A stretch of 64,000 bases of DNA, from positions 124,001-188,000 of the forward strand of contig NZ_LRML01000003.1 of assembly GCF_001647285.1 (NCBI RefSeq), given 5' to 3'. The translations under genes and the position numbers were made by a program. The notes beneath the pieces were generated by a model, which saw only the letters and a program-made list of their open reading frames with translations, made no database searches and was not told the origin of the DNA. The DNA comes from Rufibacter roseus (GTDB lineage: Bacteria; Bacteroidota; Bacteroidia; Cytophagales; Hymenobacteraceae). Positions 1 through 64,000 of the stretch are shown here, piece after piece; the stretch's first letter is position 1, and every line of letters starts with the position of its first letter.

Positions 1-1437
1 GGTGTCATCTTCCCATGGCCAAAGTACTCCAGAGTTCTGAACATCCCCCTCACGGCCAATAAAATTCCACCCGAAGTAACGCCAGAACATATGGCCCATT
101 TGGTAATTAAACAGGAAGCTGAGGTTTGCCCCAAACGACGGTTTCTTTCCAGCTTCTACATCAACCCATTTCTGATACTGAGCCAGGTGGCTTGGTTGGT
201 TGCTGTACAAGCGCGGCAGCAAAGTTTTGTCTTTAGAATCATACACATATTCTTGCTTACGACCTACCTCAATGTACTTGTCTTTGCCCTTAATGTACTG
301 CGCACTTCCTTCTTCAGAAGCAACTGGCTCCGCATTGTACTGGGGCCCGAACAGCAACGGACGGTCACCGTACTGCTCGCGCTTCAGGTAAGAAACAAAC
401 GAAACTATATTCTCAGGGTCGTTCTCGTCAATGGTAGGGTCATAATTTGATCTGATTGGAATAATCAGGTAAGAGGAATAACCTATCAAAACAAAAACAA
501 AGCTCAGCAGGGCCGTATGAAGTGTACGATTGCCCGTGCGGATAGCATAACGGATGGCCCATACCAAACCTGCCACAAAAAGGACCAGGAAGAAAATGAC
601 ACCAGAGCCGAAAGGTAAGCCAAAGCTGTTCACAAACAGCACCTCAAACCAACCAGCTACAGACGGCAAGCCGGGGATAACACCCACCAGAACTATTCCT
701 AAGATAATGCCGCTGATGACCAGCGTAAGAATAGCTCCCACCAGCGAGTACTTTTTTAACCGGAAAAAGAAGATAAAAGCCAAGGCCGGAATAGCTACCA
801 AGTTGAGTAAGTGAACTCCAATGGAAAGTCCCACCATATAGGCAATCAGAAGCAGCCACTTGTCTGAAGACTCTTCATGCGCTTTGGTCTCCCAGCGCAG
901 CATAGCCCATACCACAAAGGCGGTAAAGAAAGACGAAAGAGCATATACCTCTGCCTCTACTGCGCTAAACCAGAAAGAATCGGTAAAGGTGAAGGCCAGA
1001 GCACCCACCGCTGCGCTACCCATAATAGCAATGGTTTGTCCAAAAGTTGGTTCAACCGTAGCCGTTACAGAAGCTGTAGTGGCGGTAGTACCCAAGCCAA
1101 CTTTTTTGGCAGGTGCACCCACCACTAATCTGCGGGCCAGAATACTAATGGTCCAGAACAGGAACAATACAGTAAAAGAGCTAGCCAGGGCAGAAAGTAA
1201 ATTCACCCACCATGCCACCTGCATTGGGTCACCGGCAAACATGGAGAAGATCCGACCCAACAATAAATAGAACGGCGCCCCGGGCGGGTGCGGCACTAAT
1301 AACTTATAAGAAGTGGCAATGAATTCTCCGCTGTCCCAGAAACTGGCGGTTGGCTCAAGGGTTAGTACATACGCAATGGTGGCCACTGCAAATACTACCC
1401 ACCCCACCAGATTGTTAATCCGATTGTATTGAAGCAT
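1..1437 (-). CDS. DUF2723 / GT117-family membrane glycosyltransferase (3' end cut off by the window)
   Basis: The ATG at 1437 opens a frame that stays open to base 1, giving 479 codons with no stop, so the C-terminal part lies outside the window. The N-terminus reads MLQYNRINNLVGWVVF and is followed by an LEPTASFWDSGEF segment and the HPPGAPFYLLLGR signature. These are typical of the DUF2723 (TMEM260-like, glycosyltransferase family 117) proteins common in Bacteroidota. Many hydrophobic helices follow up to about residue 330, then a soluble stretch begins. The family is thought to use lipid-linked sugars for protein O-glycosylation; substrate and acceptor cannot be read here. The family call is firm, the exact function is not. 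Confidence 0.85.
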   Translation of the reverse strand, partial: MLQYNRINNLVGWVVFAVATIAYVLTLEPTASFWDSGEFIATSYKLLVPHPPGAPFYLLLGRIFSMFAGDPMQVAWWVNLLSALASSFTVLFLFWTISILARRLVVGAPAKKVGLGTTATTASVTATVEPTFGQTIAIMGSAAVGALAFTFTDSFWFSAVEAEVYALSSFFTAFVVWAMLRWETKAHEESSDKWLLLIAYMVGLSIGVHLLNLVAIPALAFIFFFRLKKYSLVGAILTLVISGIILGIVLVGVIPGLPSVAGWFEVLFVNSFGLPFGSGVIFFLVLFVAGLVWAIRYAIRTGNRTLHTALLSFVFVLIGYSSYLIIPIRSNYDPTIDENDPENIVSFVSYLKREQYGDRPLLFGPQYNAEPVASEEGSAQYIKGKDKYIEVGRKQEYVYDSKDKTLLPRLYSNQPSHLAQYQKWVDVEAGKKPSFGANLSFLFNYQMGHMFWRYFGWNFIGREGDVQNSGVLWPWEDDT

Positions 1438-1510
1438 GATAGGTTAAAGATTGAACCCTCGAAATTAGTAATTTTCTGAAAGTGTTGGTTCTCGAGGAGG
1501 CAATAAATAA

Positions 1511-1540
1511 AAAAAGAGCCGGCTAAGCACGGCTCTTTTA
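1511..1540 (-). terminator. Rho-independent terminator
   Basis: GAGCCG and CGGCTC form a stem around an 8-nt loop, flanked by A and T runs. It lies 20 nt downstream of the stop of the minus-strand T9SS cargo gene (1561-2196). Confidence 0.75.
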
Positions 1541-1560
1541 CAAACGATATTGGTTTTCAG

Positions 1561-2196
1561 TTATTGCTGCTGCAGTATGAGACGCTTAGTCTCCACCATT
1601 TTTTCATTTACCAGCAGGCTGTAAAAATAGATGCCGGCCGGCAGCGGAGAAAGATCAACAGTAATGGTTTCATTAGCCGTTTCTTTGCTAATGGGTATTA
1701 CCTTGTATACTTTTCCTATGGCGTTGGAAATTCTGATTTTGTAGTTATCGTCTCCTAGCGCGGTAAGTGAAATTCGTGTCAGTCCTTTTGATGGGTTAGG
1801 GTAAGCGTTCAGGGTAGGCGCTGGCAGCACCCGCTGCTCCTGGAAAGTAGAAACAGAAGCAGTCTTGCTGTTCCCTGAAAAATTAAATTTCACTGATTTT
1901 ATTCCCGCTTTGGCAGATAATACACTGTTGCTCTTGTTCAGGCTCAGGAAAGGTGAATATTTTTTCGCGTTTGGGTTATAAGACGGCAACTGAAGGGCGC
2001 TGGAAATTCCAAAATCGGTAATGGTTAACGTGGCACCCGTGCGCCAATTCACCAAAACTGAGTCACCTTTAGAGGAGTCGGCCGTGCGACTGCCTGCGGG
2101 AATTGTACCTGGCACCACGCCAAAAGACGCGGCCTGACTACCAAAAACCAAGCTTATTGACAAGAAACCTAAAAGAACGCGTGTAAAAATTTTCAT
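1561..2196 (-). CDS. Small secreted protein with T9SS type A sorting domain
   Basis: 211 residues. The start is an ATG followed by a classic signal peptide (MKIFTRVLLGFLSISLVFGS, cleavage near QAA). Residues 25-120 are Ser/Gly/Thr-rich with no domain I recognise. The last 85 residues carry the T9SS type A sorting pattern: AYPNPSKG at the start, a beta-rich middle, then LPAGIYFYSL and a basic end (ETKRLILQ). Such proteins are exported by Sec, moved across the outer membrane by T9SS, and have this domain removed. The gene stands alone, with a terminator downstream. The role of the short mature part is unknown. Confidence 0.85.
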   Translation of the reverse strand: MKIFTRVLLGFLSISLVFGSQAASFGVVPGTIPAGSRTADSSKGDSVLVNWRTGATLTITDFGISSALQLPSYNPNAKKYSPFLSLNKSNSVLSAKAGIKSVKFNFSGNSKTASVSTFQEQRVLPAPTLNAYPNPSKGLTRISLTALGDDNYKIRISNAIGKVYKVIPISKETANETITVDLSPLPAGIYFYSLLVNEKMVETKRLILQQQ

Positions 2197-2345
2197 GCCA
2201 TATAACTAGAAGTAGGTGCTACATATTCTGATCTTTTCAAATATATAAAGCAGCCCCCTAACCACAAATTATTTTAACAAAAAATTAATGCCTCTTGGTT
2301 AAGAAAAAGCCAAAATGCCTTTTCTAAAATCCTACTCACTTTTAG

Positions 2346-2375
2346 GTAGTTTTGCCAAAAACAGCCCAAAAACAT
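2346..2375. repeat. Decayed copy of the nested palindrome family
   Basis: GTTTTGCCAAAAACAGCCC followed by AAAAAC matches the right half of the core. The left arm is missing. It lies just past the birA stop. Confidence 0.4.
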
Positions 2376-2378
2376 GCG

Positions 2379-3140
2379 TTAGCCAAATAGATATTTTATT
2401 TCTTGGAACTGAAAAAACTGCAATTTTTGTTCTACCAGCAATGCAAGCCTGCCCGCAGCGTCTACTCCTACAATTTGACCGGTAATTTTCTCACCGTTCA
2501 CTTCAAATGGATGCCATTCCTGATAGCGGTACAAGTGCTGTAGGTATTCCTGCTTTTGGGCATTGTGCGCTCCGCCCCGCAAGGCCAAATAGCGGCGTTC
2601 TATGTTCTCCAGCAGCTGATCGACAAGTTTAGGAAGAGGCAGCTGTTCTCCGCCAATGAAAGCGAAAGAGGAAGCTCTAGGGTGTAGAAAAGAAACTTGG
2701 TTAATGTTCAGGCCAATTCCTATAATGCTGTGCTGCAAAAAGCGACCGCTCACGGAGTTTTCTATGAGTATACCGCCCAGCTTCAGGTCATGGTAATATA
2801 GATCATTGGGCCACTTGAGGGAAGCACCCACAGGCAGATAGTCTCTAATAAGGTCCAGAGCAGCCAGCGCCACCGCAATATTAAGCGAGAATTGCTGTTG
2901 GGCCTCTAGGAAGGTTGGCTTGAGAACAACTGACAGCGTAATGTTTTTGTCAGGCTCTACATCCCAGCTATTACCGCGCTGGCCACGGCCCTGGGTTTGG
3001 GCACCCGCCACTATGACACAGCCATCCGTGGCTCTATTTTTGTTTAGAAGCTCATGGGCAACCGTGTTGGTAGAGGCACATTCGGGCAAAAAAATCAATT
3101 GTTGCCCCACAAAGAGCGTATTAGGCGAAAAGTTTTGCAA
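2379..3140 (-). CDS. birA: Biotin--[acetyl-CoA-carboxylase] ligase
   Basis: 253 residues. It activates biotin to biotinyl-AMP and transfers it to the carboxyl-carrier protein of acetyl-CoA carboxylase. Visible motifs are GRGQRGNSWD (the adenylate-binding glycine loop, around residue 50), KWPNDL (around 110), GGILIE and GIGLNIN. A small C-terminal barrel domain follows. There is no N-terminal winged helix, so it is a monofunctional ligase rather than an E. coli-type repressor. The only plausible start is TTG at 3140: upstream in this frame a TGA is met within eight codons and no ATG lies between. It is divergent from rsfS with only 40 nt between starts, so the promoters must overlap. Confidence 0.92.
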   Translation of the reverse strand: MQNFSPNTLFVGQQLIFLPECASTNTVAHELLNKNRATDGCVIVAGAQTQGRGQRGNSWDVEPDKNITLSVVLKPTFLEAQQQFSLNIAVALAALDLIRDYLPVGASLKWPNDLYYHDLKLGGILIENSVSGRFLQHSIIGIGLNINQVSFLHPRASSFAFIGGEQLPLPKLVDQLLENIERRYLALRGGAHNAQKQEYLQHLYRYQEWHPFEVNGEKITGQIVGVDAAGRLALLVEQKLQFFQFQEIKYLFG

Positions 3141-3180
3141 AAGCTTTAGTATTTTTGAGAATCAAATTTATATTTCCATA

Positions 3181-3579
3181 ATGAAACATAACACCATTCA
3201 GGACACATCCGACATATTGGCAGAATTGGTAGTAAAAGGAATGCAAGAAAAGAAAGCTTCTGACATTGTCGTTCTAAACCTGAAATCTTTGAAGAATGCC
3301 GTCTCTGACTACTTCATCATAAGTTCAGCCAACTCTGACACCCAATTAGACGCCATTGCCACTTCTATTGAAGAAGAAGTATTTAAACTCACCAAAGAAA
3401 ATCCTTGGCAGAGCGAAGGCCGTACCAACCGTGAATGGGTGGTGCTAGACTACGTAAACGTGGTGGCGCATATCTTTTTGAAAGAAAAACGTAATTTCTA
3501 TGCCCTTGAAGAACTTTGGGGCGATGCCGAGATTACGCACGTAGAATCCACGGAGGATTCTGCATCGGCCGCGGTATAA
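3181..3579 (+). CDS. rsfS: Ribosome silencing factor RsfS
   Basis: 132 residues from the ATG at 3181 ([17 protein letters not shown]); the frame is open further upstream, but that part overlaps birA antisense and is not coding. The protein binds L14 of the large ribosomal subunit and blocks subunit joining in starved cells. Typical motifs are [24 protein letters not shown], the [16 protein letters not shown] segment and [11 protein letters not shown] near the end. It is followed 47 nt later by ftsH in the same direction, the arrangement usual in Bacteroidota. Family assignment is certain. Confidence 0.95.
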
Positions 3580-3626
3580 AACATATACCGGGCTCGGAGG
3601 TTTACTTTTATCCAAAAGGACAATCC

Positions 3627-5734
3627 ATGACTGAAAAACCAGATAATAAGAAAAAAAGGAAAATAATACCGAATACCCCACCCCGCCCTACCATGCAAAT
3701 ATGGGTATTGGCGGCATTGGTTATATTTATTTTCGGACTCACTTACTACAACAACCTTAACGCCACAGTAGAAATACGTCAGCCCCGCTTTGAACAAATG
3801 CTGGAGTCTGGAGACGTGAAGAGGGTAGCGGTGGTGAACAACAACATGGTAGAGGTAACCTTGAAAGAGGAAGCGCTCCAAAACGAGAAGTACAAAGCAG
3901 AACTGGAAAACCGGGGCTCTTTCACTTCCACCCAAGGCGCGCACTACCACTTCCCTATCATTACCGCCGAGGCCTTCAAACAAGACTTAGACGAACTGCA
4001 GAAAAGCGTTCCCCGCGATGAAAAAGTGCCGCTGGAGATTGAAAAACGTACCGGACTGCTGGAATTGTTGATGGGCTGGCCTTTCTTTATCCTGCTCATG
4101 GTAGGCTTCTGGTTCCTGATGCGCCGTATGGCCACAGGCGGAGCTGGAGGACAGATCTTCAACATCGGGAAATCACGTGCCGCGCTGTTTGATGCCGAAA
4201 ACAAGGTAAAGATCACGTTCAAAGACGTGGCAGGTCTTGAGGAAGCCAAAGAAGAGATACAAGAGATTGTAGAATTCCTGAAGAACCCTACTAAGTTTAC
4301 TATTTTGGGAGGTAAAATCCCCAAAGGTGCTTTGCTGGTAGGCCCTCCGGGTACAGGTAAAACCTTGTTAGCCAAAGCCGTAGCCGGCGAGGCAGATGTG
4401 CCGTTCTTCTCCCTTTCAGGTTCTGACTTTGTGGAGATGTTTGTGGGAGTAGGTGCTGCCCGTGTGCGTGACTTGTTCAAGCAAGCCAAAGCCAAAGCTC
4501 CTTGTATCATCTTCATTGACGAGATTGACGCCATTGGCCGTTCACGTAGCCGCGGACAAATGCCTGGCGGTAACGACGAGCGTGAAAACACCCTGAACTC
4601 CCTATTAGTGGAGATGGATGGTTTCGCGACTGACTCTGGAGTAATCATTCTTGCTGCGACTAACCGTCCAGATATTCTGGATTCTGCCCTGTTGCGTCCC
4701 GGTCGTTTTGACCGTCAAATCAGCATTGACAAACCAGATATCAATGGCCGTACCCAAATCTTTGGGGTACACTTAGGTCCTCTCTCTTTGGCTGAGGATA
4801 TTGACGCCCGTAAATTGGCTGCCCAAACTCCTGGATTTGCCGGTGCTGAGATTGCAACGTGTGTAATGAGGCAGCTCTTATTGCGGCCCGCCGCAACAAG
4901 AAGGCCATTGACATGCAAGACTTCAATGATGCCATTGACCGTGTGATTGGTGGTTTGGAGAAGAAAAACAAAATCATTTCTCCGGAGGAAAAGAAAATTG
5001 TGGCTTACCACGAGGCTGGTCACGCCATTGCTGGTTGGTTCCTGGAGCACTGTGATCCGTTGGTGAAAGTAAGTATTGTACCACGCGGGGTTGCTGCGTT
5101 GGGTTATGCCCAGTATTTGCCAAAAGAGCAATTCCTGTACACTACTGAGCAGTTGATAGATGAAATGTGTATGGCGCTGGGTGGTCGTGCCGCTGAGCAG
5201 ATTGTCTTCGGTAAAATTTCTACCGGAGCCCTTAGTGACTTGGAGCGCATTACCAAAATGGCTTACAGTATTGTAACCATGTACGGTATGAACGACCGCA
5301 TAGGCAACCTGTCATTCTATGATTCTAAGCAGCCAGACAATACGTTCACCAAGCCGTATTCTGAAACAACTGCTGAAACCATTGACTCTGAAGTAAGACT
5401 TTTAGTCGGAGATGCTTACCAGCGTACCTTAAAGTTACTTTCTGAAAAACGACAGGAGCTGGAGCTGGTAGCCCAGGAATTATTGCAGAAGGAGATTCTG
5501 TTCCAGAACGATTTGGAGAGATTAGTAGGCGCCCGTCCGTTTGAAGGATTAACCGCTTACCAAGCTCACACGTCAGGAACTGACCGTAGCAAAACCCAGA
5601 GCGAGGTAGCCGCTGAAAACCACATTACCACGCCAACTGGGGCAGTGGAGTCTGGTGAAGACACGCCTACAGCCGCTGAGCCCGGCACAACACCTGGTTC
5701 TACCGCAGGAGAAGGTCCTACTTATAATCCGTAG
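3627..5734 (+). CDS. ftsH: ATP-dependent zinc metalloprotease FtsH, interrupted by a 1-nt frameshift near 4856
   Basis: Membrane AAA+ protease that extracts and degrades membrane and regulatory proteins. With one base restored it is 702 residues, a normal length. Order: TM1 about 23-40, periplasmic part, TM2 about 147-168, Walker A GPPGTGKT (about 239), Walker [12 protein letters not shown] (about 292), second region of homology with RPGRFDR, and zinc site HEAGH (about 461). At 4851-4860 the reading GCA-ACG-TGT replaces the family's A-N-V-C-N-E (GCA-AAC-GTG-TGT-AAT-GAG): one A is missing from a run of three. As given, frame 1 stops at 4946, and the protease half continues in another frame from about 4859. 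The start is ATG 3627. Both halves are otherwise intact, so I suspect a sequencing or assembly error rather than a dead gene. Confidence 0.9.
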
Positions 5735-5777
5735 GGCTGTTCCCTGGCCGTTTTCTGAAAAACAGCATAAAAACGCA
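5735..5777. repeat. Nested palindrome family copy upstream of the LUD gene
   Basis: GGCCGTTTTCTGAAAAACAGC core with partial outer arms. It fills the ftsH-LUD gap and ends 5 nt before the next ATG. Confidence 0.5.
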
Positions 5778-5781
5778 AAAC

Positions 5782-6432
5782 ATGTACGAAGCCAAATCTA
5801 AAGAGATTGTGCTCCGCAAGGTAAGAGAGGCGCTGGCAATGTCAGCGCCTTTTCTGCCTCCTACCCCAGACTTCGCCACCTCAGTATACGGGCCGTTGCT
5901 GGAAGACCTTTCGGTGCTGTTTGCCGAAACGTTTATCCGCAACAGCGGCACCTTTGTGTACTGCGAGAACGAAGAGGATTTCTTTGACCAGCTGTTTGAA
6001 TTCAAAAGAGAGCGTGGCCTGGACAACTTATATGTGTGGGAACCAGTCCTGAAAAAGATTCTGCACGCAGGCGGAATAAATTTTAATGGCACTGAGGAAA
6101 ACTTTATTGGCCACGCCGAGGCTGCGCTAACTACCTGTGAGGCACTAGTGGCCCGCACTGGCAGCATTCTGATTTCCTCAGCCAACGCCAGTGGCCGGCG
6201 GTTATCTGTTTACCCGGCTTTGCATTTGGTAGTGGCCAAGCTTTCTCAGCTGGTACCAGATATTAAGCAGGCCCTGCAGCTGGTAAAGACTAAGTACGAC
6301 AAGCGCCTGCCTTCTATGATTTCTTTGGTGAGCGGCCCCAGCCGTACCGCCGATATTGAGAAAACCTTAGTGATGGGTGCCCATGGCCCCAGAGAGCTTA
6401 TTCTGTTCCTGATTGATGATCACACCGATTAA
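5782..6432 (+). CDS. LUD domain protein (LutC/YkgG-like)
   Basis: 216 residues, ATG at 5782. The family signature is at the C-terminus: SGPSRTADIEKTLVMGAHGP followed by REL, as in LutC and the LUD (DUF162) superfamily. LUD proteins include subunits of the lactate oxidation complex LutABC, but there is no lutA or lutB next to it. Bacteroidota often keep a lone copy after ftsH, so a role in lactate use should not be assumed. It overlaps the following lpxH by 17 nt, which suggests translational coupling. Family is sure, function open. Confidence 0.85.
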   Translation: MYEAKSKEIVLRKVREALAMSAPFLPPTPDFATSVYGPLLEDLSVLFAETFIRNSGTFVYCENEEDFFDQLFEFKRERGLDNLYVWEPVLKKILHAGGINFNGTEENFIGHAEAALTTCEALVARTGSILISSANASGRRLSVYPALHLVVAKLSQLVPDIKQALQLVKTKYDKRLPSMISLVSGPSRTADIEKTLVMGAHGPRELILFLIDDHTD

Positions 6433-7195
6433 CCAACTTCCGCCAGGCAAGAAAGTATACTTCGCTTCTGATTTTCACTTAGGCGTACCAACGCCTGAGA
6501 AAAGTCTGGCGCGGGAACGCAAGATTGTCCGTTGGTTAGATGAGATCAAAACAGATGCCCAAGCTATTTTCCTGCTGGGCGATATTTTTGATTTTTGGTT
6601 TGAGTACCGCCATGCTATCCCCAGAGGATTTATTCGGCTACAAGGAAAGTTAGCTGAGATAGCTGATAGTGGAATCCCTATTTACCTGTTCACCGGAAAC
6701 CATGACATGTGGATGTTTGACTACTTCCCGAAGGAGCTCAACATACCAATTGTCAGAGAGCCCGTTTCGGTTAAAATTGGGAAGCACATCTTTTACATTG
6801 GCCACGGTGACGGGCTTGGACCAAAAGATCACACCTATAAATTACTCAAGCGTGTTTTCGCCAACAAGGCATGTCAGTGGCTCTTTGCCCGTATTCATCC
6901 AAACGTGGGCATAGGGCTGGCCAACTTCTGGTCGCGCCGTAGCCGTGTGCAGAATACCAAATCTGATGAAGTTTTTATGGGTGACGAGGAGTGGCTGGTA
7001 CACTATTGTAAGGAAGTAGAACAGCGCCAGCACCACGACTTTTACGTGTTCGGGCACCGCCATCTACCCCTGGACTTGCCAATTGGAGAAAAGAGTCGCT
7101 ACCTTAATTTGGGAGAGTGGGTCAATTTTTGCTCTTACGCTGTTTATGACGGGAACGAACTTAGCCTTACGTATTTTGAAAAAGCCGAAGCTTAG
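6416..7195 (+). CDS. lpxH: UDP-2,3-diacylglucosamine diphosphatase (LpxH-like metallophosphatase)
   Basis: 259 residues from the ATG at 6416; a TTG directly before it is less likely. Calcineurin-like motifs in order: ASDFHLG, LLGDIFDFWFEY, FTGNHDMW, IGHGDGLG and FGHRH, giving all the metal-binding Asp, Asn and His residues. The DFWFEY segment after the GD motif is characteristic of LpxH, which cleaves UDP-2,3-diacylglucosamine to lipid X in lipid A synthesis at the inner membrane. The start lies inside the LUD gene and the end overlaps the next gene by 20 nt, so three genes are packed head to tail. Confidence 0.88.
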   Translation: MITPINQLPPGKKVYFASDFHLGVPTPEKSLARERKIVRWLDEIKTDAQAIFLLGDIFDFWFEYRHAIPRGFIRLQGKLAEIADSGIPIYLFTGNHDMWMFDYFPKELNIPIVREPVSVKIGKHIFYIGHGDGLGPKDHTYKLLKRVFANKACQWLFARIHPNVGIGLANFWSRRSRVQNTKSDEVFMGDEEWLVHYCKEVEQRQHHDFYVFGHRHLPLDLPIGEKSRYLNLGEWVNFCSYAVYDGNELSLTYFEKAEA

Positions 7196-8006
7196 TCTTT
7201 TTGGCTTCGCAGCCGCGCTATGTTTATTTCTCCTTACCTCATCGGTTCAGGCGCAAACTCCTGTTTTGACACTGGCCTTCCAACTTCCGGCCAAAGGTCT
7301 TAGCCTCCAGTCTATTGACCGCTTTGACCGCATCTATATGTCAGATGCCCGCCAGAACGTGCTTCAGTTAGACACCTTAGGCCAGATCACCAACACTTTT
7401 TCGCCGCCTATACAAGGCCGCGTGGCCATGGTAGAAGCCTGGAGCCCGGCTAAAATTACAGTGTTCTATGATGACCGCCAGCGGGTACAATTGCTGGACA
7501 GGTTTCTTACGCCCCTTGGCTTAGCAGATTTGCGTGAATACACCGATGGCACCATTCGGGCGGCCACGCTATCGGCAGATGACCGCCTTTGGTTATTTGA
7601 CGAGACTTCTTTTCGGCTGCTCAAGATTGATACCCGCTACACCCGCATCACCCACCAAACACCTTTGGAACTCCTGCTCAACCGCGAGCCACATGATATT
7701 ACCTTTCTGCGCGAGTACCAGAGTAAACTGTATATGGTGGACCGACTATCTGGCGTATTCGTTTTTGATAACATGGGCAACTACCAAACAAAGCTTCCTT
7801 TGCCCAATTTATCTTATGTTGGCTTTCTAGGCGAAGAGCTATATTACTTGACTGGAAACCAAATTACGTTTCAGCACCTGTACAGCCCCAAAACCCGCAC
7901 CCTTCAACTCCCTGAAACAGCCTCACCTTACCGGCAAGTTTTAGTGGGTGATAAATTTCTGTACCTGCTTACCAACACTTCTTTACTAGCTTACCGCTGG
8001 CGGTAA
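7176..8006 (+). CDS. Secreted protein of unknown function, probably beta-propeller
   Basis: 276 residues if it starts at TTG 7176 (reads MKKPKLSLFGFAAALCLFLL as the N-terminus, a good signal peptide ending at VQAQT). This start overlaps the lpxH 3' end by 20 nt; no ATG is available near the signal peptide. The mature part has repeating short beta-like blocks (IYMSDARQNVLQLD, LWLFDETSFRLLKID, LYMVDRLSGVFVFD), as in propeller proteins of the NHL/WD type, and no catalytic motif. Close packing with lpxH suggests a shared transcript. Function unknown. Confidence 0.7.
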   Translation: MKKPKLSLFGFAAALCLFLLTSSVQAQTPVLTLAFQLPAKGLSLQSIDRFDRIYMSDARQNVLQLDTLGQITNTFSPPIQGRVAMVEAWSPAKITVFYDDRQRVQLLDRFLTPLGLADLREYTDGTIRAATLSADDRLWLFDETSFRLLKIDTRYTRITHQTPLELLLNREPHDITFLREYQSKLYMVDRLSGVFVFDNMGNYQTKLPLPNLSYVGFLGEELYYLTGNQITFQHLYSPKTRTLQLPETASPYRQVLVGDKFLYLLTNTSLLAYRWR

Positions 8007-8041
8007 GAGTAATGCCTGAAGGAGTAAATAGAAGCGGGGCT

Positions 8042-8081
8042 TTTCTGAGCTGTTTTTCAAAAAGAAAGGCTAAAACAGAAA
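8042..8081. repeat. Nested palindrome family copy
   Basis: GAGCTGTTTTTCAAAAAGA core with outer TTCTG/CAGAA arms, between two convergent genes, where it could also serve as a terminator. Confidence 0.6.
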
Positions 8082-8086
8082 GTTGT

Positions 8087-8413
8087 TTATTCTTTTGATA
8101 AAAACTTAAGCCCCAGCACCCCTCCTATAATGAGCGCAATGCAGAGCAAGCGTACTAAGTCTTTGGGTTCATTAAACAATACTATACCTAAAATAGCAGT
8201 TCCCACTGCCCCTATACCCGTCCAGGAGGCATAGGCTGTTCCCAAGGGCAATGTTTTCATGGCCTGTGCCAAAAGCACGAAACTCAAGATCATGACCACC
8301 ACAGTGACCAAACTGATCCAAGGTTTGGTGAAGCCCTCTGTATATTTCAGGCCTATGGCCCATCCTATTTCACATAGCCCCGCTGCCACTAGATATAACC
8401 AAGCAGAATTCAT
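8087..8413 (-). CDS. sugE: SMR-family exporter, SugE/Gdx type
   Basis: 108 residues from ATG 8413, with an AAAGGTG ribosome site just upstream; the frame is open further but without coding character. Four transmembrane helices and the conserved Glu in the first (GLCEIGWAIGLKYTEGF). The middle (LGTAYASWTGIGAVGTAILG) matches SugE, whose members export guanidinium ions, better than EmrE-type drug pumps. I looked for a guanidine riboswitch upstream and found none of its conserved motifs. A single gene, so it would act as a homodimer. Confidence 0.88.
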   Translation of the reverse strand: MNSAWLYLVAAGLCEIGWAIGLKYTEGFTKPWISLVTVVVMILSFVLLAQAMKTLPLGTAYASWTGIGAVGTAILGIVLFNEPKDLVRLLCIALIIGGVLGLKFLSKE

Positions 8414-8581
8414 AAATTCACCTTTAAAGATTAGAATGTGAACCAATTGAGAAACCCTTTGCACCTATTCATCTGGTAAGGTTCCGCTTTGGTCAGATTT
8501 TACTTGTACGCTTATTTGTAAAACTTTTATTTGCATAGATAGGCCATTTCTTACCTGCCTAACTTGTGCGCTTGCAAACTT

Positions 8582-9217
8582 ATGAAAAAAGCCGCCCTTA
8601 CGTTCTGCACTTTTCTAGCCTCTGTGGTCTTTTGCTGGTCACAGACGTTTCCAGCTTCCGCAAATGAGCCAGAAACCTTGTTTCAAGGAGACGTAAACCA
8701 CTCTTTCTATATAGCTCCCTCGCTCCTGCTCACGCACTGGCAGGAACGGTCTGGCTTGATGGTGGGTGGCAAGGCAGCATGGGTCATGAACCATAGGTTT
8801 GGGATTGGCCTATCTGGCTACGGATTGGTGTCGCGCAACAACATTGGCGAGATTGCTGAAACTAATAACGCTTTTTTACAGGCCGGCTACGGTGGGGCTT
8901 ATTTTGAATACACCCCGCAGCCAAGTCGTTTGCTGCACCTAAGCTTTCCGGTTTTAATTGGTATGGGTGGGGCTGCCTATACTAATAACGCCCTAGGTAA
9001 TAACACCTCTGGTTCTTACAGCTATGAGGTGTATGACACCGACACCTTTTTCGTGTTGGAGCCCGGCGTACAGGCAGAGCTGAATCTTGCCAGATTTATG
9101 CGGCTGGGGCTAGGCGTAAGTTATAGGTTTGCCCAAGGGGTTGACCTTCCAAAATCAACCGACAAAGACATGAGCGCCCCGGCGGTCTCGCTCATTTTCA
9201 AGTTCGGCAAATTCTAA
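8582..9217 (+). CDS. Outer-membrane beta-barrel protein, unknown role
   Basis: 211 residues from ATG 8582 (MKKAALTFCTFLASVVFCWS, signal peptide). The rest alternates hydrophobic and polar residues in strands (LTHWQERSGLMVGGKAAW, FGIGLSGYGLVS) and ends in an aromatic residue (SLIFKFGKF), as outer-membrane barrels do. No specific family recognised. It lies 84 nt ahead of a LytS-type kinase in the same direction, but a functional link is not shown. Confidence 0.72.
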   Translation: MKKAALTFCTFLASVVFCWSQTFPASANEPETLFQGDVNHSFYIAPSLLLTHWQERSGLMVGGKAAWVMNHRFGIGLSGYGLVSRNNIGEIAETNNAFLQAGYGGAYFEYTPQPSRLLHLSFPVLIGMGGAAYTNNALGNNTSGSYSYEVYDTDTFFVLEPGVQAELNLARFMRLGLGVSYRFAQGVDLPKSTDKDMSAPAVSLIFKFGKF

Positions 9218-9301
9218 CCTAAAAAATCATCATCGGCTGTGCCCTTGAATATATTACCAGCATACCAAGACCAAGAGGCTGTTTCATTACAGCCCATTTT
9301 T

Positions 9302-10366
9302 ATGAAAAGACCTTTTCATTTTAAGCATAAGAAACTGCTCCGGTACACCATCAATACAGGTATCGCGTTTCTTATTTTCTGGACGTTCTTCTTCATTCAC
9401 CGCACCGGTCTGCATGAGTTCCATAGCACTGACGTGTTCCGGCTCCTGTATAACTCGGTGATGGTAAACGTGATTTTAGAGGGTACCCGCCGTATTTCAA
9501 AGCGCCTAAGCAAGAAGTATGACTGGCGCGAGTTTGGTCTGAAACGCTTTGTGTATGAGTGGATTGCGGTGCAATCATACATCTTGCTGGTCATGGTGTT
9601 GTTCCAGATTATCCCGCGCCTGATTCTGGGCCAAATGGTTTCTTACAATTTCACTGATGCCGAAACCATACGAGATGTAAAAGAGGTATTTGTGTTTGGC
9701 AGCCTTATTTTGCTGTTCGTGCACTTTATCAGGTCTGGTATTTATTTCTATAACCAATGGCACCGCTACCTGGTGCAGTCAGAGAAACTGAAGAAAGAAA
9801 CAATAAAAGTGCAGTTTGAAAGCCTGAAGCAGCAGGTGAACCCACACTTTCTGTTCAACAGCCTGAACGCCCTTTCTTCGTTGATTTACAAAGATCAGGA
9901 CATGGCCGCCAAGTTTGTGGAGCAGCTGTCAAAAGTGTACCGCTACGTGCTGGAGAACAAAGACAAGGAGCTGGTAACCTTGCACACCGAACTTGATTTT
10001 ATTTACTCGTACCTCTTCCTGCTTAAAATAAGATTCAGGGAAAATCTGCAGGTAGATATTCAGGTGCCTGACGAACTGCAGAACCACCAGGTGGCGCCGC
10101 TCACCATGCAATTGCTCATGGAAAACGCCATCAAACACAACATTGTAAGCCGCGATGAGCCCCTGTACATTAATGTATTTGTGGAAGGTGACTACATCAT
10201 TATTAAAAACAACCTGCAGCTCCGCGAGAGCCGTGAAGAGTCTACCGGTGTGGGGCTGAAGAACATTATTAACCGCTACAAATTCATTACTGATAAAAAA
10301 GTGGGCGTGGAAGTGACAGCAGAAAATTTCATTGCTAAATTACCGCTTCTAAACAATGCTGCCTGA
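9302..10366 (+). CDS. LytS-family sensor histidine kinase
   Basis: 354 residues from ATG 9302; a GTG at 9239 would add 21 residues and cannot be excluded. Four hydrophobic helices in the first 170 residues, a short coiled linker, then the His_kinase (PF06580) motif QVNPHFLFNSLNALSSLI with its phospho-accepting His. The ATP-binding N-box is LLMENAIKHNIV, and the G-box STGVGLKNIINRY follows. The stop overlaps the start of the response regulator by one base (TGATG), so the two are co-translated. The signal is unknown; this class often reads membrane or envelope state. Confidence 0.9.
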   Translation: MKRPFHFKHKKLLRYTINTGIAFLIFWTFFFIHRTGLHEFHSTDVFRLLYNSVMVNVILEGTRRISKRLSKKYDWREFGLKRFVYEWIAVQSYILLVMVLFQIIPRLILGQMVSYNFTDAETIRDVKEVFVFGSLILLFVHFIRSGIYFYNQWHRYLVQSEKLKKETIKVQFESLKQQVNPHFLFNSLNALSSLIYKDQDMAAKFVEQLSKVYRYVLENKDKELVTLHTELDFIYSYLFLLKIRFRENLQVDIQVPDELQNHQVAPLTMQLLMENAIKHNIVSRDEPLYINVFVEGDYIIIKNNLQLRESREESTGVGLKNIINRYKFITDKKVGVEVTAENFIAKLPLLNNAA

Positions 10367-11142
10367 TGAACATTCTGCTGATTGAGGACGAATACCTGGC
10401 CTCAGAGAAACTAGAAGCCCAGCTGCTTCGCTATGACTCTACCATACAAGTTGTGGGTACCATAGACTCTATCCGGAATGCTGTTAAATGGTTTGAGACA
10501 CACCCTGCCCCTGACCTGGCTTTTCTTGATATTCACCTCTCTGACGGCAACAGTTTTGAAATCTTTCAGAAGGTAGACGTAAAATGCCCTATCATCTTTA
10601 CCACGGCTTATGACGAGTATGCTGTGAAGGCCTTTAAGGTAAACAGCATAGATTACCTGCTTAAGCCCATAAGCAACGAAGATTTGGCAGCGGCCATGGA
10701 AAAATTCAAGAACCTCCGCCAGCAGCAACCCGCTGCCCCCGCGCTGGACATGACCCAGATCATGGCGCTCCTGAACCGGAACCAAACACCGGAAACGCCG
10801 CACTACAAAAACCGATTTCTGGTAAAGAGTGGACAGAAAATTCGCTCAGTGTCTACTGATGAAATTGCGTATTTCTATGCCGAAGACAAAATTGTTTTCC
10901 TAATTACCACGGCTGGTCAGCGTTTCATCACCGACTATACCTTAGACACCCTGCAAGAGCTTTTAGACCCGGAGCAGTTCAGCCGCTTAAACCGTCAGTT
11001 CATTGCCCACATCCACTCCATTGACGAGATTCACCCTTATCTCAAGGGCCGCCTGAAAGTGTACGTGAAGCCAAACACTGATAAAGAAATCATAATTAGT
11101 AATGAACGGGCCCACGCGTTCAAAGAGTGGCTAGGGAAGTAG
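10366..11142 (+). CDS. LytTR-family response regulator
   Basis: 258 residues. Receiver domain: acidic pocket IEDEY near residue 6, phospho-acceptor Asp in AFLDIHLSDG (about residue 53), conserved Thr in IFTTAYDEYAV and Lys in DYLLKP. A Pro/Ala-rich linker of about 40 residues leads to a LytTR DNA-binding domain from about 150, with FLVKSGQKIRSV and FSRLNRQFIAHI. Partner of the kinase directly upstream, with overlapping stop and start. Targets are unknown; LytTR proteins bind tandem sites near promoters, and I could not identify such sites here. Confidence 0.92.
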   Translation: MNILLIEDEYLASEKLEAQLLRYDSTIQVVGTIDSIRNAVKWFETHPAPDLAFLDIHLSDGNSFEIFQKVDVKCPIIFTTAYDEYAVKAFKVNSIDYLLKPISNEDLAAAMEKFKNLRQQQPAAPALDMTQIMALLNRNQTPETPHYKNRFLVKSGQKIRSVSTDEIAYFYAEDKIVFLITTAGQRFITDYTLDTLQELLDPEQFSRLNRQFIAHIHSIDEIHPYLKGRLKVYVKPNTDKEIIISNERAHAFKEWLGK

Positions 11143-11182
11143 CGTTTTAGGCTTGTTTTTGGGAAAACAGCCCCAAAACGAC
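11142..11182. repeat. Nested palindrome family copy
   Basis: Outer CGTTTT and AAAACG enclose GGCTTGTTTTTGGG and AAAACAGCCCC. It begins at the response-regulator stop codon, between convergent genes. Confidence 0.75.
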
Positions 11183-11201
11183 ACAGGAAAATTGAAGATT
11201 T

Positions 11202-11612
11202 TTAGCCGCGTTTGCTGCGCATGGCCTTAACGTTTTTCAAGTTTTTATCTTCCGCCAGTTTCTGGTATTCGGCAGATTCCACGGCGTAGAGAGCCATTTT
11301 ACCGTCTTCTCTATGGTGCACGCCCCAGCCGTAGCGCTTAGTGAGCGGTGATGCCCTGAAACAAGCCTGCCCCTTAGAAAAGAACTTCTGTCTTTCGGTC
11401 TCTAACTCGTCTGGAGATAAATCGTTTTTAATGGCGAACACCTGAAACAGCACTTCATCTGAGGTGTATTGGTATGGCTGCGCATGCAGCATTTCAAACT
11501 GCAGGTTGGCAACTGTTTTGTCACTTCCTTTCTGGGGCGGAACTTCAGCGGCAACCACTGGGCAATCTTCTGCTACCGCAATAAAAGTGTTGGTGTAGTT
11601 CGTGGTTTTCAT
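11202..11612 (-). CDS. DUF6157 family protein
   Basis: 136 residues from ATG 11612 (MKTTNYTNTFIAVAEDCPV). The start TTNYTNTFIAVAEDCP, the FEMLHAQPYQYTSDEVLFQV block and the RYGWGVHHREDGKMAL block are those of a small cytoplasmic family found across bacteria and fungi (DUF6157). No enzyme activity is known to me. It is a single gene with no obvious partner. The region upstream of 11612 in this frame adds 17 residues without coding character. Confidence 0.75.
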   Translation of the reverse strand: MKTTNYTNTFIAVAEDCPVVAAEVPPQKGSDKTVANLQFEMLHAQPYQYTSDEVLFQVFAIKNDLSPDELETERQKFFSKGQACFRASPLTKRYGWGVHHREDGKMALYAVESAEYQKLAEDKNLKNVKAMRSKRG

Positions 11613-11697
11613 GTGAGCGCAGTTTGGTGTAGTTAATGTAGCATTTATCTTGCTGTTCACCAATTCACTTCTCTTTGTTTCAGCAGATTAGCTTCCT

Positions 11698-11734
11698 GTT
11701 TTTGAGCTGCTTTAGAGAAAACAGCCCGAAAACA
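11698..11734. repeat. Nested palindrome family copy
   Basis: GTTTTTGAGCTGC then GAAAACAGCCCGAAAAC; inner arms clear, outer arms short. It sits past the end of a GNAT gene. Confidence 0.65.
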
Positions 11735-11754
11735 CCTTCACCTCTTAACAGTTC

Positions 11755-12240
11755 TTATTCTAAATCCAGCAGCATCCAGATGGTGCAGGCATAATGGCCG
11801 GAGTTGCCCATGGCATGAGGTATTAGCTTGAATCCGGCTCTTTCATACATGCTAACCGCTTTACTTAGTTCTGGGAAGGATTCTAAGTACAGCTGCCGGT
11901 AGCCTAACTCTTTGGCCATTATAATACTTTCCTGAAGCAACCGTGAGCCTATTCCCTTTCCTCTGGCCTCAGCGGATAGGTAAAATTTCACCAACTCAGC
12001 ACAGCTTTCCGGTAGCCCCTCAGTTGGGTATACGCCGCAGCCGCCTATCATCTCTCCATCTAATTGGGCCAACAAATAGCCACTGCCGGGTGTCTGGAAA
12101 TAGGTGTACAAAACATCGGTGGTGGGGTCTGTGTACACTGTGCCGGGCATGTCTATTTTAAACTCCCTGAATACTTTTCGGATTAGCTCAGCCAGGGCTT
12201 TGTTGTCTTCTTTCTGAATAGGTCTGGTGGTAATGGGCAT
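11755..12240 (-). CDS. GNAT-family N-acetyltransferase
   Basis: 161 residues from ATG 12240 (MPITTRPIQKEDNKALAELI). The acetyl-CoA pyrophosphate loop is SAEARGKGIGSRLL (about residues 95-108), and the C-terminal SMYERAGFKLIP completes the fold. GCGVYPTEG and the FYLS strand support a MarR-associated/ArgA-like subgroup of small acyltransferases, but the substrate cannot be inferred. Confidence 0.88.
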   Translation of the reverse strand: MPITTRPIQKEDNKALAELIRKVFREFKIDMPGTVYTDPTTDVLYTYFQTPGSGYLLAQLDGEMIGGCGVYPTEGLPESCAELVKFYLSAEARGKGIGSRLLQESIIMAKELGYRQLYLESFPELSKAVSMYERAGFKLIPHAMGNSGHYACTIWMLLDLE

Positions 12241-12595
12241 GTTTGAAGTTCCTGTATCTAATTCATTTTGGTTTTGAAGCGCTCTCTTTATCTCCGGCCT
12301 AAAAGTACAAAGCAATGCTGTATTCTCACCTAACTCACCAACTGTAGATATCTTTCTGTATTCGATCTGATTTTTTTAAAAAAAGATCGAAAACAGAAGC
12401 TTTATTTCTCTCTTTCATCCATATCTGCTGAAGCACGTATTTATCTACAGTTCGCCGCTGCTGCAACTTTAAACAGCGGGGCTAGTATCTAATAGTCACA
12501 ACTGCTTCACTTTAGCTTTGCCCAAGGTGGAGTGGCACATGACTATTTGTGCACTAAAGAACAATTTGTCTCACTTAACCCAAAGGAGAAATCTT
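12241..12595. other. Intergenic region between divergent GNAT and alcohol dehydrogenase genes
   Basis: Holds one variant palindrome (12353-12400) and the leader of the dehydrogenase gene. I see no gene or other clear signal. Confidence 0.5.
12353..12400. repeat. Variant nested palindrome
   Basis: TTCGATCT and AGATCGAA, then TTCTG and CAGAA, pair around a T7-A7 centre. The outer sequence differs from other copies while pairing is kept. Confidence 0.6.
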
Positions 12596-13750
12596 ATGTT
12601 AGCTATGGAGTACCGGGGCCCACAGCGGGTCCGGATCACAGAAAAACCAATGCCTGAAATAAAGCATCCGGAAGATACCATTGTTCGGGTTGTCCGCTCA
12701 TGTATCTGCGGTTCAGATTTACACTTGTATAACGGAAACGTACCTGACACTCGCGTAGGAGAAACCTTTGGGCATGAGTTCATTGGAGTGGTAGAGGAAG
12801 TAGGCACTGAAGTAACCAAAGTCAAAGTAGGCGACCGGGTCATTGTACCATTCAACATTGCCTGCGGTAAATGTGCTTTCTGTAAGCAGGAACTATACGG
12901 TAACTGCCATGAAGCTGCCCCACAGGCCACAGCGGCTGGCGGTATTTTCGGCTATTCCCACATCACCGGTGGATACGCCGGAGGTCAGGCTGAATACGTG
13001 CGGGTACCCTACTCTAATGTAGGCCCAACTGTTATACCAGAGGGTATGGACTTGGATGATGCCGTTATGCTTACTGACGTGGTACCAACCGGCTACCAGG
13101 CTGCCGAAATGGGCGGTATACAGCCCGGTGACACCGTAGTAGTGTTCGGGGCCGGACCAGTTGGAATCATGGCCGCCAAATGTGCCTGGCTTTTTGGTGC
13201 AGGCCGAGTAATTGTGTTTGACAGAGAAGAATACCGCCTGGAGTTTGTCAGAAACTACGCCCAGTGCGAAGCCTATAACTTTGAGTCTATAGAAGACCCC
13301 GTGGTGTTTGTAAAACGTACTACCGACTCTCTGGGAGCCGATGTTTGCATTGACTGCGTGGGGGCCGAAGCCGCTGGCAGTGCCATGCAAACTATTACCG
13401 GCCGCAAACTTTTATTGCAGGCTGGCTCTGCCACTGCCCTGCACTGGGCCATTAATTCAGTAAAGAAAGGTGGCATTGTTTCAATAGTAGGCGTGTATGG
13501 CCCAACAGACAATTTGGTGCCAATTGGCAACGTGGTGAACAAAGGTATTACCATAAGAGCCAACCAAGCCTCAGTGCCGCGTCTGCTGCCCAGAATGATT
13601 GAGCACGTGCAAAACGGCGTTATCAATCCTAAGGCACTGCTTACGCACCGCATTCCTCTTGAGGAAATTGCCGACGGCTATCGCATTTTTGCCGATAAGT
13701 TAGACAACTGCATTAAGCCTGTTCTTATTCCACCATCTGCTGGAATGTAA
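12596..13750 (+). CDS. Zinc-dependent alcohol dehydrogenase (MDR family)
   Basis: 384 residues from ATG 12596, preceded by a strong ribosome site (AAAGGAG). Catalytic zinc residues appear in CICGSDLHLY and GHEFIGVVEE. The structural zinc loop has four Cys in CGKCAFCKQELYGNC. The Rossmann nucleotide site is VVVFGAGPVGIMA (about residue 185). The length and the insert before the zinc loop resemble the group annotated as glutathione-independent formaldehyde dehydrogenase or threonine-dehydrogenase-like. The substrate is not determined. The next gene starts 14 nt on and probably shares its transcript. Confidence 0.88.
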   Translation: MLAMEYRGPQRVRITEKPMPEIKHPEDTIVRVVRSCICGSDLHLYNGNVPDTRVGETFGHEFIGVVEEVGTEVTKVKVGDRVIVPFNIACGKCAFCKQELYGNCHEAAPQATAAGGIFGYSHITGGYAGGQAEYVRVPYSNVGPTVIPEGMDLDDAVMLTDVVPTGYQAAEMGGIQPGDTVVVFGAGPVGIMAAKCAWLFGAGRVIVFDREEYRLEFVRNYAQCEAYNFESIEDPVVFVKRTTDSLGADVCIDCVGAEAAGSAMQTITGRKLLLQAGSATALHWAINSVKKGGIVSIVGVYGPTDNLVPIGNVVNKGITIRANQASVPRLLPRMIEHVQNGVINPKALLTHRIPLEEIADGYRIFADKLDNCIKPVLIPPSAGM

Positions 13751-13764
13751 AATATTTAAACACT

Positions 13765-14262
13765 ATGGAAGACTTAGCAAAAAAATTTGAACACATAAAA
13801 GGCTGGGGCATTGACGCGGATCCTAAAAACGACCCGACATACCCCATGAAGAAAAGAACCAACGCCGAGCATGCAGGCTACACCTGGGATAGACCTACCC
13901 AACAGCCTATTGATGTGGAAGTGTTACACTCGAACGAGCGCCCCAACATTACCGCTGTTTTTGGCGGCACGGTGCCGCCTAGCGGCCTGAGCGGCAAGCT
14001 TAGACGGTACGCCTTCCAGTATGGGGAGTCGAGTTATGGCCATTGGTTGCCCCTACTTTTAGCCGATAGGGTTAACGTGGTAGAAGGCATTATTGATGAC
14101 CTGAAGAAAGGACACGTGCCCAACATCTTCGCGGAGCGTGGCATGAAAGCCTCCTGGAAACATGACCGTTCCACCATCATGAAAAAAGCAGCCATAGGCA
14201 TATTTGCCATTGCCGCCATTGCCGCCTGGAAACTGGGCAAGAAGAGCGGAGAGAGAGATTAA
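13765..14262 (+). CDS. Hypothetical protein with C-terminal membrane helix
   Basis: 165 residues, ATG 13765, 14 nt after the dehydrogenase. The first 125 residues are soluble, with conserved-looking blocks GGTVPPSGLSGKLRRYAF and YGHWLPLLLADRVNVVEG. A membrane helix follows (AAIGIFAIAAIAAWKLG) with a basic tail. I do not recognise the family. The position suggests a partner of the dehydrogenase, perhaps an anchor, but that is inference. Confidence 0.65.
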   Translation: MEDLAKKFEHIKGWGIDADPKNDPTYPMKKRTNAEHAGYTWDRPTQQPIDVEVLHSNERPNITAVFGGTVPPSGLSGKLRRYAFQYGESSYGHWLPLLLADRVNVVEGIIDDLKKGHVPNIFAERGMKASWKHDRSTIMKKAAIGIFAIAAIAAWKLGKKSGERD

Positions 14263-14279
14263 CTCTTACCTGTTCTTTG

Positions 14280-14339
14280 GCTCCTGATACAAGGAGGCCC
14301 GGCAGATGTACATCTGCCGGGCCTCCTTGTATCAGGAGC
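14280..14339. terminator. 60-nt perfect palindrome with no loop, between convergent genes
   Basis: The two 30-nt halves are exact reverse complements (left half begins GCTCCTGATACAAGGAGG, centre GATGTACATC). It lies 17 nt past the hypothetical gene and 23 nt before the stop of the convergent GNAT gene, so a bidirectional terminator is likely, although no T-run follows. Confidence 0.6.
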
Positions 14340-14362
14340 TATATAGTTTCGGCTGTTTGTCG

Positions 14363-14815
14363 TTATTCCTTCAATTCCATCCGGTACAGATCAAACCCGG
14401 GTGCCCAATAATCTTTCACCACTTCTAATAACGTAAAGCCGTTTCTCTCATAAAACTTATACACCAATTGAGAGGTTCTGACGGAGATTACCTGTACATG
14501 CTTTAGCTCTTTTAGCCTATCAATTCTAAAACGCAAAAGCTGACCGCCAACTCCTCTGCCTTGGTAATCAGGATGTATAATATCCCAACTTATTTTACCT
14601 ACCGTTAAGTCTTCTGAGAAATTATAGCCTCCACAGCCTACTACTTCACCCTCTACCTCCACCACAAAATACTGCTCTATTTCATGTTCTAGATAATGGT
14701 CTAGGTCTGGCTCTTCTTCTGGAGAGAAATATTCAGGAGTGTTCAACCGGAGCAGATGGAGCACCATTGGTTTGTCTGATGCCGTATACTCTCTTATTGT
14801 GGGTTGCATTTTCAT
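14363..14815 (-). CDS. GNAT-family N-acetyltransferase
   Basis: 150 residues from ATG 14815 (MKMQPTIREYTASDKPMVL). Acetyl-CoA loop HPDYQGRGVGGQLLRFRI (about residues 80-97); the final strand contains QLVYKFYERNGFTLLEV. Similar in length to many orphan GNAT proteins. Substrate unknown. It converges on the hypothetical gene across the perfect palindrome. Confidence 0.87.
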   Translation of the reverse strand: MKMQPTIREYTASDKPMVLHLLRLNTPEYFSPEEEPDLDHYLEHEIEQYFVVEVEGEVVGCGGYNFSEDLTVGKISWDIIHPDYQGRGVGGQLLRFRIDRLKELKHVQVISVRTSQLVYKFYERNGFTLLEVVKDYWAPGFDLYRMELKE

Positions 14816-14960
14816 TCTTTGCTTGAGAGAAGTATATAAGTTAAAGTATTTAGCTGTTGCTGCGTAATTTGAGCAAAGAATGAGCAGTGTTATCAGCTTA
14901 ACTGTTATCTATAAGTTCACCAGCAGAAAGAACCCATAGCTCAAGAATCACCCTGCGCCG

Positions 14961-15000
14961 CTGTTTTAGCCTTGTTTTACGAAAAAATGCCCAAAATCAG
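14961..15000. repeat. Nested palindrome family copy
   Basis: CTGTTTTAGCCTTGTTTTACG then AAAATGCCCAAAATCAG; arms imperfect. It lies past the stop of the tandem GNAT gene. Confidence 0.6.
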
Positions 15001-15017
15001 GTTCATAAATAACCTAA

Positions 15018-15875
15018 CTACACCTCCCTCACCATTTCAAACTGGCCTTTGGTTTCGGCTACGTTTCTATTTTCCAGAAACTGAAGAAGGCTCTCACCTC
15101 GGTTCGCATCAATATTCACCACTGTCACGGCTGGAGTTTCTACCGAAGCCATCAGCTCCTGCATCAATGCCTGACCAATGCCTTTGTTACGCCAGTCGGG
15201 GGCAACAGCCAATTGGGCAATAGCACCCGTCATGGAATATACCACTCCGTAGCCTATACATTTCCCTTGCGTTTGCGCCTCAATTATCTGCACGTAAGAA
15301 GCGCTTCTGTCAACGGCTGCGGTGTGGTGCTGCCAGCTTGGCTCCATGTCCCAGAAAGTTTGGTAAAGCTCCCAATTCGGAGAGGCTACCCTTTTCAATA
15401 CAATGTCTTCTGCCTTATGTGTATGCCACTGTACCTCAGGCTTCGTTTGCTTAAAGCACCTGAAGGTTCGGACAATGTCAAAGCCTAAGCGCTTGTAGAC
15501 TTTTAAGGCTCTGGTGTTTTCTTGAATAACTTCCAGCAGACACTGCTCCGCCCCATACTGCCTTAGTAGCGGCACGCAGAACTGATACATCTGCTCCGTA
15601 AGCGCCTGCCCCCTGGCCGAAGGCACCACTCCCGTACCACCGTTGTAAGCTGTTCTTTTGCCCTGCCAACTGCTCAGGCTGTTCAAAATAAATCCCACCG
15701 GCTCGTTTTTATCCATGGCCACAGGAGAAAGCTCAGGCTTGGTACCATCCCTCAACAGCTTCATTTGCAGCACCGGCTCCGTCAGAACCATGGGGATCAC
15801 ATAATCAGCAAAGGCGGCATTGAAGAGTGTGCAAAGCTGCGCCACAGTGGCCGTGTCTGCAAAAGAGAATGTCAT
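15018..15875 (-). CDS. Double GNAT-domain acetyltransferase
   Basis: 285 residues, about twice a single GNAT domain. Two acetyl-CoA loops are visible: SARGQALTEQMY in the first half (degenerate) and APDWRNKGIGQALMQEL in the second (well kept). Each half ends with a GNAT-like strand (LKVYKRLGFDIV; LQFLENRNVAE). The N-terminus FADTATVAQLCTLFNAAFADY is typical of this two-domain group. The second domain is probably the active one. Substrate unknown. Confidence 0.85.
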   Translation of the reverse strand: MTFSFADTATVAQLCTLFNAAFADYVIPMVLTEPVLQMKLLRDGTKPELSPVAMDKNEPVGFILNSLSSWQGKRTAYNGGTGVVPSARGQALTEQMYQFCVPLLRQYGAEQCLLEVIQENTRALKVYKRLGFDIVRTFRCFKQTKPEVQWHTHKAEDIVLKRVASPNWELYQTFWDMEPSWQHHTAAVDRSASYVQIIEAQTQGKCIGYGVVYSMTGAIAQLAVAPDWRNKGIGQALMQELMASVETPAVTVVNIDANRGESLLQFLENRNVAETKGQFEMVREV

Positions 15876-16401
15876 AAGAGAAAAACGTACAAGTAATGAG
15901 GCGAAGAAACAAAATAGGTTGTCGGCATCAAAACTTACGGATATGCTGAATTATTGCTTGCTCCTAAAAATGCTCTGGATCGGCTTCTCTCCTACTGCCA
16001 TTCCTGTGAAAACACTACTTTAAGAGGACTGTAAATGCCTGCTCTTGCTGCTGTTTGACCTTGCCACAAACCACAAGATTGAACAAGAGGCAGCACCTTT
16101 TTTGTTAGCTACCCGAATGGGTTTTGGCGCCGTTTTTCAAAAAACAGCCCCAAAACAGCCTGTTCATAACTTAGTCTGTTGTTCGGCTTAATTCGGATTA
16201 AGTTATTATATTTGTTAATTAGGGTCTCAGGCAAAAGGAGATAAAATAGGTTTTAATTGCTACATTTCAACGAATGCGGCATTCAAAGCTTTGATTTACA
16301 AGCACAGGCACCATAAGGTCTTTAGACCATGCCACTGATGCGCTTTGCCTGCACCATGTTAATTGTGAAAACAAGAATTATCTATATAAAAGGATTTACC
16401 T
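15876..16401. other. Intergenic region upstream of the ricT-like gene
   Basis: 526 nt between divergent genes, with one palindrome (16120-16160). TATATTTG at 16207-16214 could be a -7 box, but no TTG stands at the right distance, so I do not call a promoter. No gene seen. Confidence 0.5.
16120..16160. repeat. Nested palindrome family copy
   Basis: GGTTTTGGCGCCGTTTTTC and AAAACAGCCCCAAAAC; core well kept. Confidence 0.7.
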
Positions 16402-18057
16402 GTGGGATGTAGTTCATGTTCTAGTGGCGGCTGCGGCTCCAAAACCACTACCTCTGCCGATGGCACCGAGGTAGCAGTGGCGGGTTGCAAAAGCAACGGC
16501 GGTTGCAGCACGGGAGGCTGCAATCGATTAAATGTATTTGATTGGCTCTCAGACATGGAAATACCCGTGTCTTTCAAAGAGTTTGATGTGGTAGAGGTAC
16601 GCTTTAAAGGCGGCCGTAAAGAGTTTTTCCGGAACATTAACCGGCTGCCGCTCATTACCGGCGATGCCGTAGTAGTAGATGTACCCAATGGCCACCACAT
16701 TGGCCACGTGTCTTTAAAAGGTGAACTGGTGCGGTTGCAGATGAACAAGAAAAAGGTTCAGAACAACGACGAGATCCGGAGCATCTACCGAGTGGCCACT
16801 GAAAAAGACATGGAGAAGTTCAATGCCGCACGCGAGCAGGAATCTACCACCATGTACCGGGCCCGGGCCATTGTGCAGGAGCTCAAACTCAAGATGAAGC
16901 TCTCAGACGTAGAGTACCAAGCCGATAAAACCAAAGCCACCTTCTTTTATTCCGCTGAAGATCGTGTAGACTTCAGAGAGCTGATTAAGAAACTAGCCGA
17001 GGAATTCAAAATAAGAATTGAAATGCGCCAGATCAGCCTTCGGCACGAAGCTGGCCGTTTAGGTGGTATTGGTTCTTGCGGCCGCGAGCTCTGCTGCTCC
17101 ACGTGGCTCACTGATTTCCGCAGCGTATCTACCACTGCTGCGCGGTACCAGAACCTGTCTTTGAACCCCAGCAAGCTTTCCGGTCAGTGCGGTCGCCTCA
17201 AGTGCTGCCTCAACTATGAGCTGGAAACGTACATGGATGCCCTCAAAGACATCCCGAACGTAAACCGGCCGCTGCAAACAAAAGCTGGTGAGGCCTACTT
17301 GCAGAAGACTGACATCTTCCGTCGCATCATGTGGTTCGGTTACCGCGGCGACAGCAACTGGTTTCCGGTAACTGTGGAGCGCGTGCACGAAGTCATGAAA
17401 ATGAATTCTGCCGGCGACATGCCTGAGAACCTGGCTGAGGAAGTAAAAAAGCAGCAACAGGCGGAAGTAGTTGACTTTGTAGAAGCCCTTGAGGGGAATC
17501 TGGATCGCCTGGACGATCAATACAAAAACAAGAAAAAGCGTAACAAGAAAAAAGGAAAAGGCGGCAGCAGCGGAACAACCACGGCAGCAGCAGAGGTATT
17601 GGCTCAGGCTTCACCAACCCCTGAAACCCGCAAAGACAGACCTTCTGGCCGTCTGAACCTGGGCGAGCCCAGACCGAAGCCTGAGCGGCCCGGAGCCCGA
17701 CCGGCAGCGGCTGAAAACAAGCCAAGGCCAGAGCGCGGCGATCAACCCAAAGGACAGTCACAGCCTTCTGGCAAAAACCGTCCGGAGCGTGACCCTAACA
17801 GGCAGCCAAGGGAGAACCGACCACCCCGCGCCGAAAAGCCGCAGGGCCAGAATGCACGGCCGCCTCAGGAGCAACGGCAAAAGCAGGCTCCTCAAGCAAC
17901 CGCACCTACCAGTTCCGCTGCAGTAGAGGGAGCAGAGCGTACTCCGCGCCCAGAAGGTGAGCAGCGGCCTCGGAAAAGCCGTAACCGGAATCATAGAAAC
18001 CGTAAACCCGGTAATTCTGCCAATCCATCTTCCACAACAAAAGGTGACGCGTCATGA
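16402..18057 (+). CDS. ricT: PSP1-domain protein, RicT (YaaT) homologue
   Basis: 551 residues from GTG 16402. A short Cys/Gly-rich N-terminus is followed by a PSP1/RicT core (about residues 50-340), with Cys-rich blocks GSCGRELCCSTWL and SGQCGRLKCCLNYE that in RicT bind iron-sulfur clusters. Residues 370-551 are a disordered Pro/Arg/Lys/Gln-rich tail, much longer than in Bacillus RicT. RicT belongs to a complex that controls RNase Y-dependent mRNA maturation in Firmicutes; in Bacteroidota the role is not settled. The stop overlaps gldH by 4 nt (ATGA), a conserved neighbour pair. Confidence 0.88.
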   Translation: MGCSSCSSGGCGSKTTTSADGTEVAVAGCKSNGGCSTGGCNRLNVFDWLSDMEIPVSFKEFDVVEVRFKGGRKEFFRNINRLPLITGDAVVVDVPNGHHIGHVSLKGELVRLQMNKKKVQNNDEIRSIYRVATEKDMEKFNAAREQESTTMYRARAIVQELKLKMKLSDVEYQADKTKATFFYSAEDRVDFRELIKKLAEEFKIRIEMRQISLRHEAGRLGGIGSCGRELCCSTWLTDFRSVSTTAARYQNLSLNPSKLSGQCGRLKCCLNYELETYMDALKDIPNVNRPLQTKAGEAYLQKTDIFRRIMWFGYRGDSNWFPVTVERVHEVMKMNSAGDMPENLAEEVKKQQQAEVVDFVEALEGNLDRLDDQYKNKKKRNKKKGKGGSSGTTTAAAEVLAQASPTPETRKDRPSGRLNLGEPRPKPERPGARPAAAENKPRPERGDQPKGQSQPSGKNRPERDPNRQPRENRPPRAEKPQGQNARPPQEQRQKQAPQATAPTSSAAVEGAERTPRPEGEQRPRKSRNRNHRNRKPGNSANPSSTTKGDAS

Positions 18058-18542
18058 AAAAAAACAGTTTAGTCTTTGCCACGCTGTTCTGTCTCATAGG
18101 CCTGCTTACCAGCTGCGATGCAAACCGGGTATATGAGGAGAATCAAGACATAAAAGAAAGCTTGTGGCCTATAGATCTGGCCCCCTCGTTTACTTTTGAG
18201 ATAGCTGACACTACCGCCCAGTACAATGTGTATTTCAACGTACGAAATGCCCTTCAGTACCCATTTTACAACTTGTACCTTCGGCATTACCTCATTGGCC
18301 CAGATGGAAAGCAAATAAGCTCGGCGCTGCATGAAATGCTCCTCATGGACCCTAAAACCGGCGAACCCAGAGGCAGCGGAGCAGGCGATTTGTTTGACCA
18401 CAGATTCAGAGCATTGAAGAATATTAGATTTGAGCGGTCGGGCACTTATAAACTTATTCTAAACCAGTATATGCGCCAAGATCCCTTACCCGGTATTATG
18501 TCTATTGGCGTAAGGGTAGAGAAGGTGCAGGCTCAGCAATAA
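18054..18542 (+). CDS. gldH: Gliding motility lipoprotein GldH
   Basis: 162 residues, start ATG 18054 overlapping ricT. Lipoprotein signal with lipobox LLTSC (Cys21). The body matches GldH: ENQDIKESLWPIDLAPSF, YNLYLRHYLIGPDG and RSGTYKLILNQYMRQDPLPG. GldH is needed for gliding and chitin use in Flavobacterium and sits at the envelope. It fits with the T9SS cargo, adhesin and PorP genes elsewhere in this window. Confidence 0.9.
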   Translation: MKKNSLVFATLFCLIGLLTSCDANRVYEENQDIKESLWPIDLAPSFTFEIADTTAQYNVYFNVRNALQYPFYNLYLRHYLIGPDGKQISSALHEMLLMDPKTGEPRGSGAGDLFDHRFRALKNIRFERSGTYKLILNQYMRQDPLPGIMSIGVRVEKVQAQQ

Positions 18543-18563
18543 GTTTAATAAACTCCTCAACAC

Positions 18564-18611
18564 AAAGCTGTTTTAGGGCTGGTTTTTTAAAAACGGCTCT
18601 AAAACAGCTTT
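18564..18611. repeat. Nested palindrome family copy, 13-bp perfect outer arms
   Basis: AAAGCTGTTTTAG (18564-18576) pairs with CTAAAACAGCTTT (18599-18611). Inner GGCT and GGCT-like arms enclose a T/A centre. It lies 22 nt after the gldH stop and could end its transcript. Confidence 0.8.
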
Positions 18612-18699
18612 TCCTTTTTATAGCCTGGGTACAATTTAACTAAGGTAACCCTGTCTACCTATTCCGAGTATTTGTACCTACTTACCCCTTACCCTTTAT

Positions 18700-19764
18700 A
18701 TGCGCATACTCTTAGAAATACTTGGCGGAATAGGTATTCTGTTTTCTTTACTCACCCTGGTGAAAAGCACCCAGTGGTGGATAAGAATGATGGATTTCCC
18801 GAGGGTACAGGTCATGACGTTGTTGCTCATGGTTATGGGGCTTTATGGCTGGCTGTACGGGTATGAAATGCTTTCGCAGAAGCTGTTTGCTGGGTTAATG
18901 GTGGTAGCCATTATCAACCAGGCTGTGCATGTGTATAAATTCACGCCTCTTGTACGCCCACAGGCGCTGCGCTCTAAAATTAAGGCTCCAAAAAACTCCT
19001 TCGGGTTTATGATCTCCAACGTGCGTATGTCCAATAAAAGGTACGACCGTTTCTTGCAGGTGGTGCGTGAAACAGATCCTGACATGCTGCTGATCAACGA
19101 GCCCAACCATGCTTGGGCCCAAGCCATTTCAGAGTTAGATGAACGGTACCCGTACTGCATCAAAAAGCCTCTGGAAAACACCTATGGTATGATGTTCTTC
19201 AGCAAGTTTAAGCTGAGCAATACTGAGGTTAGGTATTTGGTAGAAGATGGCATTCCATCTTTTTATGCCGTGGTGGAATTGCCTACCGGCAAGAAGTTTG
19301 ATCTGTTTACGGTGCACCCACAGCCGCCCCACCTGAACAAAGACACAGACCTGCGCGAGGCTGAGCTGCTAACCGTTGCTAAAATGGCGAAAGACTCCCC
19401 TTACCCAAGTATTGTAGCCGGTGATTTGAATGATGTAGCCTGGTCTTACACCACTAACCTCTTCCGGAAGATCAGCGGCCTTTTGGATCCCCGCATTGGC
19501 CGAGGCTTCTACAACACGTACAATGCCTTTGTTCCGTTCTTCAGATATTCTCTGGACCACGTTTTCTATGACCCTGCATTCCGCCTTATAAGAATGAAGT
19601 GCTTGGGGTTCTTCGGCTCTGACCATTTCCCTATTTTTATTCGCCTCAGCTATGAGCCTCAGGAAGCCAAGGAGCATGAGGTACCTACCCCAGACGAGGA
19701 AGAGAAAGAAGACGCTGATGAATTGCTGCACCCTGACCCAGATAAGCTACAGCGAAAGGGATAA
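18700..19764 (+). CDS. Endonuclease/exonuclease/phosphatase family protein, membrane-anchored
   Basis: 354 residues, ATG 18700. Three hydrophobic segments in the first 80 residues, then an EEP-fold domain (from about 100): ISNVRMSN with the early Asn, DMLLINEPNH with the metal-binding Glu, LFTVHPQPP, VAGDLNDVAWS and GSDHFPIFI with the catalytic His. A charged Asp/Glu/Lys tail of 30 residues ends it. The active site likely faces the periplasm; the substrate (nucleic acid, lipid or sugar phosphate) is unknown. Confidence 0.87.
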   Translation: MRILLEILGGIGILFSLLTLVKSTQWWIRMMDFPRVQVMTLLLMVMGLYGWLYGYEMLSQKLFAGLMVVAIINQAVHVYKFTPLVRPQALRSKIKAPKNSFGFMISNVRMSNKRYDRFLQVVRETDPDMLLINEPNHAWAQAISELDERYPYCIKKPLENTYGMMFFSKFKLSNTEVRYLVEDGIPSFYAVVELPTGKKFDLFTVHPQPPHLNKDTDLREAELLTVAKMAKDSPYPSIVAGDLNDVAWSYTTNLFRKISGLLDPRIGRGFYNTYNAFVPFFRYSLDHVFYDPAFRLIRMKCLGFFGSDHFPIFIRLSYEPQEAKEHEVPTPDEEEKEDADELLHPDPDKLQRKG

Positions 19765-19936
19765 ACCTGATGTGTAGAGGAGTAAATATATTCCTATTTC
19801 ACTCCCAACAATTATCTCCAAGGCCTCCTCCTAAAGCTCTATAACAAACCAACTTCTGCTATTCGGTAAGTTTCAGAGCTAAAAATGACAACTGTGATTT
19901 AACATTCCCATTCTTAACCATGCTACAAACCACTCG

Positions 19937-20016
19937 TATAGAATAAGCACTTGCCATAGTGTCTCTTCTTCTTTAATGCTATGGCAATGTTAAGCTTACC
20001 CAACTAACATTCTATA
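19937..20016 (+). promoter_or_regulatory. Nested inverted repeats upstream of the low-complexity RGG gene
   Basis: Outer pair TATAGAAT (19937-19944) and ATTCTATA (20009-20016); inner pair TTGCCATAG (19951-19959) and CTATGGCAA (19979-19987). Both are exact. This could be a leader hairpin or an operator. The ribosome site TAAGGAG follows at 20025-20031. Confidence 0.5.
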
Positions 20017-20040
20017 ACCATTAACTAAGGAGAATTCGCT

Positions 20041-22116
20041 ATGAAAGAAAATCAGAATGACGATCAGAACAACTTAAATTCATCTACCGGCTCAGGCAGT
20101 AAGTCAAATTCTAAATCATCTTCATCGGGCAGCACAGGTAAAACCTCCACCTCAGACGCCAATATTTCTGGAGTAAGCGCCTCTGGTATTTCGGGCTCTA
20201 CTACTAGCATGGGTACCGGCGCCTCTTCAGGCAATACCGGAGAAAGCGTTACCAACAGCTCAACTTCGGGCTCAGCCTCTTCAAAGAAATCTTCTACCTC
20301 TTCGGGTAGCAGCAAAGGCAGCACCAGCAAATCTTCTACGCCTAAGGCAAGTTCAAAATCTGGTGCCTCTTCTACTTCATCTAAATCTGGCAGTGGTAAA
20401 TCTGCTACCGGCAAATCTTCCTCATCTTCTAAAGGAAGTTCTTCTTCAGATATGAGCAGCAACAGCGACTCAATGTCAGGCTCATCAGCCTCAATGGGTG
20501 GCAACATGGGTTATGGCAGCTCACAAGGCGGCGACATGGGAAACCAGAGCAGCTCTTCAATGCAAAACGGAGGAAACTCCAACAGTAACCAAGGCAACTA
20601 CGGATCTACTGACATGGGTTCACGGGGAGGCTACGGCAGCCAAGGTGGCTCTAACTACGGACAAGGTGGTTATGGCAACTCTGGCTCACAAGGAGGAAAC
20701 GACAGCAACAACCAAGGCTATGGTTCGCAAGGCGGAGGCAACTACGGAGGCCAAGGCGGCTACGGCGGTTATGGCCAGGGCAACTATGGAGGCCAAGGAG
20801 GCTACGAGTCTCAAGGCGGCACCTACGGCGGAAGCTTCGGTGGCGGAAACTACAACACCCACGACGACCAAAACTACCGTGGCGGCTCTATGGGCGGCGG
20901 AAACTACGGCGGCAACTATGGCTCTATGGGCCAAAACCCGCAGGGCATGAGCTCACAAGGCGGTTACTCCGGCAACGCTTCTCGCTCAGAATCTGATCGT
21001 GGCGGTTACAGCAACTACGGTGGCTCAGGTTACTATGGAAACCAGATGGGCTACGGCTCTGAAAGCGGCTATGGCATGCACGGCAACGACCACGGAAGAA
21101 GCGGCGGCGGATACAGCCAAGGCTACAGCAACCAAAACAGCAGCTCTTACGGGTCAATGGGCTCCAGAGGAGGTTCTTATGGTGAAGAATACGGATCAAG
21201 AGGTGGCTCGCGCGGCGGCTATGACGGCAACTCTGATTTTGACGGAGGTTACAGCCAGGGCGGAAACCGCTACAGCACCCAAAACCAAGGTGGTTCCCGC
21301 TACGGCCAAGGTGGCTACGGCAACTCGGGCTCAATGGGAGGCGGCAGCAACTATGGCTCTAGCTCCTATGGCAATGACATGGGTTCAAGAGGCGGCTACG
21401 GCTCTAACATGGGCTCAGACATGGGATCACGTGGCGGTTACGGTTCATCTAGAGGCGGTAACCAAGAGTGGCAAGGAAGCTCACGTGGTGGCTACCAAGG
21501 CGGCGACAGCAGCGGCTACGGCTCAATGAGCGGCGGAAACTATGGTGACCGCGGTGGTTACAGCACGTATAACGCCCAAGGTGGCGACTTTGGGTCACGT
21601 AGCTCGCAAGGTGGCTACGGTTCACAAGGCGGCTCTTCTATGGGCGGCAGTAACTATGGCGGCTCAAACTACGGGTCTGGCTCTGGATCACAAGGTGGCA
21701 ACTACGGTGGCTATGGCGGAGGCAGCTTCGGCGGCTCTAACTATGGCAACCTAGGCAATGACATGGGCTCTCGTGGCGGATATCAATCTTCCGGAACTGG
21801 CTCTAGAAACGGAGCACAGGAACATGGCCACGGCGGTTCTATGACCGGTGGTGGATATGGTGGCCAAAACCGTGACTACGGCATGGGCGGCTACGGCCAA
21901 GGCAACAGCAGCCAAGGTTCTTCTAGCGGCTATGGTTCGTCATCATCAGACATGGGCTCACGCGGAGGCTACGGCAGCCGAAACCAAGGCGGCATGTCTA
22001 GCTACGGCGACGGCGGCTCTGGCTATGAAAACCGTTCACAGTACCGCGACAATGACGATGATTATTCAAGCGGCAACTACCGCGGCGGACGTTCCTCCAG
22101 AAACGACCGTGACTAA
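20041..22116 (+). CDS. Gly/Ser/Tyr/Arg-rich low-complexity protein (FUS-like, RGG repeats), unknown function
   Basis: 691 residues from ATG 20041 with a good ribosome site. Residues 1-155 are almost only Ser, Thr, Gly, Lys and Ala. From about 155 to the end the chain is Gly, Tyr, Ser, Asn and Gln with regularly spaced Arg: about 14 RGG triplets and five copies of DMGSRGGY, plus many GGYGS, NYGG and SQGG units. The tail is charged (RDNDDDYSSGNYRGGRSS). There is no Cys, one Trp, very few large hydrophobic residues, no signal peptide and no membrane helix. This is the composition of eukaryotic FUS/hnRNP low-complexity domains that phase-separate with RNA. Alternatives are a structural or stress-related glycine-rich protein. 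The coding frame is real: composition is consistent to a defined stop, and a terminator follows. Confidence 0.85.
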   Translation: MKENQNDDQNNLNSSTGSGSKSNSKSSSSGSTGKTSTSDANISGVSASGISGSTTSMGTGASSGNTGESVTNSSTSGSASSKKSSTSSGSSKGSTSKSSTPKASSKSGASSTSSKSGSGKSATGKSSSSSKGSSSSDMSSNSDSMSGSSASMGGNMGYGSSQGGDMGNQSSSSMQNGGNSNSNQGNYGSTDMGSRGGYGSQGGSNYGQGGYGNSGSQGGNDSNNQGYGSQGGGNYGGQGGYGGYGQGNYGGQGGYESQGGTYGGSFGGGNYNTHDDQNYRGGSMGGGNYGGNYGSMGQNPQGMSSQGGYSGNASRSESDRGGYSNYGGSGYYGNQMGYGSESGYGMHGNDHGRSGGGYSQGYSNQNSSSYGSMGSRGGSYGEEYGSRGGSRGGYDGNSDFDGGYSQGGNRYSTQNQGGSRYGQGGYGNSGSMGGGSNYGSSSYGNDMGSRGGYGSNMGSDMGSRGGYGSSRGGNQEWQGSSRGGYQGGDSSGYGSMSGGNYGDRGGYSTYNAQGGDFGSRSSQGGYGSQGGSSMGGSNYGGSNYGSGSGSQGGNYGGYGGGSFGGSNYGNLGNDMGSRGGYQSSGTGSRNGAQEHGHGGSMTGGGYGGQNRDYGMGGYGQGNSSQGSSSGYGSSSSDMGSRGGYGSRNQGGMSSYGDGGSGYENRSQYRDNDDDYSSGNYRGGRSSRNDRD

Positions 22117-22135
22117 TTAACTGTCTTTAGAACCT

Positions 22136-22173
22136 ACAAAAGCTGCTGAAATTCAGCAAGGCCTTTTGTTTTT
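22136..22173 (+). terminator. Terminator of the low-complexity RGG gene
   Basis: ACAAAAG pairs with CTTTTGT, with an inner GCTGAA/TTCAGC stem, followed by a T-run. It lies 20 nt after the stop. Confidence 0.8.
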
Positions 22174-22260
22174 GGCACCTCCGCTTTTTACAAATGACAG
22201 CAACATCTATTCATAATACACTAACACCGTAGCATCTTTTAGTGTTGTGATTTTCAAAAT

Positions 22261-22288
22261 GTAGGGACAGGTGGCGACCTGTCCTAAA
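22261..22288. repeat. GGACAGG palindrome, copy 1
   Basis: GTAGGGACAGGTGGCGACCT followed by GTCC. An inverted copy is at 28953-28978. Confidence 0.65.
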
Positions 22289-22361
22289 CGGCAGCATTAG
22301 CTCTATCATTAGAGCCGTGGAAATATTTTTGAGAACGGGATCAGCAATTCGTGGACCAGCA

Positions 22362-22404
22362 GGTGTAAACATCCCCCTTCGCCCCCTTCAAAGGGGGAAT
22401 CTGC
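22362..22404. repeat. CCCCCTT dispersed element, copy 1
   Basis: GTGTAAACATCCCCCTTC then GCCCCCTTCAAAGGGGGAAT. Other copies are at 28803-28846 (inverted) and 59201-59240. Confidence 0.65.
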
Positions 22405-22578
22405 ATAGAAAAACATTGTTAGGGAATTTGAAAAATGAAAGGAGGTTCTGATAAAAGGTTTTATAAATAAAAGGAGAGGCTACAATTTCAAGTTACGCTT
22501 ATAGTTGTCTCAATTCTCATGACCATAAATAAGCAAAGCATGCTTTCCTGTACTTCCGCAATGAGATATGCTAGCTAT

Positions 22579-22614
22579 GTTCTTAGCCTATTTCTAAAAA
22601 ATAAGCTAAAAACA
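22579..22614. repeat. Weak nested palindrome family copy
   Basis: TTCTTAGCCTATTTCT then AAAATAAGCTAAAAAC. Confidence 0.5.
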
Positions 22615-22704
22615 TAATTTGGTAGGTATAACTAATTGCTTGGTGTAACGGCTAAGAAATGGGTAAAACAGGAGACCCTGTCAGAAAATTTGAAGTATAA
22701 TTAA

Positions 22705-23631
22705 CTACTGCTTTCTTGTCAATTTATACAGCTTTCCACCCTCATTTGAAATAATGAAATCAGTGTCATTCAAAAACACCAGCCCCTCGGCCTGTCCCAC
22801 TTTCCCTAACGGAATCTGCTCTTTTTTGCCTTTGAAGACATTGTCAGGGCTGTCGGTTACAAAAAGGTAAGCCCAGCCCTCGCCTAGCAAAGCAATGTGC
22901 CGGCCGTTTGGCGAAATGTCAGCAGCAGTGATTTGGGTACTGATTTGGATGCTGTCCAGGGGAGCCACGGTTTGCACGGCACCTGTTTTATTCTCTACTT
23001 TGTAAAGCTTCACCCAATCTCCTTTGCCGCGGTTTTTGGTGAAGAGGTAGAAAGCGTTATTGTGCATCAGGAAACCCTCTACGTCAAAGTTTTGGTTTTT
23101 CTTTGACGGCGGAAATTCTGTTTGGTCAGCGTATTTAAAAGGAATGGTGCCTACAATGCGCTTTGCCTTTTCGTCTACTTTCAGAATCTGCAGGTCTTTG
23201 CGGTCGTTGTCGTTATTGCCCATGTCGCCTATGTACAGAAAACCGTCTTCCCCGCGCGCCAAATCTTCCCAGTCGTTGTTTTTGGCGCGGTCAATAGGAA
23301 GGGTTTCCAGCAGGTCACCAGACTGGTTTACCTTGTACAAAACCGCGTCGTTGCCCGCATCTGGGTGCGTCCAAAAGTTTCCGTCTAGAGAGGCTTCCAG
23401 GCCAGAGCTTTCGGGCACTTTCTTTTTGCCCATCTTGCTCAACTCCTCTAAATCATAGTTGTTGTTGACAGCAAAGCCCTCCGATGCTGGGTTTTTGTCT
23501 TTTTTCTTCTCTTTCTTTTCAGAGAAAAGGCCAGCGCTGTTCTCATCGCCTTTAGCGGTGCTAGAGTCGCAGGCAACAGCAACGAGCAGGCACAAGCCCG
23601 TGGTTATTTCAAGTAATTTATCACGCATCAT
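22705..23631 (-). CDS. Lipoprotein, SdiA-regulated/propeller-like, unknown function
   Basis: 308 residues, ATG 23631 (or the ATG one codon later). Lipobox VAVAC (Cys21), then a Lys/Glu-rich disordered stretch to about residue 55. The rest has propeller-like beta blocks: NDWEDLARGEDGFLYIGDMG with an Asn/Asp-rich loop, FDVEGFLMHNNAFYLFTK, and AEGLVFLNDTDFIISNEGG at the end. These resemble Bacteroidota surface lipoproteins that act in sugar or phosphate-ester metabolism, but no catalytic set is evident. Its start overlaps the upstream helicase gene by 11 nt, so it is probably translated from the same message. Confidence 0.72.
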   Translation of the reverse strand: MMRDKLLEITTGLCLLVAVACDSSTAKGDENSAGLFSEKKEKKKDKNPASEGFAVNNNYDLEELSKMGKKKVPESSGLEASLDGNFWTHPDAGNDAVLYKVNQSGDLLETLPIDRAKNNDWEDLARGEDGFLYIGDMGNNDNDRKDLQILKVDEKAKRIVGTIPFKYADQTEFPPSKKNQNFDVEGFLMHNNAFYLFTKNRGKGDWVKLYKVENKTGAVQTVAPLDSIQISTQITAADISPNGRHIALLGEGWAYLFVTDSPDNVFKGKKEQIPLGKVGQAEGLVFLNDTDFIISNEGGKLYKLTRKQ

Positions 23632-26600
23632 GTTCGTACAGTTCGGTTAGTCTCTGCCACACCTGGTTGGGCTGGCTCCAAAACTGACGACTGTACACGG
23701 CTCCAAATTTCCAGCCCCGGGCTTTTAAACGCAGGGGCACATCGGCGTGAGAGGCCTTGGCAGAAGGGCGGCGGAAGTACAAATCGTCGTCTGTTAACAC
23801 TACGGCCTCATAGCTCCCGCCGTTACGGAAAGTTAGGTCTGCAAAGGGAAGTTCCAACGATATTTCCGGTTTTGTACTATTCTGCTTAAACTCTTCCAGC
23901 AAAGCAGGGTACAAAAGCAGTGCTGAAGGGATGCCGGCGGGTGGCGTAGGCTGCGGCTGAAAGCCGTTGCTGGACACCTCTCGCGCGAAGGCCAGGTAAT
24001 CGCGGAGCAGCCTCGGCCCTATGTGTTTTGTATTCTCCACCGGAAACTGCTCCGGCCACAGGCTCGTTACCAGATACACCCGCTTAATAGCCCGCGTAAT
24101 GGCCACGTTCAACCTGTTTTCGCCTTTGGCCGCGTTTAGGCTGCCGAACATGGCCCGCACCACGCCCTGTGCATCGGGCGCGTAGCCTACAGAGAATATG
24201 ATGTACTGCCGCTCATCGCCCTGAATGTTTTCAATGTTCTTGACGATGAGTTCTTCTGGCAGTCTCATGTTCTGCTGCAGGGCGTGTTCTTCCAGTAAAT
24301 CCTGCACCAGCTGCTGCTGCGGAAAATTGAATGTAATTACGCCGATATTGGTCTCGCCCTGCGCCATCAGTTCAAACACCAGGTCACGCACCCTCTCCGC
24401 CTCTACGCGGTTAGTCTGGTTTTCCCAAAGGCCGTCCACCTTGATATACTGCAAAGCAGGCTCGGCGGCATTCATGGCCTCGCGGCGCGGAATCAGCTGC
24501 AGTTTGTCGCGGTAGAAGTTGCGGTTCGAGAACTGGATGAGCTCCGGGTACTGGCTGCGATAATGCTCCGAGAGCAGGGTCTGTGGCAGGTGCAGGGCGC
24601 TCAACTGCAGCAGCGACTCTACCAGCAGTTCCTCGGTTTCTTCTTCCTCAGTGCCGAACCGCACGCGGTACAAATCAGATGGCCCCAGTTGCTGCTCGTC
24701 ACCGGCTATCACAGCTTGTTTGCCGCGCATCATGGCGGGTATACCCACCTCGGCAAAACATTGTGAGGCTTCATCGAAAATCACCAAATCAAACACCCGC
24801 TCCAGCGGAAACAGCGCTGACACGGTCTCAGGTGAGGCCAGCCAACAAGGCAACAGCTGCCGAATTTCGCCACCGAACTCAGCGTTGAGTTTGCGCAGCG
24901 GGTACAGCATGCGCTTTTTGCTTACCTGCGTGAGGAGCCGTTTATAGGTGACCGGGTTCCCTAGCCGGTTGTATTCCATGTTTTTGTAGGTCTGCTCGCG
25001 CAGGTTCAGGAGAATGATTTGGCGACTGAGCTCGGCCTTCTGTTTTATCTTCTCCTGCAGCTCCGCTTCCAGTCGCTCCAGTTCACCCGTGCTGACAATG
25101 GTGAGCACGGGGTATTGGTTCTCCAGATGTTGCACCCAAGCCAGTAGCACACTGTTCTCCAGCGCCTGCAACTGCGCTTCCAGACCTTCAGGCACTGCCG
25201 CTCGCAGCTCATCCAGCCACGCTCGCAGTTCCGGCGAAAGCGTGTGTACCAACGCATCAAAAGACACCAGACGGTCGAAATTGTCTACCAGGCTCTGGGC
25301 TAAGGCAGGAGCGGCAGCTGGGTCTATGGCTACCTGCTCTATTTGAGAGGAAGTCAGCCATTGCTCCCACTCCCGCATCTGAGCCTGCAATTGCTGGAGA
25401 TTTGGCAGTGTTTCGGCGAAAACAGCCTTAAAACGCTCAGCTCTGAATTGTAGCAGTTCATCGGGCAGCACCTCGTAGGCCATCAGTTTCTGCAGGGCCT
25501 TCCGCTGCTCCCAAGCCAGCTGCAGTGCCTCCAGCTCCTGCGCCGACTCTCGGCCATACACATCTGCAGGTAGCTCTAACGTAGGCTCCAATTCTTGCAA
25601 GTTTCTCCATTGTGCTTGAAGCCCCTCCCACCCCTGCAGCGCCTTACGCAGGTGCTCTACCGCGGTGTCTGGGTTCGTGAGCTTTTTGCTTTCGGCAAAT
25701 GCCGATAATTTCTTTTTGTCACTGGAGAAGCTCCATTGGATTTTGCCCAAGAAACCACTGTGCGCTTTATCATAGGCAGCCAGCAGTTGAGACAATTCCT
25801 GCACCTCGGCCAGTGTCAGTTTAGTTTGGGCGGCAGCGGTTTCTTTTTGTAGTTGGGCCAGTTGCTCCTCGCGCTGTTTGTACTCTTTGGTTTGGGTCAG
25901 ATTTCCGAAAAACAGCCGGGAAACGGCTTTGTCTTTCAGGGCCTCCTGCACGGATTGCAATGTTGGCAGTTCCTGTACCAGCGCCTGCAGTGCATCCCAA
26001 GGCTCGGCGTTTGGTGGCAACAGCTCCTGTACCTGCTGGGCTACGGCTTGGGAGGTAGCCGGAATCTCATTGAGCAGCTGCGTCAGTTTCTGGCGCTCGG
26101 CCCAGGTGTGGTGATGGAAAGAACGGCGGTCGTTCCACGGGAAATCCGAGCTTTGCAGCAAGGCCGCGTCTTGCAGGTAATGCAGCAGCCGGGGCCGCCA
26201 CTCCTGCCAGGTTTCAGCGGTGAAGTGCAGGTAAATTCCCTCAGCGGAGAGGTGCGGTGCGCGCGGGTTGCTGCGCAGGTACAGTTCTTTCACTGACCAG
26301 CCACAAACCGAGGTATCGAACAGCGCTTCTTTCAGGTCGTTCAGCCGCTCCGATATTTGGTTGATGCGGCGGCTCACCTCCAGAAACTGCCGCTCCGCCT
26401 GAATGTTACCCAACGCTACGTTCTGCCGCTGGTACTCCTCTACCTGCTCAATCTGCTGCCGTATTTTAGCGAAAACCGCCGGCCGGTCTAGGTTCAGGTC
26501 GTGCACCAGCGCTGAGAACTGGTCTAAGCCGGTGGTAGATAGCCGCTGGTACACCACATCTAATGCCGCCCGTTTTTGGCACACCACCAGAACGCTCTTG

Positions 26601-27613
26601 CCCCGCGCCAAGTAGTCAGACACCAAATTGCAAATTAGCTGCGATTTACCGGTGCCCGGAGGCCCCTGCACCACTACGCTCTGCCCCGCTTTCACCTGCC
26701 GCAGGGCCGCCTCCTGAGAGGCATCGGCGTCAAATGCGGTAAACAATTGTTGCTCCAGTTGCGCCTGCGCCGAGTTCACCTCCGTCTCGGGCAGCAGCAG
26801 TTCCTCCAGCGATTCAGCGGGCGGATTTTCGAGTAAATCATCATAATCAGCTAACTGATAAGAACCTGCTTGGGGGAAGATGCCTAGCACTGCCTCTGGT
26901 TGCAGTTTCAGCTGACCCGGCTTCCACGACTTCTCCAGCTCGTCGCGTTTGTAGGCTTTGAACGGTTGTAGCGTATCTTTCAGCAACTCTTGGTTGAAGT
27001 TTACCTCCACGTTGCTTTCCTTCAGTAGCTCATACAGCTTGGTTCTGAACTGCAGGTCATCCGTCGGAAACTCCTCAAAATCCTCTTCCATGAGCGCCTC
27101 GTCGGGCTTCAGGCTGAGGTAGTGCGCGTAGGCCAGCAGAAAACTTTTGTTGAAGAAAGCAGGCGTACCCGAAGGCCGCACCAGTTGCCATTGCCGCTTC
27201 TCGCTCACCCGCAGTTCCACGGGGAAGAACAGCAACGGGCAGCGCACCAACGTGCCGTCTGGGAAAGCACCTTCCACAAACGGCCACCCCACGAACAACT
27301 CTTTGGCGCCCCGCTCTTCCCAAATCATGTGTGCCCGCCGTTGAATGTTCTTCAGCTGCTTCGTCAGCGGTGCTAAAGCGGCATCACGGGCATCGGCTAC
27401 TTCACACAAAGCTATTTGCTGCTTTCCCGCCAACAGCTCCTGCACATAACTGAACGAAGAGCCTTTCAGCGCCTGGTCAAGGGCATGAACATCTAAATGC
27501 AAACTAGCCGATGGCTTGAGCAGCAACAAGGATTTGTTGGAGCCGCTCAGGTTGAGCAAACGGCGCTGGTACTGTTTGAGCAGGTTGGGCAGTGAAGACG
27601 CGGGGTTAGGCAT
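23621..27613 (-). CDS. SF1 helicase with possible REase-like C-terminal domain
   Basis: 1330 residues, ATG 27613. N-terminal 250 residues resemble the DUF4011-type domain (LLNLSGSNKSLLLL, WEERGAKELFVGWPF). Walker A is VVVQGPPGTGKSQLICNLV (about residue 315). A long coiled-coil insert follows (about 390-870, Gln/Leu/Glu-rich). Walker B is LVIFDEASQCFAEVG, then IAGDEQQLGPSDL, and motif VI is LNVAITRAIKRVYLV: an Upf1-like SF1B helicase. The final 70 residues (YEAVVLTDDDLYFRR, LKARGWKFGAVYSRQFW) recall the Vsr/MTES_1575 endonuclease fold fused to such helicases, but the catalytic residues are weakly kept. Some relatives are in defence loci; no defence partner is next to it here. Confidence 0.82.
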   Translation of the reverse strand: MPNPASSLPNLLKQYQRRLLNLSGSNKSLLLLKPSASLHLDVHALDQALKGSSFSYVQELLAGKQQIALCEVADARDAALAPLTKQLKNIQRRAHMIWEERGAKELFVGWPFVEGAFPDGTLVRCPLLFFPVELRVSEKRQWQLVRPSGTPAFFNKSFLLAYAHYLSLKPDEALMEEDFEEFPTDDLQFRTKLYELLKESNVEVNFNQELLKDTLQPFKAYKRDELEKSWKPGQLKLQPEAVLGIFPQAGSYQLADYDDLLENPPAESLEELLLPETEVNSAQAQLEQQLFTAFDADASQEAALRQVKAGQSVVVQGPPGTGKSQLICNLVSDYLARGKSVLVVCQKRAALDVVYQRLSTTGLDQFSALVHDLNLDRPAVFAKIRQQIEQVEEYQRQNVALGNIQAERQFLEVSRRINQISERLNDLKEALFDTSVCGWSVKELYLRSNPRAPHLSAEGIYLHFTAETWQEWRPRLLHYLQDAALLQSSDFPWNDRRSFHHHTWAERQKLTQLLNEIPATSQAVAQQVQELLPPNAEPWDALQALVQELPTLQSVQEALKDKAVSRLFFGNLTQTKEYKQREEQLAQLQKETAAAQTKLTLAEVQELSQLLAAYDKAHSGFLGKIQWSFSSDKKKLSAFAESKKLTNPDTAVEHLRKALQGWEGLQAQWRNLQELEPTLELPADVYGRESAQELEALQLAWEQRKALQKLMAYEVLPDELLQFRAERFKAVFAETLPNLQQLQAQMREWEQWLTSSQIEQVAIDPAAAPALAQSLVDNFDRLVSFDALVHTLSPELRAWLDELRAAVPEGLEAQLQALENSVLLAWVQHLENQYPVLTIVSTGELERLEAELQEKIKQKAELSRQIILLNLREQTYKNMEYNRLGNPVTYKRLLTQVSKKRMLYPLRKLNAEFGGEIRQLLPCWLASPETVSALFPLERVFDLVIFDEASQCFAEVGIPAMMRGKQAVIAGDEQQLGPSDLYRVRFGTEEEETEELLVESLLQLSALHLPQTLLSEHYRSQYPELIQFSNRNFYRDKLQLIPRREAMNAAEPALQYIKVDGLWENQTNRVEAERVRDLVFELMAQGETNIGVITFNFPQQQLVQDLLEEHALQQNMRLPEELIVKNIENIQGDERQYIIFSVGYAPDAQGVVRAMFGSLNAAKGENRLNVAITRAIKRVYLVTSLWPEQFPVENTKHIGPRLLRDYLAFAREVSSNGFQPQPTPPAGIPSALLLYPALLEEFKQNSTKPEISLELPFADLTFRNGGSYEAVVLTDDDLYFRRPSAKASHADVPLRLKARGWKFGAVYSRQFWSQPNQVWQRLTELYEHDA
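25401..25440. repeat. Partial nested palindrome inside the helicase gene
   Basis: GAAAACAGCCTTAAAACGC matches the right half of the intergenic core; the left half is poor. It encodes FKAVFAETLP within the coiled-coil insert. Confidence 0.4.
25891..25926. repeat. Partial nested palindrome inside the helicase gene
   Basis: GAAAAACAGCCGGGAAAC matches the right half of the core, again in the coiled-coil part. Confidence 0.35.
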
Positions 27614-27745
27614 TTAGGCAGTTATCAGTGTGCAATAAACAGTTATCGGGTTGGGTAATTTATGTTTTGTAAAATAGGCAGAATGGGATTTATTACCAAT
27701 TCATTTTTTAGCAGAGGCAACCGTTCATCCTTGCTCATTTTTGTA

Positions 27746-28696
27746 CTAATCCACAGCTACATACGGTTTCATTTTCTGGTATGCCTCCTCAGTGATGACT
27801 TTAATTTTGCGTAGTTCATCTACATTGGGGTAAGGCCCGTGCTGGGTTCGATAATTGACAATGGCTTTGGCCAAGTTGTAGCCAATGTACGGGTGTTGCC
27901 GAAGCTGGTCAAACGTAGCAATGTTCAGGTTTATTTTCTTCGGTTCAAACGCCTTAGCCACGAAACCATATTTCCGCACGCTGTCTGCTACTTCCGGAGA
28001 CAGACCGTAAACCTCCGCTACTTGCTCCACGCTCTGGAAACCGCCTATCTTGTCTCTAAAGTTGACAATGCGCTGGGAGAGTTTGCTGCCAATGCCCCTG
28101 ATTTGCTTTAACTCGGTGGTGTCGGCGGTGTTGAGGTCGAAGGGCTGTAGCTCCCAGCGCTTGCGTGGGTATTCTGTTTTTGGCCTGTTTTCTGGAAAAG
28201 GAGCCGAAAACGCTTGCTCATTTTCCCTTCTGCTGTAGCCGGGGCTCTCATCGGGCAAATTGATGTACGGGTACCATTGCTGGAAAAGTGAGTCGGGCAG
28301 CCCGTAGATTTTCTGGAGCTGGGCTTTACTCTTAAAGTCACCAGCTTTGGCGCGGTAGTTTAAAACGCGCTGCGCGATGTATTTACTTAGCCCCAGCTCC
28401 TGCCACTGCTCCACTGTGAGCTCGTTCGGGTTGAAGCGGTACAACTTGATTGGTTTGCGTTTGTACGTTTCGGCTCTGGCAGCTTCTGCTTCTGCTACAT
28501 TCGCGTCTAGCTGCACTACCAGGCTGTCTAGTATCTGCCTATCGGTGGTGGGGTCATAGGGAACATCGTCCTGGTAAAAGAAAAATGGCGCCGCAATAAG
28601 CAACACCATCAAAATGATCAGCATGAAAAACTGGTTCAGCTCCCGCCGGGAAAACGAAAAGAAATCCTGAATGGCTCGGCGCAAACGGTTCAGCAT
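27746..28696 (-). CDS. ComEA-like helix-hairpin-helix protein
   Basis: 316 residues from ATG 28696. One membrane helix near the N-terminus (FFMLIILMVLLIAAPFFF), then three helix-hairpin-helix units: LGLSKYIAQRVLNYRAK (about 90), IRGIGSKLSQRIVNFRDK (about 195) and HPYIGYNLAKAIVNYRTQ (about 270). ComEA proteins bind incoming DNA at the membrane during natural transformation; in Bacteroidota such multi-HhH proteins are common and untested. The linker between units one and two is encoded by a full palindrome element (28174-28213). A separate promoter is likely, as 132 nt separate it from the helicase gene downstream. Confidence 0.85.
   Translation of the reverse strand: MLNRLRRAIQDFFSFSRRELNQFFMLIILMVLLIAAPFFFYQDDVPYDPTTDRQILDSLVVQLDANVAEAEAARAETYKRKPIKLYRFNPNELTVEQWQELGLSKYIAQRVLNYRAKAGDFKSKAQLQKIYGLPDSLFQQWYPYINLPDESPGYSRRENEQAFSAPFPENRPKTEYPRKRWELQPFDLNTADTTELKQIRGIGSKLSQRIVNFRDKIGGFQSVEQVAEVYGLSPEVADSVRKYGFVAKAFEPKKINLNIATFDQLRQHPYIGYNLAKAIVNYRTQHGPYPNVDELRKIKVITEEAYQKMKPYVAVD
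28174..28213. repeat. Complete nested palindrome inside the ComEA-like gene
   Basis: Both halves are present: CTGTTTTTGGCCTGTTTTC and AAAAGGAGCCGAAAACGC. It reads in frame as AFSAPFPENRPKTE in the linker between the first two HhH units. Confidence 0.7.
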
Positions 28697-28802
28697 ATCT
28701 GCCTTTACGTGAATTTTGGGGAACGGGGTTTCTATTGAGAAATTGACTCTGCCTGACCCTGCCGTCTCCCATGAGGAAGTTACTATTCCTTACACGCATA
28801 CC

Positions 28803-28846
28803 AAATACTCCCCCTTTGAAGGAGCCGAAAGGGGATGTTTATAAAG
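28803..28846. repeat. CCCCCTT dispersed element, copy 2 (inverted)
   Basis: AATACTCCCCCTTTGAAGGA then GGGGATGTTTAT; reverse complement of copies at 22362 and 59201. The shared flank ACGCAT follows. Confidence 0.65.
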
Positions 28847-28952
28847 GAGTGTCCACGCATTTTTGATCTAACCCCTTAGTGGTCATCTCGAGTGAAGCCG
28901 AGAGATCTAACGAAAATATTCCAAAGCAGACAATCATATATTGGCCACCGCA

Positions 28953-28978
28953 AGGACAGGTCGCGACCTGTCCCTACA
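28953..28978. repeat. GGACAGG palindrome, copy 2 (inverted)
   Basis: GGACAGGTCGCGACCTGTCC is an exact 20-nt palindrome; CTACA follows. Related to 22261-22288. Confidence 0.7.
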
Positions 28979-28982
28979 TAAT

Positions 28983-29034
28983 AAACCTCTGTTTTGGGTC
29001 TGTTTTTCAGAAAACAAGCTCAAAACAGAGGTTT
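28983..29034. repeat. Nested palindrome family copy, 14-bp perfect outer arms
   Basis: AAACCTCTGTTTTG (28983-28996) and CAAAACAGAGGTTT (29021-29034) enclose TCTGTTTTTCAGAAAACA. It lies past the stop of the RmlD-like gene. Confidence 0.8.
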
Positions 29035-29050
29035 TAAAAAAATCAAAAAA

Positions 29051-29950
29051 CTATATCTGCCCTGCTACAATGGCAATGCTTTCTTTGAAAGAATGTGGTT
29101 GGTAGCCTAGCTGGGTTTTGGCTTTGGTGATGTCGAAGCCGGTGCGTGGAGGGCGTTTAGCAGGTTGGGTGAAGATGGAGCCGTCTACTTCTTCAATCAG
29201 GCTCTTGTCCAGGTTGAAGTAATCGGCTACTTGCAGGGCCATTTGGTGTGGGGTCAGCAGTTCTTCTCCGGAGATATTGAAGATGCCTTGGGCATCGTGC
29301 TTGGCGGCTAGCCAGCAGCCTTGCGCCAAGTCCTCGGCCAGAGTTGGGGTGCGCAGTTGGTCATTGACCACTTTTATTTGCTTGCCCTGCTCCAGGCTCC
29401 CTTTCACCCACAGCACAATGTTGGAGCGGCCGTAGTCGTGCACAATGCCAAACACCAGCACGGTACGCAGAATAGCCCATTTGCACGATGCTTTTTTTAC
29501 CAGTTCCTCGGCAGCCAGTTTGCTCTCGCCGTAGAAATTCACCGGGTTGCCCTCGGCTTCTTCGGTGTAAGGACCGTCTTCGCCATCAAAGATAAAGTCG
29601 GTGGAAACGTGGATAAGGTGCATTCCGTGCTTTTCACTGGCCTTCACCAGGTTCTCTACCGCGTCTACGTTCTGCTTCCAACACTCCTCCCGCTGACTCT
29701 CGCAGTCATCTACGTTGGTCATGGCGGCGGTATGGATGATGTGGGTGGGCTGCGTTTCGGCAATTACCTGCTCTACCTGGTCGACATTGGTGACATCCAT
29801 GGCAGCGAAAGCTACCTGCGGATATATTTCGGCTAATTTATTTTGACCGCGTGATGAGGCGATTAGCTTGATGTTTGGCTCAGTATGAAGCAGGTCTATT
29901 AGTTTTTGACCCAGCAAACCGTTGGAGCCAGTGATGAGGATGGTTTTCAT
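29051..29950 (-). CDS. NAD(P)-dependent sugar-nucleotide reductase, RmlD-like SDR
   Basis: 299 residues, ATG 29950. N-terminal Rossmann motif ITGSNGLLGQKL; TAAMTNVDDCE; catalytic Tyr-Lys in NFYGESKLAAEE; STDFIFDGEDGPYTE. This is the RmlD_sub_bind pattern (dTDP-4-dehydrorhamnose reductase), but no other rml genes are near, so the substrate is open. It starts 7 nt after the cyclophilin stop, so the two share a transcript. Confidence 0.87.
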   Translation of the reverse strand: MKTILITGSNGLLGQKLIDLLHTEPNIKLIASSRGQNKLAEIYPQVAFAAMDVTNVDQVEQVIAETQPTHIIHTAAMTNVDDCESQREECWKQNVDAVENLVKASEKHGMHLIHVSTDFIFDGEDGPYTEEAEGNPVNFYGESKLAAEELVKKASCKWAILRTVLVFGIVHDYGRSNIVLWVKGSLEQGKQIKVVNDQLRTPTLAEDLAQGCWLAAKHDAQGIFNISGEELLTPHQMALQVADYFNLDKSLIEEVDGSIFTQPAKRPPRTGFDITKAKTQLGYQPHSFKESIAIVAGQI

Positions 29951-29957
29951 AGGCAGG

Positions 29958-30584
29958 TTATTCGTAGCGGTAGCCGTATAGTTTCGTGATTTTCTTTTTC
30001 CGCATTTTCTTGGCGGTTACTTTCATCTTGATTTCCTGTTCTGGTCGGTCGCGGAAATCTTTAGGCACCTCGGCAATTCGGTCAATTACCGATAGACCGT
30101 CAATCACCTGGCCATACACCGTGTACTGGTTGTCTAAGAACGGCACACCGTCATGATTTTCCACTAAAAAGAACTGTGACCCACTTGATTCTTTCTTTGG
30201 GTTCATGGCATCGCCCAGGCGGGCGGCAGCCAACGCGCCATACACGTGCTTGTGTTTTATTTCAGCAGGAATGGTGTATCCAATATTACCAGCTCCATCA
30301 TTATTGGGGTTGTCGTCTTTGCTGTTCACATCGCCGCCCTGAATCATAAATCCGTCAATCACGCGGTGAAACGTGGTGCCGTCGTAAAACTTTTCGTTTA
30401 CCAGCTTCAGGAAGTTCTCGCGGTGCTTGGGCGTGTCCTCAAACAAAACCAACCGGATGGTGCCTTGCTCGGTTTCAATGGTAACTAAGTAATCTTTCTT
30501 GCTTTTCTTTTGTGCAAAAGATTCGCTAAAAGAACCTGATATAATTCCAAAAGCCAGGATTAGGCCTAAAAAATACTTCTTCAT
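29958..30584 (-). CDS. Cyclophilin-type peptidyl-prolyl isomerase, exported
   Basis: 208 residues from ATG 30584, a start that gives a proper signal peptide (MKKYFLGLILAFGIISGS, cleavage near FAQ). The cyclophilin core has FHRVIDGFMIQGGD with the catalytic Arg, GSQFFLVENHDGVPFLDNQY with the Gln-Phe-Phe set, and GQVIDGLSVIDRIAEV. A basic tail follows. It would assist proline isomerisation in periplasmic folding. Upstream ATGs in frame would spoil the signal peptide. Confidence 0.9.
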   Translation of the reverse strand: MKKYFLGLILAFGIISGSFSESFAQKKSKKDYLVTIETEQGTIRLVLFEDTPKHRENFLKLVNEKFYDGTTFHRVIDGFMIQGGDVNSKDDNPNNDGAGNIGYTIPAEIKHKHVYGALAAARLGDAMNPKKESSGSQFFLVENHDGVPFLDNQYTVYGQVIDGLSVIDRIAEVPKDFRDRPEQEIKMKVTAKKMRKKKITKLYGYRYE

Positions 30585-30953
30585 GAACGGATTTATAATA
30601 TGATGCAAAATAAACCAAAAAGATGGAACGATGATTCATTTGCGGGAGAGTTGTGGCGGGCATTGCCTATGCCGCTGTCTGGAGTCTTCCGAAGAACGAT
30701 TCCAGGCTTTGAATGAATCAGCAGAAACTCTGTTCCGGAGAAGTAGTAATTCCGGTGCTGTGAAACAAAGTTAAAATTAGCCACTGCTTTAGCTCCGTAG
30801 CAGTCAGGAAGTCGGAGACTTCCATTTTCATAGACAGTTTGCAGTCATCCTGCGGAAGACTACAAACAGCATTTTGAGCCAAAAACATAAAAGCGTTTTC
30901 AGCCTACTTTTAATAAAACAGGCTGAAAACGCTTCTTACGCACCAATGAACTG
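30585..30953. other. Intergenic region between the cyclophilin gene and hemC
   Basis: Contains the nested palindrome at 30891-30934. A 63-codon open frame at 30593-30784 (minus) has no coding character. Nothing else seen. Confidence 0.5.
30891..30934. repeat. Nested palindrome family copy, 15-bp perfect arms
   Basis: AAGCGTTTTCAGCCT (30891-30905) and AGGCTGAAAACGCTT (30920-30934), 14-nt loop. Just past the hemC stop; a possible terminator. Confidence 0.8.
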
Positions 30954-31898
30954 CTACGCTTTTTCTTCTCGTATTTGCTTTAGAATTCTGTCTCCGCCGC
31001 GGCTTAATACTACATTGGCCAGTTGCTCGCCCATGGCTTCCGCTTCGGCGGTGGTGCCGGTGAGTTCTTCTACAATTAAGTCGCGCCCGTCCAGGCTGAT
31101 GATGCCAGCGCGCAGGTTCAGCTTGTTATCTTCTAGGGTAGCTAAGGCAAAGGAAGGGATGCTGCAGCCGCCTTCCATGGTGCGCAGGTAGGCCCGCTCC
31201 GCCACCAGGCAAAAGTAAGTCTCGTTATGATTCAATACTTCTCTAAGGGCATTTTTTTTATCAAATGCCAAAGTTTTAGCACACTCTATGGCCACACTGC
31301 CTTGTCCGGCGGCCGGAATGAACTCCTCTAGAGAAAGGTGTTGGGCTATCATGTGGTCGTACTGCATGCGGGCCACGCCGGCGTAGGCCAACAGAATGGC
31401 ATCGTACTGACCGTCTTTCAGCTTCTGGATTCGGGTCTGTAAGTTCCCGCGGCATTCTGAGGTGATAATATCAGGGTAAAAGCGCTTGAGCAAAGAACGA
31501 CGGCGGGTGGAGGAAGTGCCAATGATTTGCGGCCCCTCGCCCAACTTAAAAGTAGGGTTGAAGGAGATCACCACGTCATGCACTTTTTCGCGCTCCATAA
31601 ATGCCAATAGCTCCAGATCGTCCGGAATGGTGGACTGTACGTCTTTGGCACTGTGCACGGCAATATCAATGCTGCCGTTGCGCAGGCTTTCTTCCAGCTC
31701 TTCGGTGAACACGCCTTTGGCGCCTATTTTATCTAGTGATTTATCTAAGACTAAGTCTCCTTTGGTGGTGATGGTGATAATCTCCACTTCCATGCCCGCT
31801 TCGTGCAGCTTATCGGCTACGTGGTGGGCCTGCCACAGCGCCAGACGGCTGCCGCGGGTACCAATTCTAATAGGAGACGTTATTTTATCTGCTTCCAT
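30954..31898 (-). CDS. hemC: Hydroxymethylbilane synthase (porphobilinogen deaminase)
   Basis: 314 residues, ATG 31898. It joins four porphobilinogen units in haem synthesis. Motifs: IGTRGSRLALWQA at the start, HSAKDVQSTIPDDLELL, SSTRRRSLLKRF, SECRGNLQTRIQKL, and EGGCSIPSFALA with the Cys that holds the dipyrromethane cofactor. Normal length. It follows holB by 9 nt, so the two are co-transcribed. Confidence 0.95.
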   Translation of the reverse strand: MEADKITSPIRIGTRGSRLALWQAHHVADKLHEAGMEVEIITITTKGDLVLDKSLDKIGAKGVFTEELEESLRNGSIDIAVHSAKDVQSTIPDDLELLAFMEREKVHDVVISFNPTFKLGEGPQIIGTSSTRRRSLLKRFYPDIITSECRGNLQTRIQKLKDGQYDAILLAYAGVARMQYDHMIAQHLSLEEFIPAAGQGSVAIECAKTLAFDKKNALREVLNHNETYFCLVAERAYLRTMEGGCSIPSFALATLEDNKLNLRAGIISLDGRDLIVEELTGTTAEAEAMGEQLANVVLSRGGDRILKQIREEKA

Positions 31899-31907
31899 AA
31901 TTATGTT

Positions 31908-33032
31908 TTACGAAACCGGCCTGATGAGTTGGGCGATTTGGATGGAGGTATTCAAAAACGTGATTTTAGGGTGGGCGTTGCGCTCAATATGGTAATGCGC
32001 CTCGTTGAGCTGCTGCGTGAGCTGTGCACCGTTGCCCTGGTGAATCAACTTCGAAAACTTCTGCACGAAATCCATTTCGGGGGGCGGTAAAAAAGTAATC
32101 AACTGCGTATCTACCCCAAACAGCAACACCTTGCGCAGCAGGCTCAGGGCAAACTGCAGAAAGTTCTTCTGGTTCTCTCTTCCTAACTTCTGGAAGTCCT
32201 CGCTTTGTTCCAGCACCGCATCATATTTATGGTTGTAGCACAGGCGCATCCAGCTCAGGAAAAACGTAAAGTAGTCAGAAGTCATTTCCTGACTCAGCAC
32301 GCGCGCGGCCTGCAGGTTCCCCTCCGCCAACTGCGTTACCTGGTACGCGCGCTCCTGCTCTACGCCAAACTTTTCGGTAAGGTACTGAATGACTTCCTCA
32401 TCAGTGAAGGCCCGTACTTTCACCAGTTGCGTTCGTGATAGTATGGTGGCCAAAATTTTATCTGAGGCGTTGCTCACCAGCAGGAAAACAGTGGCCGCCG
32501 GTGGCTCTTCTAGCAGCTTCAGTAAAGCGTTAGCGGCAGTGGGGTGCAATAACTCCGGCAGCCAGATGATAATAACCTTGTACTTGGCCTCGAACGCTTT
32601 TAACGACGTAAGCCTGATGAGTTCGCGGCTTTCTTCTTTGGCGATATTCCCCTGTTTGTTCTCAGCACCTATAAACTGCATCCAGTCATTGAGGGTCTGG
32701 TAAGGGCTGTCGTCCAGAAACGCCCGCCAAGGTTTCACGAAGTGCTTGCTCAAAGCCTCGCTTTGGTCTTTGGTTTTGGTCACCGGCATCACGAAGTTCA
32801 GATCTGGATGAATGCGCTTGGCTATTTTGGTACAGCTGGCGCACACGCCGCAGGAATCTTCGGGCTGCGGGTTCTCACAGTTCAGGTATTGGGCGTAGGC
32901 CAAAGCCAGCGCCAGGTTGGCACTTCCGTCTGTGCCTAAAAACAGCTGCGCGTGCGCCACGTGCCCGGATTTTACCGAGTTCAGCAACAGTTTTTTGGTT
33001 TCTGCGTGGCCGTAGATAGAAGAGAATTGCAC
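31908..33032 (-). CDS. holB: DNA polymerase III delta' subunit
   Basis: 374 residues from GTG 33032 (QFSSIYGHAETKKLLLNSV). Clamp-loader fold: zinc module with Cys residues in CENPQPEDSCGVCASC, sensor region LLKLLEEPPAATVFLLV and LSRTQLV. The Walker A position reads GTDGSANLAL without the usual Lys, as expected for delta' rather than the ATP-hydrolysing tau/gamma subunit. Part of the complex that loads the sliding clamp. Confidence 0.9.
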   Translation of the reverse strand: MQFSSIYGHAETKKLLLNSVKSGHVAHAQLFLGTDGSANLALALAYAQYLNCENPQPEDSCGVCASCTKIAKRIHPDLNFVMPVTKTKDQSEALSKHFVKPWRAFLDDSPYQTLNDWMQFIGAENKQGNIAKEESRELIRLTSLKAFEAKYKVIIIWLPELLHPTAANALLKLLEEPPAATVFLLVSNASDKILATILSRTQLVKVRAFTDEEVIQYLTEKFGVEQERAYQVTQLAEGNLQAARVLSQEMTSDYFTFFLSWMRLCYNHKYDAVLEQSEDFQKLGRENQKNFLQFALSLLRKVLLFGVDTQLITFLPPPEMDFVQKFSKLIHQGNGAQLTQQLNEAHYHIERNAHPKITFLNTSIQIAQLIRPVS

Positions 33033-33111
33033 AGTAGAAGGTGTAATTTGAGATTCAGAGCACTGATGCCGGATTGCGTTTCATTGCTGCCGTAAAGATA
33101 AGGTTGTGCTG

Positions 33112-33148
33112 CTGTTTTTGCGCTGTTTTTCTGAAAATAGGCTGAAAT
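33112..33148. repeat. Nested palindrome family copy
   Basis: CTGTTTTTGCGCTGTTTTTC then GAAAATAGGCTGAAA; imperfect. Confidence 0.55.
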
Positions 33149-33360
33149 GGTTGATTGTTGATGGCTTATTGTTGATTGTTTAAAGGAGGTTGTGTGTAGA
33201 GCTAGCGTAATCGCTCTACGAACTGACGGACAGCCAATCTCTTGAGTGGCGTTGATTAATGACTGCGAAAAGAATTGTTATTTTTCATTCTGCCGACTCT
33301 AGACTCGCGACTCAAGACTCATAACTCTTTCTGCTGACTTTCGCCTCGCTGACTGGGCCT

Positions 33361-33431
33361 TACTTTTCTCCTTGATGAGAAAAGTAAGCAAAAGAATCAA
33401 GAAGAGAAGAACTCGCTGCCGCTCAGACAGC
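33361..33431. repeat. 70-nt dispersed repeat, copy 1
   Basis: Hairpin ACTTTTCTCCTTGATGAGAA then AAGT, followed by AAAAGAATCAAGAAG and CTCGCTGCCGCTCAGACAG. The reverse complement recurs at 58909-58980. Confidence 0.8.
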
Positions 33432-33651
33432 TTCTCTTCATTTTTACCACTTGACTAGCGTCCGCTGTTTCATTGCTGGCTTCGGTTTTAGCCAGTTTAA
33501 AAGTATATGCGTGCTCCCCTTTCCTTGGGGAGGCCTCACGACCCGCCTCGCCTGGAAGACCGGGCAGGATGTGAACTGCTGCTTGAGCCGTTGCAATGCT
33601 TTTATTCGCTGCGCGGGGCTTGCCTGAGTATGTTTTGCGCTATCTCCTTTA

Positions 33652-33690
33652 GTCTGTTTCCAGCCTATTTTTCAAAAAGCAAGCCGAAAA
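33652..33690. repeat. Nested palindrome family copy
   Basis: TCTGTTTCCAGCCTATTTTTC and GCAAGCCGAAAACGA; located past the GlmU-like stop. Confidence 0.55.
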
Positions 33691-33710
33691 CGATATGCGT
33701 TTTTCTTTCC

Positions 33711-34937
33711 CTACACCAACTTCGTTTCGGGTTTGTCCCAGGGGCGGTTGTGTTTGGTAGCTTTGAAGATGTGTTCGTAAATTTTGTGTTCTTCTTCGCT
33801 GAATTTCATTCCGCGGCGGCCTAAAACGGCATCGGCTACTTCAAAAAACTTGGGCAGACGAAAGGTTTCCATGCCAGCGGCGCCACCCCAAATAAACGAG
33901 GGAATGAAACTTGGCGGGAATCCGGCCCCGAAAATATTGGCGCCCACACCAACTACTGTACCGGTATTGAACATGGTATTGATGCCGCATTTCACGTGGT
34001 CGGCCATCAGGAGGCCGCAGAACTGCAGGCCGGTGTCTATCATTTTATCCTGTGCGTGGCTGAAGGCTTTTACCTGAGCATAGTTGTTTTTGAGGTTTGA
34101 GGCGTTTGTGTCGGCTCCGAAGTTACACCATTCTCCTACCACAGAGTTACCCAGAAAACCCTCATGGCCTTTGTTGGAGTAACCGAAGAAAACGCAATTG
34201 TTCACCTCGCCGCCAACCTTACAGAACGGCCCAATGGTGATATCACCGCGCATTTTACCGCCCACGTTAACGTGACTTTCCTCGCCCAAGCTGAATGGCC
34301 CTCTGATGATTGCCCCTTCATGCACCTCTGCGTTTTTACCAATGTATATAGGGCCATTCTCGGCATTTAAAATGGCAGCTCTGATTTTTGCCCCCTCCTC
34401 TACGAAGATATTCTCTCGATTGTAAACTATTGTATACTTGTCAGTGATTGGCTGGCTCGTTCGGCCCTGGGTAATTAATTCGAAATCAGAGCGAATTTGG
34501 TCTCCGTTCATCCGGAAAATATCCCATGGCTGGCGTACGACGTCGAGAGGGGGTGGTGGAGTTTCTCTGCTGCGGTTTGTGGTATGTTGGAAAAGCTCTT
34601 CCACACTACGTAATTCTATGCCATCAACATTCAGGGCCACCAGTAAACCTTCATGCACCAGACTTTCCCCCACCGGTAGTCTTTTAATCAGCTCAAATAA
34701 CTTAGGAGTAGGGCAAATGGCTCCATTAACGTAAATAGAGGGACTGCCGGCTGTATATTGGCTGTACTTGGCCTGCAGGTAGTCTTGCGTTAAATAAGAC
34801 ACCACCTCTCCTGACAACTCTCGCCATTTTTGGGCAATTGTCAGAATACCTACACGAATGTCGGCCACGGGCCGAGTAAAAGTAAACGGCAGCAGATTAG
34901 CCCGTAATTCGGGGTCATCAAAGAGAATGATGTTCAT
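33711..34937 (-). CDS. GlmU-like sugar nucleotidyltransferase / left-handed beta-helix protein
   Basis: 408 residues from ATG 34937 (MNIILFDDPELRANLLPFTF). The N-terminal half is a degenerate nucleotidyltransferase domain; the region from about 200 to 370 is a hexapeptide left-handed beta-helix (IYIGKNAEVHEGAIIRGP, DITIGPFCKVGGEVNNC, VGVGANIFGAG). This Bacteroidota family is annotated as GlmU-like, but the true GlmU pyrophosphorylase loop is not evident, so UDP-GlcNAc synthesis is uncertain. It follows rpmE2 on the minus strand, with a terminator between. Confidence 0.82.
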   Translation of the reverse strand: MNIILFDDPELRANLLPFTFTRPVADIRVGILTIAQKWRELSGEVVSYLTQDYLQAKYSQYTAGSPSIYVNGAICPTPKLFELIKRLPVGESLVHEGLLVALNVDGIELRSVEELFQHTTNRSRETPPPPLDVVRQPWDIFRMNGDQIRSDFELITQGRTSQPITDKYTIVYNRENIFVEEGAKIRAAILNAENGPIYIGKNAEVHEGAIIRGPFSLGEESHVNVGGKMRGDITIGPFCKVGGEVNNCVFFGYSNKGHEGFLGNSVVGEWCNFGADTNASNLKNNYAQVKAFSHAQDKMIDTGLQFCGLLMADHVKCGINTMFNTGTVVGVGANIFGAGFPPSFIPSFIWGGAAGMETFRLPKFFEVADAVLGRRGMKFSEEEHKIYEHIFKATKHNRPWDKPETKLV

Positions 34938-34950
34938 AGAGTACAAATAA

Positions 34951-34982
34951 AAAAGGTCTTTCTGAAATTCAGAAAGACCCTT
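34951..34982 (-). terminator. Terminator between rpmE2 and the GlmU-like gene
   Basis: GGTCTTTCTGAA and TTCAGAAAGACC form a 12-bp perfect stem; on the minus strand a T-run follows. It sits between the two genes and overlaps the leader of the second, so it may attenuate rather than fully stop transcription. Confidence 0.8.
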
Positions 34983-35005
34983 ATACGCAATACCTAAAAT
35001 TAGGC

Positions 35006-35248
35006 TTATTTTTTGTAACGCTGCTTGAACTTATCAATACGACCGGCAGTATCCACGAAAAGGTTTTTACCAGTGTAGAACGGGTGAGAAGCAGAAGAAA
35101 CCTCCACCTTGATAACTGGGTAGGTTTTTCCGTCTTCCATGGTAATGGTCTCACTTGAGTTCATGGTAGAACGTGTGATAAATTTGAAGTCACTGGAAGT
35201 ATCTTGGAAAACTACTTCTCTGTATTCAGGATGGATGTCCTTTTTCAT
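35006..35248 (-). CDS. rpmE2: 50S ribosomal protein L31, type B
   Basis: 80 residues, ATG 35248. [19 protein letters not shown] at the start, then [20 protein letters not shown] and a basic tail. It has no Cys, so it is the zinc-free form. In many bacteria the type B form replaces the zinc-binding L31 under zinc shortage; in Bacteroidota it is often the only copy. A separate promoter in the 175 nt to the divergent phosphoribosyltransferase gene is likely. Confidence 0.95.
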
Positions 35249-35423
35249 TATTCTGTATATTTAAACAACGAGTTTCTCGAATAGGACTGCAAAATTAACA
35301 CATCTTGTGTAATTATAAAACTCTTATGTAGAAATAATTTCCACAAGTACAGAGCTTTTTCAGATTTTGCGCGGTTACTCCAATATTTTGATAATTTTAG
35401 GCCGTTAAAAACACCGCCACCCT

Positions 35424-35933
35424 ATGGTCTTCACAAAAGAGAGCCTCATTCTGGAACACCAGCAGATTCTGCAAAAAGTTAAGCGAATTGCCTTTGAAAT
35501 TTATGAACAAAATTTTGAGGAAAAGAAGCTGGTGTTGGCAGGCATTCACGAAAACGGCTATTTTCTGGCGCAACAACTGGAGCAGGAACTGAAAAATATT
35601 TCACCGCTGGAGATTCAACTCATTGAGGTAAGGCTACATAAAACGGAACCGCTGGAGCACGAAATTCAGATAACGCCATTGCCTGAGTCATTGAAAGATA
35701 CCGCCGTGGTACTAGTAGATGATGTGCTGAACACTGGCAAAACCCTTGCCTATACACTGCGGGTGTTTCTGGAGAAGGACTGCAAAAAGCTGGAAATTGC
35801 CACTTTGATTAACCGTCACCACCCGCTTTACCCAATAGCGGCTACTTATACAGGTTATTCTTTAGCTACTACTTTACGTGAACATATAAGAGTAGTACAG
35901 GAAAATGGGGAGTGGGGAGCGTATTTAATCTAA
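35424..35933 (+). CDS. Type I phosphoribosyltransferase, PyrR-like
   Basis: 169 residues, ATG 35424. The PRPP-binding loop is VVLVDDVLNTGKTL (about residues 92-105), typical of type I phosphoribosyltransferases; LAGIHENGYFLAQQLEQEL forms the first strand and helix. The general shape is like PyrR or a hypoxanthine/uracil transferase, but the base is not evident. No pyrimidine genes lie next to it. Confidence 0.83.
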   Translation: MVFTKESLILEHQQILQKVKRIAFEIYEQNFEEKKLVLAGIHENGYFLAQQLEQELKNISPLEIQLIEVRLHKTEPLEHEIQITPLPESLKDTAVVLVDDVLNTGKTLAYTLRVFLEKDCKKLEIATLINRHHPLYPIAATYTGYSLATTLREHIRVVQENGEWGAYLI

Positions 35934-35957
35934 CAACCGCTTAAGTGAGAGATTCGC

Positions 35958-35997
35958 CATATTTTAGCTGTTTTCTTAAAAACAGGCCTAAAATATG
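35958..35997. repeat. Nested palindrome family copy, 10-bp perfect outer arms
   Basis: CATATTTTAG (35958-35967) and CTAAAATATG (35988-35997) enclose CTGTTTTCTTAAAAACAGG. It lies between convergent phosphoribosyltransferase and mlaD genes. Confidence 0.75.
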
Positions 35998-36020
35998 ACG
36001 CTGGCAGCTCTTCTGATGGG

Positions 36021-37130
36021 TTAGTCTATCTTGATTGGCTTGATAACCGTTACGGTGTCTGCTGTGGGTGGAACTGTTGAAGGTTGTATTCCTTTCTTTA
36101 AATTCTTCTTTTCTTCGAGCTTTAATAAACGCTCCTGCTTTTCTTTCTCTCTTTCTTTTTGACGGGCCTCACGCCGAGCTTTGCGGCGGAAAAAACCGTT
36201 GAGCAAGATGCTGTGCTGCAGGCTTTCCATGTTGGCGTCTAACTTATCGGTGCCTGCCTCCAGGTTTTGCATGGTCAGTTGCAAATCGGTGGCAAACTGC
36301 TCGTCGTTGAGAAGCACACCCAAGGCATTGTCAGTGGTGTTGAGCTTGCTGGCCGTGTTGTTTATTTTGGCAGTCAGGGCCGAGGCGGTGGCCATGGTTT
36401 GCTCCAATTCGGCTGCGGTGCGTTTCAGGCGGTTGTATACCACTGTATCAGTGAGCAGTTCATCGGCTAAGCCGCCTTCTGTGTTCAGCTTGTTCGTGAA
36501 TCTAGTAAGGGCTTGTGAGGCACGCACACTACTGGCCGAAGTCCTTTCCAAGTTGGCAACTATAGTGCGGAAGTTGTTGGCCAGCCTTTCGTCTGTGAGT
36601 AATGCCCCAGCCAGACCTTCGCCTTTCACCAAGCTACTGCTCAGCTGTTTTACATCATTGGTGATGGCTTGCAGGTTTTTGTTGTTTTCCTGCAGCGTCT
36701 GCATCATTTCCTCGGTACTTAACTGTTCTTCCGTGCGAAGAATGGCGCCGTCTTCAATGGCCGGGGCTGTTTCGGTACCACCGTACACTACCACTGTTTT
36801 GTTACCAATTAAACTTTCAGAACCCACCTTGGCAAAAGCATCATTGTGAATAAACCTACGGGCGCTTTCCTCAATAGACATGGTCACGGCTATTTTGGAG
36901 TTCTCCACTAGCTTAATGCTGTTGACCACGCCCACCCGCACGCCTGAGTAAATCACGTGGTTTCCTTTTTTCAGGCCGGTTACATCCTCAAAAAGAGCGC
37001 TTACCTCAATAGTTTCGGCAAAGCGTTTCTGCTGGCCGCCCAGCACAAAAATACCCGCCACTAATATTAATATGGCTAGCAACACAAATATGCCTACGAC
37101 AACAGACCTTCTATTTTCTTCTGCACTCAT
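36021..37130 (-). CDS. mlaD: MlaD-family lipid-binding protein
   Basis: 369 residues, ATG 37130. One N-terminal membrane helix (VVVGIFVLLAILILVAGIF), an MCE domain (about 40-120: VSALFEDVTGLKKGNHVIYSGVRVG), then a long helical region with repeated LLTDERL, LLTDTVVYNRL and LLNDEQF units, and a basic Arg/Lys/Glu tail. MlaD forms the periplasmic ring that passes phospholipids to the permease. The start directly follows the stop of mlaF with no gap. Confidence 0.9.
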   Translation of the reverse strand: MSAEENRRSVVVGIFVLLAILILVAGIFVLGGQQKRFAETIEVSALFEDVTGLKKGNHVIYSGVRVGVVNSIKLVENSKIAVTMSIEESARRFIHNDAFAKVGSESLIGNKTVVVYGGTETAPAIEDGAILRTEEQLSTEEMMQTLQENNKNLQAITNDVKQLSSSLVKGEGLAGALLTDERLANNFRTIVANLERTSASSVRASQALTRFTNKLNTEGGLADELLTDTVVYNRLKRTAAELEQTMATASALTAKINNTASKLNTTDNALGVLLNDEQFATDLQLTMQNLEAGTDKLDANMESLQHSILLNGFFRRKARREARQKEREKEKQERLLKLEEKKNLKKGIQPSTVPPTADTVTVIKPIKID

Positions 37131-37904
37131 TTAGTCTATGAAATTGTAATCGTAAAATAATTTTACCCGCTTATCATCGGTATTGAACACTTCTTCAAAG
37201 GTGCCCTGCCGCTGAAATACCCCGTCTAACAACATCACCATCCGGTCACCTACTGCCTTGGCGCAGGTTAAGTCGTGGGTAATGATAATGGAAGAAGTAT
37301 GGAAGCGCTCCTGCACCTCATTAATAAGGTTATTGATCTCTATACAAGTAATAGGGTCAAGACCGGCGGTTGGCTCATCATAGAGCATGATGTCTGGGTT
37401 CAGAATCAGCGTACGCGCAATGCCAATCCGCTTCCGCTGCCCACCCGATAGCTCTGAGGGCATCTGGTTAATGGTTTGCGACAGCCCCACTGCGTCTAAT
37501 ACCGTTTCCACTCTTTGCAGCACCTCTCCCCTGGTTAAATCTTTCTGGTTGCGCACCAGAGGAAATTCCAGGTTTTTCTTGATAGTCATACTATCATACA
37601 AGGCGCTGTTCTGAAATGAGAACCCGATCCTCAAGCGCAGACGGTCCAAATCACGCCCTCGCAGCTGGGGCACATCCTCGCCGAGCACATTCACGGTTCC
37701 TTCGTCTGGACGCAGCAGGCCGGAGATTATTTTAATCAACACCGATTTCCCTGTTCCGGATTTGCCAAGCACCACCAGGTTTTCACCTTTGTAAAGATCA
37801 AGGTCAACACCCCTGAGCACGTCTAGGTCGCCAAACGATTTCACCAGATTCTTGATGGAAATAACGCTGATGCTTCTGTCTATAACCGGTTGTCCTTTTT
37901 TCAT
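37131..37904 (-). CDS. mlaF: Mla-type ABC transporter ATP-binding protein
   Basis: 257 residues, ATG 37904. Walker A LGKSGTGKSVLI, Q-loop GFSFQNSALYDSM, signature LSGGQRKRIGIARTL, Walker B IMLYDEPTAGLDPIT, and the H-loop His in IIITHDL. The segment DSMTIKKNLEFPL after the Q-loop is typical of MlaF. It powers retrograde or anterograde phospholipid transport to keep the outer membrane asymmetric. Sixteen nt from mlaE; adjacent to mlaD. Confidence 0.93.
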   Translation of the reverse strand: MKKGQPVIDRSISVISIKNLVKSFGDLDVLRGVDLDLYKGENLVVLGKSGTGKSVLIKIISGLLRPDEGTVNVLGEDVPQLRGRDLDRLRLRIGFSFQNSALYDSMTIKKNLEFPLVRNQKDLTRGEVLQRVETVLDAVGLSQTINQMPSELSGGQRKRIGIARTLILNPDIMLYDEPTAGLDPITCIEINNLINEVQERFHTSSIIITHDLTCAKAVGDRMVMLLDGVFQRQGTFEEVFNTDDKRVKLFYDYNFID

Positions 37905-37920
37905 CTCCCTCCCTCCTTTG

Positions 37921-38733
37921 TTAACGTAGTGCCGTGATTACCTGCAGAGACAAAAGCTCCTCAATAAACACCAGAAACATAGCCGTTACTACGGAAGAAT
38001 TAGCGGCCTTGCCTACTCCCTCGGTTCCTTTTGAAGAATTATAGCCTTTGTAGCAGCCAACCATGCCAATGGTGTAGCCAAACAAAGTAGATTTTATAAC
38101 CGAAGAGAAAATATCTAGAAACGTAATGGCATCAAATACCTGTGTGAAATAAGTCACAAAAGAGGTACCTTCATTGGCACTCACGTTCAGGTACGCCCCC
38201 AACAACGCCACCAGCATGGTATACATCATCAGCGCCGGAATCATAAACGTGGTGGCCAGCACCCGGCTCACCACCAAAAACTTGAACGGATTGGTAGCCG
38301 ACACTTCCATGGCGTCTATCTGCTCGGTTACCTTCATAGAGCCTAACTCGGCTCCTATCATAGAACCAATACGTCCTGCCCCAATCAGGGCGGTCACCAA
38401 TGGAGCCAAAGCCCGCACAATGGCCAAGGAAACCAGCGAGGGCAACCATGATGTAGCCCCAAACTCAGCTAAGGACGGGCGCGACTGGTTCATGAACACA
38501 ATACCTATAATGAAGCCCGTCAGGGAGATAAGCGGCAATGACCTTACCCCTATCTCGTAACACTGCCTGATGATTTCCTTGCCCTCATACGGCGGCAGAA
38601 ACACCTCCTTGAAAAATCTGACGTTGAATGAAAAGATGTCGTAAAGCGCCAAAAAGAAGCGGTCTATCTTTCTGGATATCACACGGCTCCGTCTGGTTCT
38701 TACACGTTTTTCATTCTCGGGGCTTACCTCCAT
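37921..38733 (-). CDS. mlaE: MlaE-family ABC transporter permease
   Basis: 270 residues, ATG 38733, first gene of the mla operon. A basic N-terminus is followed by the MlaE core: GVRSLPLISLTGFIIGIVF, LAPLVTALIGAGRIGSMIGAELGSM and MVGCYKGYNSSKGTEGVGKAA. Five or so membrane helices. It is the channel part of the lipid transporter. The upstream gap has a dyad that may regulate the operon. Confidence 0.93.
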   Translation of the reverse strand: MEVSPENEKRVRTRRSRVISRKIDRFFLALYDIFSFNVRFFKEVFLPPYEGKEIIRQCYEIGVRSLPLISLTGFIIGIVFMNQSRPSLAEFGATSWLPSLVSLAIVRALAPLVTALIGAGRIGSMIGAELGSMKVTEQIDAMEVSATNPFKFLVVSRVLATTFMIPALMMYTMLVALLGAYLNVSANEGTSFVTYFTQVFDAITFLDIFSSVIKSTLFGYTIGMVGCYKGYNSSKGTEGVGKAANSSVVTAMFLVFIEELLSLQVITALR

Positions 38734-39086
38734 CCGTATTTCTTATTCTATATTCTTTTTTAGAGAACCGCATCAAGGCAGGTTTTCACCTATAATTCTG
38801 TAATATACAGACACCTGCCAAAACTTATCAATAAAAATTCCTGCATTTGGCCTTCCTGCTCTTAACTTTTTCAGCAGCACCTGCCTTTACTTAGTTAAGC
38901 AACCAACAATAGGTTTAGCTACATACAAGACAACTTTAGGCAAGGAAAGCGGTGCAAAGGTAACCAAAGAAAAATAATTGGGACTAGTTCTACTCCTTAC
39001 TATACTATAAGAGCCAAATGCCTGCTTGTCTGTTTTGTTTTTACTCCTTCTTGCCGTATACTAGCCTTTCAGCACATTGCCTACCT
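38734..39086. other. Intergenic region between divergent mlaE and rdgB
   Basis: Holds a dyad at 38778-38819: outer GGCAGGT/ACCTGCC and inner TCTGTA-ATA-TACAGA (38797-38811), 45-86 nt upstream of mlaE. It could be an operator or leader hairpin. No gene seen. Confidence 0.45.
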
Positions 39087-39683
39087 ATGAAAATCTGTTT
39101 TGCCTCTAACAATGCCCACAAACTGCAGGAAATTCAGCAACTGCTTGGAGCACCCTTTGAAATTACCAGCCTTACTGACATTGGCTGCACCGAAGAACTG
39201 CCCGAAGAACAGGACACCTTAGAAGGAAATGCCCTTCAGAAAGCCACTTATGTCTGGGACCGCTATAAAATCATGTGTTTCGCAGATGACACCGGTCTTG
39301 AGGTAGAAGCCTTAAATAATGAGCCAGGCGTTTATTCTGCCCGTTATGCGGGGCCACAACGAGATAACCAAGCTAACATGCAGAAGGTTTTGGAAGGATT
39401 AGCCGGAAAAGAAAACCGCAAAGCCAGGTTCAGAACTTCCATTGCCCTGATTCTGGAGGGCGGTGAGCAGCATTTATTCGATGGTATTGTAGAAGGCCAT
39501 ATCATAGAAACGCCCCGCGGAGCCCAAGGCTTTGGCTATGACCCCATTTTTGTACCCGAAGGGCATAGCCGCACCTTCGCTGAGATGAGCAGCCAGGAAA
39601 AGAACGAAATAAGCCACCGCGGCCGTGCCGTTCAGCAGCTAGTATCGTTTCTACGGCACCGCTACGTGCAGACAGGAACGTGA
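39087..39683 (+). CDS. rdgB: Non-canonical purine NTP pyrophosphatase (RdgB/HAM1)
   Basis: 198 residues from ATG 39087 ([16 protein letters not shown], which is the family's substrate loop). It hydrolyses ITP, dITP and XTP and so keeps deaminated purines out of nucleic acids. Motifs: [37 protein letters not shown] and [14 protein letters not shown] at the end. An in-frame ATG 69 nt upstream is unlikely, as it would put 23 residues before the conserved start. Confidence 0.94.
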
Positions 39684-39760
39684 AGATTAATGAGTGAATG
39701 ATTGAAGGAGTGAATGAAGAAGGGTCTTTTGGAGACATATATGCTTGACTCAGTTTGGCG

Positions 39761-39802
39761 GTGCATTTTGGAGCTGTTTTAACGAAAACAAGTCCAAAAC
39801 AC
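39761..39802. repeat. Nested palindrome family copy
   Basis: GTGCATTTTGGAGCTGTTTT and GAAAACAAGTCCAAAACAC; arms imperfect. Confidence 0.65.
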
Positions 39803-39809
39803 ATAAAAA

Positions 39810-40060
39810 TATAGCCGAACAAATTTTTCACCTCCCGTTTCAGCCGCATCACCCGTCGCCCTTGTTGGTGTTATCACCAACAAGCAAGATTGTGCTTATA
39901 GTTACAAACGCCTTTTCCTGAAGCCTGTGTCGAAAACCAAAGGCTTCAGGAGAAAAAGCAGCTGTGCTTTTACCATTAGAATCGCAGTCTCCCTTGTTGG
40001 TGATAACACCAACAAAGGCGGAGAATAACGGCGGAAGTGAAAATACACGAACAACTTCAA
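39810..40060. repeat. MITE-like imperfect inverted repeat of about 250 bp
   Basis: Ends pair as GAACAAATTTTTCACCTCCCG and CGGCGGAAGTGAAAAT...GAACA. TTGTTGGTGTTATCACCAAC (39863) recurs inverted as TTGTTGGTGATAACACCAAC (39993). The centre is a CCTGAAGCC/GGCTTCAGG hairpin (39917-39953). No coding capacity. Structure suggests a non-autonomous mobile element, but no transposase is in the window. Confidence 0.55.
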
Positions 40061-40078
40061 CACGGCTTGGGTAATAGA

Positions 40079-40130
40079 AGAATCACGTTTTCGGCCTAAT
40101 TCCTGAAAAACGGGCCGAAAACGTGATTCT
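40079..40130. repeat. Nested palindrome family copy, 18-bp perfect arms
   Basis: AGAATCACGTTTTCGGCC (40079-40096) and GGCCGAAAACGTGATTCT (40113-40130). Strongest outer stem in the window. Confidence 0.85.
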
Positions 40131-40255
40131 TGCATCATCTTTCTATTGGCACCCCATCATTTCTCATTCATAATTTCTAATTTTTAATTTAACGAAGCCC
40201 TAGGCAACCTGACCGAAAATGGCTAATTTTGCACCCCGTAAACCAGTACGTACTT

Positions 40256-40885
40256 ATGCATCAAAAGCCGTTTATTGTTGGAATTACGGGAGGGAGCGCA
40301 TCAGGGAAAACCACATTCCTGAGCAGGCTATTGGCTTCGTATGCACCAGAGGATATTTGCCTCATCTCACAAGACAACTACTACCTCGACCGCGAAAAGC
40401 AACTGAAAGACGAGAATGGCATTCATAATTTTGATTTGCCGGGCTCTATTGACAGTGCCGCTTACGCCCATGACATTCTCAAATTAAGTCAGGGCGAAAC
40501 CGTTCACCGCAAAGAATACACCTTCAACAACCCCAATGTGGTGCCTAAGCAACTGGAGTTTAAACCAGCGCCTATTGTAGTGGTAGAGGGCATTTTTGTG
40601 TTCTATTTTGAAGAAGTGGCCAAACTGCTTGACATGAAGGTGTACATAGACGCCAAAGAGTACATAAAATTGCAGCGCCGCATTATGCGCGACAAAGTAG
40701 AGCGCGGTTATGACCTGGACGATGTACTGTACCGCTACACCAACCACGTGGCGCCAACCTACGAAAAATACATCAAGCCCTTTAAGAACGACGCTGACAT
40801 TATTATACCGAACAACCGCAACTTTGAGGTTGGCTTAGAAGTTTTGGTGACGTACCTTAACTCTAAAGTAAAAAAAAATAGGTAA
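40256..40885 (+). CDS. udk: Uridine kinase
   Basis: 209 residues from ATG 40256 (MHQKPFIVGITGGSASGKT). It phosphorylates uridine and cytidine in pyrimidine salvage. P-loop GGSASGKTT, ISQDNYYLD, NFDLPGSIDS, VVEGIFVFYFEEV and the LID-like RRIMRDKVERGYD are all present. A TTG nine codons upstream in frame is unlikely. A perfect terminator follows. Confidence 0.93.
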   Translation: MHQKPFIVGITGGSASGKTTFLSRLLASYAPEDICLISQDNYYLDREKQLKDENGIHNFDLPGSIDSAAYAHDILKLSQGETVHRKEYTFNNPNVVPKQLEFKPAPIVVVEGIFVFYFEEVAKLLDMKVYIDAKEYIKLQRRIMRDKVERGYDLDDVLYRYTNHVAPTYEKYIKPFKNDADIIIPNNRNFEVGLEVLVTYLNSKVKKNR

Positions 40886-40906
40886 TTCACATCCGCTTTT
40901 AGCACC

Positions 40907-40953
40907 AAACAAAAGCCTCTGCTGTTCAACCTACTGCAGAGGCTTTTGTTTTA
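40907..40953 (+). terminator. udk terminator, 16-bp perfect stem
   Basis: AAACAAAAGCCTCTGC (40907-40922) and GCAGAGGCTTTTGTTT (40936-40951), 13-nt loop, T-rich 3' side. Confidence 0.88.
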
Positions 40954-40975
40954 TTTCAAGAATCGGTTACCTTTG
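40945..40975 (+). promoter_or_regulatory. Bacteroidota-type promoter (TTTG-N19-TACCTTTG)
   Basis: TTTG (40945-40948), exactly 19 nt, then TACCTTTG (40968-40975), an exact fit to the sigma-ABfr consensus. The start point would be around 40981, a few nt before the ATG at 40985, so the message is nearly leaderless. The -33 box lies in the udk terminator arm. Confidence 0.65.
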
Positions 40976-40984
40976 CCAACTAGC

Positions 40985-41341
40985 ATGAAACCCGAGCACT
41001 ACATACAACGTAATTGGCGGCTGATTTTCACCAGCCTTGCCTTGCTTTTGGTGCTCACGGTGAACCACCGTGCTTTGCCGGCCTTTGCCTATGCCGCTCC
41101 TTCTCCGGAGCACACATCGGTTCAGAAAGGTCGTGATGCACATGAATCAGAAGTAAAACAAAAGGTTTCATTAGAGGCTGTCTCATCTTACACTGCTCAG
41201 TTAGCAGAGCCTGCCACTTTACTGCCTATTGCCTTTACTGCCCCAGTGCAGTATTCTGTTCAAAAGAAAGCCAGTGTTCCTTACTGGACTTTCCACTTAC
41301 AAAAACTGGCTACGCTGCCCATCTCACCCAACGCTCCCTAG
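40985..41341 (+). CDS. Small hypothetical protein with N-terminal membrane segment
   Basis: 118 residues from ATG 40985, placed just after a good promoter. A hydrophobic stretch at residues 17-35 (LIFTSLALLLVLTVN) may be a signal peptide or anchor; the rest is Ala/Ser/Pro/Val-rich without a domain I know. The frame is open upstream, but that would include the promoter. Coding status rests on the promoter and start, not on homology. Confidence 0.5.
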   Translation: MKPEHYIQRNWRLIFTSLALLLVLTVNHRALPAFAYAAPSPEHTSVQKGRDAHESEVKQKVSLEAVSSYTAQLAEPATLLPIAFTAPVQYSVQKKASVPYWTFHLQKLATLPISPNAP

Positions 41342-41506
41342 TTTTAGCTTTCTTATTTCAGCCGCCCTACCTAATAGATATATTTCTTTTGGGAAGGCTG
41401 ACTTTATCTGCTTTTCTGGCCCACTCTGGCCAAAAGCAACCTGTTTGGAATTTCCATTCTAACACAATTCATAAACACACTTTTTTTTATCATTTTCAAT
41501 TAACCC

Positions 41507-44473
41507 ATGCGTAACAAAGGTTTTATTTTATTCCTGACAGTTATTGTATCGGCGTTGTGCCTTTACTACCTGTCGTTCACCTTGGTGTCTAGAAGCGTTG
41601 AGCGCGATGCCGCTGAATCTGCCACCACAGCCCAAGGCACTGTAGACCACTACAAGAAACAGCAGTATCTGGACTCTGTTTGGAGAACTCCGGTGTACAA
41701 CTTCTTAGGTGCTGAGTACACTTACCAAGAAGTAAAAGAAAATGAGTTGAGCCTTGGCCTTGACTTGAAAGGCGGTATGCACGTAACGCTGGAGGTTTCT
41801 CCGGTTGAGATCATCCGCGCTATGGCGGGCAGCAGAAAAGACGTGGCCTTTGAAAAAGCCATTGAGCGTGCCCAGCAAATGCAGGCCACCAGCCAGGAAG
41901 GTTTCGTAGACTTGTTCTACCGCGCTTACCGTGAAATTCAGCCAAATGCCAAACTGGCTACAATCTTCGCCAGCAGCACTACCCGTAACTTGTCGTACAA
42001 CTCAACAGACCAGGAAGTACTGGCAGAGATCAACCGTGAGGTAGATGATGCCGTAGCCCGCTCCTTCAACATTCTTCGTACCCGTATTGACAAGTTTGGT
42101 GTAAACCAACCAAATATTCAGCAACTGAAAGGTACTAACCGCATTCAGATTGAACTACCAGGCGTAGACAACCCTGAGCGTGTGCGTAAACTTTTGCAAG
42201 GTACTGCCAACCTAGAGTTCTGGGAAGTTTGGAACTACAACGAGTTTGGTCCATATTTCAGCCAACTGAATGATTACCTGGTAAAGCAAGAAGCTGCCAA
42301 CAAATTAAAAGCCAACACTGCTGCTCCGGCAACTGATAATGCTTTGGCTAGAGCCGCCGGCACTGATACTACTAACTTGGCTGCCCAATTAAGCACACCA
42401 GATTCAGCTGCTGCTCAGTCTGATTCATTGAACGCAAACCAAAGCTCACTGCTGGGTCAGTTGTTCACTACTTTGCCAAGCGGCTTGGGCTCTAATGTGC
42501 GTGACACTGCCAAAGTAAACGCATTGTTCGCCACTCCACAGGTAAAAGCTATTTTCCCACAAAACATGAAGTTTCTTTGGGGTGTGAAGCCAATTATAGC
42601 CGATGACGGAGCTGAGTTCCTGGAACTGTACGCTATCAAGAAAGGCCGCGATGGCAATGCTCCTTTAACGGGTGAGTACATTGCAGATGCCCGTCAGGAT
42701 TACGATCAGTCTGGCCGTCCTGAAATCTCCATGAGCATGAACGCTGCTGGTTCTAAAAAATGGCAGCGCCTGACCGGCGACAACATTGGTCGTCAGGTTG
42801 CTATTGTATTAGATAATTATGTGTATTCCGCCCCAGTGGTTCAGTCAGAAATCAGTGGCGGTAACTCTTCTATCTCTGGTTCTTTCACCATTGAAGAAGC
42901 TCAAGACTTAGCCAACATTCTGAAAGCCGGTAAAATGCCAGCCCCTACCCGTATTGTAGAAGAAGCCGTAGTTGGTCCTTCATTGGGTAAGGAAGCCATT
43001 AACCAAGGTTTGCTTTCCACTTTAGCTGGTTTAGCGTTGGTAGTGATCTTTATGATGGCTTATTACAGCCGCGGTGGTTTCATTGCTGACTTAGCATTGG
43101 TGTTCAACATCTTCTTTATTTTGGGTATTCTAGCCCAATTTGGCGCTGCCCTTACTTTGCCTGGTATAGCCGGTATAGTGTTGACCATGGGTATGTCCGT
43201 AGATGCGAACGTACTGATCTTTGAGCGTATCAAAGAAGAAATGGCCGCTGGCCTGAACGTGAAAGATGCTATCAAGAAAGGTTATGAGCGTGCCTTCAGC
43301 TCTATCTTTGACGCTAACGTAACGTCATTGCTGGCAGGTGCTATTCTGTACTTCTTCGGTTCAGGTCCGGTGAAAGGATTTGCTATTACCCTGATGATTG
43401 GTATTGCTACTTCTTTCTTCACTGCAGTTTTCCTTTCTAGGCTATTTATTGAGTCTATGGTGTCTGACAAGAACGGCTCTGCTAACACTTTCACTACTTT
43501 CTTATCTAAGAACTGGTTCAAAAACACGAAATTTGATGTACTGAAGTACCGCAAGGCTGCTTACATTGGTTCTACTGCCTTCATTTTGTTTGGCGCAGCG
43601 GCTATCTTTATGAAAGGTGGATTAAACCTTGGCGTTGACTTTAGCGGTGGCCGTTCTTATGTGGTAGACTTTACATCTCCGGTTCCTGCTTCTGACGTAC
43701 GTACAGCTTTGTTAGATAACTTCGGCAACCAAGGCACTGAGGTGAAAACCTTTGGGGCTCCTAGCCGCTTGAAAATCACAACAAGCTACCTAATCAATGA
43801 CGAATCAACTGAGGCTGATGAGCAGGTTAAAGCAGCCTTGATGACCGGTCTACAGGAGTATCAAGCGCAGAACCCAACTATTCAAAGTTCTTCTAAAGTA
43901 GGTGCTACCATGGCCGATGACATTCAGAAGCAAGCTTTAATTGCTGTGTTGCTGTCGTTTGCCGGTATCTTCCTGTACGTGGCGCTTCGTTTCAGCCGCT
44001 GGCAGTATAGCTTGGGTGGCGTGGTAGCTTTGATCCACGATGCCTTGGTAGTAATTGCAGCCTTCGCCATTGCTCGTCTGTTTGGTATTGCTTACGAGAT
44101 CGACCAGGTGTTCATTGCTTCCATCCTGACCATCATTGGTTACTCCATCAACGACACCGTGGTTATCTTTGACCGTATTCGTGAGTACACCAGAGAGAAC
44201 CCTCGTCTGAAGTTCCGTGATGTGATCAACCCAGCGTTGAACAGCACCTTCAGCCGTACTATCATCACGTCATTAACGTTGTTCCTGGTAGTGATTGTGT
44301 TATTTATCTTCGGGGGCGAGACCCTTCGTGGCTTCTCATTCGCCATGATTGTAGGTACCCTTACCGGTACGTATTCTACCCTGTTCATTGCTACTCCGCT
44401 GGTGGTAGATACCACTAACGTTGACAAAGAGAAACAAGTAGCTGCAAAACCTACTGTAGTTGCCTCTAGATAA
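41507..44473 (+). CDS. secDF: Protein translocase subunit SecDF (fused)
   Basis: 988 residues, ATG 41507. SecD part: one N-terminal helix, LGLDLKGGMHVTLEV, a large periplasmic region (about 70-500) with a Ser/Ala/Asp linker, then five helices with VGPSLGKEAINQGLLS and MGMSVDANVLIFERIKEE. SecF part from about 690: NLGVDFSGGRSYVVDF and GYSINDTVVIFDRIRE, with six more helices. The fusion uses the proton gradient to complete Sec export and is the usual form in Bacteroidota. A terminator follows closely. Confidence 0.96.
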   Translation: MRNKGFILFLTVIVSALCLYYLSFTLVSRSVERDAAESATTAQGTVDHYKKQQYLDSVWRTPVYNFLGAEYTYQEVKENELSLGLDLKGGMHVTLEVSPVEIIRAMAGSRKDVAFEKAIERAQQMQATSQEGFVDLFYRAYREIQPNAKLATIFASSTTRNLSYNSTDQEVLAEINREVDDAVARSFNILRTRIDKFGVNQPNIQQLKGTNRIQIELPGVDNPERVRKLLQGTANLEFWEVWNYNEFGPYFSQLNDYLVKQEAANKLKANTAAPATDNALARAAGTDTTNLAAQLSTPDSAAAQSDSLNANQSSLLGQLFTTLPSGLGSNVRDTAKVNALFATPQVKAIFPQNMKFLWGVKPIIADDGAEFLELYAIKKGRDGNAPLTGEYIADARQDYDQSGRPEISMSMNAAGSKKWQRLTGDNIGRQVAIVLDNYVYSAPVVQSEISGGNSSISGSFTIEEAQDLANILKAGKMPAPTRIVEEAVVGPSLGKEAINQGLLSTLAGLALVVIFMMAYYSRGGFIADLALVFNIFFILGILAQFGAALTLPGIAGIVLTMGMSVDANVLIFERIKEEMAAGLNVKDAIKKGYERAFSSIFDANVTSLLAGAILYFFGSGPVKGFAITLMIGIATSFFTAVFLSRLFIESMVSDKNGSANTFTTFLSKNWFKNTKFDVLKYRKAAYIGSTAFILFGAAAIFMKGGLNLGVDFSGGRSYVVDFTSPVPASDVRTALLDNFGNQGTEVKTFGAPSRLKITTSYLINDESTEADEQVKAALMTGLQEYQAQNPTIQSSSKVGATMADDIQKQALIAVLLSFAGIFLYVALRFSRWQYSLGGVVALIHDALVVIAAFAIARLFGIAYEIDQVFIASILTIIGYSINDTVVIFDRIREYTRENPRLKFRDVINPALNSTFSRTIITSLTLFLVVIVLFIFGGETLRGFSFAMIVGTLTGTYSTLFIATPLVVDTTNVDKEKQVAAKPTVVASR

Positions 44474-44493
44474 TAACTTCTTCTAGAAGACTG

Positions 44494-44524
44494 AAAAAGG
44501 CCGGACAATGTCCGGCCTTTTTTT
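44494..44524 (+). terminator. secDF terminator
   Basis: AAAAAGGCCGGA (44494-44505) and TCCGGCCTTTTT (44511-44522), 5-nt loop, T-run. Confidence 0.9.
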
Positions 44525-44717
44525 ATGCAGTTATCTATTACAATGAAAAATTCCTTTCAGTTATTGATCAAATTTTATCCTCCCTACCCTTTCCCTCAAG
44601 GTTATATATGAGAAGACCTTGCAAAATAGACTTATAGGTAGCGTTCACTTCTTTCAAGAGCTTGCACCAGTATTCCTCCAGAAATATCTTTATCTGGAAA
44701 AACAATATAACTAGGAT

Positions 44718-44752
44718 GTTTTAAGTCTACTTTTGAGAAAACAGGTCAAAAG
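44718..44752. repeat. Weak nested palindrome family copy
   Basis: GTTTTAAGTCTACTTTTG then GAAAACAGGTCAAAAGG. Confidence 0.45.
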
Positions 44753-44933
44753 GAAGCTCATGAGCACAAACCTTCCTATGGCTATTGACCTTTTACACTC
44801 AAAACAGATGATTGAACAAAACAGCTTCTTGTTTAGTACTTCTAAAGCTTAGAATAAAAAGACCACATGGTGCTGTACTTTTTTAGCGCACCATTATATA
44901 AGTGTCAAAGCCTTTCCTTTTGCAGCAAAATAC

Positions 44934-46361
44934 CTAAGCATTAACAGCTTCCTGCTGAGCAGGTGTTTTCTTTGATTGCTGTTTTTTTGTAAACCACCAA
45001 TACATTGGAATTCCAGTCAACATTAGAATCATACCAATACCTGCCTCTCGTGGTCGAACGTAAATAGTATTGAAAAATAAAGCTACGCAGAAAAGAATCA
45101 TAATGGCGGGAACCACAGGGTACCCCCAAACTTTGTAAGGACGATGGGCGTCAGGCATCTTCTTCCTTAATATAAACACCCCAAACGTGGTGGCGCCATA
45201 ATAAATGAATACGGCAAAAATGATCATATCGGTGAGTTGGTCAAACGTGCCCGAAAGCACCAGCATGCAGGACCAAACGCCTTGAAACAGCAAAGAATTG
45301 GATGGCACCTGCGCCTTATTCAAGTGAGCGGCTTTCTTAAAGAAAAGCCCTTCCCGAGCCATGGCAAAATACGTGCGGCAACTGGTAAGAATAGTGGCAT
45401 TGGTGCAACCCAAGGTTGTAATCAAAATAAGCACTGAAATAAGAAATCCGCCGCCAGATCCCCAAAAAGCTTTTACGGCTTCAATGGCCGCAATCTGGTT
45501 ACCCGCTTCATATACTGCGGTTAGCTCTGAAATAGGTAATAATGACAGGTAAGTGGTGTTCACCAGAAGATATATAGTAATGACGGCCAATACTCCTAAA
45601 AAAATGCCCCTCGGAATGTTGCGGTGGGCGTCTTTTATCTCACCGCCTAAAAAGCCAATGGAGGCCCAGCCCTGATAGGCCCAAAACGCTGCCAGCATAG
45701 CCGCAAATACTGAAGAGAAAGTAACAGCAGTGTCTTTAGCAGTTTCCAACTGAAAGGTACTTTTCAAATCAGCCTGCTCACTGCTAATCCCAAAGAAAAT
45801 GATCAGAAAAATACCTAAAAAAACCAAAAGCAGAATAGCCGTACTGAAACCCGCACCAGCTTTGACACTCTTAGTATTAAACCAAGTTAAAAAAAATATC
45901 AGCAGTATAGCCGTGAACTTAATATTGAAATCAGCGAACGGAAAAAATACGCCTGCCAGATTGACCTCTGCTAAAGAACCAAATAGAGCAGGTAACGGGG
46001 CAATACTATTCAGTGACTGAGCAAACACATATGCTAATGAAGCAATAGTGGCTGTTTGTATGACCGTAAACAATGACCAACCATAGAGGAAAGCGAAAAA
46101 CCGATTATATATCCTTTTGTAATAGGAGTACTCCCCTCCTGTATCAGCCAACAAACCAGCCACTTCGGCATTACTCAGGGCACCGAACATGGTGATAACA
46201 CCTCCTAGAACCCAGCAAATCAAAACCCAGCCTGGTGAACCGAGTTCCGCAGCCATAGGCGCTACTTTTTTGTAGACACCAGACCCAATGATATTGCCTA
46301 TCACCATCATGACAACTAATTGAAGCCCAAGAGAGCGCTGCAGCTGGTTTGAATTACTCAT
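44934..46361 (-). CDS. APC-family amino acid permease
   Basis: 475 residues, ATG 46361, about twelve membrane helices. The first helix has the APC signature GNIIGSGVYKKVAPM; next are GGVITMFGALSNAEVAGLL and the ADTGGEYSYYKRIY motif. The central FWAYQGWASIGFLGGEIKDAHRNIPRGI is the family's conserved loop. It probably takes up or exchanges an amino acid; the specificity cannot be seen. No associated enzyme genes. Confidence 0.9.
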   Translation of the reverse strand: MSNSNQLQRSLGLQLVVMMVIGNIIGSGVYKKVAPMAAELGSPGWVLICWVLGGVITMFGALSNAEVAGLLADTGGEYSYYKRIYNRFFAFLYGWSLFTVIQTATIASLAYVFAQSLNSIAPLPALFGSLAEVNLAGVFFPFADFNIKFTAILLIFFLTWFNTKSVKAGAGFSTAILLLVFLGIFLIIFFGISSEQADLKSTFQLETAKDTAVTFSSVFAAMLAAFWAYQGWASIGFLGGEIKDAHRNIPRGIFLGVLAVITIYLLVNTTYLSLLPISELTAVYEAGNQIAAIEAVKAFWGSGGGFLISVLILITTLGCTNATILTSCRTYFAMAREGLFFKKAAHLNKAQVPSNSLLFQGVWSCMLVLSGTFDQLTDMIIFAVFIYYGATTFGVFILRKKMPDAHRPYKVWGYPVVPAIMILFCVALFFNTIYVRPREAGIGMILMLTGIPMYWWFTKKQQSKKTPAQQEAVNA

Positions 46362-46816
46362 ACTTTTCTAAAATATATTTAATCAACTGAATAAGAATCA
46401 TAAATCCAAGGGAACAGGTAATTTAATAGATATGAACTGATAACTACTCCAAGGTTTCAGTATCCTACAAGAGCTGGGGCTAAATAAATTAGTATCTATC
46501 TGAATCCTATTTTGGTAGTATTTCATCAAGCCCACTTTAACATTCCTTTACTGGCCCGAGGTTAAAGCTATTTCTAAAAAGGACGCCCAGAACATGGGGT
46601 AATGTAAAAGCGATCAGCAGGCACTGCCAAGAAGGCACGTGACATTAAAGCATTGTAGTGCAAAGGTCACTGGCTCTCCGCATTTTTCTCTGAAACATTA
46701 ACAGGCTAAGCTTCATCAGAAAGAAACAACGCCCCTGTTTTTGGCCTGCTTTTAAAAAAGCAGACCAAAAACAGGGGCGTTGAATAAAATATTTGCCTCT
46801 GGAGAGGTTACAGCCT
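46362..46816. other. Intergenic region between the permease and PorP genes
   Basis: Only the strong nested palindrome at 46727-46782 stands out, lying past the end of the PorP gene. No gene seen. Confidence 0.5.
46727..46782. repeat. Nested palindrome family copy, 26-bp arms with one mismatch
   Basis: CAACGCCCCTGTTTTTGG (46727-46744) pairs with CCAAAAACAGGGGCGTTG (46765-46782); inner CTGCTTTT/AAAAGCAG. The longest paired copy in the window; a likely terminator for the adhesin-PorP unit. Confidence 0.85.
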
Positions 46817-47779
46817 CTACCAGACAGTCAGCTTTCTTGTACTTTCTGCTGACTTATTGAACAGGCTGTACGAAAGAGAGAACTCATTGCTCGGTCTTGA
46901 CATGTACTGTGCATCCTCGGTGGCTTTCTCGTAGGAGTACCCCACCCTGAAGCGCGACAGCTGCAGCCCCCCGGTGAAGGAGTAGGCCAGGCTTTGGCGG
47001 TAACCCGCCCCCAGCCAAACCATGTCGCGGAAAACCAGCTTCGCCTGCCCCTCGGCAAGTCCCTTGTCGTTCCTGTCGTAGTGGTACACACCGTTCAGCA
47101 CCACGCCTATGCTCTCGGAGAAGCCTCTCCTCACGCCCGCCTGCACCGAGTGCCGCGCCACGTTCGCGTCCTCCAGAAAGCCGTCCCCGCTGGCCTCGTA
47201 CCCGCCGGTAGCGTCTCTCACCCCATAGCCCAAGTAGAAATCCTCGCCCGTTAAAGCTATGCCAAGTGCCAAGTCAAAGCGGCTGGAGCGGCCATCCTGA
47301 CCCAAGTATCCAGTCATCTCCGGGTCGTTCGGGTTGTCCAGGATGAGCGTTTGGCTGCGCAGGCGCTGCAGCGAGTAGGTCGCCGCACCGCCAACCCGCA
47401 GGGTAATACCCTCGGAGAGCCTGGCGCGTGAGCCGTAGTTTATACCCACCCTGCTATCGGCGAAAGGGCCGAATTCGTCATGCATTGCGAAGAGTCCCCA
47501 GGAGTTACGGGTGGTTTCCACTCCTACTTCCTCACCCTTGGCCCAGGAGGAAAGTTCCTTAGAGCCCATCTCGGCCGAAGCAAAAAGCGTCCGCGGCGCG
47601 TTTTCGAAGCCCGTCCACTGGTCGCGGTAGAGCATCTTCAAGGAGGATCCCCCGTACCCGGTCAAGGCCGGGTTGTAGAACTGCCGCAGCAGCGTGAAGT
47701 CAGAGAAGGACTTCCGGCCCTGGGCCGAAGCGCCAAGGGCTGAAAGGAATATACAGATTGATAATGTGAGCTTTTTCAT
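46817..47779 (-). CDS. PorP/SprF-family type IX secretion membrane protein
   Basis: 320 residues, ATG 47779. Signal peptide (MKKLTLSICIFLSALGASAQ) then FSDFTLLRQFYNPALTGYGG, the N-terminal mark of PorP/SprF (outer-membrane barrel with the NPALTG motif), and RDQWTGFENAP. Strands alternate to the C-terminus. These proteins attach or help export a specific T9SS type-B cargo; here the giant adhesin ends 6 nt upstream, which strongly suggests the partner. The gene is markedly GC-rich: 41 of 60 bases at 47161-47220. Confidence 0.9.
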   Translation of the reverse strand: MKKLTLSICIFLSALGASAQGRKSFSDFTLLRQFYNPALTGYGGSSLKMLYRDQWTGFENAPRTLFASAEMGSKELSSWAKGEEVGVETTRNSWGLFAMHDEFGPFADSRVGINYGSRARLSEGITLRVGGAATYSLQRLRSQTLILDNPNDPEMTGYLGQDGRSSRFDLALGIALTGEDFYLGYGVRDATGGYEASGDGFLEDANVARHSVQAGVRRGFSESIGVVLNGVYHYDRNDKGLAEGQAKLVFRDMVWLGAGYRQSLAYSFTGGLQLSRFRVGYSYEKATEDAQYMSRPSNEFSLSYSLFNKSAESTRKLTVW

Positions 47780-47785
47780 CTTCGA

Positions 47786-50700
47786 TTATTTCTTTAGGAC
47801 AGTTACCGTTCCTTTTTGCACCAAACCTTTATCTTTCACCTCGATGATGTACAGGTATGCTCCTGACACTACCTGGCCGTGCTGGTTGCGTCCATCCCAG
47901 CCCTGCTCAGGGTTGGTGGTGTGGAACAGCCTCACGCCGGAGCGGTCGAACACCTGCACCTCCACGTTGTTGTAGAATCTGAGCTCAGGCACCTCCCAGG
48001 TGTCGTTCACACCGTCACCGTTCGGGGTGAAGGCGTTCACCAGCTTGATGCGCTCAGCACTGTACCCTTCCTTAGTCAGGTTGAAGGACTTCTCGAAGGT
48101 GTTGCCGTAAGGGTCTATAGTTCTAACCCTGATGGAGAAGCTGGTTCTTCCTGACAACCCTCTGTTGGACTTCAGGAACAGCTGGTTCCCATCTATCACG
48201 AACAGGCCGTTGTCGGCGCTGCCCGTGCCGCTCACCAGCTCGTACATGTGCTGGTTTTCAGGCTCGCCGTTGATCGGGTCATCCTCGTCGGTAGTGTTGA
48301 AGGTTCCGATTGCCTCGTCAGGGCCAATGTTTGGCTTGAATGCAGATTTGCTCAACACTATGTCAGTAGGTGCTTTGTTAGGCTGAACCTCCACCGCGAT
48401 CTTTGGAACCATATTATTCAGGTTGGTAGTACCTGAGCTGAGAGTCAGGGTACCGCTGAGCTCGTACGAACCAGCTACCAGTCCGTTGTAGTTGCCTTCC
48501 GCCCATGTCACAGGGATAAATTCCCTGCTGTTGTCCGTGTAAGTCACCTCCACCGTGGTCGGCAGCGGAAGCTGCGCGAATGTGGTCCTGATGGCGGGGC
48601 GGAGCGTGGCCGGAGGGGTGATCGCCATGATGTCGCGGGTATATTTCATCACCTGCGCCGTCACGTCGGCACCTCTGTTCGTGGCCGCGTCAGTCTGGAA
48701 GAAGGTCACCGTCAGCTGGCCGTCACCCAAGTCAGAAACGTTTATCCCTGTTATATCAAAGGCAGCACCAGGTGCCGCAGCACCTCCCGTTACCGGCGTT
48801 CCGCCGCCTGCGCTGGTAATGCTGTAGTGGTAATCAGCTCCTGCCTCAGCACCGGTTACTTTCAGAGTAACTGCGGTTTGGTTATTGAAGTCCACCATGG
48901 TCTGCACAAAGGCTATTCCGTAGCCAGCTGGCGCAATGCTGTCAAATATCCGGTTCAACTCGGCCGAAGCAGTGCTTTGGTTACCCGCACCGTCCTGGGC
49001 CACATTAGCCGGCACTGAAACGGTTACTTCACCCTGGGCAGCAGGCGTGATAAGCGCGGTGTAAACGCTGCCACTTACTTTAGTAAAATCAGAGGCAGAG
49101 GCATTGGTCAGGGTAACTTCGCCTACCGTGAACCCGCTTACCGGCTCACTGAACGTGAAGGTCACCGTGAACGGAGCGTTGGTTGAGTTGGCGGCCGGAG
49201 TGGTCAGCGCCACCGCAGGGCGGGTAGCGTCAAACATCCTGGATACCACGTTAGAGGCAGTGTTCGGGTTGTCCGCCCGGTCTATCACCGTGTTCGCGCC
49301 CACCGACACGCTCACTAAGCCGTCGGCTGTTGGCGTGATGGTGGCGGTGTACTCGGTCTGGTTCGTGCCTACCTGGGTCAGGGCCCCGGCGGAGCCGTTG
49401 GTCACCGTGATGTCGGCCAGCTCGAAGCCGCCAACCGGCTCGGAGAACTGGAACGTCACCATAAACGGAGCCCGCACTGAGTCCCCGGCCACCGCCGCGC
49501 TGGAAAGCACAACGGTAGGGGCGGTTCCGTCAAACATGCGGCTGATGGTGTTGGAGGCGGTGTTTCCGTTACCGGCCCCATCTACTATCCTGTTCTCCGC
49601 CACCGACACATTTACCGCTCCGTCAACGGCAGGGGTAATAGTAGCGGTGAACTCTGTTTGCGTGGTTCCTACCTGGGCAAGTGTCCCCGCGGTTCCTTTT
49701 ACAACGCTTATGTCTGCCAGGGTAAAGCCCTCCACCGGCTCAGAGAACCGGAACGTCACAGCAAACGGTGCTTTTACCGAATCACCGGCAACCGCCGCGC
49801 TTTGCAAGGCTACCGTTGGTCTGGTGATGTCATAGATTCGGCTCAGCGAGGCAGTAGTGGCCAGGTTGGGGTTACCAGAGGCATCTAAGGCTACGTTTTC
49901 CAGAATAGATACCGTAACCACGCCATCAGCGGCAGGCATTACGGTAACCGTATATTCACGGGCGTTCACTGCTATTAAGGAGCTCACCGACCCGTTGGTC
50001 ACCGTCACGTCACCGGCCTCAAAACCTGTCACGTCTTCATTGAACGTTACTTTCACCTGAAAGGCCGCGTTTACAGAGTCTGGCGCAGTAGAGGAAAGCG
50101 CTATCTCCGGACGGGCACCGTCAAACAGGATAGAGAAGATGTTAGAGGCACTATTGCTGTTGCCCGCCACATCTGTTACCACCCCGGCAGTCAACTGTAC
50201 AGTCACATTGCCGTCGGCTATTGGCCTGATGGTAGCGGTGTAGGTAATATTGTCTGCTGTCTGGAGATCCTCCGCGCTGGCATTTGCCAGGGTTATGTCT
50301 CCTATCTCAAAACCGGCCACTACCTCACTGAACGTGAAGGTGGCAGTAAACGGCAAGTTAGTAGACAAACTCCGGTCTGCGGTAACCGTTACCGTTGGCG
50401 CCGTTTGGTCCAGCATGACCGCAAAGGCACTGCTAGCTTCGCTTACGTTACCGGCAGCGTCTGTAGCATTGGCGGTGAAGCTATGCGTACCGGCCATCAG
50501 AGTGGTAGCGGTATAGTCGTAGATCCAGTTTCCGTTGTTGTCAGCCATGACCGGAGAAGCCAGTGCGTTTCCGCCCAAAGACAGGGTAACCCTGACGTTT
50601 GGCTCGGCGGTTCCGGAAAGAATCAGTGTGGCGTCATTGGTGATGCCGTCGGTGTTGCTAGTGCCACGGTCTTCCGAGATGGCCGCAATTACCGGAGCAA

Positions 50701-53700
50701 CCGGTTTGGTTATATCAATGGTTACCCTAAAGTCGGCCCCCATGGCGCTGGTGTTCTGAGCGGCGTCAGTGGCGGCGGCGGTGAAGACATGCTCCCCCTC
50801 CGGCAGAACCACAGCGCTGTGGTCGTATGTCCAGTTACCGGTGGCATCAGCGTTTACGGTACCCAACAAAGTTCCGCCCAGGTACAGGCTTACTATGCTG
50901 TTCGGTTCCGCGGTTCCGGAAAGAATAAGGGTCTGGTCAGAGGTAATGCGATCCATGTTGCTTAACCCGGTGTCAGTGTTCACCGCGGCAATGACTGGTG
51001 CCACTGGTACCACGGCGTCTACTTTTACATTAACTCCTGAAGCCACATTGTTCAACGTAAGCGTTGCCTGATTTCCAGGAAGGTCAGTAATAGTGCCACC
51101 GTTCAGAGCAATGGCTGGGCCCGTCAGGATATTTCCGTCAGTGTCCAGGTCTCCATCGGCTACGGTATAACGGAATACCAAACCGTTAGAGCCGGAACCG
51201 CTGATGTAGGAGGCCTCTTTGGCAACCGAGCCAATGGTCAACGCAAGCGAAGGAGTACCTGTCACGGCAACCGCTTCGGTGAAGGTCACGGTGAAGTCAA
51301 GGTTTTGACCAGCTTTGTAGGCTCCGTCTGCCGGATAGGCCACAGAAGCCACGGCAGGAGCCACGCCATCCACCAAAATTCCGGCGGTAGACGGCACGCT
51401 GAACAGAGCACTAACATATAAGTTTCCGGCATGGTCTGCCACGGTGGCAGATCCAATGGTTAATGACGTGTTCACCTGAATACCGTCTGTGTCTAAATCT
51501 CCTGACCGAACGGTGTAGCTGAACACCAGGGAATTGGTACCGCTCCCGCTCTCCAGCAACATCCTTATGTTCGCAGTGCCAATTCTTATGCGGTATTCTA
51601 TTTGGTCTCCCGTCACTACCACCGGCTCGGAGTAGGTGAATACGGTTTGCAGCTTATCCCCAACTTTATAAGTTCCGTCTGCTGGCTGTGTCACTGACAC
51701 CAGCGTTGGGGCCACGCCATCTACCAGAATGCCAGCGGTAGAGCCTGGGGTAAAAGTCAAGTCTGCATTGTTGCCGGCCCAGTCCCTAAAGGTGGCGGTA
51801 TTTAACGCTATGGTTCCCACTCCTATTCCGTCAGCGTCTGTCTCTCCGGCTTGAACGGTATACCTGTAGGTAATCTTGTTGGAAACGGTAGATAAATGAC
51901 TGGCTGTTCTGGCGTTCTCCCCAATGGTCAGAGCCAAGGTGGAGGTGGCGCCGTTTACTGCCATGCTTTCACTGAAAGTGAAAACGAAGTCTAAGTTATC
52001 ACCGGCTTTGTAAACCTTGTCAGCAGGCAACGCGACTGAAGTGATGGTAGGTGCCACCGCATCAATGTTTACTCCAGCGGTATTACCCACATTCTGTAGG
52101 GTAATGTCGGCATTATTTCCAGCGGCGTCTTGAATGGTGGCTCCATTAAGAACCAAGCCCTCTATGCTGATGCCATCGCTGTCTATATCGCCTGTCAACA
52201 CTTTATATTGATAGGTGATGCTGTTGGCGGATTTGTTTGCGAAGGTGGCAAACCGGTCCGGATTCGTTGTTCCCACCTGAAGTTTCAACGTAGTGGCATC
52301 TCCGGTCACAATAATGTTTTCACTGAAGTTCACTGTGAAGTTCAGGATATCATCAGTTTTATAAATACCTGAGGCTGGCACACTCACTGAGGCAACCTGT
52401 GGTACTTCCGCATCTACCTTCACCGGAGTGGTAAAGTTGGTTGTGAACGTGAGGGTAGCATTATTACCGGCTAAGTCCTGCAGAGTACCGCCATTAAGAG
52501 CGATAGTCTTTTGCGTTTCAAAAGCAATACCGTCAGTATCTACTTCGCCGGCTTGCACCTGATAGCGGAACAACAAGGCTGTGGCGGTACTGCTTCCGGC
52601 AACGTAGGTGGCAGAGCGGGTAGTATTTCCAATAGTTATGGCAATGGAAGGTGTACCGGTCACCGTAACATCCTCAGAGAAGTAAACAGTGAAGTCCAAG
52701 TTCTCACCGGCTGTATAGGTTTTGTTCGCAGCCGGAAGGGTCACCGAAGAGATAACCGGGGCAGTAAGGTCTAGGGTATAGGCCTCACCACCGGTAAACC
52801 CTCCGTCGACAATTACATTACCTGCCAAATCAGTAACGCCGGTATTCACGCTTCTTAAATTTAACTTGGCTGTTCCGGTACCGGAATTGATATTTACGAC
52901 AACATCATAAACACTGGATCCCGGCGCTACAGCTGTTGCTGATTGCAATGAGCTGACAATAGTACCTGTTTCCGCTACGTTAAAGTCCTCATGCGTTACA
53001 CCTGTTACATCCTCAGAGAAGGTAACCCTGAAAGTTACCGAAGACGCATTGGTGGTGGCTGTAGTTGGGTTCTGGCGGATAATAGATACAACCGTAGGCT
53101 TGGTTACATCAACGGTCCAGGTGTGTTCGGCTGGCGTAGCATCTACATTATTATAAAGATCTTTGGCGCGTACCAAAACAGTATGCTGGCCCTCTGCCAG
53201 ATTATGAAGCACCAACGGATTGGAGGTACCTATATAGGCACTACCATTTAGGCTGAACTCGTAGGTAACGTTGGCCTGGTCACTGCTTAAACCAAAAGTA
53301 GCGGTGGTGGAATTAGATAATTCAGCCGGTTTACTAACCAATATTGTATTTGGACCGGCATTACTTAAGGTATAGGTCTCGATGCTGCCTGTTGGGGCGG
53401 TGTTGATTAAGAAGTTACCAGCCACATCGGCAATATCTTGCCCGCTAGCCAAAGACAAACTAACTGTTCCATTATAGCCGGGCAGGTTGCCACCCGAGAT
53501 TGCAATGTCATAAGCCTTTCCTTCAGTAGCAACAGCCGTTACATTGGTAACACTAGCCGTGGTGCCGCTTACACTAAAATCATTGGCATCTACACCATTT
53601 ACCTTTTCAGAGAAAGTAACCCTGAAGGTTAGGATATCTGCGCTAGTAGTAGCGGTGGTTGGGTTATGGCGAATGATGCTTGTAACTAAAGGTCTTGTTG

Positions 53701-55396
53701 CATCATAGACAAAGGTATTGGTATTGCTTGCCGGGCTGATGTTACCTGCCGCATCAGTTGCCGTGGCATATACTGTGTGACTACCTTCTGTATATGATAC
53801 CGAAGGTGTGACAACCCAATTATCACTGCCATCTACGATGGCAGTTCCTCTACTTACTCCATCTATATATAGGGTGACGGTAGTAAAGGCTTCCGCTTTT
53901 CCACTGAAGGTTGGATTGTTGTTATTCGTCACGGTGCCGTTTGCCACGGCTGAAACTGTTGGGGCGGCAGGGGTAGTGGCGTCTATTTTAAAATAGTTTA
54001 TGTTACTCTGTGAACTTGTATTTCCTAGAACATCTTTTGCCCATGCTTTCACATTCCAATCCCCATCTGAAAGAGCAAATGGCTGTAGGAGGCTCCAGTT
54101 ACCGGCTGCATCGGCGGTAACAGTTCCTACTACAGTACCAGACACCTCAATAACTATTGAGCTGTTTGGCTCTGCAGTTCCAGAGTAAGTGGGCTTGTTG
54201 TTGTTAGAAAGAGATGAATTTACTGGAGCAACTACCACTGGCGAGGCCGGCGCCGTGTTGTCTATGGTATAAACCTCGCCTGAGGTGTAAGTGGCATTTA
54301 CATTTGGAGTAACGCCGGTAGTACCAGTAAAATCTAAACGCAGGGTACCGTTACCGGAAACATTGTTTACTGAAACCGTATAGGTAGTACCTGAGCCGGA
54401 CACGCTGCCGATAGTACCAAATGCCGGTCCGGTTGTTATTAATGTAAAATCGGAGGCATCTACACCCGTTACCGCCGCCGCAAAGGTGACGGTGTAATTA
54501 ACCGTGGTGGCATTTGTAGGCGATGGATTTGCCCGCGCTATAGACGATACTGTTGTTGTAGGTTGAGGCGCAATTGTTAACGAGTAAGCTTTTGAACCGG
54601 TATATGCGACGTTGTCAGAGGCCGTAACAGTAAAGTTAAACGTACCACTGGCAGTTGGGGTACCGGTAAGAGTACCGGAAGAAGAAAGGCTTAAACCAGT
54701 AGGTAAGGTTCCTGCCGTTCTGGTATAGATATAAGGCGCAGTTCCACCGGAAGCTGTGATAGTAGCATTATAATTGCTGCCTACTGTACCAGAAGAAAGT
54801 GAGGCTGGGGATAAAGTAATATTAGGCGCAACCGAAGCTGGCCCTACAATCAAGTTATCTAAATTGAGCCCATTCAGGCCACTAAAGTTTAAAGTTACAG
54901 AAGTCACCGTAACATCCTTCGCAAGTTCAATCGTTTGACTAGAGCCATACGTCTCTGGGCTTAATGAAGAACCATTATATGATACTTTTAAGTATGGTGC
55001 TGGATAACCAGTATTGCTAATGTATTTCAGCCATACACCGTAAAATTTAAAGGGTTGGGTATCTTTTCGTTGTATAGTGACAAATTGTGTACCATAAGGT
55101 GCATGGTTAATTGAGGCAGAGTTATTCTTACCTCCAGAAGTCCCATAATGCCACGAATCATTTCCTGTATGTTTGATCTGATAAACATCCCCCCCCAAGG
55201 TGACTTCAGCAGTAACATACCAGATATCCCAAAGCTTTTCAGTAAAAGTTGGAGCCGATGAAAAATCAGCAGTATACTGCTGTGCATTAGCTTTGCCAGA
55301 ACAGAGAAGAAGGAAGGCAATCACCAATACAGCAATTTGCCTTATGTTCTTCCTTACTAAATTTTCACAAAAGTGCTTTATATTGAAATATGACAT
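47786..55396 (-). CDS. Giant repetitive adhesin with T9SS type B (CHU_C) sorting domain
   Basis: 2536 residues from ATG 55396, which gives a signal peptide (IAVLVIAFLLLCSGKANA). An extra 92 in-frame codons lie upstream but read as non-coding. Order: N-terminal beta domain (about 40-185) that ends in LDNLIVG; a He_PIG-type Ig (GTLPTGLSLSSSGTLTGTP); Ig-like units of the SGTAEPNSS type; six YKAGDNLDF-type units (about 51.0-52.8 kb); two more SGTAEPN units; six SVKAPFAVTF-type units (about 49.0-50.4 kb); a cadherin-like part; and the CHU_C domain (VNAFTPNGDGVNDTWEV). It should be displayed or released by T9SS. Binding target unknown. Base composition varies along the gene. Confidence 0.88.
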   Translation of the reverse strand: MSYFNIKHFCENLVRKNIRQIAVLVIAFLLLCSGKANAQQYTADFSSAPTFTEKLWDIWYVTAEVTLGGDVYQIKHTGNDSWHYGTSGGKNNSASINHAPYGTQFVTIQRKDTQPFKFYGVWLKYISNTGYPAPYLKVSYNGSSLSPETYGSSQTIELAKDVTVTSVTLNFSGLNGLNLDNLIVGPASVAPNITLSPASLSSGTVGSNYNATITASGGTAPYIYTRTAGTLPTGLSLSSSGTLTGTPTASGTFNFTVTASDNVAYTGSKAYSLTIAPQPTTTVSSIARANPSPTNATTVNYTVTFAAAVTGVDASDFTLITTGPAFGTIGSVSGSGTTYTVSVNNVSGNGTLRLDFTGTTGVTPNVNATYTSGEVYTIDNTAPASPVVVAPVNSSLSNNNKPTYSGTAEPNSSIVIEVSGTVVGTVTADAAGNWSLLQPFALSDGDWNVKAWAKDVLGNTSSQSNINYFKIDATTPAAPTVSAVANGTVTNNNNPTFSGKAEAFTTVTLYIDGVSRGTAIVDGSDNWVVTPSVSYTEGSHTVYATATDAAGNISPASNTNTFVYDATRPLVTSIIRHNPTTATTSADILTFRVTFSEKVNGVDANDFSVSGTTASVTNVTAVATEGKAYDIAISGGNLPGYNGTVSLSLASGQDIADVAGNFLINTAPTGSIETYTLSNAGPNTILVSKPAELSNSTTATFGLSSDQANVTYEFSLNGSAYIGTSNPLVLHNLAEGQHTVLVRAKDLYNNVDATPAEHTWTVDVTKPTVVSIIRQNPTTATTNASSVTFRVTFSEDVTGVTHEDFNVAETGTIVSSLQSATAVAPGSSVYDVVVNINSGTGTAKLNLRSVNTGVTDLAGNVIVDGGFTGGEAYTLDLTAPVISSVTLPAANKTYTAGENLDFTVYFSEDVTVTGTPSIAITIGNTTRSATYVAGSSTATALLFRYQVQAGEVDTDGIAFETQKTIALNGGTLQDLAGNNATLTFTTNFTTPVKVDAEVPQVASVSVPASGIYKTDDILNFTVNFSENIIVTGDATTLKLQVGTTNPDRFATFANKSANSITYQYKVLTGDIDSDGISIEGLVLNGATIQDAAGNNADITLQNVGNTAGVNIDAVAPTITSVALPADKVYKAGDNLDFVFTFSESMAVNGATSTLALTIGENARTASHLSTVSNKITYRYTVQAGETDADGIGVGTIALNTATFRDWAGNNADLTFTPGSTAGILVDGVAPTLVSVTQPADGTYKVGDKLQTVFTYSEPVVVTGDQIEYRIRIGTANIRMLLESGSGTNSLVFSYTVRSGDLDTDGIQVNTSLTIGSATVADHAGNLYVSALFSVPSTAGILVDGVAPAVASVAYPADGAYKAGQNLDFTVTFTEAVAVTGTPSLALTIGSVAKEASYISGSGSNGLVFRYTVADGDLDTDGNILTGPAIALNGGTITDLPGNQATLTLNNVASGVNVKVDAVVPVAPVIAAVNTDTGLSNMDRITSDQTLILSGTAEPNSIVSLYLGGTLLGTVNADATGNWTYDHSAVVLPEGEHVFTAAATDAAQNTSAMGADFRVTIDITKPVAPVIAAISEDRGTSNTDGITNDATLILSGTAEPNVRVTLSLGGNALASPVMADNNGNWIYDYTATTLMAGTHSFTANATDAAGNVSEASSAFAVMLDQTAPTVTVTADRSLSTNLPFTATFTFSEVVAGFEIGDITLANASAEDLQTADNITYTATIRPIADGNVTVQLTAGVVTDVAGNSNSASNIFSILFDGARPEIALSSTAPDSVNAAFQVKVTFNEDVTGFEAGDVTVTNGSVSSLIAVNAREYTVTVMPAADGVVTVSILENVALDASGNPNLATTASLSRIYDITRPTVALQSAAVAGDSVKAPFAVTFRFSEPVEGFTLADISVVKGTAGTLAQVGTTQTEFTATITPAVDGAVNVSVAENRIVDGAGNGNTASNTISRMFDGTAPTVVLSSAAVAGDSVRAPFMVTFQFSEPVGGFELADITVTNGSAGALTQVGTNQTEYTATITPTADGLVSVSVGANTVIDRADNPNTASNVVSRMFDATRPAVALTTPAANSTNAPFTVTFTFSEPVSGFTVGEVTLTNASASDFTKVSGSVYTALITPAAQGEVTVSVPANVAQDGAGNQSTASAELNRIFDSIAPAGYGIAFVQTMVDFNNQTAVTLKVTGAEAGADYHYSITSAGGGTPVTGGAAAPGAAFDITGINVSDLGDGQLTVTFFQTDAATNRGADVTAQVMKYTRDIMAITPPATLRPAIRTTFAQLPLPTTVEVTYTDNSREFIPVTWAEGNYNGLVAGSYELSGTLTLSSGTTNLNNMVPKIAVEVQPNKAPTDIVLSKSAFKPNIGPDEAIGTFNTTDEDDPINGEPENQHMYELVSGTGSADNGLFVIDGNQLFLKSNRGLSGRTSFSIRVRTIDPYGNTFEKSFNLTKEGYSAERIKLVNAFTPNGDGVNDTWEVPELRFYNNVEVQVFDRSGVRLFHTTNPEQGWDGRNQHGQVVSGAYLYIIEVKDKGLVQKGTVTVLKK

Positions 55397-55731
55397 AGAA
55401 AAAGTATTTACAAAAAAAGATGGTAATTCCTGTTCCCGGGGCAAACGATTATTGATGCTACTCCCAAGAGCATTTTCTTTCCCGGCTGCCACACCTTTCA
55501 CAGGCGCGGCAAGCCGGCAGCTCGGTCGGTGATTGGGCGGCGGCGCGTGGGTAGCATGAACAGATGGTGAGGGTTGCCCAGCCGTAGAAACGGCAAAGCC
55601 CTCCGCCCTGGCAGAGGAAGGAGAAACACGAGGCGCAGCAAAAGAAGGGTGGTGAGTAGATGTCTCTCCCATACGTGATAAGTATGCTTAATTACAATTT
55701 TTGTACAAAAACAAAAATATGACACAGAACC

Positions 55732-55770
55732 CTTTTTGGGGCTATTTTTTCAAAAACAGACTAAGAACAG
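55732..55770. repeat. Weak nested palindrome family copy
   Basis: CTTTTTGGGGCTATTTTTTC and AAAACAGACTAAGAACAG. Confidence 0.5.
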
Positions 55771-56334
55771 CATAAAGGAATATAGCAAATTCAGCTTGGG
55801 GGAGCTAGCTATACTTCTCTTACAGGATCATCATATCTACCTTCAACTACTATCTTTCTTTCAGAAACTAAAGATATTGATTATCAGTGGGGGATACTGA
55901 TTTTCTGCAAATTTCAAACATTCTTTCAAAAAGAAAAACTTTTAATTAAAGTAATCGTAGCTAAATCAAACTTTGTTTAAAAATTATTAACTTATCAAGC
56001 AATAACACAATTTATAATATTAAAATATCTAAATTACATTATAATAATTATATTTTGCAGAAATATTATTCATAATGTTAATCATATAATATTTACATAA
56101 AATTAATACAATAGCAAATCCTGCAGCAGTTACTTTAAGTACTTGATGAGGCTGCCTCTATACAGAAACTACAATACAAATAAAGACATTTTACTTAGTA
56201 ACTCTACAAGCTCATTGCCAAATCTCAATAGGCATTAGCAAGAACAGCGGTTATTGCTTGCTTTGCCAATCATGCTTTTTGCCTTTCCCTGATTTCTGGT
56301 CTTCAAAACAGTACCTCTAATCGACTTATAAACA

Positions 56335-56368
56335 AAAATAGCCCCACCATAAATGGTGAGGCTATTTT
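56335..56368 (-). terminator. Terminator of the NifU-like gene
   Basis: AAAATAGCC and GGCTATTTT with inner ACCAT/ATGGT; on the minus strand it is followed by a T-run. Confidence 0.85.
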
Positions 56369-56401
56369 CATGAAGAATACTTTATTAAGGAATGGTAAAC
56401 T

Positions 56402-57019
56402 TTACAGTACTACCCCCTCAGCTACTACTTCCTGCACTTGAGGCACCATGCGCTTAAGCAGGTTTTCAATACCAGCTTTCAGGGTAACGGTAGCCGATGG
56501 GCAGCCGCTGCAAGAACCCTGAAGATTTACAGTCACCACACCATCTTTGTAAGAACGGAAAGTAATGTTACCTCCGTCTTGCTCTACTGCCGGACGCACG
56601 TAATTTTCCAGAAGGTCAATTACCTTCTGAGAAATTTCAGTGTCTTCGGCTGAAAGATCTGACGGTACCTCTGCCGCAGCGGAAGCAGCCGTTGAAGTAG
56701 TAGGCGTACCTAAGAAAATAGGGCCACCAGCCTCTACATATGATTTAATAAACGTTCTTAGCTCAGGTATCAGTTGTGCCCAGGCAATAGGAGTGTTTTT
56801 AGTAACGGTTACAAAATTACTGGCAATGAACACTCTTGACACATAGTCAAAGTTGAACAGCTCCTGAGCAAACGGAGACTCCGCTGCGCTTTCCACAGAA
56901 GGGTAATCGACACTCCCTCCCTCTCCAAGCAACACGGAGTTCAAAACAAATTTCATTGATTCCGGATTTGGGTTCGCCTCAGCGTACACAGAAACCGGTT
57001 TGGTTGTATTTTCAGTCAT
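56402..57019 (-). CDS. NifU-family iron-sulfur scaffold protein
   Basis: 205 residues, ATG 57019. An Nfu N-terminal domain (about 10-95: ANPNPESMKFVLNSVLL, SPFAQELFNFDYVSRVFI) and a C-terminal NifU domain (from about 130) with LENYVRPAVEQDGGNITF and the cluster-binding CSGC (LQGSCSGCPSATVTLKAGI). It carries Fe-S clusters to target enzymes. The two-domain layout is that of Nfu1-type carriers. No suf or isc gene nearby. Confidence 0.92.
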   Translation of the reverse strand: MTENTTKPVSVYAEANPNPESMKFVLNSVLLGEGGSVDYPSVESAAESPFAQELFNFDYVSRVFIASNFVTVTKNTPIAWAQLIPELRTFIKSYVEAGGPIFLGTPTTSTAASAAAEVPSDLSAEDTEISQKVIDLLENYVRPAVEQDGGNITFRSYKDGVVTVNLQGSCSGCPSATVTLKAGIENLLKRMVPQVQEVVAEGVVL

Positions 57020-57225
57020 GGCTATCTCTGTTTAAGGTAAAAACTTATAGCATAGCGTTTAAGTTTCCAAAATTAGTCAGAAAAATTGACACCTGTTAGT
57101 TACATATAGGGAACTACCCATTGCGCAATCAAAGGCATAGGGCAGAAATGGGCAAAACACGGCCCTCATTTAACACAGAAACCGTACCTTTGCCCCACTA
57201 ATTAAAAACAAACCACCACGCTCTT

Positions 57226-58602
57226 ATGCCTAACGCCACAGTTTTGCTGTCCGCTACACCACCAGATGTGCCTGGTTTTCTGATTGCACCTTTTGCGATT
57301 TTGATTGGCCTTATTGCCACTGGCCCTATATTCTTTGCCCATTTCTGGCACAAAAACTTTAAAGTTATTTCCGTAGGGCTAGGCCTGCTGGTACTGGCCT
57401 ATTACCTGTTTGTACTGCATGACACCCACATGCCAGCCGAAACTTTAGCTGAATACGCTTCTTTCGCTATTTTATTAAGTGCGCTTTATGTAGCTGCTGG
57501 CGGTATCTATATCAATGCCAATGCCAATGCCACACCTCTAATAAATGTGGGCATTTTATTTTTGGGCGCTGTGCTTGCCAACTTTATTGGTACAACTGGT
57601 GCATCGTTGTTGTTAATCAGACCTTTTATCAGGTTAAACAACCACCGCATTAAGCCTTACCAAATAGTTTTCTTCATTTTCATAGTGAGTAACGCCGGCG
57701 GCATGCTTACCCCTCTTGGTGACCCACCGCTGTTCATTGGTTTCTTAAAAGGGATTCCTTTTTTCTGGACGTTGCAACACCTGTTCACCCCTTGGCTTCT
57801 TGCGGTAGGCTCCCTTTGCACGATCTTCTTCTTCAAAGACCGACTTAATAAAGAAGGTTTTGTGCCTAATCCAGCCGTGAAAGCGCGCGTAGAGGCAAAA
57901 ACTGAATTCTATTTTACTGGAAGGCGGAACTTAGTTTGGCTAGGGGTGATTATTGGCGCCACTTTCCTGAACCCTTCTTCTTATGAGTGGCTGCCTTACA
58001 TTCCGATGGAAGGCGGAGTGAGAGTATCTTTTGTGCGGGAAGTTATTCAGCTATCGGCCGCCATTCTTTGCTTTAAATTTGCCAGCCGCACTGCCTTGAA
58101 CGGTAACCACTTCTCCTTTGACCCCATTATGGAAGTGGTGTTCTTATTCTTTGGTATTTTCTTCACCATGATGCCGGCCCTGCAGCTTTCAGCTGAACTG
58201 GCTTCATCGCCTGAGTTTGCCGCTAAATTAACGCCATCCGTATTCTACTGGGTAACCGGCTCGCTTTCTGGTATCTTAGACAATGCCCCTACCTATGCCA
58301 ACTTCCTTTCATTGGGTATGGCGAAATATGATCTTAACTACGCCAATGTGGCAAACGTGAGAGACTTTGCGGCAGGCCTTTCACAGGCACCAGAAACCCT
58401 GTTGATTCTGGAAGCCATTTCTATTGGAGCGGTATTATTTGGCGCCATGACTTATATTGGCAACGGGCCTAATTTCATGGTGAAAGCCATTGCCGAGCAG
58501 GCAGGTGTTAAAATGCCGCCGTTCTTCCAGTACATGTTCAAGTACTCGTTGATATACTTACTGCCGGTACTGTTTCTGGTGTGGGTTCTTGTTATTTTGT
58601 AA
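57226..58602 (+). CDS. Sodium:proton antiporter-like permease (NhaD/CitMHS superfamily)
   Basis: 458 residues, ATG 57226, about eleven hydrophobic helices. The conserved middle has GTTGASLLLIRPFI, IVSNAGGMLTPLGDPPLFIGFL and, near the end, LDNAPTYANFLSLGM with GNGPNFMVKAIAEQ. These match the sodium:proton antiporter NhaD type within the ion transporter superfamily. TACCTTTG at 57185-57192 looks like a -7 box but lacks the -33. The transported ion is inferred from family only. Confidence 0.85.
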   Translation: MPNATVLLSATPPDVPGFLIAPFAILIGLIATGPIFFAHFWHKNFKVISVGLGLLVLAYYLFVLHDTHMPAETLAEYASFAILLSALYVAAGGIYINANANATPLINVGILFLGAVLANFIGTTGASLLLIRPFIRLNNHRIKPYQIVFFIFIVSNAGGMLTPLGDPPLFIGFLKGIPFFWTLQHLFTPWLLAVGSLCTIFFFKDRLNKEGFVPNPAVKARVEAKTEFYFTGRRNLVWLGVIIGATFLNPSSYEWLPYIPMEGGVRVSFVREVIQLSAAILCFKFASRTALNGNHFSFDPIMEVVFLFFGIFFTMMPALQLSAELASSPEFAAKLTPSVFYWVTGSLSGILDNAPTYANFLSLGMAKYDLNYANVANVRDFAAGLSQAPETLLILEAISIGAVLFGAMTYIGNGPNFMVKAIAEQAGVKMPPFFQYMFKYSLIYLLPVLFLVWVLVIL

Positions 58603-58619
58603 TAGATATCTACAACAAT

Positions 58620-58666
58620 TAAAGTACGTTTGCTGATTTTGGAAAATCAGCCCCAAAACGTACTTA
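58620..58666. repeat. Nested palindrome family copy
   Basis: AAGTACGTTT (58622-58631) and AAACGTACTT (58656-58665); inner CTGATTTT/AAAATCAG. Past the permease stop. Confidence 0.75.
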
Positions 58667-58908
58667 GAAATGCGTGGAAAACAACCCCTCCTAAATGAAT
58701 CCTGAGTCTAGAGTGCTGAGTCACGAGTCTAGAAAATACAAAAGTAGATACCACACCCTCCTTAGAGGTTCCTGCGGGAGCGGGCAACGCAGTGCCAAGG
58801 GCACGCAGGCGCTTAGCGAGAGCACCAGACGCAGGTTCAATTTAGCAGTAGCCACCGTGGCGATGGAACTTCGCACGCTGGCCAGGTGGTAAATTTACTG
58901 AAGCCCCT

Positions 58909-58980
58909 TTTGTCTGAGCGGCAGCGAGTCAGGGGCTTCTTGATTCTTTTGGTTACTTTTCTCATCAAGGAGAAAAGTGA
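58909..58980. repeat. 70-nt dispersed repeat, copy 2 (inverted)
   Basis: TGTCTGAGCGGCAGCGAGT, then CTTCTTGATTCTTTTG, then ACTTTTCTCATCAAGGAGAA and AAGT; the reverse complement of 33361-33431. Confidence 0.8.
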
Positions 58981-59200
58981 CAAACCTTAGCAGGGAGAAA
59001 AGAAAGCTAGAGGTTCAGCAAGAGAGGCAATGGGAGCAAAAGCTCATTAAGTTGTTGGTGAGAACACGCAACAACGGCAGAGGGTACAGCGGGAGTGGGA
59101 GTAAAAGTGCCGGTAGAAGAACTGCGTCTTCGTTAGATCCTTCGGCTAGCGCTCAGGATGACCGCAAAAGAGAAAGATCAGGAATGCGTGGATCTGCTTG

Positions 59201-59240
59201 TGTAAACATCCCCCTTGCCCCCTTCAAAGGGGGAGTATCT
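59201..59240. repeat. CCCCCTT dispersed element, copy 3
   Basis: TGTAAACATCCCCCTTGCCC then CCTTCAAAGGGGGAGTATC; same as copies at 22362 and 28803. Confidence 0.65.
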
Positions 59241-59290
59241 GGAATGCGTGCAAAAGGTAAAACTCTTTCGGAATTAAATTACACCCCACC

Positions 59291-59330
59291 CTGTTTCTGA
59301 CCTACTTATAGAAAAATAGGCCAGAAACAG
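59291..59330. repeat. Nested palindrome family copy
   Basis: CTGTTTCTG (59291-59299) and CAGAAACAG (59322-59330), inner CCTA/TAGG. Past the aroC stop. Confidence 0.75.
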
Positions 59331-59337
59331 AAGAAGG

Positions 59338-60420
59338 CTAGTCTATCCGGTTCGTGCGCTGACGCAATACAAAGTCAGCGAGTACCAGTGCAGCCATGGC
59401 GTCTACAATAGGCACGGCGCGTGGCAACACACATGGATCATGGCGGCCTTTGCCTTGCAGCTGTATCTCCTGACCTTCTTTGTCAATGGTGGTTTGAGTT
59501 TGCAGAATGGTGGCAACCGGCTTGAAGGCTACTTTGAAATAAATATCCTGCCCGTTGGAGATACCACCCTGTATTCCTCCTGAATGGTTTGTACGCGTTT
59601 TCACGTTTCCTTCTTCATCGGTGTAGAAGACATCATTGTGTTCAGAGCCGTACATGCTCACTCCCTCAAAGCCACTGCCGTACTCAAAACCTTTCACGGC
59701 GTTAATGCTCAGCATGGCTTTGCCCAATTCTGCATGAAGCTTATCAAATACAGGCTCACCTAAGCCGGCGGGCACACCTTTCACCACACAGGAAACCACT
59801 CCACCAATAGTATCTAATTTGTCTCGGGTCTCCTCAATCAGCTTGATCATTTCATCGGCCGTTTCTGGGTGAGGGCAACGCACTATGTTGCTGTCTACCT
59901 GGCTTAGATCTATTTGAGAATAATCTGCCGGGGCATTAATATTACCAACCTGAGACACGTAAGAGGTCACCTGTATGCCTTTTTGGGCCAAAAATTTCTG
60001 CGCTAAGACACCTGCTGCCACACGGGCCAAGGTTTCACGAGCCGAACTGCGCCCGCCGCCACGATGGTCACGGCTGCCATATTTTGCTGTGTAGGTATAG
60101 TCTGCGTGTGAGGGCCTGAATGCTTTCTCAATGTGCGAATAGTCGTGGCTCGCCTGGTCTTTGTTGAAAACCGCCATGGCAATGGGTGTGCCTTGGGTGT
60201 GGCCATTGAAGATGCCCGATAAAATCTGCACCTGGTCCTTCTCGTCGCGCGGAGTAGTGATTTTAGACTGACCTGGCCTGCGGCGGTCTAAGGCAGCCTG
60301 AATCTCTTCTACGGTGATTGGCAAACCGGCGGGGCAACCGTCAACAATTACGCCTACGGCCGTGCCGTGCGATTCCCCAAAAGTGGTGATCCTGAATATG
60401 GACCCGTACGTGTTACTCAT
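59338..60420 (-). CDS. aroC: Chorismate synthase
   Basis: 360 residues from ATG 60420 ([19 protein letters not shown]). It makes chorismate from EPSP, the last step of the shikimate pathway, with reduced FMN. All three signatures are visible: [35 protein letters not shown] and the C-terminal [18 protein letters not shown]. The upstream gene ends 8 nt inside it, so they are coupled. A longer in-frame start at 60477 would overlap the BatD-like gene and is not needed. Confidence 0.96.
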
Positions 60421-61846
60421 TTCCTTTATAGATGAAAATAAACAAGGCAACCAGCCCCATGACCGCCAGCACCACATTGGTGTAAAGCTGAACCTCCTTA
60501 AATTGGTCTAAATCAATGAGCTGATTACTTTCTGTGTCAATGATACTGTAAAAATTGCCCACATCCTGAGCTCTTATAAATAAATTCTGATCTTCCTGCC
60601 CCCTCACCCGCACTGTCACACTAGGCCTGAGGGTATCATAGCGGGCAGTTACAGGGTTAAAATACACCCATTGAAAGAGTTCATTTAATGGATAAACCCC
60701 AGCTTGCCGGCCCACCATAAAATACCGGAACGTCTTGTAACCTGTAATCCTACCTTGGCTGAAGCTGGTAGCCTGCCTTACTTCCGGCGGATAAATTTCC
60801 AGCTCGCTGGAAATGCCAATGCCCTGTGGCAAAGGCAGCGCATTTATGTTTCCCTCCCCCTCAATGCGCATTTGGTAAACCAGGTTCTGGTTCAGGGCAA
60901 TTTCATTTTTTGACAGCTGTTCCCGTAATCTGAAAACACCTACCGCCACCTGGTCGCGCAAAGGGTGCGGCGGCAGAGGTCGAACCGCCACCCTTTTAGA
61001 AGGAGTAGAATACGTTTTGTACTCCGGCATTCTGTTCTGACGCAAAAGGCTCGGGTCTTTGGCAAGTTTATACTTGATCATGCGCAAGCTCACCGGCGGG
61101 AACAACAGGTCTTTGGCTGTGATAGGAAATAGAACGGCCTCATATAATTTAAACCGTGTAAAGTCTTTCTCCCCTACCTTCACCTTTTCGGGTAGAATCT
61201 CCCGCTGCTCCAGCACCTCCTCCAGCACACTGGCTTGTTTCAACTGCCTTATTATTTCTAGAATCTGTGGTTCAAACTCATGAAAATCTAGCAGGTTCAG
61301 ATCAGTTTCTGCCACGTAAAACCACAACGACAAGGGCACTCCTTCACCGGCATACACTTGGGTTTTGGGCAAGTGCAGCGTCAGAAAGGCATTTTCCTTT
61401 ACTTCTACAAACTCAGGAGTATTGGCAGGACCAGCGGTGGCGGGCAGAGAATCCAAAGGCACCTGGCCAGGCGGAAGTGACGCTACCACTTTTAAAGTAG
61501 CGGCCGGCGCGTTTACGGTGGCACCATCAACGGTAAGGGTAAAAGGTTTAATGGGTATTTCTCCCTCACGCAATGGGGCATACTGCTGCGTAATTGTAAA
61601 AACCACTGTAGTAACCCCGCCAGTAGTATAAGTAGACTTCACCTGCCGCTGTGTACTCTTTTGCAGCCCCTCAATCTCGGGAAATCCCTCTACTTTGGCC
61701 GGCCGTGTTGGTGATGACTTAAGCGAAATAGTGAAATACTGGTCAATGGGAACGACCGTAGGGCCATATTCTACAGTAAGTTCCTGAGCCTGACAAAAGC
61801 TTGCCCAGCAAAGTAACCACAGTAAAAACCCAATTCCCTTTTTCAT
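60413..61846 (-). CDS. BatD-like protein (oxygen tolerance family)
   Basis: 477 residues from ATG 61846, which gives a signal peptide ([20 protein letters not shown]). The first half has the BatD pattern: [34 protein letters not shown] and [10 protein letters not shown], then [19 protein letters not shown] for the second domain. One membrane helix at the extreme C-terminus ([16 protein letters not shown]) anchors it. BatD goes with BatABCE in some species; none of those genes is here. It overlaps aroC by 8 nt. Confidence 0.85.
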
Positions 61847-61850
61847 CAAT

Positions 61851-61877
61851 TTTAAGAAAAACAGCCCAGAAAGAGCG
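61851..61877. repeat. Decayed nested palindrome copy
   Basis: AAGAAAAACAGCCCAGAAAG, right half of the core only, directly upstream of the BatD-like ATG. Confidence 0.35.
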
Positions 61878-62104
61878 GGCACTTGTTTTCAAATGTACAA
61901 AATACAGACGTAGTGACCTGTAAAACATCTATGCGTTGATTGATCAATAAGATTTGTACAATAAAAAATTAATTATTTTAAATTTTTCATAAACATAATG
62001 GGTAATGACTTGTTCTTCTAGTATTCAGCTGCTGCTGAAGAAGAAAAGCTGAGAGGAAATGAAGAGTTTCTGAGGCGAGGAGTTCCACTTAACCATTAAC
62101 GTTT

Positions 62105-62794
62105 ATGATTAAAAACAACAAAACCCCCAATCGTGTTGCCTTTGAAGACTTAATGAACCCGGTGAACCGTCGGAACTTCATTCGTTATACAGGCATAGGC
62201 ATGGCAACCACTGCTGTATTACTTACCGGCTGCGGCGACGATGACGAAGGCGGCATGAACAACATGAACGCCACGCTCACCAATAATGACACCGGCATAT
62301 TGAATTTTGCCTATGCGCTAGAGCAGCTGGAGGCGGCTTTTTATACTAAAGTAATTGCCACTCCATACGCCAATATGTCTACTATGGAGACGAACCTGCT
62401 GAAGGACATTAGGGACCATGAAATTGCACACCGCGATTTTTTCAAAGCTGCCCTGGGCTCAGATGCCATTGGTGACCTGCAGGTAGATTTTTCTGCCGTC
62501 AACTTCAACGACCGAAACTCTGTGCTTACCACCGCCCGCACGTTTGAAGACTTGGGTGTTTCTGCCTACAACGGCGCAGGGAACTTGATCTCTAACGCTG
62601 ATTATTTGGTAATAGCGGGTAAAATAGTATCTGTTGAAGCCCGTCATGCCGCCTGGATTAGAGACATGCTCAGCAACGGCACTTTCTCTGACTCTGCCAA
62701 CGCACAAGGTTTAGACCCCGCCATGATGCCTTCTGCTGTGTTGCAAGCAGCAGACCCGTTCATCACGACCACCATAACCAGTCAGTTACCATAA
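62105..62794 (+). CDS. Ferritin-like domain protein, Tat-exported lipoprotein
   Basis: 229 residues, ATG 62105. A twin-arginine motif (NRRNFIRYTG) and a lipobox (LLTGC, Cys43) suggest a Tat-exported lipoprotein. The ferritin-like four-helix bundle has the likely metal residues in YALEQLEAAFY, RDHEIAHRDFF, FEDLGVSAY and VEARHAAW. Such proteins are related to plant desiccation protein Pcc13-62; biological role unknown. It is paralogous to the next gene, 28 nt downstream. Confidence 0.87.
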   Translation: MIKNNKTPNRVAFEDLMNPVNRRNFIRYTGIGMATTAVLLTGCGDDDEGGMNNMNATLTNNDTGILNFAYALEQLEAAFYTKVIATPYANMSTMETNLLKDIRDHEIAHRDFFKAALGSDAIGDLQVDFSAVNFNDRNSVLTTARTFEDLGVSAYNGAGNLISNADYLVIAGKIVSVEARHAAWIRDMLSNGTFSDSANAQGLDPAMMPSAVLQAADPFITTTITSQLP

Positions 62795-62822
62795 GTTAAG
62801 TTTTCCCCTAAATCTAATTCCT

Positions 62823-63665
62823 ATGAATATTCTAAACATTTTCAGAGAGATAGCCAAAGTAGATCCAGAGATATATGACCGCGTAGACAACCGCCGCAGC
62901 GTTTTCAAACACATGTCGGGCTTTGGAAGCAAAGTAGCTTTAGCCGCCGTGCCACTGGCCCTGTCTTCTGTTTTCAAGAAAGCCTATGGTCAAAACACAT
63001 CTGGCGTGGTAGGCGTGTTACAGTTTGCCCTTACTCTTGAGCACCTAGAGGCTGAATTTTACAAAGCAGCATTGAATAGTTCGGGGCTTATTCCGACGGG
63101 AGCACCTATGGGAGCCATTACAAAAATAAGAGACCATGAAATTGCCCACGTAACCTTGCTGCAGCAAACCATTACTCAGTTAAACGCCACACCAAACCCA
63201 ATGCCTAACTTTGACCTCACAGGTGGCAATGGGTCCGGTAACGGGCCGTATGCAGATGCGTTCAGCAACTACGCCAAGTTTCTGACAGTAGCTCAGGCCC
63301 TAGAAGATACTGGAGTACGTGCTTATAAAGGGCAGGCTGCTAATTTAATAAGCAATGACACAGTATTGCAGGCAGCCTTGCAGATTCACTCTGTAGAGGC
63401 CCGCCACGCGGCGCACATCCGCCTAATGCGCGCTGGCATGAGCAGTACACCAGACAATGGCAACCTGAAGCCTTGGATCACCTTAACCCAGGCACACGGA
63501 GCTCCGCAGTCTGTTTATGAAGGCGAGGGCGTCACCACACAAGCAGGCGTGGATATCATGACTAATACTGATCCGGACATAACTGCTGCTACTGCTTCAG
63601 AGGCATTTGATGAGCCGCTGACCATGGCACAGGTACAGGCTATAGTAGACCCATTCATAGCCTAG
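62823..63665 (+). CDS. Ferritin-like domain protein, Tat-type signal
   Basis: 280 residues, ATG 62823. NRRSVFKHMSG with a hydrophobic segment (ALAAVPLALSSVF) looks like a Tat signal without lipobox. The ferritin-like bundle has FALTLEHLEAEFY, RDHEIAHVTLL, LEDTGVRAY and VEARHAAHIR, the same ligands as its upstream neighbour. An extra C-terminal 60 residues are rich in Thr, Asp and Ala. Probably secreted; the tandem pair may work together. A terminator follows. Confidence 0.87.
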   Translation: MNILNIFREIAKVDPEIYDRVDNRRSVFKHMSGFGSKVALAAVPLALSSVFKKAYGQNTSGVVGVLQFALTLEHLEAEFYKAALNSSGLIPTGAPMGAITKIRDHEIAHVTLLQQTITQLNATPNPMPNFDLTGGNGSGNGPYADAFSNYAKFLTVAQALEDTGVRAYKGQAANLISNDTVLQAALQIHSVEARHAAHIRLMRAGMSSTPDNGNLKPWITLTQAHGAPQSVYEGEGVTTQAGVDIMTNTDPDITAATASEAFDEPLTMAQVQAIVDPFIA

Positions 63666-63685
63666 TTCTTGAAACTAAAGCTATT

Positions 63686-63719
63686 AAAAAAGCAGCCCTT
63701 CACAGGGCTGCTTTTTTTG
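63686..63719 (+). terminator. Terminator of the ferritin-like pair
   Basis: AAAAAAGCAGCCCT and AGGGCTGCTTTTTT, 4-nt loop, T-run. Confidence 0.9.
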
Positions 63720-63825
63720 TTATTTACTCAGAAAAATCAGTATAAATACAGCAGCTTTTTGGTGGCTTCACACGTATATAGTAGTCCTTAACAAAATACA
63801 CATTCACCTAACTATAATTAAGACC

Positions 63826-64000
63826 ATGTTGGAGTACGTAAAATTGATTTTGGACAAAGTGAGCTTTGACCCAAAATTGTTTGAGAAAGAGCTAAGAAAA
63901 AGCATGCGCATGCTAGTAAGAAATGAATTAGAAGCTTTACAGGCATGGTGCTACAAGCGCTTCCCAAGTTCTTACTACACCATTTTAGACAAGGTCTTCG
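63826..64000 (+). CDS. Small hypothetical protein (cut by the window end)
   Basis: ATG 63826, 58 codons to the edge (MLEYVKLILDKVSFDPKLF, then ELRKSMRMLVRNELEAL and CYKRFPSS). Helical, charged, no signal peptide. This looks like a short cytoplasmic Bacteroidota protein of unknown function. The end is not visible. Confidence 0.65.
   Translation, partial: MLEYVKLILDKVSFDPKLFEKELRKSMRMLVRNELEALQAWCYKRFPSSYYTILDKVF

Follow-up and report, generated by a model that had tools for sequence, protein, structure and literature searches.

The gene at positions 20,041 to 22,116 of the window (the whole stretch of 64,000 nucleotides of contig NZ_LRML01000003.1 from Rufibacter roseus that was analysed) encodes a low-complexity, wholly disordered protein, for which the name LCP is used here. 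Comparisons of sequences and loci indicate that the gene is shared by the wider bacterial family that includes Rufibacter, that it sits at a conserved locus, and that what the family conserves is this locus, a promoter-like element, and a short motif, the FUS-like composition of the Rufibacter protein not being part of the shared core. Whichever its mode of action, LCP is likely a stress-controlled, disordered, cytosolic protein. More specifically, it is proposed that this protein is under ECF control and that, in three genera (Rufibacter, g2, and g3), it has the form of a FUS-like polymer and probably condenses, perhaps with RNA and beside cold-shock proteins; this reading is tentative, and a probability of roughly 45% is assigned to it. 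The promoter, the cold-shock neighbour found in other genera, and the family-wide motif go beyond the preliminary description of this DNA. The genus of R. roseus is designated g1, and the five further genera g2 to g6; the relatives known by name comprise nine Rufibacter records plus Sabulibacter ruber. The Rufibacter host is a soil-type bacterium. The features of the locus are listed in Table 1.

Table 1. Features of the LCP locus, with positions in the window
Feature	Position	Strand	Remarks
PSP1/RicT-family protein, conserved neighbour, second synteny anchor	16402..18057	+	PF04468, NF041131
GldH lipoprotein, conserved neighbour	18054..18542	+	PF14109, TIGR03511
Endonuclease/exonuclease/phosphatase family gene, upstream neighbour, synteny anchor	18700..19764	+	PF03372
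ECF-type promoter-like element, AACC-N15-CGTATAG (= AAC-N16-CGTAT), AACCATGCTACAAACCACTCGTATAG	19916..19941	+	
Leader hairpin near presumed mRNA 5' end	19951..19987	+	arms 19951-19959 and 19979-19987
Strong Shine-Dalgarno AAGGAG, unusual for the phylum	20027..20032	+	in 15/16 g1 orthologues
LCP, 691 aa	20041..22116	+	ATG start; orthologue in 16/16 genus genomes
N-terminal Ser/Thr/Lys/Gly region, residues 1-150, start M-K-E-N-Q	20041..20490	+	fast-evolving
RGG-bearing low-complexity region of Gly/Tyr/Ser/Asn/Gln, residues 151-660	20491..22020	+	even Tyr spacing
Near-invariant core, residues 303-345	20947..21075	+	
Family signature motif GSRGGSYGEEY, residues 374-384	21160..21192	+	regex match; variants in g5, g6
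Charged C-terminal tail (Arg/Asp/Ser), residues 661-691	22021..22113	+	

In its counts, the preliminary description (a reading frame of 691 residues, about 14 RGG triplets, and five DMGSRGGY repeats) was exact, and the region of more than 500 residues that it had reported as rich in Gly, Tyr, Ser, Asn, and Gln with RGG corresponds to residues 151–660. The Ser/Thr/Lys/Gly region it had placed at the N terminus is also present, but covers about residues 1–150, i.e., 22% of the protein and not a third. LCP consists of 30% Gly, 24% Ser, 9% Asn, 9% Tyr, and 6% Gln, without any Cys, and the R. roseus protein contains 28 [GS]Y[GS] and 12 [YF]GG triplets in addition to 14 RGG. Ile, Leu, and Val together account for just 6 of the 691 residues, and LCP thus has no hydrophobic stretch; the N terminus is hydrophilic, and the preliminary description had seen neither a signal peptide nor a membrane helix. 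Over 881 kb of the host genome (17% of the 5.1 Mb draft), LCP ranks lowest in residue entropy (3.08 bits) among 649 ORFs with 100 aa or more, and it is alone in carrying at least four RGG. Searches against Pfam, NCBIfam, and the PDB returned no match up to E = 10, and AlphaFold2, run with 16 orthologues, gave a mean pLDDT of 38.5, with no residue at or above 70. The protein is, on this prediction, wholly disordered along its entire length, which bears out the earlier view that it has no folded domain. In the homologues of the five further genera described below, none of the refuting features named in the preliminary description came to light, as far as they could be looked for: a Pfam scan of 36 LCP members gave no match, and a more complex form from g6 is also predicted to be unfolded (mean pLDDT of 40.6).

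Searched by sequence, LCP is found in Rufibacter only. The full-length protein matched in 16/16 genomes of the genus and in 0/43 others (59 genomes in all), and a profile of the core, run on 204 genomes of the family, gave strong matches only in the 16 of g1, with three others at E values of 0.12–0.66. The gene lies between the same neighbours in 10/10 named relatives. The PF03372 anchor was searched in 19 genomes of the five other genera, and the locus was fetched in 11 of them (g2, g3, and g4), the eight g5 and g6 genomes, with anchors about 40% identical, being left out. A low-complexity ORF of 533–660 aa, with an entropy of 3.06–3.70 bits, directly follows the anchor in all 11. Each of 27 proteins (16 from g1 and these 11) contains a single copy of the motif G[SG]Y.[DE]E[YM], against 5/8100 shuffled sequences. 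A profile of the motif region was then applied to 390 genomes from 129 genera of the order and yielded 73 matches at E ≤ 1, of which 63 fall within the family, with E values of at most 4e-10 for g1–g4 and of 1.8e-4 to 0.6 for g5 and g6; the 10 matches outside the family (E 0.08–0.68, in open frames of 20–149 residues) were taken as chance.

The locus was also surveyed in 104 copies, each from a different genome; 85 of these belong to the family and 19 to other families. An ORF with GGSY.[DE][EA] was present in 62 of them (g1 11/11, g2 2/2, g3 18/18, g4 4/4, g5 2/4, and g6 25/46), and in 0/19 loci of other families; since the g5 and g6 loci were chosen partly by a match and partly by its absence, these counts are not prevalences. 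One g6 motif ORF (L131) sits apart from the usual neighbours. Sequence searches for LCP end at the genus, and it is synteny that leads on to members in five further genera of the family. More generally, a low-complexity protein that appears genus-restricted in sequence searches may be a family-wide gene, which synteny alone reveals.

The neighbourhood also bears on the idea of LCP as a secreted or surface polymer, adhesive or matrix-forming, comparable to the Gly/Tyr/Ser proteins of silk or cuticle. Gly/Tyr/Ser structural proteins do resemble LCP in composition, and the gliding lipoprotein GldH is encoded close by. Nevertheless, the N terminus is hydrophilic and devoid of a hydrophobic stretch in the members inspected, and the PSP1–GldH pair occurs in 9/19 loci of other families, in which the LCP motif was not found, making a surface role very improbable.

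Within Rufibacter, the pattern of substitutions indicates that LCP is under purifying selection at the protein level. In the core, no amino acid change occurs in 40 gap-free columns, although the codon varies in 32 of these, and the mean pairwise difference amounts to 0.38 at four-fold sites versus 0.025 for amino acids. Residues 1–150 are the most variable part (mean pairwise amino acid difference of 0.44 in g1) and include the tetrapeptide TPKA (residues 100–103), invariant in 16/16 g1 LCPs. The aromatic residues are regularly placed as well: Tyr/Phe spacing is evener than in shuffles in 16/16 g1 LCPs (z of −2.1 to −3.7), with a coefficient of variation of 0.45–0.65 versus about 0.92 in the shuffles, so the sticker pattern proposed earlier extends beyond composition. 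The repeats, together with the length variation between orthologues, might suggest a neutral, functionless expansion by slippage. This is hardly credible: the five DMGSRGGY copies (at residues 191, 446, 460, 574, and 637) all differ in DNA, and thus are not fresh duplications, the core stays near-invariant as its codons vary, and the conservation of promoter and motif extends over several genera.

TPKA is also at the centre of another explanation, in which LCP would compact nucleic acids, its N terminus, with Lys, Ser, Thr, Pro, and Ala, serving as a histone H1-type tail and its RGG contacting DNA or RNA. The invariance of TPKA in the 16 g1 proteins and the counts of RGG and [YF]GG would suit such a role, but TPKA is not retained in 11 aligned LCPs of other genera, and the net charge, near zero in Rufibacter, is strongly negative in 12/15 g6 proteins. 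Compaction is, therefore, considered improbable.

Upstream of LCP lies what appears to be a dedicated ECF-type promoter, conserved across genera, the form of which is predicted from sequence. For 67 LCP genes, as much as 450 nt of sequence surrounding the open-frame start was examined, and AAC-N16/17-CGTAT was found at 64 of them, for a shuffle expectation of 0.68 (g1 16/16, g2 2/2, g3 18/18, g4 4/4, g5 2/2, and g6 22/25); the upstream regions of four neighbouring genes, used as a control, contained it in 2/235 cases. As the element was first noticed in g1 and g3, the independent test is that of g2, g4, g5, and g6 (30/33). We take it to resemble ECF sigma promoters, such as those of sigma-W. 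In the 881 kb of the host genome, a matrix of the element gave six matches scoring more than 13 bits at a distance of no more than 150 nt from an ORF start, versus 0.75 in shuffled sequence (the six include LCP, which was part of the matrix training), and four above 15 bits near ORF starts versus 0.125. The enrichment is confined to sites just upstream of ORFs: over the whole 881 kb, the 75 matches at 9 bits equal the shuffle level (75–83), which counts against the proposed reading, and a looser regular expression gave 30 matches versus 77 in the reversed-sequence control. The other five genes with sites above 13 bits include those of a DUF326, a DUF892 (YciF-type), and a YgjP-like protein, and one whose product matched nothing in Pfam. 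The DUF892 and DUF326 families are associated with stress or metals. LCP would be induced by stress. One ECF sigma gene has a similar upstream element (AAC-N15-CGTATGT), with no link to LCP seen.

High constitutive expression is unsupported, the codon adaptation of LCP not being ribosomal-protein-like. Its CAI of 0.517 lies above just 10/35 window ORFs, and ribosomal proteins reach 0.62–0.79. For a protein of this composition, window-average codons would give 0.466 and ribosomal usage 0.666, with LCP in between. This codon usage also weighs against a protein that acts by condensing.

The composition of 44 members (16 g1, 2 g2, 5 g3, 4 g4, 2 g5, and 15 g6) shows how far the FUS likeness extends. 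The number of RGG per protein is 8–16 in g1, 3 and 5 in g2, 1–7 in the five g3 proteins (reaching 8 in the wider set of g3 loci), 2–6 in the four g4 proteins, and 0–6 in the 21 members of g4–g6. Acidic forms, with a net charge of −18 to −37, 10–17 Tyr, and 0–2 RGG, make up 12/15 of the aligned g6 proteins; the remaining three and the two g5 members are intermediate (3–6 RGG and 43–48 Tyr). The Tyr-spacing z is at or below −2 in 5/5 g3, 3/4 g4, 2/2 g5, and 3/15 g6 proteins; both g2 proteins stand at −1.7, the 12 acidic g6 forms at −0.3 to −1.9, and one of the four g4 proteins at −0.8. Both the acidic, Tyr- and RGG-poor g6 forms and this weak evenness in acidic g6, g2, and one g4 argue against condensation. 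Since the acidic forms kept the promoter and the motif, condensation of the FUS kind is not the shared function of the family, and the FUS likeness is mainly limited to g1–g3.

As in FUS, hnRNPA1, and hnRNPA2, the disorder of LCP is rich in Gly, Ser, Tyr, and Gln, with RGG, [GS]Y[GS], and [YF]GG triplets and evenly spaced aromatics. However, FUS and the hnRNPs have an RRM or zinc finger of their own, whereas LCP is bacterial, has no folded domain, and shows no sequence match to them. Of the FUS-like architecture initially attributed to LCP, the low complexity and the RGG thus stand, but the RNA-binding fold is absent and the composition is not conserved in the family. LCP is FUS-like in pattern and, lacking an RNA-binding fold, is not a member of the FET/hnRNP proteins; the likeness presumably reflects a possible working mode and not kinship. 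The absence of such a fold in LCP, together with the lack of an RRM match in its draft genome, speaks against condensation with RNA. In its favour, [F/Y]GG-rich disorder is described as binding nucleic acid in hnRNPA2 (PMC9067507).

The main rival to condensation is a hydrophilin- or LEA-like protectant, i.e., a dispersed, water-holding shield acting in drying, osmotic, or cold stress, without condensate or RNA, the Gly/Tyr/RGG appearance of the Rufibacter protein being compositional drift. Several properties fit this explanation. Like hydrophilins and the KGG proteins of the YciG/YmdF type, LCP is disordered, Gly-rich, and Cys-free: in 44/44 members, Gly makes up at least 13% (13–35%, above the 6% used to define hydrophilins), GRAVY is below −1 (−1.09 to −2.05), and Cys is absent. 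Disorder is predicted in both the Rufibacter and the acidic forms, composition drifts as promoter and motif persist, and the promoter is common to YciF-type and DUF326 genes. Its presence at a DUF892 (YciF-type) gene recalls the setting of YciG, which the YciF-type family adjoins in E. coli. Nevertheless, YciG and YmdF carry a KGG motif, and LCP, far longer than YciG, has none and is rich in Tyr and RGG. Assignment to the KGG stress proteins (PF10685) was rejected: Pfam gave no such match in LCP, nor was a KGG match found in 16/16 g1 genomes. According to PMC4190154, the hydrophilin definition includes a mean hydrophilicity above 1, the natural pool lying between −0.3 and 1. No LCP member exceeds 1 (0/44), with values of 0.06–0.62 when the scale is taken as that of Hopp and Woods; with two of the three hydrophilin properties, LCP is thus not filed as a hydrophilin. 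A shield also needs no near-invariant core of 43 residues, no fixed motif, and no evenly spaced Tyr. This explanation is considered plausible, if somewhat less likely than condensation. LCP, in any case, would belong among the disordered stress proteins, the FUS-like end state being its unusual part.

In other genera, LCP has a cold-shock gene as its neighbour. This gene lies divergently upstream of LCP in 48/48 loci of g2, g3, g4, and g6 with both LCP and GldH, its identity resting on PF00313 in two scanned copies, and its orientation being printed for g6 and derived from coordinates for g2–g4. No such gene was seen at the corresponding locus of other families (0/19). It is also missing beside LCP in Rufibacter (0/11 loci) and g5 (0/2), and 14 g6 loci hold the cold-shock gene and GldH without the LCP motif; both observations argue against condensation beside cold-shock proteins. 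The Rufibacter genome has six cold-shock domain matches, all on other contigs. The plant cold-shock-domain glycine-rich protein AtGRP2 and the cold-inducible CIRBP combine an RNA-binding fold with Gly- or RGG-rich disorder that has been implicated in phase separation (PMC13261584, PMC8197425, and PMC8562343). There, the two parts form one protein, whereas, in the LCP case, they would be split between two neighbouring divergent genes, which are not adjacent in Rufibacter. A bacterial two-gene ribonucleoprotein condensate system, with a one-domain cold-shock protein, a divergent domain-free RGG/Tyr polymer, ECF stress control, and motif docking, is rather unlikely. If true, it would be a two-gene counterpart of the eukaryotic proteins that join a cold-shock domain or RRM to RGG, and the origin of a condensate protein could be traced genus by genus along the series of acidic, Tyr-poor and Tyr- and RGG-rich forms at one locus.

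The proposed mechanism of the FUS-like stress protein can be outlined as follows. An ECF-sigma-type promoter dedicated to LCP (AAC-N16/17-CGTAT) would drive its transcription. The protein would have evolved, in Rufibacter, g2, and g3, into a sticker-spacer polymer, with the evenly spaced Tyr and the Arg of RGG as stickers, and Gly, Ser, Asn, and Gln as spacer. When abundant under stress, it would most likely self-associate, and the resulting condensates would admit RNA and work alongside cold-shock proteins. Docking of a conserved partner is the probable role of the core at residues 303–345, in Rufibacter, and of the single GGSYx[DE][EA] motif, in the family. We infer condensation, RNA association, and docking from these sequence features. 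In the same phylum, Rho of Bacteroides thetaiotaomicron is described as gaining activity upon condensate formation (PMC13269538). LCP differs from this condensate-forming protein by having no folded core. The core of Rho is a folded enzyme. Among the literature matches listed, in which subscription papers are mostly uncovered, no paper on the LCP family was found.

As LCP is conserved, domain-free, and FUS-like, with a stress-type promoter, it makes the formation of stress droplets in bacteria directly testable. It would offer a clean system for sticker-spacer stress condensates, with no folded domains to confuse the results. Its homologues, ranging from acidic to Tyr- and RGG-rich forms with locus, promoter, and motif fixed, constitute a natural series for testing which changes would create condensation.

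The leader of LCP carries a translation signal that is uncommon among its neighbours. AAGGAG or AGGAG precedes the LCP start in 15/16 g1, 2/2 g2, 17/18 g3, 0/4 g4, and 0/18 g5 and g6 genes (some g6 start positions are uncertain). Six neighbouring g1 genes whose starts were mapped lack it throughout (0/54 cases), and, over all g1 stretches, it is found in 17/177 long ORFs, 9 of the 17 being LCP. It is not peculiar to LCP, since PSP1/RicT has it in 22/24 g2–g4 genomes. Bacteroidia ribosomes are described as normally ignoring Shine-Dalgarno sequences (PMC9976891). With a generic 16S tail in place of that of the genome itself, the predicted pairing of LCP is −8.2 to −9.3 kcal/mol in 15/16, and that of rpsU +0.3 to −2.4. 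A circuit shared with bS21-depleted ribosomes, a notion based on PMC9976891, is unsupported, as rpsU has no strong Shine-Dalgarno in the 10/10 g1 genomes examined (of 16). No Rfam match was found in 19,765–22,700, and automatic alignment of the leaders gave no consensus structure and no covariation support. The R. roseus leader folds better than 200/200 shuffles, with AAGGAG and AUG paired; a sequestering leader was nevertheless rejected, these elements being mostly paired in just 3/16 g1 leaders. The hairpin in the 5' leader recurs in single-sequence folding. The LCP genes bearing a Shine-Dalgarno are those of the most FUS-like lineages (g1–g3).

Ribosomes of the Bacteroidota normally disregard Shine-Dalgarno sequences, and a strong one is a characteristic feature of rpsU throughout the phylum (both as reported in PMC9976891). 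The gene of the FUS-like low-complexity protein (LCP) carries a strong Shine-Dalgarno sequence before its start in Rufibacter (g1) and in g2 and g3, two other genera of the family, while the LCP genes of genera g4-g6 are without one; this distribution parallels that of the most FUS-like compositions (g1-g3). All 10 Rufibacter rpsU genes examined lack a strong Shine-Dalgarno sequence. The conserved neighbour PSP1/RicT has one in 22 of the 24 g2-g4 genomes, and in none elsewhere (0/11 in g1, 0/4 in g5, 0/40 in g6).

The predicted fold of the R. roseus LCP leader RNA beats all of 200 shuffled sequences (z -3.75), and pairs both AAGGAG and the AUG. A predicted 5' hairpin is found repeatedly in LCP leaders across the genus, with a variable stem sequence; covariation in this hairpin, looked for by alignment, was not established.

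Locations of the features discussed
Feature	Locus	Positions
LCP leader	window	19942-20040
LCP Shine-Dalgarno sequence	window	20027-20032
LCP Shine-Dalgarno sequence, other loci	L003-L017, L081-L091, L136-L148
rpsU, Rufibacter	L219, L220, L225, L229, L230, L234, L235, L237-L239
PSP1/RicT, g2-g4	L081-L091, L136-L148
RicT/PSP1 neighbour	window	16402-18057
LCP-like ORF, one g6 genome	L131	6673-8190
346-aa protein	L268 (own genome, C1)	17413-18453
ECF sigma factor	L260 (own genome, C23)	119-766
AGKKGG protein	L260 (own genome, C23)	9037-9327

KGG stress proteins (PF10685) occur in 128 of 204 family genomes in a whole-genome search of g1-g6, exclusively in g5 and g6, and in 0/16 Rufibacter genomes. 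The RicT/PSP1 neighbour of the LCP bears a long, Arg/Lys/Pro-rich C-terminal tail that is probably disordered. One g6 genome holds an LCP-like ORF with the motif variant GSKGGSYDDEN; the stretch around it yielded no csp, PSP1 or GldH.

Elements similar to the ECF-type LCP promoter (AAC-N16/17-CGTAT) also precede other genes of the R. roseus genome. AAC-N16-CGTACAT sits 57 nt upstream of the gene of a very hydrophilic 346-aa protein, the second such beside LCP, which is probably disordered and has no Pfam match. AAC-N15-CGTATGT precedes the longest frame of an ECF sigma factor gene by 25 nt; the factor's top NCBIfam match, SigH_actino, falls under that model's cut-off. This factor is a candidate autoregulated controller of the promoter class. 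A short hydrophilic protein containing AGKKGG, likewise without a Pfam match, is encoded behind a weaker copy of the LCP-type promoter (11.3 bits in the weight matrix).
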